Positions 1-41,127 of a stretch of DNA of 41,127 nucleotides are shown piece by piece. Both the position numbers and the translations under genes were made by a program. Positions within the stretch are counted from its first letter, which is position 1. Every line of letters starts with the position of its first letter. A model generated the notes under the pieces. That model was given only the letters and a program-made list of their open reading frames with translations, was not told the origin of the DNA and searched no databases. Source of the DNA: an uncultured Solirubrobacteraceae bacterium (lineage in GTDB: Bacteria > Actinomycetota > Thermoleophilia > Solirubrobacterales > Solirubrobacteraceae); contig CADCVR010000084.1 of NCBI GenBank assembly GCA_902806205.1, forward strand, positions 1 through 41,127, read 5' to 3'.

Positions 1-151
1 GGACGGGGCGCGCGGCGGCGGAGCGAGAGGACGGGGCCCATGGGCAGAGCGTACGCATCGCGCGCAGGTTCTCGACCACATGGGTAGGGCTTCCCTCCAG
101 TCGCAGTTCGCAGCATCAGCCACCGACCTCGATCGCCCAAGGAGAGTCAGT

Positions 152-1468
<1,317 letters not shown>

Positions 1469-1475
1469 CTCGAGC

Positions 1476-1820
1476 ATGGGGGCCGCCTACTCGCTCACGG
1501 TCCGCCGGGGGCCGAAGGTCGTCAAGAGCTCCCACCCCGAGCTCGCCGGAGCCCTGCGGGCGCTCGAGGAGCAGCTGCGGGTCGTGCCCCAGAGCGGGCC
1601 GGCGACGCTCTTCAAGCGGGAGTACGCGCCCGTGCAGCAGGTCGTCGCCCGCGGGGAGGTGCGCGGGCCGCGCCGGGTGCGCGGCGGCGTCGACCTGCGC
1701 GGCGACGGCTCGACCGAGGCGTGGACGGGGCGGATCACCAAGCGGCTCGTCGAGCCCGAGCCCGGGGAGACGGCCTACGCGTCGCTGGGCCGCGTGCTCG
1801 CTACGCGCGCGGCGGACTGA
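1476..1820 (+). CDS. Small conserved-looking protein, function unknown
   Basis: A 114-residue protein starting with ATG seven bases after the citrate synthase stop. No family recognised. It begins GAAYSLTVRRGPKVVK, then has a Leu/Glu-rich helix-like stretch (about residues 22-38) and a middle section rich in Arg-Gly pairs. No signal peptide, membrane segment or cysteine is present. Codon use is like that of its neighbours and the ORF ends just before a hairpin, which supports a real gene. Its position suggests co-expression with gltA, but nothing in the sequence ties it to the TCA cycle. Confidence 0.6.
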   Translation: MGAAYSLTVRRGPKVVKSSHPELAGALRALEEQLRVVPQSGPATLFKREYAPVQQVVARGEVRGPRRVRGGVDLRGDGSTEAWTGRITKRLVEPEPGETAYASLGRVLATRAAD

Positions 1821-1828
1821 GACCGAGC

Positions 1829-1855
1829 CCCCCGACGGCGCGAGCGCGACGGGGG
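1829..1855. terminator. Hairpin between convergent genes
   Basis: CCCCCG at 1829-1834 pairs with CGGGGG at 1850-1855, with a GC-rich interior that can pair further. It lies in the 74-base gap between convergent genes ending at 1820 and 1895, so it probably terminates both. There is no T-tract, as is usual for such GC-rich genomes. Confidence 0.5.
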
Positions 1856-1894
1856 CGTCTCGGCCGGAAGCGCCCTGTCTTCGGCCGGCGGAGC

Positions 1895-2722
1895 TCACGC
1901 TCGGGTGAGCTGCCCCGCGTACGGCCCGCGGCCCGTGAGGCAGTGGGCGCCGCAGCGCGCCGCCAGGTCGAGCGCCGGGGCGATCGCCATCCCGGCGCCG
2001 AGCCCGTAGGTCAGCCCCGCGGCGAACGAGTCGCCGCAGCCGTAGGCGTCCAGCGGCGGGCCCGGCAGCGCCGCCGCGCTCCATCGGCCCGTGGTGCCGT
2101 CGGCGCCGGTCCAGCGCCCGCCCTCGGCGCCCGCGGTGAGCACCACGTGCTTCGGCGGCGGGTCGAATCCCTCGACGCCCTCGCCCGGGTCGCTCGCGCT
2201 CGCGACGAGCACGTCGAGCTGCACTCCCGCCGACTGGATCACCTCGCGCGCCCGGGGCGTCGCGACGAGCACGCGCGCGCCGCGGGCGGCGCGCAGGGCG
2301 GCGGCGTCCCCGCCCGTGAAGTAGATCGCCTGCGCGCCGTCGCAGAGCTCCCAGGCCAGCTCCTCGTCGCGCCGGCGCCAAGGGACGAGGCGCTCGCCGA
2401 GCACGGTGATCGTCCGCTCGTGGTCGTCGGTGAGAAACGTGAACGCGCGACGCTGCGGGGTACTGAGCGGCGTGGCCGCCTCGAGCACGAGCCCGCGGCC
2501 CAGCAGGTCGTCACGGGCCTGTCCGCCGGCGGGGTCGTCGCCGAGCGCGGTGAGAAAGAACGTGCCGTCTCCGGCGAGCTTGCGCAGCTGCACGGCCGCG
2601 ACCGCGCCGCCGCCCCCGGCGACGGAGAACAGCTCGCGCCCGTGGAGGATCTCCCCCGGAGCCGGCAGCCGCTCGCAGACCGCGAAGTCCACCCACTCCG
2701 TGTGCCCGACGACGCCGAACAC
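1895..2722 (-). CDS. PfkB-family carbohydrate/nucleoside kinase
   Basis: A 275-residue ribokinase-like enzyme that should phosphorylate a sugar, nucleoside or related alcohol with ATP. The N-terminus has a PfkB-type start (GVVGHTEWVDFAV) and a glycine-rich GGGGAVAAVQL turn. The C-terminal signature is DAYGCGDSFAAGL, whose Asp231 is the expected catalytic base. Substrate cannot be read from sequence. The GTG start at 2720-2722 directly abuts the TGA of the upstream DUF45 gene at 2723-2725, implying a two-gene operon with translational coupling. At 275 residues it is slightly shorter than most ribokinases (about 300). Confidence 0.85.
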   Translation of the reverse strand: MFGVVGHTEWVDFAVCERLPAPGEILHGRELFSVAGGGGAVAAVQLRKLAGDGTFFLTALGDDPAGGQARDDLLGRGLVLEAATPLSTPQRRAFTFLTDDHERTITVLGERLVPWRRRDEELAWELCDGAQAIYFTGGDAAALRAARGARVLVATPRAREVIQSAGVQLDVLVASASDPGEGVEGFDPPPKHVVLTAGAEGGRWTGADGTTGRWSAAALPGPPLDAYGCGDSFAAGLTYGLGAGMAIAPALDLAARCGAHCLTGRGPYAGQLTRA

Positions 2723-3409
2723 TCAGCTCCCCGAGAGCGCGAGGGCCGCGCCGTTCATTCTGAGCCAGCGCTGCGGCCCGCGGTACTCCGGCCGGTGCTC
2801 GGCGAGCAGGCCCCAGAAGCGCGGCGAGTGGTCGAGGTGGATCAGATGACAGGCCTCGTGCCAGACGACGTAGTCGAGCACCTCCTCCGGCGCGAGCAGC
2901 AGCCGCCAGTTGAAGCTCATGGCGCCCGCAGCGCTGCAGGATCCCCAGCGCGTGCGCTGGTTGCGGATCGTCAGCCTGGTGCAGGAGCGCCCGAGCGCCG
3001 GCCCGGCCGCGTCCAGCCGCGGCGCGATCTCGGCCCGGGCGGCGCGACGGTACCACCGCTCCAGCGCCTCGGCCTGCAGCGCTGCGTCCGCGGGGACGAG
3101 CAGCGCGTCGCCCCGGCGATGCACCCGCGTGCGGCCGGCCTCGTCCACCAGGCGCAGCTCTCCTCCCAGGAACGGCACGACTCCCGGCGGGCGGGCCATG
3201 CGCCGGGCGCGCGCGGTGGCCTCGCGCACGCGGCGCTCGATCCACGGCCGCAGCTCTCGCACGGCCGCGCCCGCTTCGCGCTCGGCGGCACGGGGCGGCA
3301 GGAGGACGACGACGCTCCCGTCGGCCTCCACCGCCACCCGGACGCGCTTGGCGCGCGGCGCGCGACGCACCTGGTAGGCGATCGGATCCCGGGTCAGCGG
3401 CTCGGCCAT
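2723..3409 (-). CDS. YgjP-like (DUF45) zinc metallopeptidase
   Basis: A 228-residue protein with the zinc-binding HEACH motif (His184, Glu185, His188) in a VVWHEACHLIHLDHSPRFW setting, preceded by RTRWGSCS, the DUF45 hallmark. The family is related to M48/SprT-type metallopeptidases; substrates are mostly unknown. No signal peptide, so cytoplasmic. A -10-like TACCGT box (positions 3425 to 3420 on the minus strand) lies ten bases before the ATG, suggesting a short-leader or leaderless message. It is the first gene of the pair with the PfkB kinase. Confidence 0.85.
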   Translation of the reverse strand: MAEPLTRDPIAYQVRRAPRAKRVRVAVEADGSVVVLLPPRAAEREAGAAVRELRPWIERRVREATARARRMARPPGVVPFLGGELRLVDEAGRTRVHRRGDALLVPADAALQAEALERWYRRAARAEIAPRLDAAGPALGRSCTRLTIRNQRTRWGSCSAAGAMSFNWRLLLAPEEVLDYVVWHEACHLIHLDHSPRFWGLLAEHRPEYRGPQRWLRMNGAALALSGS

Positions 3410-3461
3410 GCGCGGTCATACGGTAGGCCCACGGGCGGCGGCCGCGGGATAGGCTGACCCG

Positions 3462-3743
3462 GTGACCGGTTCCCGTGTGAAGCTTCCGCGGCAGATCGCT
3501 CCGCCGTTCACGGTCTACCGCAACGGGGTCCTGCAGTCGGAGGGGACCGACTACACCGTGCGCGACGGGATGCTCGAGTTCCCGGCGCAGCTGAAGAAGG
3601 ACAAGATCAGCGGCTGGCGCTGGTTCGTCGGGGCCTGGGGGGTCGGAACCTACCGTCAGCACGACTCGATCGACGTCCGCTATCAGCTCAACGGGCAGTC
3701 CAGGCTCGCCGAGGGCCTCGACATCGTCTCCCCGGAGGAGTGA
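3462..3743 (+). CDS. Small hypothetical protein
   Basis: A 93-residue protein with a GTG start. The -10-like TAGGCT box at 3450-3455 ends six bases before the GTG, which fits a leaderless transcript and decides the start. No family recognised. The sequence looks beta-rich (PPFTVYRNGVLQSEGTDYTV, FVGAWGVGTYRQHDSIDVRY) and resembles a single compact beta-sandwich, with no signal peptide or membrane segment. It is divergent from the DUF45 gene and ends 38 bases before the convergent metF stop. Confidence 0.6.
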   Translation: MTGSRVKLPRQIAPPFTVYRNGVLQSEGTDYTVRDGMLEFPAQLKKDKISGWRWFVGAWGVGTYRQHDSIDVRYQLNGQSRLAEGLDIVSPEE

Positions 3744-3780
3744 CCCGGCGGCACACCGGGCGCCTCGGCCGGTACTCGGA

Positions 3781-4680
3781 TCAGACCCGGTTGGCCGCCC
3801 GCCACGGTTGCATGAGCCGCAGCGCGGCGAGAATCGCACGGGTCGCCGGGGAGCGGTTGAGCGTGATGAAGTGGATGCCGGGGGCGCCGCCCGCGAGCAG
3901 GTCGGCGCACTGCAGGGTCGCGTAGGAGACGCCGAGCTCGGCGACGGCCACCGGGTCCTCCTTGCGCAGCTCGAGCTCGCGCTCGAGGTCCTCGGGCAGC
4001 TCGGCGGCCGACAGGGTGGTCATCCGCTTGATCCCCTCGAAGCTCGTGATCGGCATGACCCCGGGGATGATCGGCACCTCGACGCCGGCGTCCCGGGTGC
4101 GCTCGACGAAGTCGAAGTAGTGCGCGTTGTCGAAGAACAGCTGGGTGATGAGGAACTGCAGCCCCGCGTCGACCTTCTCCTTGAGGTAGCGGATGTCGTC
4201 CTCGGGGGAGGTCGCGTGGATGTGGGTCTCGGGGAAGGCGGCACCGCCCACGACGAACTCGGGGTACTCCGAGCGGATGAGCTCGACGAGCTCGCGCGAG
4301 AACTCCAGGCCACCGTCGGTCTTCGTCCAGCGCTCCTGCCCGGCGGGCGGATCGCCGCGCAGCGCCAGCACGTTCTCCACGCCGGCGTCGCGCATGCGGC
4401 CCAGGGTCTCGCGCAGCTCCCCGCGCGTGGCGTTGACGCAGGTGAAGTGCGCCATCGCCTCGAAGCCGAACTCCGCCTTCAGGCTGGTGACGATCTCGAT
4501 CGTCGTCTCGCGCGTGGAGCCTCCGGCGCCGTAGGTCACCGACACGTAGTCGGGCGCGAGCGCCTCCAGCTCACCCAGCGCGTGCTGGAGGTTCTTCTCG
4601 CCTTCCGGCGTCTTGGGCGGGAAGAACTCGAAGGAGAAGAGCGGGCGGTCCTGGGTGGCGAGGAGCTCGTCGATGCGCAT
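3781..4680 (-). CDS. metF: Methylenetetrahydrofolate reductase
   Basis: Reduces 5,10-methylene-THF to 5-methyl-THF with FAD, supplying methyl groups for methionine synthesis. The 299-residue protein begins MRIDELLATQDRPLFSFEFF, with the family FSFEFFPPKT motif at the N-terminus. Downstream are SVTYGAGGSTR, a folate/FAD-site LALRGDPP, and FLITQLFFDN. Length matches single-domain bacterial MetF (about 290-300). The reading frame stays open upstream beyond 4680, but this ATG places the motif normally, and a TACCCT box (4696 to 4691, minus strand) precedes it by ten bases. It lies 26 bases downstream of an MBL hydrolase on the same strand. Confidence 0.93.
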   Translation of the reverse strand: MRIDELLATQDRPLFSFEFFPPKTPEGEKNLQHALGELEALAPDYVSVTYGAGGSTRETTIEIVTSLKAEFGFEAMAHFTCVNATRGELRETLGRMRDAGVENVLALRGDPPAGQERWTKTDGGLEFSRELVELIRSEYPEFVVGGAAFPETHIHATSPEDDIRYLKEKVDAGLQFLITQLFFDNAHYFDFVERTRDAGVEVPIIPGVMPITSFEGIKRMTTLSAAELPEDLERELELRKEDPVAVAELGVSYATLQCADLLAGGAPGIHFITLNRSPATRAILAALRLMQPWRAANRV

Positions 4681-4706
4681 CGGACCGCAGAGGGTACGCC
4701 TGGGGG

Positions 4707-5711
4707 TCAGGCGCTCGTCCAGCGCTCGGGCCCGCCGCCCGCTCCGGGGATGCGCATCGTGCGGCCGGTGACCTCCAGGTGGCGCAGGTAGCAGAGCGTC
4801 TCCGACAGCCACCAGTTCGCGTTCATCGGCGTGATCGCCTGCCCGTAGACGCTCGGCACGGCATCGAAGGCGGTGAGCGCCTGGCCCGTGACGACCTCCT
4901 CGACGTTGGCCAGGCGCTCGCGGACGAGCGCGCGGTTCGCGTCGATGTGCCCTTGGACGTCGGAGAACGTGCGGCCGTGTCCGGCGAGGCACAGACGGAC
5001 GTCCAGCGCCTCGACCCGCTGCAGGGAACCGAGGAACTCCCCCACGGGATCTTCGGACCATCCGTAGTCGTAGTAGAGCGAGACGCGGCCGAGCAGGTGA
5101 TCGCCCGAGAGCAGCAGGCGGCGCTCGGGCTGAAAGAGGCAGACGTGGGAGGGGGCGTGGCCGGGGGTGTCGACGACGTCCCAGGCGCCGAGGTCGGTCT
5201 GCACCTGGACGCCGGGCACGAGCGCGCGGTCGGGCTCGACGTAGGCGGCCACCCCGTGGCCCCGCTCCCTGCTGACCTCGCGATAGGCCTCGAGCGGCGC
5301 CTCGGGGACCCCGGACTGGCGGGCGACCTCCAGGCGCTGCATCAGGGCGGCGTCAGGGTCGGTCGCGACGGCGCGCATGTGCTCGTGGTCGGGATGCATC
5401 CACAGCTCGCAGCCCGCGCGGTCGACGACCGTCGCCGCCTGGCCGTAGTGGTCGGCGTGCGCGTGGGTGCAGACCAGCAGCTTCGTGGTCTCGACCCTGA
5501 GGTTGACCTGGGCGAGCGCGCGGTCCAGATGGCCCTCCGAGCCCGGCTCGTGCATCCCGGTGTCCACCATCACGATGCCGTCGCCGGCCGCGATCGCCCA
5601 GGCGTTGCAGTGCGGGACGCCGGGCCACGGCAGCGGCAGGCGCAGCCGCCAGACCCCCGGAAGCACGCGCTCCCCCCGGCCGACCTCGCGCTTGCGGGTG
5701 TAATCGGGCAT
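4707..5711 (-). CDS. MBL-fold metallo-hydrolase
   Basis: A 334-residue metallo-beta-lactamase-fold hydrolase. THAHADH gives metal ligands His83, His85, Asp87 and His88; further ligands sit in VDTPGHAPSH and LSGDHLL, and a late LAGHGR supplies the last His. The C-terminal third, after about residue 240, holds a helical extension as in glyoxalase-II-like and lactonase-like groups, so a thioester or lactone substrate is possible but not determined. A TAGAGT box (5726 to 5721, minus strand) lies nine bases before the ATG. metF follows on the same strand. Confidence 0.85.
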   Translation of the reverse strand: MPDYTRKREVGRGERVLPGVWRLRLPLPWPGVPHCNAWAIAAGDGIVMVDTGMHEPGSEGHLDRALAQVNLRVETTKLLVCTHAHADHYGQAATVVDRAGCELWMHPDHEHMRAVATDPDAALMQRLEVARQSGVPEAPLEAYREVSRERGHGVAAYVEPDRALVPGVQVQTDLGAWDVVDTPGHAPSHVCLFQPERRLLLSGDHLLGRVSLYYDYGWSEDPVGEFLGSLQRVEALDVRLCLAGHGRTFSDVQGHIDANRALVRERLANVEEVVTGQALTAFDAVPSVYGQAITPMNANWWLSETLCYLRHLEVTGRTMRIPGAGGGPERWTSA

Positions 5712-5811
5712 CGCGGCGGGACTCTACGCGGCTCCTCCGCCCGGACGCCCGGAGCGCCAGCACCCTGGACGCCTGACCCGAAGCTGGCGCGCGGGCGGGG
5801 GGCGAAGCTCC

Positions 5812-5858
5812 CGGCGTGCGCCCTATCGAACCTGATGGGTGCAATCGAGCGCACGCCG
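5812..5858 (-). repeat. 47-bp palindromic repeat, copy A
   Basis: One of four copies of a 47-bp imperfect palindrome in this window. Each arm is about 17 bases, beginning CGGCGTGCGC here, around a 13-base asymmetric centre that gives the element an orientation. This copy and the one at 6726 share one orientation; those at 10287 and 32765 have the other (called plus). The ATG of the AbiEi/DUF559 gene at 5835 lies inside this copy, in its central part. Confidence 0.8.
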
Positions 5859-6740
5859 CGTGACGTCGAGCTTCTCGGCCTCGCCAACCGCCAGCACGGG
5901 GTCCTCCGCGCCGCGCAACTCGCGGAGCACGGACTGACCCGCAGGATGATCGCCCAGCGCACCCGAAGCGGACGCTTGACGCGCCTGCACCACGGCGTCT
6001 TCACGTGGGGGCACAGCGCGCTGACCCGCGAGGGCCGGTGGCTCGCCGCGCTGTGGGCGTGCGGCGCCGGCGCCGTGCTCTCGCACACGACAGCGGCCGC
6101 GTGTCACCGCATCGGCGGCGAGCACGGGACAGACGTGCACGTCTCGACCACCCGGCGGTCGGTCCACTCGCGGGACGGCATCGTGGTCCACCGCGTGAGC
6201 AGTCTGCATCGCGCCGACGTCCAGCGGACTCGGGGGCTGTGGGTGACGCGGATCCCACGGACCGTCGTGGACCTCGCCGACGCGACGGGCTGGGCGGAGG
6301 TCCGCGGCGCCGTCGACGCGCTGCGGTGGTTCTCCCCCGCCGAGCTGCGTGCAGCGCAGCGCCGGGCGCCCGGCCGGGCGGGGCGCGGGCTCGTCGTGCG
6401 CCTGCTCGAGGCCGACGAGGCGCACACGAAGTCCGAGCTCGAGCGCCGCTTCCTGCGGTTCGTCCGCCGCCACAGCCTGCCGCGGCCGACCGGGTTGAAC
6501 GTCCAGGTCGCCGGCTTCAAGGCGGACTGCTGCTACGCCGCGGAGCGCCTCGTCGTCGAGCTCGACGGCCGCGCGTACCACCAGCGGCGCCGGCAGATGG
6601 AGGCCGACCGGCTGCGCGACGAGGGCTACCAGCTCGCGGGCCACCGCATCCAGCGCTTCCTGTGGGACGACTTCCACGCGGCCCAGGAGGCGCGCACGGC
6701 CGAACGCCTGGTGAAGATGCTCGGCCGGCGTGTGCCCTGA
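5835..6740 (+). CDS. AbiEi-like wHTH / DUF559 (Vsr-like) nuclease-fold protein
   Basis: A 301-residue protein of two parts. The N-terminal region (about 1-90) resembles the AbiEi antitoxin winged-helix domain of type IV toxin-antitoxin systems (NRQHGVLRAAQLAEHGLTRR, then GRLTRLHHGVFTWG). The C-terminal region is DUF559, a Vsr/PD-(D/E)XK-related fold, with Asp231 in FKADCCY and Glu242 in VVELDGRAYH as likely metal residues. No partner toxin (AbiEii nucleotidyltransferase) is adjacent, so this is probably not a standard TA pair. Start (5835) and stop (6738-6740) both lie within copies of the 47-bp palindrome, in direct orientation. No clear ribosome binding site or -10 box was seen. Fold assignment is fairly sure; biological role is open. 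Confidence 0.8.
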   Translation: MGAIERTPRDVELLGLANRQHGVLRAAQLAEHGLTRRMIAQRTRSGRLTRLHHGVFTWGHSALTREGRWLAALWACGAGAVLSHTTAAACHRIGGEHGTDVHVSTTRRSVHSRDGIVVHRVSSLHRADVQRTRGLWVTRIPRTVVDLADATGWAEVRGAVDALRWFSPAELRAAQRRAPGRAGRGLVVRLLEADEAHTKSELERRFLRFVRRHSLPRPTGLNVQVAGFKADCCYAAERLVVELDGRAYHQRRRQMEADRLRDEGYQLAGHRIQRFLWDDFHAAQEARTAERLVKMLGRRVP

Positions 6741-6772
6741 TCGACCTCAGGGGTGGAACCGGGCACACGCCG
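6726..6772 (-). repeat. 47-bp palindromic repeat, copy B
   Basis: Second copy of the palindrome family, about 40 of 47 positions identical to the reverse complement of the copy at 10287. Its outer 12 bases pair perfectly (CGGCGTGTGCCC with GGGCACACGCCG). It covers the last 15 bases of the AbiEi/DUF559 gene including the stop, and is in the same orientation as the copy at that gene's start. Confidence 0.85.
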
Positions 6773-6801
6773 CCGGCGGCCGGCCGCCTAGGATCGCTCG
6801 C

Positions 6802-7233
6802 ATGGGCAAGCGGGACCGCAGGCGCAAGGGCGCGGGGAGGCCGAGCGGTGGCGGCGCGGGCTCCTTCGCCGACCTCGGGCTCGACCTCGAGCTGAGCGCG
6901 GCCGCGGCGCCCGAGCCCGTCGCCGGGTACGAGGCGGCCGGGGCGCTCGTGCTGCGGACCGTCATGTCGCCGGGCACCCGCGCGGAGTACGCGGCGCTGC
7001 TGCGCGGTGACCGCTCGTCGGCGGCCGCCGCCCGGGACGACGTCTGGCAGCGCGCGGTGGAGTTCCTCTTCGAGCGCCTGGCCGTGCGCTGGACGGTCGC
7101 CGGGGTCACGACCGAGGGCCAGGCCGCGCTGCTCGCGCGCTTCCGCGTCGCGACGCGTGAGGAGCGCGCCGCGGTGCGCGAGGCGCTCCGCGCCCACCTC
7201 CCCGCGCACTTCGCAGAGCTGAAAGCACCCTGA
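6802..7233 (+). CDS. Hypothetical protein
   Basis: A 143-residue protein of unknown function. The start ATG is chosen because a TAGGAT box at 6789-6794 ends seven bases upstream, fitting a leaderless message; an in-frame ATG at 6730 would run through the palindromic repeat and is rejected. The first 20 residues are very basic (MGKRDRRRKGAG), the rest Ala/Glu/Arg-rich and probably all-helical. No signal peptide or membrane segment. It ends 18 bases before the aminotransferase gene, so co-transcription is possible. Confidence 0.6.
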   Translation: MGKRDRRRKGAGRPSGGGAGSFADLGLDLELSAAAAPEPVAGYEAAGALVLRTVMSPGTRAEYAALLRGDRSSAAAARDDVWQRAVEFLFERLAVRWTVAGVTTEGQAALLARFRVATREERAAVREALRAHLPAHFAELKAP

Positions 7234-7251
7234 CCGTGGGATCATGAAGCG

Positions 7252-8426
7252 ATGAGCTCCGTCGCCGCCCTGCCCGAGCGCCTGCTGCTGGGCTCCGGGC
7301 CCTCCCCCGTGCCGGAGCGCGTGCTGCGCGCGCTCGCGCAGCCGACCATCGGGCATCTCGATCCGGCCTTCGGGGCGCTCATGGACGAGGTCGCCGCCGG
7401 GCTGCGGACCGTCTTCGGCACCGAGAACCGCGTCGCGATCCCGGTCAGCGGGACGGGCAGCGCCGGCATGGAGGCGATGGTGGCCAACTTCGTGCGGCCC
7501 GGCGATCGGGTCGTGTGCGGGGTGCACGGCCTGTTCGGGGAGCGGATGGCCGACGAGCTCGCGCGCCACGGGGCCGACGTCGTCCGCGTGGAGGCCGAGT
7601 GGGGCCGCGCTCTGGACCGCGAGGCGCTCACCGCGGCGGTCGCGGCGGGCGACACCGCCGCGCTGTTCGTCGTCCACGCGGAGACCTCCACGGGGGTGGC
7701 GCAGCCCCTCGACGGGCTGGCCGACGCCTGCCGCGAGGCGGGGGCGCTGTTCCTGCTCGACTGCGTGACCTCACTGGCCGGCCACCCGCTGTCGCTGGAC
7801 GAGAGCGGCGTCGACGCGGCGTTCTCCGGGACCCAGAAGTGCCTGAACGCACCGCCGGGCCTGGCGCCGTTCACCGCGAACGCGCGGGCGCTGGAGCGCG
7901 TCGACGACGGTCGCGTTGGATCGTGGTACTTCGACCTCTCGCTCGTGCTGGCCTACTGGCGCGACGCCGACGGGGCGGGTGGGGATGCCGGCAAGCCTGC
8001 TCGCGCCTACCACCACACGGCGCCGATCAACCTCATCTACGCGCTCGCGGAGGCGCTGGAGATCGTGCAGGAGGAGGGCCTGGACGCGCGGTGGAAACGG
8101 CACGCGACGGCGCACGAGACGCTGCGCCGCGCCCTGGCCGAGCTCGGCTTCGAGCGGCTCGCTCCCGAGGGCGAGCAGCTGCATCCGCTGCTGGCGGTCC
8201 GGGTGCCGGAGGGCGTCGACGAGGCGGAGGTCCGGACCGCGTTGCTGACCGAGGACGGCATCGAGATCTCGGGCGGCCTCGGCCCGCTGGCCGGGAAGGT
8301 CTGGCGGATCGGCGTGATGGGCGAGGGCGCCCGGGCGGAGGCGCAGCATCGGCTCGTCGTCGCGCTCGCGAAGCGGTTGGGCCAGCCGTCCACCGCGGCG
8401 CTCGCGGCCCTGGCCGACGGCTGGAG

Positions 8427-8430
<4 letters not shown>
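7252..8430 (+). CDS. Class V aminotransferase, alanine/serine-glyoxylate type
   Basis: A 392-residue PLP-dependent fold-type I aminotransferase of the alanine-glyoxylate/serine-glyoxylate branch. Visible family features are the N-terminal LLGSGPSPVPERVLRA, substrate-loop GHLDPAFGALMDEV, SGTGSAGMEA at the PLP phosphate site, FLLDCVTSLAG with the pyridine-pairing Asp, and SGTQKCLNAPPGLA with the Schiff-base lysine. It probably transfers an amino group from alanine or serine to glyoxylate. The TGA stop overlaps the GTG start of the M29 peptidase (GTGA at 8427-8430), showing a coupled two-gene operon. Confidence 0.88.
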
Positions 8431-9524
<1,094 letters not shown>

Positions 9525-9547
9525 GTGCCTCGAAGCCCTCGATCGAC

Positions 9548-9562
9548 GCCGCGAGACGCGGC
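9548..9562. terminator. Small GC hairpin after the M29 gene
   Basis: GCCGCG and CGCGGC form a perfect six-pair stem with an AGA loop, 23 bases after the M29 stop. It may terminate the aminotransferase-peptidase transcript before the separately expressed secreted protein; no T-tract follows. Confidence 0.35.
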
Positions 9563-9667
9563 TCGGACATTCGTCCAGAAGCGCCGGATACCAAAGCATC
9601 AGCCAACCTTGGGGCAGCGGGCGAGTTTCAGCACCAGATGCTGTTCTTCCCGACACAAGGAGCACCC

Positions 9668-10192
9668 ATGAAGAAGCTACTTTGCCTCGCCGCGGTCGCG
9701 GTCGTGGCCGCCCCGGCCTCCGCGCTCGCCCAGAGCGCCCCGAGCGACGCCAACAAGACGAACGCCGCCAAGGTCTGCAAGCTCATGAAGAGCACCGCCG
9801 GCGCCACGGCATTCACCGCGCTGATCGCCTCACAGAACTCGGGCACCAAGGTCACCGCCAAGAACGCCTACGGCAAGTGCGTCTCCGCGGCCGCCAAGAA
9901 GGACGCCGCGCAGGCCAAGGCCGCCAAGAGCAGCGCCAACTCCGAGTGCAAGGCCATGACGAAGGAGCAGCTCGCCGCCGCCGGCTTCGGCACCAAGCCG
10001 AACGCCTTCGGCAAGTGCGTCTCCTCGAAGGCCAAGGCCGACAAGGCGGACGCCGACAAGGCCGAGGTGGCGAAGGCCCGCACGACGGCCAACGCCGCCA
10101 AGCAGTGCAAGCAGGAAGGCGCCACCGGCCGGGCGTTCGGCAAGTGCGTCTCCGCCAAGGCCAAGGCGCAGAACGACTCCGTCCAGTCCTAG
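9668..10192 (+). CDS. Secreted Lys/Ala-rich protein with three Cys repeats
   Basis: A 174-residue protein with a clean signal peptide (MKKLLCLAAVAVVAAPASALA, cleavage after about residue 21). The mature part holds three copies of a unit: a Cys-Lys pair, a variable stretch, then (N/R)A(F/Y)GKCVS followed by a Lys/Ala-rich run. This gives six mature cysteines, two per unit, possibly three disulfides. AAGGAG five to seven bases before ATG 9668 decides the start over an in-frame ATG at 9638. No family recognised. The strongly cationic mature chain could bind the cell envelope, polyphosphate or nucleic acid; that is speculation. Confidence 0.8.
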   Translation: MKKLLCLAAVAVVAAPASALAQSAPSDANKTNAAKVCKLMKSTAGATAFTALIASQNSGTKVTAKNAYGKCVSAAAKKDAAQAKAAKSSANSECKAMTKEQLAAAGFGTKPNAFGKCVSSKAKADKADADKAEVAKARTTANAAKQCKQEGATGRAFGKCVSAKAKAQNDSVQS

Positions 10193-10228
10193 CGTCACGC
10201 GGCGTCCGCGCCGCGCCGGATCGTCGTA

Positions 10229-10264
10229 CGAGGCCGGGTCCCTTAGAAGAGGGGCCCGGCCTCG
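10229..10264. terminator. Strong bidirectional terminator hairpin
   Basis: A 14-pair stem (10229-10242 with 10251-10264, one G-U pair) around an eight-base loop TTAGAAGA, 37 bases after the secreted-protein stop. It lies between convergent genes and can serve zwf as well. Confidence 0.75.
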
Positions 10265-10286
10265 CGTCGTTCTCGCGGTGCTCGAC

Positions 10287-10333
10287 CGGCGTGTGCTCTG
10301 ATCCACCCAGGAGGTCGATCGGAGCACACGCCG
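10287..10333 (+). repeat. 47-bp palindromic repeat, copy C
   Basis: The best-formed copy: the left arm CGGCGTGTGCTCTGATC pairs with its reverse complement at 16 of 17 positions around a 13-base centre. It lies between the terminator and the zwf stop, in non-coding sequence, in the opposite orientation to the two copies bracketing the DUF559 gene. Confidence 0.85.
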
Positions 10334-10352
10334 TCGGCGCCTCGGGCACGCG

Positions 10353-11786
10353 TCAGTCCGGCAGGCGCCACCCGGGCGCCGGCGGCAGCCCGAGGGCGGC
10401 CTCGGGGCCCCAGGAGCCCTGCGCGTAGCCGTGGACCTCGGGGCGGCGCTCGAGGACCGGGGCGGCGACCTCCCACAGCCGCTCGACCTCGTCGGCGCGG
10501 GTGAACAGCGTGTGGTCGCCGAGCATGACGTCGTGGAGGAGGCGCTCGTAGGCCTCCAGGCGCTCCTCCTCGTGGGACGGATCGACCAGGCCGAGCTCCA
10601 TCGCGGCGGGAACGAGCGCAAGCTCGGCCCCCGGCGCCTTGGCCAGCAGCTCCAGGCGCATCGTCGGGGTGTCCTTGAGCTCGAGGACCAGGGCGTTCGG
10701 CCGGGCTGCGTCCCGCGTCCCGTTCCCGAGGCCGAACATCCGCAGGGGCGGCTCCCGGAAGGCGATCGTGATCGTCCGGCGCGCCTCGGCCATCGCCTTG
10801 CCCGTGCGCAGCAGGAACGGGACCCCCGCCCAGCGCCAGGTGTCCACGGCGACCTCGACCGCCGCGAAGCTCTCCACGCCGGAGTCCTCGGCGACGTCCT
10901 CCTCGTCGGCGTAGCCCTCGAACTGGCCGAAGACGACCCGCGCGGGATCGAGCGGCCGGACCGCCTCGAACACCTTTGCCTTCTCGTCTCGCAGCGCACC
11001 TGCGTCCATCCGCACGGGCGGCTCCATCGCGACGAAGCCGAGCAGCTGGAAGAGGTGGGTGACGACCATGTCGCGGAAGGCGCCCGTCTGCTCGTAGAAC
11101 CCTCCGCGGCCCTCCAGACCGAGCGTCTCGGGCACGTCGATCTGCACCGCGGCGATGTGATCGCGGTTCCACACGGGCTCGACGAGGCCGTTCGCGAAGC
11201 GCATCGCCAGCACGTTCTGCGCGGCCTCCTTGCCCAGGAAGTGGTCGATGCGGAACACCTGCTCCTCCGCGACGATCTCGTGGAGGGCCCGGTTGAGGTC
11301 GCGGGCGCTCGCCAGATCGGTCCCGAACGGCTTCTCGATCACGAGGCGCGCCCGGTCGACCAGCCCGCTTCGGCCGAGCTGCTCCACCAAGGGCTGCATC
11401 GCCCCGGGCGGGACGCTCAGGTAGAGCAGCCGGCGCGCGTCGTCCCCCAGCTCCTGCTCGGCGGCCCGGACGGCGTCGGCCAGCTCGCCTGCGTCCTGGG
11501 CGGAGGAGGCGACGAACGACAGGCGCCCGGCGAACGCCTTCCACTCATCCTCGTCGAGCTCCTCCGGGCCGTGCTCCTCGAGCGCCTCGCGCACGTGCTG
11601 CACCCACGCCTCGTGGCTGTCGGGCGCGTGACGGCCCGACCCGACGATGCGGAAGGCCTCGGGCATGAGGCCGGCCCCCGCCAGGCGGAAGAAGCCCGGA
11701 AGGAGCTTGCGCGCGGCGAGGTCACCGCGCGCGCCGAAGAGGACGACGACGTGGGGGTCGGGGCGCGAGGCGGAGGAACGGGCCAT
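10353..11786 (-). CDS. zwf: Glucose-6-phosphate 1-dehydrogenase
   Basis: Oxidises glucose-6-phosphate to 6-phosphogluconolactone with NADP+ (or NAD+), feeding the oxidative pentose phosphate pathway. The 477-residue protein has the N-terminal nucleotide loop GARGDLAARKLLPG, the conserved EKPFG, and the active-site RIDHFLGKE with the catalytic His region. Length is normal. It stands alone here; 6-phosphogluconolactonase and gnd are not in the window. The ATG at 11786 gives the expected short N-terminus before the nucleotide loop. The 200-base upstream gap is shared with a divergent gene and holds a GGAGGC/GCCTCC hairpin at 11822-11836. Confidence 0.95.
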   Translation of the reverse strand: MARSSASRPDPHVVVLFGARGDLAARKLLPGFFRLAGAGLMPEAFRIVGSGRHAPDSHEAWVQHVREALEEHGPEELDEDEWKAFAGRLSFVASSAQDAGELADAVRAAEQELGDDARRLLYLSVPPGAMQPLVEQLGRSGLVDRARLVIEKPFGTDLASARDLNRALHEIVAEEQVFRIDHFLGKEAAQNVLAMRFANGLVEPVWNRDHIAAVQIDVPETLGLEGRGGFYEQTGAFRDMVVTHLFQLLGFVAMEPPVRMDAGALRDEKAKVFEAVRPLDPARVVFGQFEGYADEEDVAEDSGVESFAAVEVAVDTWRWAGVPFLLRTGKAMAEARRTITIAFREPPLRMFGLGNGTRDAARPNALVLELKDTPTMRLELLAKAPGAELALVPAAMELGLVDPSHEEERLEAYERLLHDVMLGDHTLFTRADEVERLWEVAAPVLERRPEVHGYAQGSWGPEAALGLPPAPGWRLPD

Positions 11787-11880
11787 GAAGCCGACCTGCC
11801 CGCGTCACCCGGGCGTGAAGCGGAGGCTCGGCCTCCCCGTGGGCGGCCAAGACGCAGCGGAACCCCGAGCGCTTCTCGAC

Positions 11881-11920
11881 GTTCACCCCGCCGCGCGGCG
11901 TGAACCTGGCGCAGTAGCCT
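11881..11920 (+). promoter_or_regulatory. Operator-like palindrome plus -10 box
   Basis: GTTCAC...GTGAAC frames a 25-base inverted repeat (11881-11905; ten of eleven arm pairs match), and a -10-like TAGCCT follows at 11915-11920. The palindrome would cover the -35 region of a promoter reading towards the gene at 11989, so a dimeric regulator or an RNA hairpin are both possible. Confidence 0.4.
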
Positions 11921-11988
11921 CCGGACGGGGAGACTCGTGCTGACGGCGCAGCACGCACGTTCCAGCCGACGCCCTGCCCCGGAGAGCC

Positions 11989-13140
11989 GTGCCGAACCCC
12001 CCGCGAACCGAAGCGCTTCCCGACCACGTCGACGACGCCGGCCCGGCGGCGACCGGCCCGGGCGCGGCGGACACGGCGGGACCGCTCGGCTTCGCCCGGA
12101 TGACGGGGTCCTCGATCGCCGGCCGGGATGCGGCGCCGTGGGTCACCGACTTCCTCAACGGGGCCTACTACCGGCGGGGAATCGCCGACCGAGCGGTCGA
12201 CGACCTGCGCCTGGCCTTCGCCGTCCTGACCACGTACTGGCACCGCGAGGCAGCCGGACGGCGGCTCGGCCTGCGCGACTTGGCGAGCTTCCACCGGGCC
12301 TTCGGCCCCCTGCGCTTCGACACGCGACGATCTCCCCGCGGCCTGCTGAGCCGCGAAGAGCTCTTCGAGGGCGCCGGCCGGCTGCTCGGCGACGGCTTCC
12401 GCGACTCCTACGCCGACGACGCCCGGCGCGGCTGGGGCATCGGCTTCCCCACCCGAGCCGAGCGCCGGGCCTACGAGCCGGGCCGGCGCCTGAAGCTCGC
12501 CCGCCTGGGGCCGCTGACTCCGGCACGCGCCCCGGCCGACCGGCAGCGCTGGCACACCTACCCGCCGGTGGAGATGCCGTCGGCCAGGGCCGTCATCGAC
12601 GCGCTGACCCTCCCGGAGACCTGGCCCGACTACGCCAGCGACATCGGGCGCTTCACGCCGCTGCGCGCCGGCGGGCTGGCCGGTCAGACGTTCGAGATCG
12701 AGGTGGCGGCGGGGACCGAAAGCGGGCTACCGGTCTTCACCCGCGGCTACGTGACGATCACCCAGCTGGTCACGGCGGACGACCGCGAGGCCCTGAGGGA
12801 CTACTTCGACCGCCTGGAGGCCGGACTGGCGCACTACGGCGAGTCCGAGCCGAGCGCGATCCCCGCGGGCGGGACGCCGCTCGCCGGCTTGAACTTGACC
12901 ACCCATCAGGGCCACTTCATGGGCAGCGGCCTCAACCGGCTGCTGCTCTACACGCACGAGGACAAGGCCTGGGTGCGCGCCGCGGGCACGTGGGACCCGA
13001 TGCCCTGGCATCTCGACGGTGCCTACCGGCTCGTCGGCAAGGAGGCGCAGCACGCGTTCTGGGGGGAGGGCAGCGTGACGCGCCTGAGCATGCTCCACCA
13101 GCTCGCGCTGCGCCTCGGCCCCAAGGACCAAGCGCTCTGA
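11989..13140 (+). CDS. Conserved-looking protein of unknown function
   Basis: A 383-residue protein with a GTG start preceded by GGAGAG. No family recognised. The N-terminal 35 residues are low-complexity (Pro/Ala/Asp). Residues about 40-150 look helical. The rest is Trp/His-rich with a beta character, including PETWPDYASDIGRFTPL, a start-like segment of SRPBCC lipid-binding folds, and WHLDGAYRLVGKEAQHAFWG near the C-terminus. No signal peptide and no cysteine. It is divergent from zwf and convergent with the Rieske gene (12-base gap). The upstream palindrome at 11881 may regulate it. Confidence 0.7.
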   Translation: MPNPPRTEALPDHVDDAGPAATGPGAADTAGPLGFARMTGSSIAGRDAAPWVTDFLNGAYYRRGIADRAVDDLRLAFAVLTTYWHREAAGRRLGLRDLASFHRAFGPLRFDTRRSPRGLLSREELFEGAGRLLGDGFRDSYADDARRGWGIGFPTRAERRAYEPGRRLKLARLGPLTPARAPADRQRWHTYPPVEMPSARAVIDALTLPETWPDYASDIGRFTPLRAGGLAGQTFEIEVAAGTESGLPVFTRGYVTITQLVTADDREALRDYFDRLEAGLAHYGESEPSAIPAGGTPLAGLNLTTHQGHFMGSGLNRLLLYTHEDKAWVRAAGTWDPMPWHLDGAYRLVGKEAQHAFWGEGSVTRLSMLHQLALRLGPKDQAL

Positions 13141-13152
13141 GCCGACGCGCTT

Positions 13153-14040
13153 TCAGCCCTTGGAGCGGACCTCGATGCGTCCGTCGCGCACGCGGGCCTC
13201 GTAGGCGGGCTGCGGGTAGGCCGCGGGACCACGCTCGACCGAGCCGTCCGAGAGGCGGAAGCGGGTGGCGTGCCACGGGCACTCCACGCAGCCGTCGAGC
13301 AGCTTGCCCTCGTGCAGCGGGCCGCCCCGGTGCGAGCAGCGGTCGGCGAGCGCGAACAGCTCGCCGCCGACCCGCGCCACCACCACGTCCTCGCCGCCCG
13401 CGCTGCCCGCGTGCAGCCCGCCCTCGAGCAGGTCTGCGTCGGCGGCGACGTCGGCCCAGTCCTGTGTCGGCTGCTCGAAGACGGTCTGGTCGACGCCGAC
13501 GCCGCGCCCGTAGGACAGATGGCCACCCAGGAAGCCGCCGGCGCCCAGCGCGGCGGCGCCGGCGAAGCCGAGGCGGGTGCCACGACGGTGGTCGCCGGAG
13601 CGGCGCGCCCACCAGGACGCCGAGTAGAAGCACAGTGCCGTGACGTTCACCACCGCGTGCACCGCCCCGACGCGCCGCACCGACGGGTCCGACAGCGTGG
13701 TGTCCGACCAGTCGGTCATGCCGCTGACGGCGGTGGGAACCGCGGCGCCGATGCCGACCGCGACCAGCCGGGTCGCCGCCGGGCGGTCGGCGTCGCGGCC
13801 GAAGGCGTCGAGCAGCGTCGCCGACGTCCACGCGCCGATCGGCACGTCGGTCAGCAGCGGGTGCAGCGCGTGTCCGAGCCACGAACCACTGAGGGCGTCC
13901 TTGACGCGACCCGGCTTGATGATCCCGCGGACCGCGCCGGCGACGGCCTCCGCCGGCCCGTCCAGCGCCGTGATCTGCTCGACCAGCCCGGCGAGGCGAT
14001 GAGCCGCGGGGCGGGGGGAGGTGCCGGCGTCGACGGACAT
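13153..14040 (-). CDS. DUF2231 membrane domain fused to a Rieske [2Fe-2S] domain
   Basis: A 295-residue fusion. Residues about 50-185 hold a DUF2231-type membrane domain (HPLLTDVPIGAWTSATLLDAF and several hydrophobic segments). Residues about 190-295 are a Rieske domain with DRCSHRGGPLHEG and CVECPWH, the Cys-X-His and Cys-X2-His iron-sulfur ligands separated by 16 residues. It is likely a membrane-anchored electron-transfer protein of the NirD/ferredoxin-like Rieske type; no partner oxygenase or cytochrome is nearby. AAGGAG seven bases before the ATG supports the start. Divergent from pyk. Confidence 0.88.
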   Translation of the reverse strand: MSVDAGTSPRPAAHRLAGLVEQITALDGPAEAVAGAVRGIIKPGRVKDALSGSWLGHALHPLLTDVPIGAWTSATLLDAFGRDADRPAATRLVAVGIGAAVPTAVSGMTDWSDTTLSDPSVRRVGAVHAVVNVTALCFYSASWWARRSGDHRRGTRLGFAGAAALGAGGFLGGHLSYGRGVGVDQTVFEQPTQDWADVAADADLLEGGLHAGSAGGEDVVVARVGGELFALADRCSHRGGPLHEGKLLDGCVECPWHATRFRLSDGSVERGPAAYPQPAYEARVRDGRIEVRSKG

Positions 14041-14133
14041 GGATCCGCTCCTTCCCGGGCCGCCGCGTCGTCAAGCGCCGACGTGCGCGGGCTCGGACTC
14101 CCGGCGACCAGGCGTGGGATAGCTTGAGTGCCC

Positions 14134-15600
14134 ATGCGCCGCACGAAGATCGTCGCCACCATCGGCCCCGCGTCGCGTGACCCCGAGATCCTCGTCCGCA
14201 TGGTCGCGGCCGGGATGGACGTCGCCCGGCTCAACTTCTCCCACGGCACCCACGAGGAGCACCACGAGATCGCCGCGCTCGTGCGTGACGCCGCCCAGCG
14301 CGCGGGCCGGCCCGTCGCGATCCTCCAGGACCTGCCGGGCCCCAAGCTCCGGATCGGCGCGCTCCAGGGCGACACGATGCCGCTGAAGGTCTCAGACGTC
14401 CTGACGTTCGCCTGCGGCCGCGACGAGGAACCCGGCGCCGACGGCCGCATCCCCATGCCGTGGGAGGGGCTCGTCCGCGCCGTGGCACCCGACGACATCA
14501 TGTACCTCGCCGACGGCCGCATCCGCCTGCGCGCGCTCGCGGTCCGCGAGGGCGAGGGGGAGATCGACGCCGTGGTCGAGGTCGGCGGCACGGTGGCCAG
14601 CCGCCAGGGCATGAACCTCCCGGGCGAGACCACCGAGCTGCCGTCGGTCCCCGAGGAGGATCTCGCGCATCTGCGCGTGGGCACCGCGATCGGCGTCGAC
14701 ATCGTCGCGCTCTCCTTCGTGCGCCGTCCCGAGGACGTGACGGCGGTCCGCGAGCACACCCGCGTGCCGCTCATCGCGAAGATCGAGAAGCCGCAGGCCG
14801 TCGACCGCGCGGAGGAGATCCTGCGCGTCTCGGACTGCGTCATGGTCGCCCGCGGCGACCTCGGCATCGAGCTCGCGATCGAGACCGTGCCGATGGTGCA
14901 GAAGCGGCTGCTCGCGCTCGCGGGGGAGCTCGCGCGGCCGTCGATCACCGCGACGCAGATGCTCGACTCGATGGTGAGCTCCTCACGACCCACCCGGGCC
15001 GAGGTCGCCGACGTGGCCAACGCGATCCTCGACGGCACCGACGCGGTGATGCTCTCCCAGGAGACCGCGGTGGGCCACTATCCGATCGAGGCGATCGAGA
15101 TGATGGCCTCGATCGCGAACGCCACGGAGCCGAGCCTCCCGTACCGCACGTGGAACGAGGAGCGCGTCTCCCGCGACGCGCGCGACCCCGCCTACACGCT
15201 CGCCCACACGGCCTGCACCGCGGCCCGCGAGCTCGAGCTCGACGCACTGGTGATCCCGACGCTCTCGGGCCGCTCGGTCCGCCTGGTCTCCGCCCACCGC
15301 CCCAACGTGCCGATCCTCGCGCTCTCCCCCGGCAAGGAGACCGTGCGCCGCTGCGGACTCATGTGGGGCGTGCAGGCCGCCTCGATGCGGCGCCATCACG
15401 TCACCGAGGATCTCATCTCCGATGCGGCGCACCGCATCGTCGAGCTCGGCTGGCTGCCCGCGGGCGCCCGCGTGGGCATCACCGCGGGGCTGCCGAGCGG
15501 GCGCCCGGGCTCGACGTCGCTCTTTCAGGTGCAGACGCTGTCCCAGCCCGGCGCTAGGTGGTCCGGGCCCAGGTCTGCTCCGCGCGCCCCAGCTCGGTGA
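14134..15600 (+). CDS. pyk: Pyruvate kinase
   Basis: Transfers phosphate from phosphoenolpyruvate to ADP, the last step of glycolysis. The 488-residue protein shows [16 protein letters not shown] at the start, [11 protein letters not shown], the catalytic [18 protein letters not shown], and ATQMLDSM with [13 protein letters not shown]. The last reads SQETA where most family members have SGETA. ATG 14134 is preferred to GTG 14128 because TAGCTT at 14120-14125 ends eight bases before it. The C-terminal alpha/beta domain is complete; about 18 extra residues after the usual VQTL end run 47 bases into the convergent ABC1 gene. Confidence 0.95.
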
Positions 15601-16939
15601 GCGGGTCGTCGCCGTAGAGCCATTCGCGCTCCACGCGGTGCCAGTTGCCCCTCGCGCGCAGCTGACTCATCACCGCGAGGGTGAGCATCTCCAGCCGGCG
15701 GCCGAAGACGTGGTCGGGCGGCAGCGTCTCCTTGCGCATCTGCCCGAAGTAGGGCGAGCGGGGATCGCTCATGGTGAGCATCACGGCCGTCGCGACCTCG
15801 GGCCGCAGCGCGACCTCCGCGTCGCGCGTGTGCCAGCGCGAGAAGTCGTCGAACTGCTGCAGGACGCCCTCCTCGGTGTAGGCGGCGGGATCGCCGATCA
15901 GCCCGCCGCGGTGGAGGTGGTCGATCATGTCCGCGCCGCGCCGCTCCACCCCGAGGCGCGCGACCTGCAGCTCGAACTCGGCGACCTCGGGGGCGATCCG
16001 CTTGAACAGCCCGAAGTCGAAGAACGCCATCCGGTCGTCGTCGAGCAGCAGCATGTTGCCCGGGTGCGGATCGCCGGAGAACTGGCGATAGCGGTACATC
16101 GACCCGAAGTAGAAGCGGAAGACGATCTCCCCGATGCGGTTGCGCTCGGCCTGCGAGAGCGCCTTCATCGCCTCGAAGCCGCGGCCGCTCACGTACTCCG
16201 AGACGACGACCTTCTCGCGGGAGAGCTCGGTGACGATTCCCGGGATGACGACGAACGGGTGACCCGAGTAGATGCGCCCGAGGGCCCGCTGGTTGCTGGC
16301 CTCGAGCTCGTAGTCGAGCTCCTCGTCGATGCGTTCGCGGATCTCGTCCCCGACGGCGCGGACGTCGAGGCCGGGCGCGATGCTCTTGACCAGCCGCAGG
16401 ATGATCCCGAGGTTCTGCATGTCGGCGCGGACGGCCGCTCCCACCCCGGGGTACTGGACCTTGACCGCGACGTCGCGCCCGTCGCGCAGCCGGGCGCGGT
16501 AGACCTGGCCGATCGAGGCGGCGGCGATCGGGGTCTCGTCGAAGTCGGCGAAGACCTGCCCGAGCTTCTCGCCGTACTCGCCCTCGACGACCCTGCGCAT
16601 GTCCTTGAAGGAGACGTTCGGCGCGGAGTCGCGCAGCGCGGCGAGCTTGGCCTGGAACTGCTCGCGGTGCTCCTCACCCATGAAGCCGACGTCCAGGAAG
16701 CTCAGCACCTGGCCGACCTTCATGGCCACCCCCTTCATCGACCCGAGCGCCGTGACGATCTGCTCGGCGGCCTGGAGCTGCCGCGCGCTCATCGCCGCCG
16801 TGGAGGCCTGCTCGTCGCGGGTGAGGTTCGCGGCGCGCGTCCCCATCTGCCGCGCGGCCTGCCCGGCGGCCAGGCTGCCGAGCTTTGCGCTGCGCGCCAC
16901 CCGCGAGGTCGGGATGGCGTCCTTGGGACGGCGGGCCAT
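15554..16939 (-). CDS. ABC1/AarF/UbiB-family kinase-like protein
   Basis: A 461-residue atypical kinase-like protein. Family motifs in order: [11 protein letters not shown] (the K-x-G-Q motif), [11 protein letters not shown] (the Ala-rich nucleotide loop), [20 protein letters not shown] and FFDFGLFK (the DFG equivalent). Family members support quinone or other prenyl-lipid metabolism; the specific role in an actinomycete is unknown. The frame is open upstream to 17068, but the ATG at 16939 is preceded by a TACGCT box (16952 to 16947, minus strand) at seven bases, so the longer form is rejected. Confidence 0.9.
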
Positions 16940-16979
16940 GCGCGCGAGCGTACCCGCGGACGCCGGCGCGGGGCCGCCC

Positions 16980-17744
16980 CTATCCCACGGTGACCTGTGA
17001 GCCCGGGACGATGTCGTCGCGCCCGTCGGGCCAGCGGACCCACGCCTTGTGGCCGCCGTCGTAGTCATCGCCGAGCAGAACGAGGGTCGCCGGGTCGCCG
17101 AGTGCCGTGCACGGCTCTGCGCCCTCGGGATCGATGCCGCGCCACACGCGCACGAAGCTGTTGTGCTCGAGCTCGGCCGCGACCGTGGTCGGATCGGTGT
17201 GACCCGGGTGGATGTTGGTCAGCGGCGGCAGGGCGAGCAGGACCTCCATGACGGAGTGCTTGAGGTCCTCATAGCCCGTGGAGCCCGTCGCGCGGACGCC
17301 GCCCACCGACTTCTTGAACAGCGTGTCGCCCGTGAAGACGTCGCTGCCGACCAGCAGGGACAGCATCCCCGCGGTGTGCCCCGGGGTGTGCAGCGGCGTG
17401 ACGACCAGGCTGCCGACGAGAACGTCCTCGCCGGGCTGCATCTCGCCCGTGACGAGCTCGGCGAGCTCGGGCTTGAACTCTCCGAGCGCCTCGCGCTCGA
17501 GCGGGTGGGCGAGCACCTGGGCGTCGGGGAACCGCTCGAGGATCTTCGGCAGCTGCTCGACGTGGTCTGCGTGGTGATGGGTCAGCAGCACGTGAGTCAG
17601 CTCGAGGCCGAACTCGTCGGCTTTGCTCAGCAGCGGCTCCACGGGACCGCCCGCGTCGACCGCGAACCCCGCGCCTCCGCCCGCCTCTCCCACGAGATAC
17701 GTGTTCGAGAGGAAGCCGTCGTTCATGGAGCGTTCGAGAATCAT
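16980..17744 (-). CDS. Glyoxalase-II-like MBL hydrolase
   Basis: A 254-residue MBL-fold hydrolase resembling hydroxyacylglutathione hydrolase and related thioesterases. LTHHHADHVEQLP supplies the first metal ligands, HTPGHTAGML and FTGDTLFKKSVGG the next, and IHPGHTDPTT the last. The pattern FxGDTLF and a short C-terminal tail are typical of glyoxalase-II-like proteins. A TTG at 17747 is possible, but ATG 17744 is chosen because TATCGT (17757 to 17752, minus strand) ends seven bases before it. It is divergent from a VOC (glyoxalase-I-like) gene, hinting at joint handling of 2-oxoaldehydes, probably with mycothiol or another thiol; this is inference. Confidence 0.85.
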   Translation of the reverse strand: MILERSMNDGFLSNTYLVGEAGGGAGFAVDAGGPVEPLLSKADEFGLELTHVLLTHHHADHVEQLPKILERFPDAQVLAHPLEREALGEFKPELAELVTGEMQPGEDVLVGSLVVTPLHTPGHTAGMLSLLVGSDVFTGDTLFKKSVGGVRATGSTGYEDLKHSVMEVLLALPPLTNIHPGHTDPTTVAAELEHNSFVRVWRGIDPEGAEPCTALGDPATLVLLGDDYDGGHKAWVRWPDGRDDIVPGSQVTVG

Positions 17745-17817
17745 CAAGGCGACGATACCCGGGATGAGAAGTTCGTCCTGTGGCTCGTCGTGCGCCCGGA
17801 CTTGCAGGTCCAGCCAC

Positions 17818-17865
17818 TAGTCTCGCCCCATGCCCGCCCTGATCCCAAGGGGGCTTCGCCCCCTT
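17818..17865 (+). promoter_or_regulatory. -10 box and leader hairpin upstream of the VOC gene
   Basis: TAGTCT at 17818-17823 is a -10-like box. The resulting RNA would fold a perfect hairpin, AAGGGGG and CCCCCTT around CTTCG at 17847-17865. Together with the small leader reading frame at 17830 this resembles an attenuator or translational-control leader. Confidence 0.45.
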
Positions 17866-17907
17866 ACGGGCTCGTCCCTCGCCCTAACCCCCAGGAACAA
17901 TGGCTGA
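17830..17907 (+). CDS. Possible 25-residue leader peptide
   Basis: An ATG lies six bases after the TAGTCT box, the same geometry as many start codons in this window, and opens a 25-codon frame (starts MPALIPRGLRPL). Its TGA at 17905-17907 overlaps the first codons of the VOC gene in another frame. The leader hairpin sits inside it. It may couple translation into the VOC gene, or be non-functional; no homolog is known to me. Confidence 0.35.
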   Translation: MPALIPRGLRPLTGSSLALTPRNNG

Positions 17908-18277
17908 ACTCATACACACTTGTTACAGGATCGGCGACATCGACCGCTCCGTCGCGTTCTACGAGGCGCTGGGCTTCGAGGAGACGCGCCGGATGGACTT
18001 GCCGGACGGCGCGACGAACGTGTTCATGGGGCTGCCGGGGGACGGGCCGCGGCTGGAGCTGACGAAGAACCCGGGGGTGGACAGCTACGAGATCGGCACG
18101 GGCTACGGCCACGTCGCGATCACGTCGGACGACCTGGACGCGACGCTGGAGGCGCTCACGGCGCAGGGCATCGAGCCCGAGAAGCCGCCGTACTCGGTCC
18201 GGGACGGCGGTTCGCGGCTGTGCTTCGTCCGCGACCCCGACGGCTACCGCATCGAGCTCATCGAACGGTCGGCATAG
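17900..18277 (+). CDS. VOC-family protein, glyoxalase-I-like
   Basis: A 125-residue vicinal-oxygen-chelate protein with two beta-alpha-beta-beta-beta modules. HTCYRIGDIDRSVAFYEALGF is the standard N-terminal module with the first His ligand (His6). GLPGDGPRLELT gives a Glu ligand, GYGHVAITSDDLDA the second module His, and DPDGYRIELIE the last Glu. The set of metal ligands is that of lactoylglutathione lyase (GloA), with a spacing suited to Ni or Zn. AGGAA shortly before the ATG is a modest ribosome binding site. Divergent neighbour is a glyoxalase-II-like hydrolase. Confidence 0.87.
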   Translation: MAELIHTCYRIGDIDRSVAFYEALGFEETRRMDLPDGATNVFMGLPGDGPRLELTKNPGVDSYEIGTGYGHVAITSDDLDATLEALTAQGIEPEKPPYSVRDGGSRLCFVRDPDGYRIELIERSA

Positions 18278-18330
18278 CTCCCGCAGCATCGCGGACGCGG
18301 ACCCGCCGGACCCGGCCTACGATGCGCCAC

Positions 18331-19833
18331 GTGCAGCTCGCCGTGATCGACCTCGGGTCGAACTCCTTCCGGCTCGTCGTGTTCACCGCCAGCCCACAGC
18401 GATGGAGGCGCACGGACGAGATCTACGAGGCCGTCCGCATCGGCGAGGGCCTCGCGGCCACGGGGAAGCTCGGCGAGGCGCCCATGGAGCGCGCGCTGTC
18501 GACGCTCGACGTCTTCGCCCACTTCTGCAAGGCGGCCGGAGTCGGCGTGGACGACATCGACGCCGTCGCGACGAGCGCGATCCGCGACGCAGGCAACTCC
18601 GAGGCGTTCCTCACCCGGGCGCGAGACCGGACCGGCCTGCCGATCCGCGTGCTCTCGCGTGAGCAGGAGGCCCACTACGGCTTCCTGGCCGCGATCAACT
18701 CCACGACCCTCGGCGACGGCTGCGTCCTCGACCTCGGCGGCGGCTCGATGCAGCTCGTGCAAGTCGCCCGGCGCCGCGAGGTCGAGTCGGGATCGTGGCG
18801 CCTCGGCGCCGTGCGGATGACCGAGCGCTTCCTCCCCGGCGACGGGCCAGCCTCCAAGAAGCAGCTCGAGAAGCTCCGCGCGCACGCGACGGACAAGCTC
18901 GCCCGCGCGCCCTGGCTGGCCGACTGCGGCCCGCGACTGGTCGGCGTCGGCGGCACGGTCCGCAACCTGGCCAACGCGGTGCAGCGGGCGGCCGGGCTGC
19001 CCTCGCTGGGGGTCCAGGGCCAGTCCGTGAGCACGGCAGCGCTCGACGAGCTCATCGGCCGGCTGGCCGCACTGCCACCGGGGGAGCGCGCCAAGATCTC
19101 CGGCATCAAGCCCGCGCGCGCCGACCTGATCCTCGCGGGCGCGGTCGTCATCCGGGCCACGATGCAGGCCGGGGGGTTCGAGAAGCTGGAGGCGACCGAG
19201 GCCGGCCTGCGCGAGGGCGTCTTCTTCGCCCGCCACCTCGAGCGCTCGGGTGGGCTCTTCGACGACGTCCGCCGCCGGTCCGTGCTCACCCTGGCGGGCC
19301 AGTACTCCGTCGACGTCGCCCACACCGAGCACGTCGCGCGGCTGGCCCTCGGGCTCTTCGACGAGACGGCCGCCGCCGGGCTGCACGCGGGCGACGCGCG
19401 CGAGCGCGAGCTGCTGTGGGCGGCGAGCGTTCTGCACGACATCGGCATGAGCGTGGACTACGACGACCACCACAAGCACTCGCGCTACCTCATCCTCAGC
19501 GCGGGGCTGCCGGGCTTCACGCCCACCGAGGTCGCGCTCGTCGCCCAGGCCGCGCGGTACCACCGCAAGGGCATGCCCGACCCCGGCCCGCTCGCGGCGC
19601 TGCTGACCAAGAGCGACCTCGGCCGCCTGAACCGCATGGCGGTGTTGCTGCGCCTGGCCGAGGATCTGGAGCGCTCGCGCGACCAGTCCGTCCGCGAAGC
19701 GCACCTGCGCGTCAACGGGCAGTCCGCGACGCTCTCACTCGTCTCCGACGACGACACCGCTGTCCCCCGCTGGGCGGCGCGCCGGGAGGTCGAGCTCTTC
19801 CATCGCGCGTTCGGACGGACGCTGGAGGTCTGA
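18331..19833 (+). CDS. ppx: Ppx/GppA exopolyphosphatase-family protein
   Basis: A 500-residue protein of the ASKHA fold hydrolysing terminal phosphates from polyphosphate or pppGpp. The phosphate-1 loop AVIDLGSNSFRL, CVLDLGGGSMQL and LVGVGGTVRNLA are typical. The C-terminal part (about 310-500) is an HD-type domain with VLHDIGMSVDYDDHHKHS. TACGAT at 18318-18323 precedes GTG 18331 by seven bases, so that start is chosen over ATG 18322, which overlaps the box. Choosing between exopolyphosphatase and pppGpp phosphatase is not possible by eye. The candidate retron RNA begins 26 bases after the stop. Confidence 0.9.
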   Translation: MQLAVIDLGSNSFRLVVFTASPQRWRRTDEIYEAVRIGEGLAATGKLGEAPMERALSTLDVFAHFCKAAGVGVDDIDAVATSAIRDAGNSEAFLTRARDRTGLPIRVLSREQEAHYGFLAAINSTTLGDGCVLDLGGGSMQLVQVARRREVESGSWRLGAVRMTERFLPGDGPASKKQLEKLRAHATDKLARAPWLADCGPRLVGVGGTVRNLANAVQRAAGLPSLGVQGQSVSTAALDELIGRLAALPPGERAKISGIKPARADLILAGAVVIRATMQAGGFEKLEATEAGLREGVFFARHLERSGGLFDDVRRRSVLTLAGQYSVDVAHTEHVARLALGLFDETAAAGLHAGDARERELLWAASVLHDIGMSVDYDDHHKHSRYLILSAGLPGFTPTEVALVAQAARYHRKGMPDPGPLAALLTKSDLGRLNRMAVLLRLAEDLERSRDQSVREAHLRVNGQSATLSLVSDDDTAVPRWAARREVELFHRAFGRTLEV

Positions 19834-19845
19834 GCGCCGCGGGCG

Positions 19846-19851
19846 TAGGCT
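19846..19851 (+). promoter_or_regulatory. -10 box for the candidate retron RNA
   Basis: TAGGCT ends seven bases before position 19859, where the long terminal stem of the candidate retron RNA begins. The spacing places the transcription start right at the 5' base of that stem. No convincing -35 element was seen. Confidence 0.5.
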
Positions 19852-19858
19852 ACCCAGC

Positions 19859-20027
19859 GCGACGGCGCAGCCTGAGCCGGCACAGCGCGCCGCCCGCGGC
19901 GCGCCGCCGCTCCGGGGTACCCCCGGGGGAACGCCCAGGACCACCACAGTGCACCGCGTGCCCGACCCCGCAGCACGCGGCGGGACGGGGCACGCACGAC
20001 GACAGAACCGTCGGGCTGCGTCGTCGC
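19859..20027 (+). ncRNA. Candidate retron msr-msd RNA
   Basis: A structured 169-base RNA just upstream of the reverse transcriptase gene. Its ends pair without a mismatch: 19859-19875 with 20011-20027, 17 pairs including two G-U, as expected for the a1/a2 stem. The base following a1 is G19876 within an AGC trinucleotide, the expected branching guanosine context. Inside are hairpins at 19885-19904 (nine self-complementary pairs, GCGCGCCGC arm) and 19912-19926, an msr-like region. A longer stem at 19949-19997 follows, with CGTGCCC pairing GGGCACG, which would be the msd part. Stem pairing is seen directly; the assignment to msr and msd is inference. Expected msDNA is roughly 50-70 nt. Confidence 0.65.
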
Positions 20028-20083
20028 CGACCCCCATGAGCCCCGCCGCCATCACCCCCGCCGCCGCCTCGTCGGGCTGAGGC

Positions 20084-21532
20084 GTGTACCCCCCCGGGAC
20101 CCGCATCACGATCGGCCGCGCCCTCGCCGGGGCGTTCCTCGCCGGCGGCTGGGACGAGGACGCGCTGACCCGGCGCGGAGCGGGCGTGTTCGCACCCCCG
20201 CCGCCGCCGTGGCTGCCCTCGGTCGTCCGCGCCGTCCTGCGCGTGCACCACCGCCCGCCGCTCGACGCGCCGCGCGAGCTCGCCGAGCTCATCGCCGGCA
20301 CGCTCGAGCAACTGCGGCCCGTGTCCGCTCCGGTGCCACGCGTCGTCCGGCAGCGCGTGTTCACGCCGGCGATGGGACGCCGGCGCTTCGGGGTGCCCGA
20401 GCTGGCGAGTCCGGCGGACCTCGCGGCCCTGCTCGGTGTCTCGAGCGGAACGCTCGCGTGGCTGGCCGACGTGCGCTCGCTGGAGCGGCGCGCCGGCGAC
20501 GAGCGGCTGCGCAACTACCGCTACACCTGGATCACGCGGACGAGCGCGGCGCCGGCCGCAGGGCGGACACCGTCGCGCGTGCGCGTGATCGAGCGGCCGA
20601 AGGCGCGGCTCAAGGCGGCGCAGCGCTGCCTCCTCCGCGAGGTGCTCATGGGCATCCCGGCGCATCCCGCGGCGCACGGCTTCGTCCCGGGCCGGTCGGC
20701 CACGACCCACGCCGCGCTGCACGCGGGGCGTCGCATCGTGCTGCGCTTCGACGTCGAGGACTTCTTCGCGGCGGTCACCGCGGGCCGCGTGTGGGCGGTC
20801 TTCCGCGCCGTGGGCTACCCCGAGGCCGTCGCCCACGCGCTGACGGGCCTGTGCACCAACGTCGTACCCGGGCACGAGTGGGCCGCCGTCCCCCGCGTGT
20901 CCGTCGACGGACCACCCGCTCTCCCCGGCGCTCGGCAGGAACCCTCCGGGACGGACGGGCGGTCCCCGGCCCGCGCGGCCACGCTCGCGGCGATCAACGC
21001 GCACCATCGTCTCGGCCGGCGGCTGGCCACGCCGCATCTGCCCCAGGGCGCGCCGACCTCCCCGGCCCTCGCCAACCTCGTCGCCCACCGGCTGGACCGG
21101 CGCCTGGCGGGCCTCGCGCGGAGCATCGGCGCAACGTACTCGCGCTACGCCGACGACCTCGTGCTCTCGGGTGACCGCGAACTCCAACGGCGCGTGGCCG
21201 CCACCCGCGCGGCAGTCGCGACGATCGTCACCGACGAAGGCTTCGTCCTGCACCCGGACAAGTCACAGCTCATGCACCGCGCGGGCCGCCAGCGCGTCTG
21301 CGGCATGGTCGTCAACGTGTCGCCCAACCTCGCCCGGGACGAGTTCGACCGCCTCCGCGCCGTACTCCACGACGCCGCGATCCACAGCCCCGAGCACGCC
21401 AACCGCGCGGGGCTGCCGAACTTCCGCGCGCACCTCACGGGCCGCGTCGCCTGGGCGGCATCGCTCAACCCGGCGCGCGGTGCGCGGCTGCGGGCGCAGC
21501 TCGCGGCGATCGACTGGGACCTTGCGGGCTGA
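20084..21532 (+). CDS. Retron-type reverse transcriptase
   Basis: A 482-residue RNA-dependent DNA polymerase. Palm motifs are clear: FDVEDFF (about 222-228), LPQGAPTSPALANL (319 onward) and SRYADDLVLSG with YADD at 355-358; HGFVPGRSATTHA is the typical retron fingers motif. The Y-region signature usually read as VTG is VCG (405-407) in RQRVCGMVVN. The N-terminal about 150 residues hold a helix-turn-helix-like part (LASPADLAALLGVSSGTLAWL) as in myxobacterial and actinobacterial single-gene retrons. A stop codon two codons upstream fixes GTG 20084 as the earliest start. No HNH maturase domain (group II intron) or spike-like DGR feature is present. No obvious effector gene adjoins it. Confidence 0.88.
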   Translation: MYPPGTRITIGRALAGAFLAGGWDEDALTRRGAGVFAPPPPPWLPSVVRAVLRVHHRPPLDAPRELAELIAGTLEQLRPVSAPVPRVVRQRVFTPAMGRRRFGVPELASPADLAALLGVSSGTLAWLADVRSLERRAGDERLRNYRYTWITRTSAAPAAGRTPSRVRVIERPKARLKAAQRCLLREVLMGIPAHPAAHGFVPGRSATTHAALHAGRRIVLRFDVEDFFAAVTAGRVWAVFRAVGYPEAVAHALTGLCTNVVPGHEWAAVPRVSVDGPPALPGARQEPSGTDGRSPARAATLAAINAHHRLGRRLATPHLPQGAPTSPALANLVAHRLDRRLAGLARSIGATYSRYADDLVLSGDRELQRRVAATRAAVATIVTDEGFVLHPDKSQLMHRAGRQRVCGMVVNVSPNLARDEFDRLRAVLHDAAIHSPEHANRAGLPNFRAHLTGRVAWAASLNPARGARLRAQLAAIDWDLAG

Positions 21533-21542
21533 CGCCTCGATC

Positions 21543-21567
21543 CGCGGATTAGCCCGGCGTATCCGCG
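21543..21567. terminator. Hairpin after the reverse transcriptase
   Basis: CGCGGAT (21543-21549) pairs with ATCCGCG (21561-21567) across an 11-base loop. It lies in the gap between the convergent reverse transcriptase and the small gene ending at 21605. Confidence 0.45.
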
Positions 21568-21604
21568 CTGATCGGTAGACCGGGCCGGTGCGGCGCTCAG
21601 CCCG

Positions 21605-21847
21605 TCATTGGTTCCACTTGTCCGCGGTCTTCTTGCCGTGGCCGGAGTTCTTGTCGCGCACGGAGAACGTGTCCTGTGACGACCGGTCGTTCGTCTGGAG
21701 GCCGGGCTGCGCCGCGCCGGTCGCGTCGAGCGTGACCTTGCCGGCGGCGTCGGGAGCACCCGGGTCCGGGGCCTCCGACGCGTCCTGGGCGGCCGCCTTC
21801 TTGCGCTCGACGGCCTCGGCGAAGCGCTCCTGCTGTTGCTTGTCCAT
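21605..21847 (-). CDS. Small hydrophilic protein
   Basis: An 80-residue protein, start supported by AGGAG close upstream of ATG 21847. It begins with a helix-forming QQQERFAEAVERKKAAAQ and ends in a Gly/Ser/Lys segment (DKNSGHGKKTADKWNQ). The layout recalls small actinobacterial DUF5302-like proteins, but I cannot confirm that family. Likely cytoplasmic and partly disordered. It converges on the reverse transcriptase gene, so it is an unlikely retron effector. Confidence 0.6.
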   Translation of the reverse strand: MDKQQQERFAEAVERKKAAAQDASEAPDPGAPDAAGKVTLDATGAAQPGLQTNDRSSQDTFSVRDKNSGHGKKTADKWNQ

Positions 21848-21874
21848 GGTCTCCTGGTTCCCGGGGCGGCGACG

Positions 21875-22213
21875 TCAGTACCGCGGCCCCGCCGGCGGCT
21901 GGTCGTCCTCGCGCGGTCCGCCGGGGCCTACGGGGACGACGAGCGGCTCAGCCGGGCCCGAGATGGCCTCGCTCTCCTCGATGTCGAGCTCGGGCGGCTC
22001 CATGCCGTCGCAGATCAGGCGGAAGGACCCGGTGCCCACGCGGCCGTCGCCCTCGAGCACGAGGCCGGCGATCGTGTCGCCCTCCTCCCACTGCATCCGC
22101 TCGAGCTCGAACGGGTTCATCCGCACCGTGTGGGGCGGGAACGGGCAGTTCTTGTTGTGCTGCTCCTTGGCCTTGACGATGGCCCCGAAGTTCTTGCCCT
22201 CTGCACTCGCCAT
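21875..22213 (-). CDS. Hypothetical protein
   Basis: A 112-residue protein of unknown function, acidic and Pro-rich at its C-terminus. Notable segments are NCPFPPHTVRMNPFELERM, with a single Cys-Pro, and GRVGTGSFRLICDGMEPPEL. A TAGGCT box (22225 to 22220, minus strand) ends six bases before the ATG, so the message is probably leaderless. It is divergent from the Nudix gene, which has a matching box on the other strand, making the 66-base gap a back-to-back promoter region. The next gene starts 28 bases after its stop. Confidence 0.65.
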   Translation of the reverse strand: MASAEGKNFGAIVKAKEQHNKNCPFPPHTVRMNPFELERMQWEEGDTIAGLVLEGDGRVGTGSFRLICDGMEPPELDIEESEAISGPAEPLVVPVGPGGPREDDQPPAGPRY

Positions 22214-22279
22214 GGCCGAAGCCTAAACCCACAAGGACCCGGCACCAAGGCACGACGGCCACTCGTAGCATGAGAGGCG

Positions 22280-22936
22280 ATGACCGCCCCTCCCGGCATC
22301 CTCGCGCGCGGCCCCTGGCCGCTGGAGGCCGTGGAGGCCCGCTGGTCGGAGGCCCACTACGAACCGCCGGCCGAGCGGGCCGCGGCGGCCGACGCCGCGA
22401 TCACGGCGCTCAAGGCGCGCGACTCACCCTCCCACGACGGCCTGAGCGCGCGCTTGATCGGCTTCGAGCAGACCGCCACGGGCCTGGTCATGGAGTTGCA
22501 GCCGGTTCGCTGGGCGCTGCGCCTGGTCGAGGGCGACGCCTCGGGCTCGATGGCCTCGCTCCTGGTCACCCGCGACGCGCAGGGCCGCTGGCTCGCCGGG
22601 CGCCGCGCGCGCTGGCTGAGCTCGTGGCCCGGACGCTGGGCGCTCGGCGCGGGCGGCGCCGTGGACGTCGGCGAGACGCCGGCCGACACGCTCACGCGCG
22701 AGCTCTGGGAGGAGTGGCAGGTCTCGGCCGAGCGTGCGCGCGGCGAGGCGCTCGTGCGCCTCCCGCACCAGATGGTGATGTTCGTCGGCCAGGCGTGGCT
22801 GCCGGACGGCGCGGAAGTCACACCGGACCACGAGCACGACGCCCACGCCTGGTGGCCGGCCGATCCCGCGGACTGGCCCGCCGAGGCCGACGAGCCACTG
22901 CGGCGCATGGCCGCGCTGCTCACCACGGACCGCTGA
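22280..22936 (+). CDS. Nudix hydrolase
   Basis: A 218-residue hydrolase of nucleoside-diphosphate-linked compounds. The Nudix box reads GAVDVGETPADTLTRELWEE, matching G-x5-E-x7-R-E-L-x-E-E, with Trp in place of the usual Gly after it. An N-terminal extension of about 90 residues precedes the core, so it is not the short MutT form; substrate unknown. TAGCAT at 22266-22271 lies eight bases before the ATG (leaderless). The DUF3817 gene follows after six bases, an operon. Confidence 0.85.
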   Translation: MTAPPGILARGPWPLEAVEARWSEAHYEPPAERAAAADAAITALKARDSPSHDGLSARLIGFEQTATGLVMELQPVRWALRLVEGDASGSMASLLVTRDAQGRWLAGRRARWLSSWPGRWALGAGGAVDVGETPADTLTRELWEEWQVSAERARGEALVRLPHQMVMFVGQAWLPDGAEVTPDHEHDAHAWWPADPADWPAEADEPLRRMAALLTTDR

Positions 22937-22942
22937 CGCTCC

Positions 22943-23242
22943 ATGCGCCTCAGCCGCGGCTTCGTCAAGTACGCCTCCTTCACGCACTCGGCCGTCTACC
23001 TCGTCCTGCTCGTCGCCTGGCTGGTGCCCGGACTCGCGCCGGTCGAGGCGGTGTTCGGCCTCGCGCACGGGCTGGGCTGGTTTGCGATGTGCGCCCTGGT
23101 CATCGCCGCGCTGAAGCTGCGCCTGGTCGACATCCGCCTCGCCGTCGCGGTGGCGGTCCTCGGCGCGGTGGGCCCGTTCATCGGCAGCGCGGAGTTCGTC
23201 CGCCAGGACCGCGCGAAGGTTGGCGCGCGGCCGGTCGAGTGA
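22943..23242 (+). CDS. DUF3817 small membrane protein
   Basis: A 99-residue integral membrane protein with three hydrophobic segments (about 17-33, 38-57 and 65-80). The opening FVKYASFTHSAVYLVLL and the middle GLAHGLGWFAM are typical of the DUF3817 family common in Actinomycetota. Function unknown. It follows the Nudix gene by six bases and is probably co-translated. Confidence 0.8.
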   Translation: MRLSRGFVKYASFTHSAVYLVLLVAWLVPGLAPVEAVFGLAHGLGWFAMCALVIAALKLRLVDIRLAVAVAVLGAVGPFIGSAEFVRQDRAKVGARPVE

Positions 23243-23258
23243 TCGCGGGAGGCGCGGC

Positions 23259-23264
23259 TACGAT
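23259..23264 (+). promoter_or_regulatory. -10 box upstream of the galactose-oxidase-like gene
   Basis: TACGAT lies 90 bases before ATG 23355. In contrast to most genes here, this promoter would give a long leader, and the gene has a purine-rich AGGGGA site before the ATG. Confidence 0.4.
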
Positions 23265-23354
23265 CTGACACCACGTCAGCACGGGCAGCCGCAGCGACAG
23301 GCACAGCCGTACCGACACGCACAAGCCCGAACAGCGACGAGTCAGGGGACCTTC

Positions 23355-25658
23355 ATGAAGCACCTACGGGCCGACGCCCGCCGAGCCCGCGGCATGGCCG
23401 CAGCCGGCGCGGCAGCATTCATCTTCGCCTCACCGGCCGCCGCGCCGGCCGACACGGCGCCGCACTCCGGCCAGCCCAAGGCAGGCGAGGCGAACGTGCT
23501 CACCAAGCTGCTCGCGCCGCGGATCGCGCCCACCTCGGGCCGACCCGAGGACGACGGCGCCTTCGCGCCGCCGATGACCGAGCCGAACATCGGCGACCGG
23601 CAGACCGACGCGAAGTGCCTCGAGGCTGCCGATCCGAGCGGGCTCAAGCGCTGCAAGCCGGCCGCGGGCTCGAACGTGCTGCTGCCCAACGGCAAGCTTC
23701 TCTACTGGAACAACCTGGGCGGCACGGAGAACGTCAACTTCTCGATCGTCGGCGAGTACGGCACGGTCTCGACCAACGACGAGGCGCGTGTCCTCGACCT
23801 CGGCGCGGGCAACGCCAAGCCAGCCTGGGCGCTGCCCTCGCCCGTCGACGGCGGCGCCAACCCGAACGGCGAACGCGCGAGCGAGCCGCTGATCCCCGGT
23901 GGCGAGACGACCGAGACGTTCAACGACGGTGCGCTCTTCGGATCCCACCAGTCCTTCCTGCCCGACGGCAGGGTCCTCATCCAGGGCGGCACGGATTACT
24001 CGCTCGACCCCGGCGTCAACGGCCTGCCCCTCGGCGTCGTCGAGCTCTCGGGCCTGAGGGCGACGCGGATCTTCGACCCGAAGACGAACACCTTCACCCG
24101 GACGGGCGACACGAACAAGGGCCGCTGGTACCCCACTCAGGTGTCGCTCGGCAACGGCCAGACGCTCGTGTTCGGCGGCGTCGGCAAGCTGCTCAAACCG
24201 ATCTACAAGGAGGACCTCACGCAGTCCGGGCAGAACGTGCTGACGACGGAGCGCTACGACCCGGCGACGGGCAAGTGGACCGACGAGGGCACCCGAGCCA
24301 AGCAGGATCTGCCGCTCTACCCGCGGATGCACCTGCTTCCCAACGGGAAGGTCTTCTTCAACGCGTCGGGCCAGTCGTTCAACCCGAACGGCCAGAGCCT
24401 CGGCCAGGCCGGCTGGATCAATCAGAAGATCTACGACCCGAGGGCGAGGAGCTGGCGGGACGTCGGCATCCCCGGCCTCACCGACGCGAAGGGCGCGCCG
24501 TCGTTGTTCCCGGGATTCCGCGGCTCGATGAGCTCGACGATGATGCCGCTCGAGCCGGACCAGGACGGCAACTACACCAAGGCGAGCTTCCTCACCGCGG
24601 GCGGCGTCCTCGCCCTGTCGCCGGGCTCCTACATCCCGGTCGCGGACTCCCGCATCACGACGGTCGACACGAGCCAGAAGCGGGAGCGGACCGAGACGCG
24701 CACCACGGGCCCGCTTGCCGGTACACGCTGGTTCGGCCAGCAGGTGTTGCTGCCCACGGGCGACGTGATGCAGTTCTCGGGTGGCGACAAGGACGAGGTC
24801 GTCGGGCCGGGCACCGAGTTCCCGCGCCAGCAGGCCGAGATCTTCGACCCCAAGACGGAGAAGTGGAGCCCGGCCGCCGTCGCCGCGCGGCCCCGCACGT
24901 ACCACAACACGGGTGTGCTGCTGCCCTCCGGCGAGGTGCTCATCGGCGGCCACGCGACGATCTCGACGCTCTACCTGAACAACACGACGCTGCCGGGGGG
25001 CTTCGCGCCGCACGACGGCCGTGACCCGAGCTTCGAGGTCTACAAGCCGCCGTACCTGTTCCGCGGCAAGCGCCCCGTCATCCAGCAGGCCGGCGGCAGC
25101 ATGGGCTACGGGGACACGTTCGACGTCAAGCTCGCTCCCGGCACCAGCGCCGAGGAGATCGACAGCGTGCGCCTCGTGCGCAACACGGCGATCACCCACG
25201 TCATCGACGCCGACCAGCGCCAGGTGGTGCTCCCCGTGGTCAAGCGTGCGGGCCAGACGCTCACGGTGAAGTCCCCGCCCACCGGCGACGTGGCCCCGGC
25301 CGGCCCGTACATGCTGTTCGTCAACGGCAAGAGCGACAAGGGTGCGGTGCCCTCCGAGGCCAAGCTGCTGATGGTCGGCGGCTCGTCGGCGGCGATCGCC
25401 AAGCAGTGCGTGAGCCGCCGCGCCTTCACGGTACACGTCAAGCGCCGCTTCAGGAACAAGCTGCGCTCGGCGGTTGTAACCCTCAACGGCAAGCGCGTCC
25501 ACTCGCTGAAGGGCCGCCGCTCGAGCGCCCCGATCACGCTCAAGGGGCTGCCCAAGGGCGTCGTCACCGTGCGCATCACGATGCGCACGAAGAGCGGCAA
25601 GAAGGTCGTCGACGAGCGTCGTTACCGCACCTGCGCGCCCAAGCGCAAGCGCCGTTAG
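23355..25658 (+). CDS. Secreted galactose-oxidase/glyoxal-oxidase-like protein
   Basis: A 767-residue exported protein with a signal peptide (cleavage about residue 32), a kelch beta-propeller, and a DUF1929-type C-terminal immunoglobulin-like domain as in AA5 copper radical oxidases. Copper-ligand positions are all present: Tyr259 in GRWYPTQV, Tyr516-His517 in RTYHNTG and His615 in ITHVIDADQRQ. The cysteine that normally cross-links to the ligand tyrosine is replaced by Gly196 (LFGSHQSFLPDG where relatives have an FC motif), so the radical cofactor should not form. After about residue 690 comes a basic tail module ending RRYRTCAPKRKRR with two cysteines. Oxidase activity is therefore doubtful; it may be a binding protein or an unusual enzyme. 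Confidence 0.82.
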   Translation: MKHLRADARRARGMAAAGAAAFIFASPAAAPADTAPHSGQPKAGEANVLTKLLAPRIAPTSGRPEDDGAFAPPMTEPNIGDRQTDAKCLEAADPSGLKRCKPAAGSNVLLPNGKLLYWNNLGGTENVNFSIVGEYGTVSTNDEARVLDLGAGNAKPAWALPSPVDGGANPNGERASEPLIPGGETTETFNDGALFGSHQSFLPDGRVLIQGGTDYSLDPGVNGLPLGVVELSGLRATRIFDPKTNTFTRTGDTNKGRWYPTQVSLGNGQTLVFGGVGKLLKPIYKEDLTQSGQNVLTTERYDPATGKWTDEGTRAKQDLPLYPRMHLLPNGKVFFNASGQSFNPNGQSLGQAGWINQKIYDPRARSWRDVGIPGLTDAKGAPSLFPGFRGSMSSTMMPLEPDQDGNYTKASFLTAGGVLALSPGSYIPVADSRITTVDTSQKRERTETRTTGPLAGTRWFGQQVLLPTGDVMQFSGGDKDEVVGPGTEFPRQQAEIFDPKTEKWSPAAVAARPRTYHNTGVLLPSGEVLIGGHATISTLYLNNTTLPGGFAPHDGRDPSFEVYKPPYLFRGKRPVIQQAGGSMGYGDTFDVKLAPGTSAEEIDSVRLVRNTAITHVIDADQRQVVLPVVKRAGQTLTVKSPPTGDVAPAGPYMLFVNGKSDKGAVPSEAKLLMVGGSSAAIAKQCVSRRAFTVHVKRRFRNKLRSAVVTLNGKRVHSLKGRRSSAPITLKGLPKGVVTVRITMRTKSGKKVVDERRYRTCAPKRKRR

Positions 25659-25672
25659 GGGAGCACGACCGG

Positions 25673-25699
25673 GCGCGGCTCCGGGCTCCGGAGCCGCGC
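25673..25699 (+). terminator. Perfect 12-bp hairpin before kgd
   Basis: GCGCGGCTCCGG pairs perfectly with CCGGAGCCGCGC around a three-base loop, 14 bases after the oxidase-like stop. It probably terminates that transcript. It ends directly before the -10 box of the next gene, so it overlaps the -35 position of that promoter. Confidence 0.7.
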
Positions 25700-25705
25700 T
25701 ACAGT
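25700..25705 (+). promoter_or_regulatory. -10 box of kgd
   Basis: TACAGT ends six bases before ATG 25712, so the kgd message should begin at or next to the start codon. The box abuts the preceding terminator hairpin. Confidence 0.5.
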
Positions 25706-25711
25706 CGATCG

Positions 25712-28700
25712 ATGGCGGTTGACACGATGGTCCAGGTGATCGCCCCCGGAGCCGGGGAGTCGGTCACCGAAGGCTCGATCCTCGAGTGGAGCGTCGAGGA
25801 GGGCGAGACGATCGAGGTCGACGAGACGCTCGTGGAGATCTCCACGGACAAGGTCGACGTCGAGGTCCCCTCGCCCGTCGCGGGCACCGTGGTCAAGCGG
25901 TACTTCGAGGAGGGCGACATCGTGATGGTCGGCGCCGTCCTGGCCGACGTGCAGCCCCTCGGCGTCGAGAACCCGAACGCCGTGGCTGCGTCTGCGCCCG
26001 ACGCGCCCGCGCCCGCAGACGGGGCCGGGCCCGCCGCTTCCGGTGCGACGATCGACATCGTGACGCCCGGCGCCGGCGAGTCCGTCACCGAGGGGACGCT
26101 GCTCGAGTGGCACGTCGAGGTCGGCGCCGCGGTCGAGGCCGACGACACCATCGCCGAGATCTCCACGGACAAGGTCGACGTCGAGCTGCCCTCCCCCGCC
26201 AAGGGCACGATCACCGAGCTGCTCGCCGCCGCGGGCGACACGGTCACCGTCGGACAGGTCATCGCCCGCCTGACGACCTCCGCGGGGGCCGCGAACGGCA
26301 GCGACCCGGCCGGACCGGCGAGCGGGAGCCCCGACGGCGCGGCCGCCCCCGCCGCCGCAGCCCCCGGGGCCGAACGCCCCTCCGCCCCGGCCGCGCCGTC
26401 CGTGCCTCCCGAGGCCACGAAGGTCTCGCCAGTCGCCGCGCGCGCGGCGGCCCACGAGGGCGTCGACCTCGCGACGGTCACCGGGACGGGCCCGCGTGGC
26501 CGCATCACCAAGGACGACGTCCTCGGCCGCACGACGGGCGCGACCCCCGCCGGGCCCGCGAGCCCGAGCGCAGCGACAGCGTCGGACGCGTCGACGAACG
26601 GCGCGGCGGCCGCCGCCGCGAAGCCCGCCGGCGCCGAGCCCATCAAGGGATCGGCGGCGGCGCTCGCGCGCTACATGGAGGAGTCGCGCTCCATCCCGAC
26701 CGCCACCTCCTTCCGCACCCTCACGGTCACGACGATGGACGCCCGCCGCAAGCAGCTCAAAACCGGGGGTCAGCAGGTCTCCTTCACCCACCTCATCGCC
26801 TACGCCATCGCCCTCGCCGTCCAACAGGACATGCCGGCCATGGCCCGGCACTTCCTCGACGTCGACGGCAAGGCGCACGTCGTCGACGACGCCGCGGTGC
26901 ACCTCGGCATCGCCGTGGACGTGACGACGAAGAAGGGCCGCACGCTGATGGTGCCAGTCATCAAGGACGCCGGGCGCAAGTCGTTCGCCGACTTCAAGGG
27001 CGCCTTCGACGACCTCATCGCCAAGGCGCGGGAGAACAGGCTCACCGCCGACGACCTCCAGGGCGCGAACGTCTCGCTGACCAATCCCGGCGGCATCGGC
27101 ACGATCGCCTCGGTTCCGCGCCTCATGAACGGCCAGGGCACCATCGTCGCCACGGGCTCGATCGCCTACCCCGTCGGCCTGGCGGCCATCGGCGACATGA
27201 TCGGCGCCGAGAAGGTCATGACGATGACCTCCACCTACGACCACCGCATCATCCAGGGCGCGGAGTCCGGGCAGTTCCTCAAGGTCGTCGAGGACTACCT
27301 CCGCGGTGAGAACGGCTTCTACGACGGCGTCTTCGCGTCGCTCGGCGTCGCGATGGGCCCCTCCCCGCAGCTTCCGGCACCCGCTGCCGCGGCGGCGGCG
27401 CTACGCGACAGCCCGCCGGACCCGCTCGCCACCAAGACGGGCACCATGCCGAGCGAGGAGCTCCTCCAGGGTGTGCAGGCGGCCGTCTCGCTGCTCAAGG
27501 CGCACCGCACCCACGGCCACCTGGCCGCGCGGCTCGACCCGCTCGGCTCAGAGCCCGAGGGCGACCCCGCGCTGGACCCCGAGCCGCTGAGCCTCACCCC
27601 GGAGCTGATGGCGCAGATCCCGGCGAAGATCCTCCGGATGCACGTCCCGGGCGCGACGCTCGCCGACGCGCTGCCGCACCTCCGCGAGACCTACTGCGGC
27701 ACGATCGCCTACGAGATCGAGCACATCTCCTCCCACCGCCAGCGCACCTGGCTGCGTGAGCGCATCGAATCGGGCGCGTTTCGCACGGGGCTCACCCACG
27801 ACGAGCAGAAGGCGCTGCTCAAGCGCCTGGTCGAGGTCGACGCGTTCGAGCGCTTCATGCACAAGGCCTACCTCGGGCAGAAGCAGTTCTCGATCGAGGG
27901 CCTCGACATGACCGTTCCGATGCTCGACGAGATGATCCAGCTGTGCGCCGCGCACGGGGCCCGCGAGGTCGTGGTCGGGATGGCCCACCGCGGGCGCCTG
28001 AACGTGCTCGCGCACAACCTCGGTCGCCCCTACGAGACGATCTTCGCCGAGTTCGAGGGCGTCGCGACGCTCGAGGCGATCACGACGATCCCCCAGGGCG
28101 GCACGGGCGACGTGAAGTACCACCACGGCGCCCAGGGCTCCTACCAGCTGCCCAACGGCGAGGCGATCCTCGTCAACCTCGAGTCGAATCCGTCGCACCT
28201 CGAGTTCGTGCACCCCGTCGTGCTCGGCGCCGCGCGCGCCGCCCAGACGACCCGCCAGGGACCGCACGCCCACCGTGACCAGGCGGCGGCGGTGCCGATC
28301 GTGCTGCACGGCGACGCGGCCTTCCCGGGCCAGGGCGTGGTGGCCGAGTCGCTGAACCTCCAGGCGCTCGACGGCTACCAGGTCGGCGGCACCATGCACC
28401 TCATCACGAACAACCAGGTCGGCTTCACCACCGACTCGGAGGACTCGCGCTCCACCCGCTGGGCCTCGGACCTCGCCAAGGGCTACGACGTGCCGATCAT
28501 CCACGTCAACGCCGACGACGTCGCCGCCTGCATCTCCGCGGTCCGTCTCGCGTTCGCCTACCGCCAGGAGTTCGGCCACGACGTGCTGATCGACGTGATC
28601 GGCTACCGCCGCTTCGGCCACAACGAGGCGGACGAGCCCGCCTACACCCAGCCCGAGATGTACGCGCGGATCAAGGCCAAGAAGCGCGTCACCGACATCT

Positions 28701-30103
28701 TCGCCGACAAGCTCGTCGAGACCGGGGTCATCAGCCAGCAGGAGGTCGAGCTCCAGCGCCAGGAGATCTGGGACGAGCTGACGCGCCTGCACGCCGAGCT
28801 CAAGACGCAGATCGACGAGGCGGCGCAGCACGGGCGTGACCACGCCTCGCAGCAGACGGGCGAGTACACGCTGGACCGCACCCCCTCGCCGGAAGTCCGG
28901 ACCGCCGTCTCGCGCGAGCGCCTGCAGGTACTCAACGAGGAGTTGCTCCACACCCCCGAGGGCTTCTCGGTCCATCCCAAGCTCGCCAAGCAGCTCGAGC
29001 GCCGCCGCGCGGCGGTCACCGACGCGGGCGGCATCGACTGGGCGCACGCCGAGTCGCTCGCCCTGGCCTCGCTGCTCACGGAGGGGATCCCGATCCGCCT
29101 GACCGGCCAGGACACCGAGCGCGGCACCTTCTCCCAGCGCCACCTCGTCTTCCACGACGCCAAGACCGGCCAGACCGTCTCCCCCGTCCAGAACCTCCCG
29201 GGGTCGCTGGCGCCGATCGAGCTGCACAACTCGCCCCTGAGCGAGATCGCCTGCCTCGGATTCGAGTACGGCTACTCGCAGGAGGCGCCGGAGACCCTCG
29301 TGCTGTGGGAGGCGCAGTTCGGTGACTTCGCCAACGGCGCGCAGGTCATCATCGACCAGTTCATCGTCAGCGGCCTGGCGAAGTGGGGCGCGTCCTCACG
29401 GCTGACGCTGCTGCTGCCGCACGGCTACGAGGGCTCCGGCCCGGAGCACTCCTCCGCCCGGTTGGAGCGCTTCTTGACGCTCGCCGCCGAGGGCAACATC
29501 CGCGTGGCGAACCTGACGACGCCGGCGCAGTACTTCCACCTCCTGCGCCGTCAGGCGCGGGTGGCCAAGCAGCGGCCGCTGGTGATCATGACCCCGAAGT
29601 CGCTGCTGCGCCTGCCGCAGGCGACCAACCGCATCGAGCACCTCTCCGAGACGCAGTTCTTCCCCGTGCTCGGCGAGCCCCGCGTGCCCGTCGAGCAGGT
29701 CGAGCGGCTCGTGCTGTGCACGGGCAAGATCTACTACGACCTGATCGGCCACCCCGCCCGCCAGGACAACCCTGGTGTCGCGATCGGGCGCGTCGAGCTG
29801 CTCTACCCCTTCCCGCAGGGGCAGATCTCCCAGCTCCTCGCGACCTACCCGAACCTCAAGCAGGTCGTCTGGGCCCAGGAGGAGCCGCGCAACATGGGCG
29901 CCCGCGCGCACATGTTCCCCCGCCTCATGCAGATCCTCCCCGAGCACCTGGCCTTCGGGTACGTGGGCCGCCCCGAGCGCGCGAGCCCGGGCGAGGGCTA
30001 TCCCGCCGCGCACAACGTCGAGCAGAACCGCATCATCCGGACGGCGCTCGACTTGTCGGTGGCCCTGTCGCTGTACCCCGCCAAGACGCCCGGCGAGCGC
30101 TGA
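25712..30103 (+). CDS. kgd: Fused lipoyl-E2-E1 2-oxoglutarate dehydrogenase
   Basis: A 1463-residue polypeptide combining two subunits of the 2-oxoglutarate dehydrogenase complex. Order: lipoyl domain 1 (lipoylated Lys47 in EISTDKVDVEV), lipoyl domain 2 (Lys154 in EISTDKVDVEL), a Pro/Ala linker, an E3-binding domain (about 237-270, VSPVAARAAAHEGVD...GPRGRITKDDV), a succinyltransferase core (about 315-560, catalytic His511 in YDHRIIQG), then the thiamine-diphosphate E1 (about 590-1463; HRGRLNVLAHNLGRP, GDAAFPGQG around Asp868, and RRFGHNEADEP). Mycobacterial Kgd and corynebacterial OdhA have the same E2-core/E1 fusion but lack lipoyl and E3-binding domains. This chain therefore holds everything but lipoamide dehydrogenase. 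The start ATG follows a -10 box by six bases; the open frame further upstream is rejected. Confidence 0.93.
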   Translation: MAVDTMVQVIAPGAGESVTEGSILEWSVEEGETIEVDETLVEISTDKVDVEVPSPVAGTVVKRYFEEGDIVMVGAVLADVQPLGVENPNAVAASAPDAPAPADGAGPAASGATIDIVTPGAGESVTEGTLLEWHVEVGAAVEADDTIAEISTDKVDVELPSPAKGTITELLAAAGDTVTVGQVIARLTTSAGAANGSDPAGPASGSPDGAAAPAAAAPGAERPSAPAAPSVPPEATKVSPVAARAAAHEGVDLATVTGTGPRGRITKDDVLGRTTGATPAGPASPSAATASDASTNGAAAAAAKPAGAEPIKGSAAALARYMEESRSIPTATSFRTLTVTTMDARRKQLKTGGQQVSFTHLIAYAIALAVQQDMPAMARHFLDVDGKAHVVDDAAVHLGIAVDVTTKKGRTLMVPVIKDAGRKSFADFKGAFDDLIAKARENRLTADDLQGANVSLTNPGGIGTIASVPRLMNGQGTIVATGSIAYPVGLAAIGDMIGAEKVMTMTSTYDHRIIQGAESGQFLKVVEDYLRGENGFYDGVFASLGVAMGPSPQLPAPAAAAAALRDSPPDPLATKTGTMPSEELLQGVQAAVSLLKAHRTHGHLAARLDPLGSEPEGDPALDPEPLSLTPELMAQIPAKILRMHVPGATLADALPHLRETYCGTIAYEIEHISSHRQRTWLRERIESGAFRTGLTHDEQKALLKRLVEVDAFERFMHKAYLGQKQFSIEGLDMTVPMLDEMIQLCAAHGAREVVVGMAHRGRLNVLAHNLGRPYETIFAEFEGVATLEAITTIPQGGTGDVKYHHGAQGSYQLPNGEAILVNLESNPSHLEFVHPVVLGAARAAQTTRQGPHAHRDQAAAVPIVLHGDAAFPGQGVVAESLNLQALDGYQVGGTMHLITNNQVGFTTDSEDSRSTRWASDLAKGYDVPIIHVNADDVAACISAVRLAFAYRQEFGHDVLIDVIGYRRFGHNEADEPAYTQPEMYARIKAKKRVTDIFADKLVETGVISQQEVELQRQEIWDELTRLHAELKTQIDEAAQHGRDHASQQTGEYTLDRTPSPEVRTAVSRERLQVLNEELLHTPEGFSVHPKLAKQLERRRAAVTDAGGIDWAHAESLALASLLTEGIPIRLTGQDTERGTFSQRHLVFHDAKTGQTVSPVQNLPGSLAPIELHNSPLSEIACLGFEYGYSQEAPETLVLWEAQFGDFANGAQVIIDQFIVSGLAKWGASSRLTLLLPHGYEGSGPEHSSARLERFLTLAAEGNIRVANLTTPAQYFHLLRRQARVAKQRPLVIMTPKSLLRLPQATNRIEHLSETQFFPVLGEPRVPVEQVERLVLCTGKIYYDLIGHPARQDNPGVAIGRVELLYPFPQGQISQLLATYPNLKQVVWAQEEPRNMGARAHMFPRLMQILPEHLAFGYVGRPERASPGEGYPAAHNVEQNRIIRTALDLSVALSLYPAKTPGER

Positions 30104-30148
30104 CACCCGGGCCTGGAGCCCGTGCGAGGCGCATGGGCGCCAGCGGGC

Positions 30149-30730
30149 TCAGCGAGCGTGGAGGCGGTGGACCAGGATGCGGGCGTCCCGCCGCGTGGTG
30201 ACCTGCCAGTGCTCCGCCGCGGCGGCGAGGAACGGCGCCGCGGTCGCGCGGTCGGGGTCGGCGAGGAGCACCTCGCGGCCCAGCCGAGGGAGGAGCGCGA
30301 GCAGCGGCGCGACGTTGCGCGCCTCGTAGAGCACGTCGGCCAGCAGGACGAGATCCCAGCGCGCGCGGGCCACGAGGGCCTCGGCCGCGCGCCAGTCGCA
30401 GACGAACGCCTCGACTTCCACGCCGTTGCGCTCGGCGTTGTCGCGCGCGGCCGCCACCGCCTCGGGCGCCCAGTCGGTGAGGGTCACCCGCGCGCCGCCG
30501 GTCGCCGCGGCCAGGCCGGGAAGGCCGAGCCCGCAGCCCAGCTCGAGCACGCGCCGGCCGCCGAGCGCGCGCCGGGCGACCGCGCGGCCGAGCGCGATCG
30601 CGCTCGGCCACAACTCCGCCCAGTAGGGCAGGTACTCGTCGCGGGAGTCGAAGGCCCCCTGATCGAGCAGCGCCTCCGAGTCGCGCGGGCGCGCGACGAG
30701 CACCTCGCGCCCGTCGCCGAGCCCCACCAT
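30149..30730 (-). CDS. Class I SAM methyltransferase (Methyltransf_16-like)
   Basis: A 193-residue Rossmann-fold methyltransferase. YLPYWAELWPSAIALGRAV precedes motif I, VLELGCGLGLPGLAA, followed by ARVTLTDWAPEAV and WDLVLLADVLYE. The PYWAELWPS lead and motif I are typical of the lysine-protein methyltransferase and nicotinamide-type group (Methyltransf_16); the substrate is not known. Start chosen at ATG 30730, just before VGLGDGREVLVARPR; the frame is open further upstream but would overlap the DUF1028 gene. It lies 43 bases after the DUF1028 stop on the same strand, so an operon is likely. Confidence 0.8.
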   Translation of the reverse strand: MVGLGDGREVLVARPRDSEALLDQGAFDSRDEYLPYWAELWPSAIALGRAVARRALGGRRVLELGCGLGLPGLAAATGGARVTLTDWAPEAVAAARDNAERNGVEVEAFVCDWRAAEALVARARWDLVLLADVLYEARNVAPLLALLPRLGREVLLADPDRATAAPFLAAAAEHWQVTTRRDARILVHRLHAR

Positions 30731-30773
30731 CTCGACGATCGGGTCGGCACCCCGGCCCGTGCCGGCCAGTGCG

Positions 30774-31676
30774 TCAGCTCCCGTCGGCGCCGAGCGCGTC
30801 GCGAATGACGGCGGCGCCCGGGGCGATGTCGGGCTCGAGACGGCCCAGCAGCTCCCTCCAGCCCGGCTGCAGCTCGATCGCCCGGCGCACCCGCGTGAGC
30901 GCGGTGGGCAGGTCGCCGGCCTGCCCGGCGGCCAGCCCCGCCCAGAAGAGCAGCTCGTGGTTGTCGGGTGCCAGGAGGCTGGCGCGCTCGTAGCGGTCGC
31001 CGGCTTCCGCATGGCGGCCCTCCCCGGCGAGATCGTCTCCCTCCGAGGCCAGCTCGTAGGCGTCGTGCAGGTCGAGCAGGCGATCGAGCTCGGTCAGCGG
31101 CTCGGGGTGGTCGTCGACGCGCAGGTCGACCGCCGTGCGCCACGGCTCCCCCTCGGCGGGAGTGACGAGGATCGCGCACGACTGCTTGCCGCGCGCGTCG
31201 CCACCCTGCCCCTCGGCGGCGTGCATCGCCGCCGTCAGCCGGCGGGCGAGCGGGCCCGGTGCGCGCTCGTAGGCCTGAGCCATGGCGCCCCACACGCTCG
31301 GCGCGGCCATCATGTTCGCCTGGGCAGCGTAGTCGGGGCCCTGCTCGTGCCCGGCGAACGCGACGCAACGCTCGCCGGTGTGGACGGCGACGCCGCCCGT
31401 GACGCTGACGGCGGCGACCTGACGGAAGCGCGCCTGGGGGTCGACGGCCACGAGCTCGGGAAGCGCCTCCTGGGGCGTCCGCCCGGCCTCCAGCAGGTCG
31501 AGCAGCCGCGGTCCGTAGGCCGGCTCGACGATCGACTGGGTCGCGACCGCGCCGACCCCTGGGCGCACCCAAGGGACGAGCGGCCCGACGGCGAACCAGT
31601 GCGACTGCACCGCCACGCCGACCGCGCCCGTGTCGGGATCGCAGGCCACGATGGAGTAGGTGCCGCGACGGATCAT
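30774..31676 (-). CDS. DUF1028 family protein with C-terminal helical repeat
   Basis: A 300-residue protein. Residues 1-210 are the DUF1028 domain, an Ntn-hydrolase-like fold: MIRRGTYSIVACDPDTGAVG, VQSHWFAVGPLVPW, GVGAVATQS, ARGKQSCAILV. The C-terminal 90 residues have TPR-like helices (AEAGDRYERASLLAPDNHELLFWAG). Activity of the family is uncertain. A TAGCCT box (31692 to 31687, minus strand) lies ten bases before the ATG. The methyltransferase follows on the same strand. Confidence 0.85.
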   Translation of the reverse strand: MIRRGTYSIVACDPDTGAVGVAVQSHWFAVGPLVPWVRPGVGAVATQSIVEPAYGPRLLDLLEAGRTPQEALPELVAVDPQARFRQVAAVSVTGGVAVHTGERCVAFAGHEQGPDYAAQANMMAAPSVWGAMAQAYERAPGPLARRLTAAMHAAEGQGGDARGKQSCAILVTPAEGEPWRTAVDLRVDDHPEPLTELDRLLDLHDAYELASEGDDLAGEGRHAEAGDRYERASLLAPDNHELLFWAGLAAGQAGDLPTALTRVRRAIELQPGWRELLGRLEPDIAPGAAVIRDALGADGS

Positions 31677-31842
31677 CCGGACCCGGAGGCTACCCGGGAC
31701 CCGGCCGCCCGCTCCGGCCAGACGCGCCGGATCGCGGGCGACGGCGCCGACGGCCGACCGCGGCGGCGCGCGGCGGGTGCAGGCCGCGCGACGTCCGGCG
31801 ACCCTGGTCAACCTCCTGGCGACGTCCGCGGCGATGGATACG

Positions 31843-31860
31843 TTCAACCCGGTGGTTGAA
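31843..31860. promoter_or_regulatory. ArsR-type palindromic operator
   Basis: TTCAACC-CGGT-GGTTGAA is a perfect 7+7 inverted repeat. It matches the shape of operators found before actinobacterial ArsR regulators of the ArsR-SRPBCC type. It sits directly before the ArsR remnant at 31867, with nothing intact to control nearby. Confidence 0.55.
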
Positions 31861-31866
31861 GATCCT

Positions 31867-32050
31867 GTGCGGATGACGCGGTGTTCCGTGCGCCGGCGCA
31901 CGGGGCGCGCCGCGACAAGCCCGGGCGTTCCGCGGCAGGTGATCTGACCGTGGGGGAGCTGGCCGAGCCGGGCTCGTGCAGCGAACCGTCCCGGACGCCG
32001 GAGCGCCTTCGGCGACAGCCGCTCAGCCCCTGCCCCGTCGATCGCCGCCG
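31867..32050 (+). pseudogene. Decayed ArsR-family regulator
   Basis: The 377-base gap between DUF1028 and the alkyltransferase-like gene has no intact gene, but the frame of 31872-31971 reads DDAVFRAPAHGARRD and then AAGDLTVGELAEP. Both blocks match the ArsR winged-helix N-terminus (usual form DAVFRALAHPARR, then AAGDLTVGELAEP). The next part (recognition helix and KHLRVLERAG) survives only as a distorted echo in another frame (TVPDAGAP at about 31988-32011), implying a frameshift. The dimer-forming C-terminus is gone, and no start codon lies in frame. The remainder of the gap (31677-31842) shows nothing recognisable. Confidence 0.6.
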
Positions 32051-32053
32051 GGC

Positions 32054-32344
32054 GTGAGCGCCCGCCACGCCGGGATCCTTGCGCGGGTCCGGGCGATCCC
32101 CGAGGGCTGGGTGCGAACCTACGGCGACCTCTCACCTGGGGCCCCGCGGCTCGCGGGCGCGGTGCTGCGCAGCGCCGCCGACCCCACGGTGCCCTGGCAT
32201 CGCGTCGTGCGGGCGGACGGCTCGCTGGCCAAGGGGGAGACCCAGCGCGCACTGCTCGAAGCCGAGGGGGTGCCCTTCGACGCGTACGGCCGCGTCGAGC
32301 TCCATGTGGCACGCTTGCCGACCGAACATGTGGATCCAACGTGA
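32054..32344 (+). CDS. Alkyltransferase-like (ATL) DNA-binding protein
   Basis: A 96-residue protein with the O6-alkylguanine-transferase DNA-binding fold (ILARVRAIPEGWVRTYGDLS, then AGAVLRSAADP). The active-site PCHR of MGMT is PWHR here, with Trp48 in place of the alkyl-accepting Cys. This is the mark of ATL proteins, which bind alkylated guanine and hand it to nucleotide excision repair rather than repairing it. GTG 32054 gives the usual ATL length; an in-frame GTG at 31976 would read into the ArsR remnant. Its end overlaps the yjbQ start by 17 bases. Confidence 0.82.
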   Translation: MSARHAGILARVRAIPEGWVRTYGDLSPGAPRLAGAVLRSAADPTVPWHRVVRADGSLAKGETQRALLEAEGVPFDAYGRVELHVARLPTEHVDPT

Positions 32345-32747
32345 CCTCACCCTGCAGCCGCGCCCCCGCGGCATCCACCTCGTGACGGGCGAGGTGCTCG
32401 ACGCGCTGCCCGAGCTCCGCGACGTCCACGCCGGCCTGCTGCACGTCTTCCTCGCGCACACCTCGGCCTCGCTGACGCTCACGGAGAACGCGTCGCCGGC
32501 GGTGCGCCGCGACCTCGAAGGCTGGCTCGACGAGGCCGCGCCCGAGGATCGGCGCTGGGAGCACGACTCCGAGGGGCCCGACGACATGCCCGCGCACGTC
32601 AAGGCGTCGCTCATGGGCGCCTCCCTGACCCTCGCGGTCCGCGAGGGCGCCCTTGCGCTCGGCACCTGGCAGGGCATCTGCCTCTGCGAGCACCGCGATC
32701 GCGGTGGCCCGCGGCGGCTGACGCTGACGCTGCACGGCGCGGAGTAG
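32328..32747 (+). CDS. yjbQ: YjbQ/UPF0047 family protein
   Basis: A 139-residue member of the UPF0047/YjbQ family, some of which have weak thiamine-phosphate synthase activity. Visible motifs: LAHTSASLTLTENA, WEHDSEGPDDMPAHVKASLMG and LALGTWQGICLCEHRDRGG, carrying the family's conserved His and Glu residues. Length is normal. It overlaps the ATL gene by 17 bases and lies next to a palindromic repeat. The true cellular function is not settled. Confidence 0.88.
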   Translation: MWIQRDLTLQPRPRGIHLVTGEVLDALPELRDVHAGLLHVFLAHTSASLTLTENASPAVRRDLEGWLDEAAPEDRRWEHDSEGPDDMPAHVKASLMGASLTLAVREGALALGTWQGICLCEHRDRGGPRRLTLTLHGAE

Positions 32748-32764
32748 TTTCGGCAGAGCCGCGG

Positions 32765-32811
32765 CGGCGTGAGCTGCAATCCACCCATGACGTGGAGCGG
32801 GGCACACACGG
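32765..32811 (+). repeat. 47-bp palindromic repeat, copy D (degenerate)
   Basis: Fourth copy of the palindrome family, 36 of 47 positions identical to the copy at 10287 in the same orientation, including the central ATCCACCCA. Its arms pair less well than in the other copies. It lies 18 bases after the yjbQ stop in non-coding DNA. Confidence 0.7.
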
Positions 32812-32912
32812 CCCCGCACGGCGGGCCAAGTGCTCCGGACGGGGTCGCCGCGCGCCGACGACCGACGCAGGGCTTGGAGCCGCCCGCGCCACGGTGAGTA
32901 GGGTCGGCGATC

Positions 32913-33575
32913 GTGCACGAGATCGCCCCGGACGTCTTCCACCTGCCGCTCGTGCCCCGGGACGGCATCAACGCCTACCTCGTCGGCGACGTGATCGTCG
33001 ACGCGGGCCTGGCCGGTTCGGCCAAGAAGATCGTCAAGGCGGTGGCGGGGCGACCACTCCGCGCCCATGCGCTCACCCACGCCCACGTCGACCACGCGGG
33101 CGGATCGCGCCGTCTGGTCGACACGCTCGAGCTGCCGCTGTGGGCCTCCGCGGGCGACGCGGGCGACGTCACCACGGGGGAACCCGCCCTCGCCACGAGC
33201 CGCCTGCGGCCCCTGCTGGCGTTCGCCTCCGGCTTCGACGGCGTCGACGTCGCGCGCGAACTGCGCGAGGGTGACGAGGTCGCGGCAGGCTTCGTCGTCG
33301 TCGAGTTGCCCGGCCACTCCCCCGGACACGTCGGGTACTGGCGGGAATCCGACCGCGTCCTGCTGACCGGCGACGTCCTCACGAACATGAGCCTGGTCTC
33401 CACGGCGGTGGGGTTGCGCCTGCCTCCCGACATCCTGACGATCGACTCCGGGCGCAACCGGGCGTCGGCGCGGCGGGTCGCGGCCCTCGAACCCAGCGTC
33501 GTGGGTTTCGGCCACGGCCCGGTGCTGCGTGACGCGGCGCCGGCGCTCGCGGCGTTCGTGGCCCGGATGCGTTAG
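32913..33575 (+). CDS. MBL-fold metallo-hydrolase
   Basis: A 220-residue MBL-fold hydrolase, third of its kind in this window. LTHAHVDHAGGS provides the first metal ligands, ELPGHSPGHVGYW and LTGDVLTN the next, and VGFGHGPVL the last His. Short, without the C-terminal helical extension of the gene at 4707, so a different subfamily; substrate unknown. TAGGGT at 32899-32904 ends eight bases before GTG 32913, consistent with a leaderless start. Confidence 0.85.
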   Translation: MHEIAPDVFHLPLVPRDGINAYLVGDVIVDAGLAGSAKKIVKAVAGRPLRAHALTHAHVDHAGGSRRLVDTLELPLWASAGDAGDVTTGEPALATSRLRPLLAFASGFDGVDVARELREGDEVAAGFVVVELPGHSPGHVGYWRESDRVLLTGDVLTNMSLVSTAVGLRLPPDILTIDSGRNRASARRVAALEPSVVGFGHGPVLRDAAPALAAFVARMR

Positions 33576-33602
33576 CGCGAAGCACTCAGGCGCCTCATCC
33601 TT

Positions 33603-33630
33603 TACTTAAGTATCTACTTGTGCTGTACTT
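33603..33630 (+). promoter_or_regulatory. AT-rich operator with repeated TACTT half-sites
   Basis: TACTTAAGTA (33603-33612) is a perfect palindrome, followed by TACTT at 33615 and 33626. The three TACTT starts are 12 and 11 bases apart, about one helical turn, so a regulator could bind them on one face. This 30-base stretch is strikingly AT-rich for the region and lies 30 bases before the ATG of the small gene at 33662. Confidence 0.5.
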
Positions 33631-33661
33631 CGCAAGAAGACACACCAGCCAAGGAGAACGC

Positions 33662-33880
33662 ATGGACACCCATGACACCCCCACGGGGGAGAAGCAGATC
33701 ACCATCGCGGTGCCCGAGGACCGGGTACCGGAGTTCTACGCCTTCTACGGGCGCTTCCTCGCTGCCGGCCGGCCCGGCGGTCGCGGGCGCCGCGGACACC
33801 GGGGCCACGGCCGCTGCGGCCACGGCCGCGAGGAGCGCTCCGCCGAGGCACCGCCCTCCACCGGGGACCAGGAGGGCTAG
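33662..33880 (+). CDS. Small protein, short paralog of the next gene
   Basis: A 72-residue protein. Its first half (QITIAVPEDRVPEFYAFYG) repeats the start of the next gene (VTVAVPEERVPEFYVWFA), so the two arose by duplication. The second half is a Gly/Arg/His-rich tail (RRGHRGHGRCGHGRE) that could bind metal or nucleic acid, but this is speculation. AAGGAG before the ATG is a good ribosome binding site. The TAG stop overlaps the GTG of the next gene by one base, showing coupled translation. Confidence 0.7.
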   Translation: MDTHDTPTGEKQITIAVPEDRVPEFYAFYGRFLAAGRPGGRGRRGHRGHGRCGHGREERSAEAPPSTGDQEG

Positions 33881-34377
33881 TGGCCGACAAGCCGGTCACC
33901 GTCGCGGTGCCGGAGGAGCGCGTGCCGGAGTTCTACGTCTGGTTCGCGCACTTCTTGAGCGCGGCGCCCGGCGCCGAGCCGTCGATGCCCGGGCCGGGGC
34001 CGTGGCGTGGCGGCGGGCGCGGGCGCGGCGGCCCGGGTCGCTGGGCCCACGTCGAGGTGGAACCCTGGACTTCCGACGACGCGGACACCGCTCGCTGGCT
34101 GTACGCAAAGCTCGCGGACCCCGCCCGGGAGCTCCTCGACCTCCTGCTCGACGAGCCGGCGAAGCGGTGGTCGGGCAACGCGCTGGCCGAGCGACTGGGC
34201 CTGGAGAAGGGCGCCCACGGCGTCGCAGGCATCCTGGCCTGGCCCGGGCGCTACTGCCGCAAGCTCGGTCGGCCGCTGCCCATCGCGACCGCCAAGCGTG
34301 ACGACGGCGGCACGGACTACTGGGTCGAGGCCGCCCCGGCCGCGCTCTTCGCCGCCGCCCGCGCCACCTCCGCCTAG
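33880..34377 (+). CDS. DUF6416-like protein with winged-helix-type C-terminus
   Basis: A 165-residue protein with the shared N-terminal motif VTVAVPEERVPEFYVWF, a Gly/Arg-rich spacer (about 45-60), and a C-terminal domain (about 70-160). The last contains ARELLDLLLDEPAKRWSG, LAERLGLEKG and VAGILAWPGRYCRKLGRP, which looks like a winged helix. It resembles actinobacterial DUF6416 proteins; I am moderately sure. It is coupled to the preceding short paralog (TAGTG overlap) and shares the TACTT operator. Its stop overlaps the convergent nucS stop by four bases. Confidence 0.7.
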   Translation: MADKPVTVAVPEERVPEFYVWFAHFLSAAPGAEPSMPGPGPWRGGGRGRGGPGRWAHVEVEPWTSDDADTARWLYAKLADPARELLDLLLDEPAKRWSGNALAERLGLEKGAHGVAGILAWPGRYCRKLGRPLPIATAKRDDGGTDYWVEAAPAALFAAARATSA

Positions 34378-35048
34378 GCGAAGAGGGTCAGCTCGGGTTC
34401 GCGGTCCCCGCGCACGACGTCGAGGTCGACTTCGACGCAGGCGATTCCGCGCGCCTCGGCGAGCACCCGCGCCTGCGGCTTGATCACCTGCGCGGCGAGC
34501 ACGCCGGCGCAGAACTCCATCGCCGGATCTCGGCGAATGCGCTCGAGATAGCGGGTGAGCTGCTCGACGGCGTCGATCGTCGCCACGCGCTTGATCTCGA
34601 CCGCGGTCCAGCCGTCCTGGTGGTCGCGGCACATCAGGTCGACCGGCCCGATGTCCGTCGGCCATTCGCGGCGCACGAGGCGAAAGCCCTCGCCGCACCA
34701 CGCCGGCGCGGCGGCCAGCGCCTCCTGGAGGTCGCGTTCGACGCCGTCCTTCTCGAGCGCCGCGGCCTCGCCCATGTCGTGGGTGACGTCGGAGAGCACC
34801 TCCACGATGCCGATCTCGAGGCGGTCCTCAGTGACCCCGGCGAGCTTGCGCACGACGATCTGGCCGTCGCCCTCCTCGATCACCGTCGGCGGGGTCATCC
34901 AGTTCTGCGGCTTGACCGACGAGCCGCCGTCGTGCCAGACCGCAACGCCGCCATCCGCCTTGATCATCAGCAGCCTCACCGCCTCGGGAAGGTGGGTGGT
35001 CAGGCGGCCGGTGTAGTCGATGGAGCAGCGGGCCACGATCAAGCGCAT
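34374..35048 (-). CDS. nucS: Mismatch-specific endonuclease NucS/EndoMS
   Basis: A 224-residue nuclease that cuts double strands at mismatches and provides mismatch repair in Actinomycetota lacking MutS/MutL. The N-terminal MRLIVARCSIDYTGRL domain binds DNA; the C-terminal RecB-like domain has GPVDLMCRD and AVEIKR, the Asp and Glu-x-Lys of the active site. The C-terminus ends ELTLFA, a likely beta-clamp-binding tail. TAGATT (35064 to 35059, minus strand) lies ten bases before the ATG. An in-frame ATG four codons upstream (35060) is less likely. Confidence 0.93.
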   Translation of the reverse strand: MRLIVARCSIDYTGRLTTHLPEAVRLLMIKADGGVAVWHDGGSSVKPQNWMTPPTVIEEGDGQIVVRKLAGVTEDRLEIGIVEVLSDVTHDMGEAAALEKDGVERDLQEALAAAPAWCGEGFRLVRREWPTDIGPVDLMCRDHQDGWTAVEIKRVATIDAVEQLTRYLERIRRDPAMEFCAGVLAAQVIKPQARVLAEARGIACVEVDLDVVRGDREPELTLFA

Positions 35049-35136
35049 AGCACCGGCCAATCTAGAAGCCGGGCCGGACGTCCTGCTGCGCTTCGAGCAC
35101 GACCCCGTTCCCCGGCGTTCGGCTCCGACGAACTCG

Positions 35137-36870
35137 CTACCTGACCTTGAAGCTCACGTACTTGGAGGTGACGCTCTTGTAGGGCGCGACGCCCTTGTAG
35201 ACGACCCGCACGCGCCAGCTGCCCTTCTTCTTCAGCTTGGCCTTGAACGTGAAGAGCTTGGACGCGGGCTTCAGGCCGCCGACGAGCTTGCGGAACCGGC
35301 GCTGCTTGTTCTTCCACTGCCACTCGACGGCGACCTTGCCGCCGATCGAGGGTCGTCCGGCCGCGCCGCGCGAGAGCAACCCACTGAGACTGCACGTGGT
35401 CAGCCCGCTGCGCTTGCTGCACTTCCGCTTGCGGAGCTTGAAACCCGGGGTGAGAGAGGCCCGGAGCGACCCGGGAGCGACCTTGATGACCTTCACGACC
35501 CGCCGGGCCATGTTGCCGTTGTTGTCCAGTGCGCTGACCTCGATGGTGTGCGGCCCGAGCCCGAGCGCACCCGAGCCCTGCCACGGGGCGAGGCCGACAC
35601 CGGCACCGTCGGTCAGCGCGTCGGTGAAGTTGCGGATCTCCTTGCCGCCGTCGTAGGCGTAGGAGACGCGCGCCACGCCGACGCCGCCGTCGCTCGCCGA
35701 GGCGTTCAGGTCGAGCTTGTCGACGAACTGCTGACCTTCCGTCGGGGCGAGCACGTTCAGCGACGGCGGGGCGAAGTCCCCGCAGGCGCCCGCGCCCTGT
35801 GCGGCGGCACCGCCGAAGGCGCCGAGGGCCGGCTTGGCGCTGCCGTCACGGCGCAGGAGGCCGTAGTTGCCCACCTCGCTGGAGAGCGGCAGGCCCTCGA
35901 TGTCGCGGAGGGTGAACCACGTCGCGGCCACGACGTACGGGTCGTGGGCCATGCACCGGAACGCCTGGGTCAAGAACGCCGCCTGGGTGGCCTCGTCGAC
36001 CCCGGACGGCTTCTTGCCGGCCGACGCGCCGCGGGTACAGGACGTGGGACCGCCGTTCGTCGTCGACCAGCCGAGTTCGGTCATCCAGATCGGCTTGTCG
36101 TCGCCGTTGGCCAGCATGGTCGCGCGGACCTCGCGATACCCCAGGAACGTGTACTGCCCGAGCCGGCCGTTCGGATCGCGGTAGAACTTGTCGGGCCCGA
36201 CGACCGAACAGGCGGTGTCCGTGTGGACCCCGACGCCGTCGAAGGAGCCCTTCGCGCCGCGGGCGTAGAGCGCCTCGATCCACCCGTAGTTGTTGCCCGT
36301 GGTGGCTCCGACGAGCACGGTCGCGCCGGGGTCGCCCGCCTTGACCCTCGCAAACGACGCCTTGAGCATCGCGGTGTAGAAGTCCGGGTTGGGCGCCTCA
36401 CCCCAGAACTCGGGGGCGTCGGGCTCGTTCCAGACCTCATAGACCGAGCTCGGATCGCCGGCCTTGCGCTTGAGGGCGAGCCACCCGGCCAGCTCGCCGA
36501 TGAAGGCGGCGTACTCTCCCGGGCTGCGCGGGCGCTGGCCGCTGGCGGCCCAGGCCGGGGCGTCGAGGACGACCATGATCGGGGTGGCGCCCGCGGCGAG
36601 CACGCGGCCGACGTTGCGCTCGAGGCCGGTGGTGAAGACGTTGGGGTTCGACGGGCCGGCGAGTCCGGTGAAGTCTGCGGGGCCACCGGGCTCGAAGTCG
36701 CTCCAGCGGACGAAGAAGCGGACCTGCTTGGCGCCTTGGCCGAGCGCCGCCGGGGCGTCGTCGTAGGAGCTGACGTTCAGGCCTGGGGCGGCGGCCTGAG
36801 CGGAGCCGGCGGCGAGGACGCTGACCAGCGTGGTGGCGGCAAAGACGGCCAGGCGGCGAAGCGAGAACAC
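35137..36870 (-). CDS. Secreted clan-A glycoside hydrolase
   Basis: A 577-residue exported enzyme with a signal peptide (cleavage after about residue 27, AQA). The TIM-barrel part (about 30-340) carries the acid/base Glu149 in YEVWNEPDAPEFW and the nucleophile Glu265 in IWMTELGWS, the clan GH-A pattern closest to GH39/GH5-type enzymes. Residues about 350-460 look like an immunoglobulin-like or cadherin-like domain (SLNVLAPTEGQQF). The last 110 residues are a basic beta-rich module with two cysteines (KRKCSKRSGLTTCSL). Substrate (a beta-linked glucan, xylan or glucuronide) is not readable. GTG start; nothing adjacent suggests a polysaccharide cluster. Confidence 0.83.
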   Translation of the reverse strand: MFSLRRLAVFAATTLVSVLAAGSAQAAAPGLNVSSYDDAPAALGQGAKQVRFFVRWSDFEPGGPADFTGLAGPSNPNVFTTGLERNVGRVLAAGATPIMVVLDAPAWAASGQRPRSPGEYAAFIGELAGWLALKRKAGDPSSVYEVWNEPDAPEFWGEAPNPDFYTAMLKASFARVKAGDPGATVLVGATTGNNYGWIEALYARGAKGSFDGVGVHTDTACSVVGPDKFYRDPNGRLGQYTFLGYREVRATMLANGDDKPIWMTELGWSTTNGGPTSCTRGASAGKKPSGVDEATQAAFLTQAFRCMAHDPYVVAATWFTLRDIEGLPLSSEVGNYGLLRRDGSAKPALGAFGGAAAQGAGACGDFAPPSLNVLAPTEGQQFVDKLDLNASASDGGVGVARVSYAYDGGKEIRNFTDALTDGAGVGLAPWQGSGALGLGPHTIEVSALDNNGNMARRVVKVIKVAPGSLRASLTPGFKLRKRKCSKRSGLTTCSLSGLLSRGAAGRPSIGGKVAVEWQWKNKQRRFRKLVGGLKPASKLFTFKAKLKKKGSWRVRVVYKGVAPYKSVTSKYVSFKVR

Positions 36871-36984
36871 GAGGATGAATCTCCGAGGTGGATGTGCAGG
36901 CGGACTACGCCGGGGGGCAATGATGTTCTCGGCAGTGCCGCCAGGATCCTCAAGGGGGAAGGGTGAGAACTGGCCGATACGCGC

Positions 36985-38262
36985 TCAGGCCGCCGGCAGC
37001 ACGCGAGGCGCAGCCTCGCGCAGGCGCTCGAGCAGCGCGCGCACCTCCAGGTCGCCGGGTGCGAGCTCCTGCGCGCGCTCGGACGCGGCGATCGCGTCGG
37101 AGATGCGGTCGGTGCGGGCCAACGCGTGGGCGTGACGCGACCAGGCCGGCGCGGACTCCGGGCTCAAGACGGTCGCCTGCTCGGTCGCGGTCACCTCGCC
37201 GCCGAGATCGCCCGCCAGGTGATAGGCCAGCGCCAAGTCCAGCAGCCCGGGGACCGACGGGCTCAGCCTGCGTGCGCGCTCCAGCGCCTCGATGGCCCGC
37301 TCGCGGTCCATGAGCCGCAGCCGCAGCCGGCCGACGCGCTCCCACTCGCCCGCGTCGGTCGGAGCACGCTGCGCGGAGCGGTCGGCCGCTTCCGCGGCCA
37401 GGTCGTAGGCGCGCATGTCCTCGTAGATGCGCGCGGCGTAGCGATGCGGGGCGGGGCGGTCGCACTCGTGGCGGGCCCAGTCGCGGACGGCACGGCCCGC
37501 GGCGGGGAGGTTGCCGCCCTGCCAGAAGGCGAGCGTCATGAGCCGCAGCACCGCGGTGTTGCCCGGCTCGGCGTCACGCGCGTAGATGAGCCGCTGAGCG
37601 GCCAGGGCGTAGCTGCCCTCCGCCATCGCGTGCTGCGCGGCGGTCACGAAGCGCTGCACGCGATCGGCGCCCGCGTCGGGGCGGGAGAAGTCCACGAACT
37701 GCAGTGAGCCGGCCGGCACCGTGCGCACACCGATATGGAACTTGATGCGCGCCCACTGCTGGACGTCGTCGCCGCCGGTGCCGTTCGACGAAGTCGATTG
37801 GGTATCGCCGGTGAAGTAGATGCCCGTGACCGAGCCGACGCCCCACTCGGGGTAGGAGAGGCAGCGGGCGTAGCGGTGCACGACGGAGTGGTCGGGCATC
37901 CGCGTGCCGAACGGGTCGTGCTCCGAGCGGTCCTCCGCGGCGGCGCGCGCGGCTTCCTGGGCCTCGTAGTTGCGCCGGCCCGCCTCCTCGCGCGCACGCC
38001 GTGCGGCGGCCGCCGAGACCTTCACCGCGTTGCGCGAGACGCGTCCGCCGCGCGAGTCCTCCGCGAGGCGCTCGAGCGTGTCGGCGGCCTCGTTGATCGC
38101 CTGGAGGTGACGCTCGTGCTCGAACTGCCTGCCGGGGGGCGCGAGATCGGGGTGCCAGAGCTTGGCCAGGCGCCGGCGGGCGAGCTGCACCCCACGCTTG
38201 TCGAACGGCGGTTCGAGCTCCAGGAGGAGAACGGACTGCTCGATGTCGAGGATCTGCGCCAC
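36985..38262 (-). CDS. J-domain protein with TPR repeats
   Basis: A 425-residue protein. The N-terminal J-like domain contains the HPD tripeptide ([11 protein letters not shown]), through which DnaJ proteins stimulate DnaK. A basic, Ala-rich helical stretch follows (about 75-115), then a unique middle part, then TPR-like repeats from about 200 to the end. TTG 38271 is possible, but GTG 38262 is chosen because TACCGT (38276 to 38271, minus strand) ends eight bases before it. No zinc-finger region, so not a full DnaJ; probably a client-specific co-chaperone. Divergent from ettA with back-to-back promoters. Confidence 0.8.
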
Positions 38263-38314
38263 AACCTCCAACGGTATCGCCGCCCCCCGCCGAGCGCCTC
38301 TATCCTGCGTCCGG

Positions 38315-39970
38315 ATGAGTTCCTCGTACGTCTACACGATGCACAAGCTGACCAAGCGCTACCCGCCGGACAAGACGGTGCTCGACGAGGTCACCCTCTC
38401 CTTCTACCTCGGCGCGAAGATCGGCGTCCTCGGCTACAACGGCGCGGGCAAGTCGTCGCTGCTGAAGATCATGGCCGGCCTCGACGAGGACTACCGCGGC
38501 GAGGCCCAGCTCGGCCCGAACGCGACGGTCGGCATGCTCCAGCAGGAGCCGGGCCTCGACGAGTCCAAGGACGTCCTGGGCAACGTCGAGGACGGCGTGC
38601 GCGAGACGAAGAACCTCCTGGAGCGCTTCAACGAGCTCGCCATGAACTACTCCGACGAGACCGCCGACGAGTTCGCCAAGCTCCAGGCCAAGATCGACGC
38701 CGCCGACGCGTGGAACCTCGACACGCAGCTCGAGTACGCGATGGATGCGCTGCGGCTGCCGCCCGCCGACGCGGAGGTGGCGAACCTCTCCGGCGGTGAG
38801 AAGCGCCGGGTCGCCCTCTGCCGCCTCCTGCTGCGCGCCCCCGACCTGCTCCTCCTCGACGAGCCGACCAACCACCTCGACGCGGACTCCGTCGCCTGGC
38901 TGGAGCGCTACCTCGCCGAGTACAAGGGCGCGGTGGTCGCGGTGACCCACGACCGCTACTTCCTGGACAACGTCGCGGGCTGGATCCTCGAACTCGACCG
39001 CGGCAAGGGCATCCCCTACGAGGGCAACTACTCCAACTGGCTCGAGGCCAAGGAGAAGCGGCTGCTGCAGGAGGATCGCCAGGACAAGTCGCGCCAACGT
39101 CAGATCTCGGCCGAGCTCGAATGGGTGCGCACGAACCCGAAGGGCCGACGGACGAAGTCCAAGGCGCGCCTGGCCCGCTACGACGAGCTGGTCAGCGAGG
39201 CCGACAACGTCCGCCTCGACGAGGTGACGATCCAGATCCCTCCCGGGCCGCGGCTCGGCGACACCGTCATCGAGGCCAAGGGGCTGAGCAAGGCCTTCGG
39301 CGACAAGCTGCTCTTCGAGAACCTGTCGTTCAACCTGCCGCCCGCGGGCATCGTCGGGATCGTCGGGCCCAACGGTGCGGGCAAGACGACCCTGTTCAAG
39401 ATGATCGCCGGGCAGGAGACGCCCGACGGGGGCGCGCTGACGCTCGGCGACACGGTCAAGCTCGCCTACGTCGACCAGTCGCGCGACGCGCTCGCGCCCG
39501 AGAAGACCGTCTGGGAGGAGATCTCCGACGGTCTGGACCTCATCAAGGTGGGCAAACGGGAGATCAACTCGCGCCAGTACGTCTCGGGCTTCAACTTCAA
39601 GAAGACCGATCAGCAGAAGAAGGTCGGCAAGCTCTCGGGGGGCGAGCGCAACCGCGTGCACCTCGCGAAGCTCCTGCGCACGGGGGGCAACGTCCTGCTC
39701 CTCGACGAGCCGACGAACGACCTCGACGTCGAGACGCTGCGGGCGCTGGAGAACGCACTGCTCGAGTTTCCGGGCTGCGCGGTGATCATCTCGCACGATC
39801 GTTGGTTCCTCGACCGCATCGCGACGCACGTCCTGGCCTTCGAGGGCGATTCGCAGGTCACGTGGTTCGAGGGGAACTTCGAGGCCTACGAGGAGTACCG
39901 CCGGACCCAGCTCGGCGTCGACATCGACCGTCCGCACCGCATCACCTACAAGAAGCTCACGCGCAGCTGA
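38315..39970 (+). CDS. ettA: ABC-F translational throttle EttA
   Basis: A 551-residue soluble ABC-F ATPase binding the ribosomal E site and gating elongation by energy state. Two nucleotide-binding domains: Walker [10 protein letters not shown] and GPNGAGKTT, signatures LSGGEKRR and LSGGERNR, Walker [12 protein letters not shown] and [11 protein letters not shown]. The inter-domain P-site tether (about 245-320) has the EttA-type charged sequence [17 protein letters not shown], and the C-terminus ends [11 protein letters not shown] as in EttA. TATCCT at 38301-38306 ends eight bases before the ATG, so leaderless. The frame open further upstream is rejected. Confidence 0.93.
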
Positions 39971-39985
39971 GGCGGCGGAGCGGCG

Positions 39986-40456
39986 ATGGAGATCTCCTTC
40001 GCCACCACGCGACCCTGCCCGGGCCTCGCCGCCCACGTCCGCGCGCTCCACGGGGCGCGCGTCGTCGGCGGGCTGCCGGAGCGTCACCTGGAGCTGCCGG
40101 TGGCCGGAACCGCGGTCGTCCTCGCGCTGGAGCACCGGTGGCGTATCGCCGTCGACGAGTCGTCCCCGCTCGAGCGACACCACTCGTTCGCGGGCGGCCT
40201 CACGCTCGGACCTGCGGTGTCCGAGCACGCCGGGGCCTTCGAGGTCGTCGAGATGGTGCTCACCCCGGTCGGGACCGCCGCGGTCCTGGGGGTCCCCGCC
40301 GCCACGCTGGCCGGAGCAGTGGTCGCGCTCGACGACGTCATCGGGGCCGACGCCGCCCGGCTGACCCAGCGGCTGGCGGCCTTGGCGAGCTGGTCGGCGC
40401 GCTTCGCGGCGCTCGAGCGGTGGCTGCTCGCCCGTGTCTGGCGTCGGCCTGTCTGA
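39986..40456 (+). CDS. AraC-regulator-type sensor domain without a DNA-binding domain
   Basis: A 156-residue protein that looks like the N-terminal region of AraC-family regulators of the DUF6597 kind (LAAHVRALHGARVVGG, HHSFAGGLTLGPAVSEHAG, VEMVLTPVGTAAVLGVPAATLAG, LTQRLAALASWSARFAALERWLLARV). In full-length members an AraC double helix-turn-helix follows at this point; here a stop occurs, and the next gene starts 48 bases later without any HTH in any frame. GGAG before the ATG supports translation. It may be a truncated remnant or a stand-alone effector-binding protein. Confidence 0.65.
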   Translation: MEISFATTRPCPGLAAHVRALHGARVVGGLPERHLELPVAGTAVVLALEHRWRIAVDESSPLERHHSFAGGLTLGPAVSEHAGAFEVVEMVLTPVGTAAVLGVPAATLAGAVVALDDVIGADAARLTQRLAALASWSARFAALERWLLARVWRRPV

Positions 40457-40504
40457 AGCGCCTGGGCACTTCGGCGGGTGGTTCGTGCGTGCGAGCATCC
40501 GACC

Positions 40505-41127
40505 ATGCCGACCGTCGCCATCACCGAGTTCACCGACCCCGGATGTCCCTTCGCGTTCTCCGCCGAGCCGCATCGCTGGCGCCTGCGCTGGCGCTTCGGC
40601 GAGCAGCTGCAGTGGCGCGTGCGGATGGTCGTCCTCGCCGAGCAGCGCGAGGACTACCTGGACAAGGGCTTCACCGCCGACCGGGTGGCGGGATCGACGG
40701 CCACACTCGCCGAGCGCTACGGGATGCCGATGACCGAGGAGGTCAAGCCTGCGGTCGCCGCGACGCTTCCCGCATGCCGGGCGGTCGTCGCCGCGCGGCT
40801 CCATGCGCCCGAGAAGGAGTGGCTGCTGCTGCGCGGCCTGCGCGTCCTGCATTTCTCGGGGCCGTTGCTCGACGACCCGGCGACCATCGCGCAGGCCGCC
40901 ACGGACGCCGGGCTCGATCCCGACGAACTCGAGGGGTGGACGCGCGAGGAGGCGACGGAACGCGCACTGCGCGAGGACATGCTCTTGGCCCGTGATCCGA
41001 CGCCCGCGGCGCGCGCGCTGGAGCACAAGCTCGCGCCCACGCCGGACGGCGGCTGGCGCTACACATGCCCGTCGCTCGAGCTGCGCACGGCGGCGGGCGC
41101 CGCGTTCTCCGCTCCCGGCTTCCAGTC
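40505..41127 (+). CDS. DsbA-family oxidoreductase-like protein (partial, cut by window end)
   Basis: The first 207 residues of a thioredoxin-fold protein of the DsbA/FrnE group. The N-terminal strand is followed by DPGCPFAFSAEP, where the CxxC would lie; only the first cysteine is seen, so a classic disulfide exchange site is absent. A long helical insertion follows (about 50-150). No signal peptide, so probably a cytoplasmic FrnE-type or 2-hydroxychromene-isomerase-like enzyme. The frame is open at the right edge, so the C-terminus is missing. Confidence 0.78.
   Translation, partial: MPTVAITEFTDPGCPFAFSAEPHRWRLRWRFGEQLQWRVRMVVLAEQREDYLDKGFTADRVAGSTATLAERYGMPMTEEVKPAVAATLPACRAVVAARLHAPEKEWLLLRGLRVLHFSGPLLDDPATIAQAATDAGLDPDELEGWTREEATERALREDMLLARDPTPAARALEHKLAPTPDGGWRYTCPSLELRTAAGAAFSAPGFQ

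Follow-up and report, generated by a model that had tools for sequence, protein, structure and literature searches.

Genes encoding an AbiEi domain joined to a DUF559 nuclease are often bracketed, across Actinomycetota, by directly repeated copies of a palindrome that is specific to the gene, and further copies scattered through a genome match AbiEi-DUF559 genes of that same genome. We propose, with a probability of roughly 0.6, that such a gene and its two palindromes are one unit of a selfish partnership like that of REP repeats and RAYT, built on an unrelated enzyme. The partnership between gene and palindrome is well supported; the mechanism of its mobility is inferred.

A palindrome at each end of the gene

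The window, as we call the whole stretch of 41,127 nt that was analysed, comes from an uncultured Solirubrobacteraceae bacterium and has a GC content of 72.7%. Sequence reading and a hairpin scan identify near-perfect palindromes of 47 bp at 5812-5858 (CGGCGTGCGCCCTATCGAACCTGATGGGTGCAATCGAGCGCACGCCG) and 6726-6772. An AbiEi-DUF559 gene of 301 aa (5835-6740, + strand) runs from one to the other, as the first-pass annotation had stated: its ATG (5835-5837), which is the start used in the closest homologs too, lies at the centre of the 5' palindrome, and its TGA (6738-6740) lies within the 3' palindrome. Homologs begin at the same residue. The two palindromes, to which no strand is assigned, align as direct repeats with a local score of 50, compared with 41 at the 99.9th percentile of mismatched pairs. 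They had also been described as having the same orientation, which means little because each copy is nearly its own reverse complement.

In a search with a covariance model built from 17 copies, the window palindrome was found at about 20 places in its own genome (G000; 3.38 Mb, 97% complete), the better copies having model-based E values of about 1e-13 to 5e-20. In nearly all cases the copy lies 6-50 nt beyond a stop codon. The 5' bracket scores 56 bits (E 6.8e-14) and the 3' bracket 70.6 bits (E 1.1e-18). By Rfam it matches no known RNA family. Two dispersed copies, likewise without strand, fall in the window. One (10287-10333) is a solo copy that lies 19 nt past the stop of a G6PD gene, between convergent genes, and the other (32765-32811) is degenerate and lies 17 nt past a stop codon (49.5 bits, E 1.1e-11).

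The window contains other features of note. A strong GC hairpin (CGAGGCCGGGTCCC...GGGCCCGGCCTCG) at 10229-10264, between convergent genes and just before the palindrome at 10287, is probably a separate terminator. A reverse transcriptase gene (RVT_1; nearest PADLOC models RT_other, 7.5e-158, and RT_outgroup, 3.7e-149) occupies 20084-21532 on the + strand, and a NucS/EndoMS-type endonuclease gene occupies 34377-35060 on the - strand.

Brackets recur across Actinomycetota

The start window of each gene was aligned to its stop window, and a score of at least 34 was taken as a matching pair. Matching start and stop repeats are present in 94 of 196 AbiEi-DUF559 genes of Actinomycetota and in 0 of 257 neighbour genes at the same loci, so the cassette-like layout suspected from the window alone does recur in relatives. 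Within the order-level set 19 of 66 genes reach this score, which only 0.26% of mismatched pairs attain; the order-level and phylum-wide samples together yield 40 bracketed genes out of 116, where mismatched pairs predict 0.19 of 116. Mycobacterial genes from named records are bracketed in 54 of 80 cases, and here the expectation from mismatched pairs is as high as 8.4 of 80 because palindrome families are shared. The gene sets include paralogs and orthologs and are not independent samples, hence the counts give scale and not exact probabilities. In about half of the genes sampled no bracket pair could be detected, either because their brackets have decayed or because the rule is not universal.

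Strong palindromes at the mycobacterial loci number 62 at starts, 44 at stops and 20 in the other 437 kb, corresponding to about 5 per kb at starts and stops versus 0.046 per kb elsewhere. Of 111 genes of the wider set, 24 have their start codon within the 5' palindrome, the clade of the window gene included. In mycobacteria the 5' copy as a rule stops about 15 nt short of the start and encloses the start codon in 1 of 78 genes, and the 3' copy contains the stop codon in 48 of 78. Same-genus relatives have palindromes of different sequence at equivalent gene positions.

Stem-loops are common in GC-rich genomes (3.5-7.9% of 140-nt windows in the background), and ordinary terminator hairpins, or REP repeats independent of the gene, might stand beside it by chance. 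This reading is already contradicted: neighbours lack the brackets that nearly half of the genes possess, start and stop copies agree gene by gene, and cognate copies occur in the same genome. We give it virtually no weight.

Private palindromes and their scattered copies

In the own genome the ATG lies inside a palindrome in all four AbiEi-DUF559 genes (4/4), and these palindromes form three sequence families: GGCGTGTG at the window gene, GGGGGCTTGG at the C80 and C76 genes and GCGTGGGG at the C70 gene. At the C80 and C70 genes a matching palindrome, half or whole, also follows the stop. Solo copies of the GGGGGCTTGG type are found on C106, C17 and C67. The count of scattered cognate copies for the L046/L044 family is 3. 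The solo copy on C106 (L316, 1840-1930) retains the start of the DUF559 coding sequence over about 20 nt, together with upstream DNA similar to that of the C76 gene, and the nuclease gene is absent there; judged from these traces, it is a probable deletion remnant.

The three own paralogs lie on contigs without the window palindrome, and the palindromes are scattered, so that at first the grounds on which the first-pass annotation would have given up its proposal seemed to be met. The view that the palindromes have no tie to DUF559 genes was nevertheless rejected because every gene has a private palindrome sequence. The co-occurrence for which it had proposed a test is found, with paralogs bracketed by palindromes of their own sequence and scattered copies matching genes of their own genome.

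Counts in other genomes fit this pattern. The same-genus genome G002 contains about 14 or more copies of the window palindrome, in a species-specific version; the covariance model finds a few copies in G007, and G001, G003, G005 and G006 have none. Within the genus the copy number runs from about 20 down to 0. The complete G007 genome carries the palindrome of its loci L083 and L069 at about 40 places, and no L083 palindromes of note were found in G000 and G002. An unselected sample of 400 kb of G007, taken in even steps, was searched for strong palindromes irrespective of sequence, and those recovered matched the brackets of several different G007 DUF559 genes. Scattered copies were found for 8 of 15 own brackets (five genes) versus 11 of 288 foreign brackets, several of these 11 matches being low-complexity or partial. 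These counts show scattered palindromes that match AbiEi-DUF559 genes of the same genome.

Solo copies in G000 and G007 lie mostly 5-50 nt from the nearest gene 3' end, past stop codons. Twenty are in convergent gaps, 11 in co-directional and 4 in divergent ones, and 2 are in called genes, compared with 29 convergent, 62 co-directional and 31 divergent background gaps at the same loci (genes called by a simple codon-position score, without curated annotation). Three unrelated places in G002 contain tandem palindrome pairs (L030 63-181, L033 1729-1847 and L038 107-225), the two starts being exactly 72 nt apart in each; these resemble REPIN/BIME pairs and hint at a larger two-hairpin unit. One intergenic site is occupied by a palindrome in both G002 (L031 752-798) and G000 (L011 5029-5075), and the arms in each are typical of their own genome.

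Palindromes at start and stop would by themselves also be compatible with autorepression and termination. The main remaining rival to our proposal holds that the 5' palindrome mediates autorepression via AbiEi, that the 3' palindrome is a terminator, that the nuclease acts elsewhere, and that the scattered copies serve the same protein as additional sites of binding or termination, with a regulatory (regulon) or structural role. AbiEi and Rv2827c do autoregulate by binding inverted repeats in promoters (PMC7319586), the mycobacterial 5' copy ends ahead of the ribosome-binding region, and the position of most scattered copies just past stop codons suits termination. However, promoter placement is rare, with only 4 of 35 classed scattered sites divergent, which makes a classic regulon a poor fit; a terminator does not require 20-40 places to share one gene-specific sequence of 45 bp; copy number varies within the genus, as noted above; and the conservation of the nuclease residues described below is not explained. 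We regard this alternative as unlikely, yet whether the palindromes are operator and terminator or belong to something that moves is not decided.

Concerted change of the two ends

In 56 copies drawn from three genomes, standard pairs make up 81.6% of cells, versus 36-46% in slid versions. Changes on both sides occur in 16 of 23 pairs, and columns 9/39, 10/38, 17/31 and 18/30 switch together between species families. Within genomes, arm covariation beyond the shared consensus is weak, and in G007 it is even below that of shuffles; what seems to be kept is therefore the shared dyad sequence and not pairing alone. Where different mycobacterial species carry a gene at the same locus, the palindromes differ between species, and the two ends of one gene agree. 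The mean start-stop score is 60.6 for the own pair versus 28.4 to orthologues, and the own pair is the best in 24 of 41 genes. Both brackets of a gene evolve together between species.

An AbiEi fold joined to a Vsr-type nuclease

Pfam places AbiEi_4 (2.7e-10) and DUF559 (2.1e-5, over its cut-off) on the window protein, with MTES_1575 REase (9.8e-7) under its cut-off, and PADLOC assigns it to AbiEi (2.2e-24). A structure model made from an alignment of 50 relatives has a pLDDT of 93. Residues 8-195 (5856-6419, + strand) are modelled as winged-helix DNA-binding and antitoxicity domains that superpose on 6y8q (Z 11.5, rmsd 4.6, 181 residues). Residues 198-301 (6426-6737, + strand) best resemble the catalytic domain of I-Bth0305I (3r3p; Z 12.7, rmsd 2.8, 96 residues) and then Vsr (1cw0; Z 10.9), and a sequence profile matches 3r3p at 3e-4. 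According to the model, the window protein is a complete AbiEi fold fused to a nuclease of the Vsr/I-Bth0305I (EDxHD) type. D231 and E242 are invariant in 50 proteins and E203, D244, H249 and D258 nearly so, from which we infer that the nuclease is probably active.

The AbiEi part has the whole two-domain fold of the AbiE type IV toxin-antitoxin proteins AbiEi and Rv2827c (6y8q, 1zel) and, like them, inverted repeats near its own start. It differs in the fused nuclease, the second palindrome at the stop and the scattered copies. Neither an AbiEii nucleotidyltransferase toxin nor another partner was found beside the gene with Pfam or PADLOC; the neighbours are an MBL-fold gene and a gene for a 143-aa protein, the latter without a match in either. 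The window gene is thus not a standard AbiE pair. The C-terminal fold and its conserved acidic and His residues are those of I-Bth0305I/EDxHD homing endonucleases and Vsr; unlike the former, the nuclease has no intron or intein host, is joined to AbiEi and is bracketed by palindromes. To our knowledge, DUF559 (PF04480) merely names a domain, whose role has yet to be tested. The C-terminal domain passes the curated threshold of that family, whose description does not include a palindrome partnership.

AbiEi and Vsr-type domains are found in phage-defence proteins, and beside the AbiEi models there are weak matches to ProA, Hhe and PDC-S37. The protein could accordingly be an anti-invader or addiction nuclease that cuts DNA, its own palindromes marking self, sequestering the protein or reporting a state. 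We consider this improbable: no partner was found beside the window gene, one mycobacterial member has no homolog among 50,697 phage records, hardly any homologs were found on plasmids, and the concerted change of the two ends would remain unexplained. The window protein as query gave no match against plasmids or against a collection of genome contigs.

Filled and vacant sites

The site flanked by the MBL-fold gene and the gene for the 143-aa protein (5712-6801, + strand) is variable, and among the compared genomes named here only G000 has the DUF559 cassette. G001 has only 77 bp between the two genes, and G002 and G005 have in place of the unit a gene (L014, L013) that we take to be a fusion of NTF2-like and metallo-beta-lactamase domains. 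Likewise, a unit in G026 (L062) sits between two genes, presumably mazG-like and eno-like, that in G000 (L009) are adjacent to each other, and L198 lacks the L119 unit. Comparison of empty and filled sites, as had been suggested, thus does reveal differences between species. Mycobacterial genes keep the same locus between species, indicating that the gene itself seldom moves. We saw neither a transposition event nor a target-site duplication or an exact junction, the empty sites coming from species so distant that sequence divergence hides the junctions, and no exact empty site of a scattered copy was found, as orthologous flanks could not be aligned up to the palindrome.

Discussion

One kind of enzyme is known as a partner of REP-like repeats, and a large class of them, the CGTC REPs, is said to lack a dedicated transposase (PMC3733652). 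Our units resemble the REP/REPIN and RAYT (TnpA_REP) "REPtrons" (PMC3116915, PMC3733652, PMC8266576) in many respects. Both have many dispersed, short intergenic palindromes near gene 3' ends, with tandem pairs in places, copies of the same palindrome on either side of a chromosomal cognate gene, several families in a genome, every one with a gene of its own, and positions mostly stable between species. The REPtron enzyme is a Y1 HUH tyrosine transposase, whereas here it is AbiEi with a Vsr-type nuclease; the palindromes here are about 45-55 bp, nearly fully symmetric and without the GTAG foot; and the start codon is in or just after the 5' copy and the stop in the 3' copy. Inspection by eye of the flanks of 42 copies found no constant GTAG or CGTC. 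Since both the enzyme and the foot tetranucleotide (GTAG/CGTC) fail, we do not class the unit as RAYT, although it is REPtron-like. A RAYT origin was rejected, there being no Y1_Tnp (PF01797) match at E 0.001 in the own genome, 97% complete. The arrangement looks like an undescribed gene-plus-repeat selfish element. The first-pass annotation knew of no precedent, and we found none in the open literature; preprints and most subscription papers were outside the search, and a prior description elsewhere is not excluded.

How might a selfish gene-palindrome unit of this kind work? The AbiEi part would bind the dyad of its cognate palindrome, and the 5' copy, which covers the start codon or directly precedes it, would cause autorepression as an operator or a 5' hairpin. 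We think this step highly probable by analogy with AbiEi biology (PMC7319586), there being no binding data. The 3' copy would end the transcript. The nuclease may cut at or beside the palindrome, or at vacant sites, and repair or copying after the cut could add or convert palindrome copies; cleavage is itself inferred. For such nuclease-driven gain or conversion, which rests on the nuclease fold and on the patchy, genome-specific copies, we put the odds at about even. Solo copies would be non-autonomous offspring or deletion remnants, retained where they are least harmful.

On a broader level, we tentatively suggest, at slightly worse than even odds, a second, independent route to REP-like repeats, in which AbiEi-Vsr nucleases each recognise a private palindrome, have a copy at either end of their gene, with translation beginning within the copy or directly after it, and spread or convert copies through homing-like repair driven by the nuclease. 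If true, this route would explain many palindromic repeats that so far lack an explanation in Actinomycetota, among them those of mycobacteria, and a second, unrelated partner would mean that units of palindrome and nuclease have originated more than once. The partnership would give DUF559/AbiEi genes, of which one genome of the phylum can hold a dozen, a testable role, and would supply many protein and 45-bp target pairs whose recognition code could be read from sequence.
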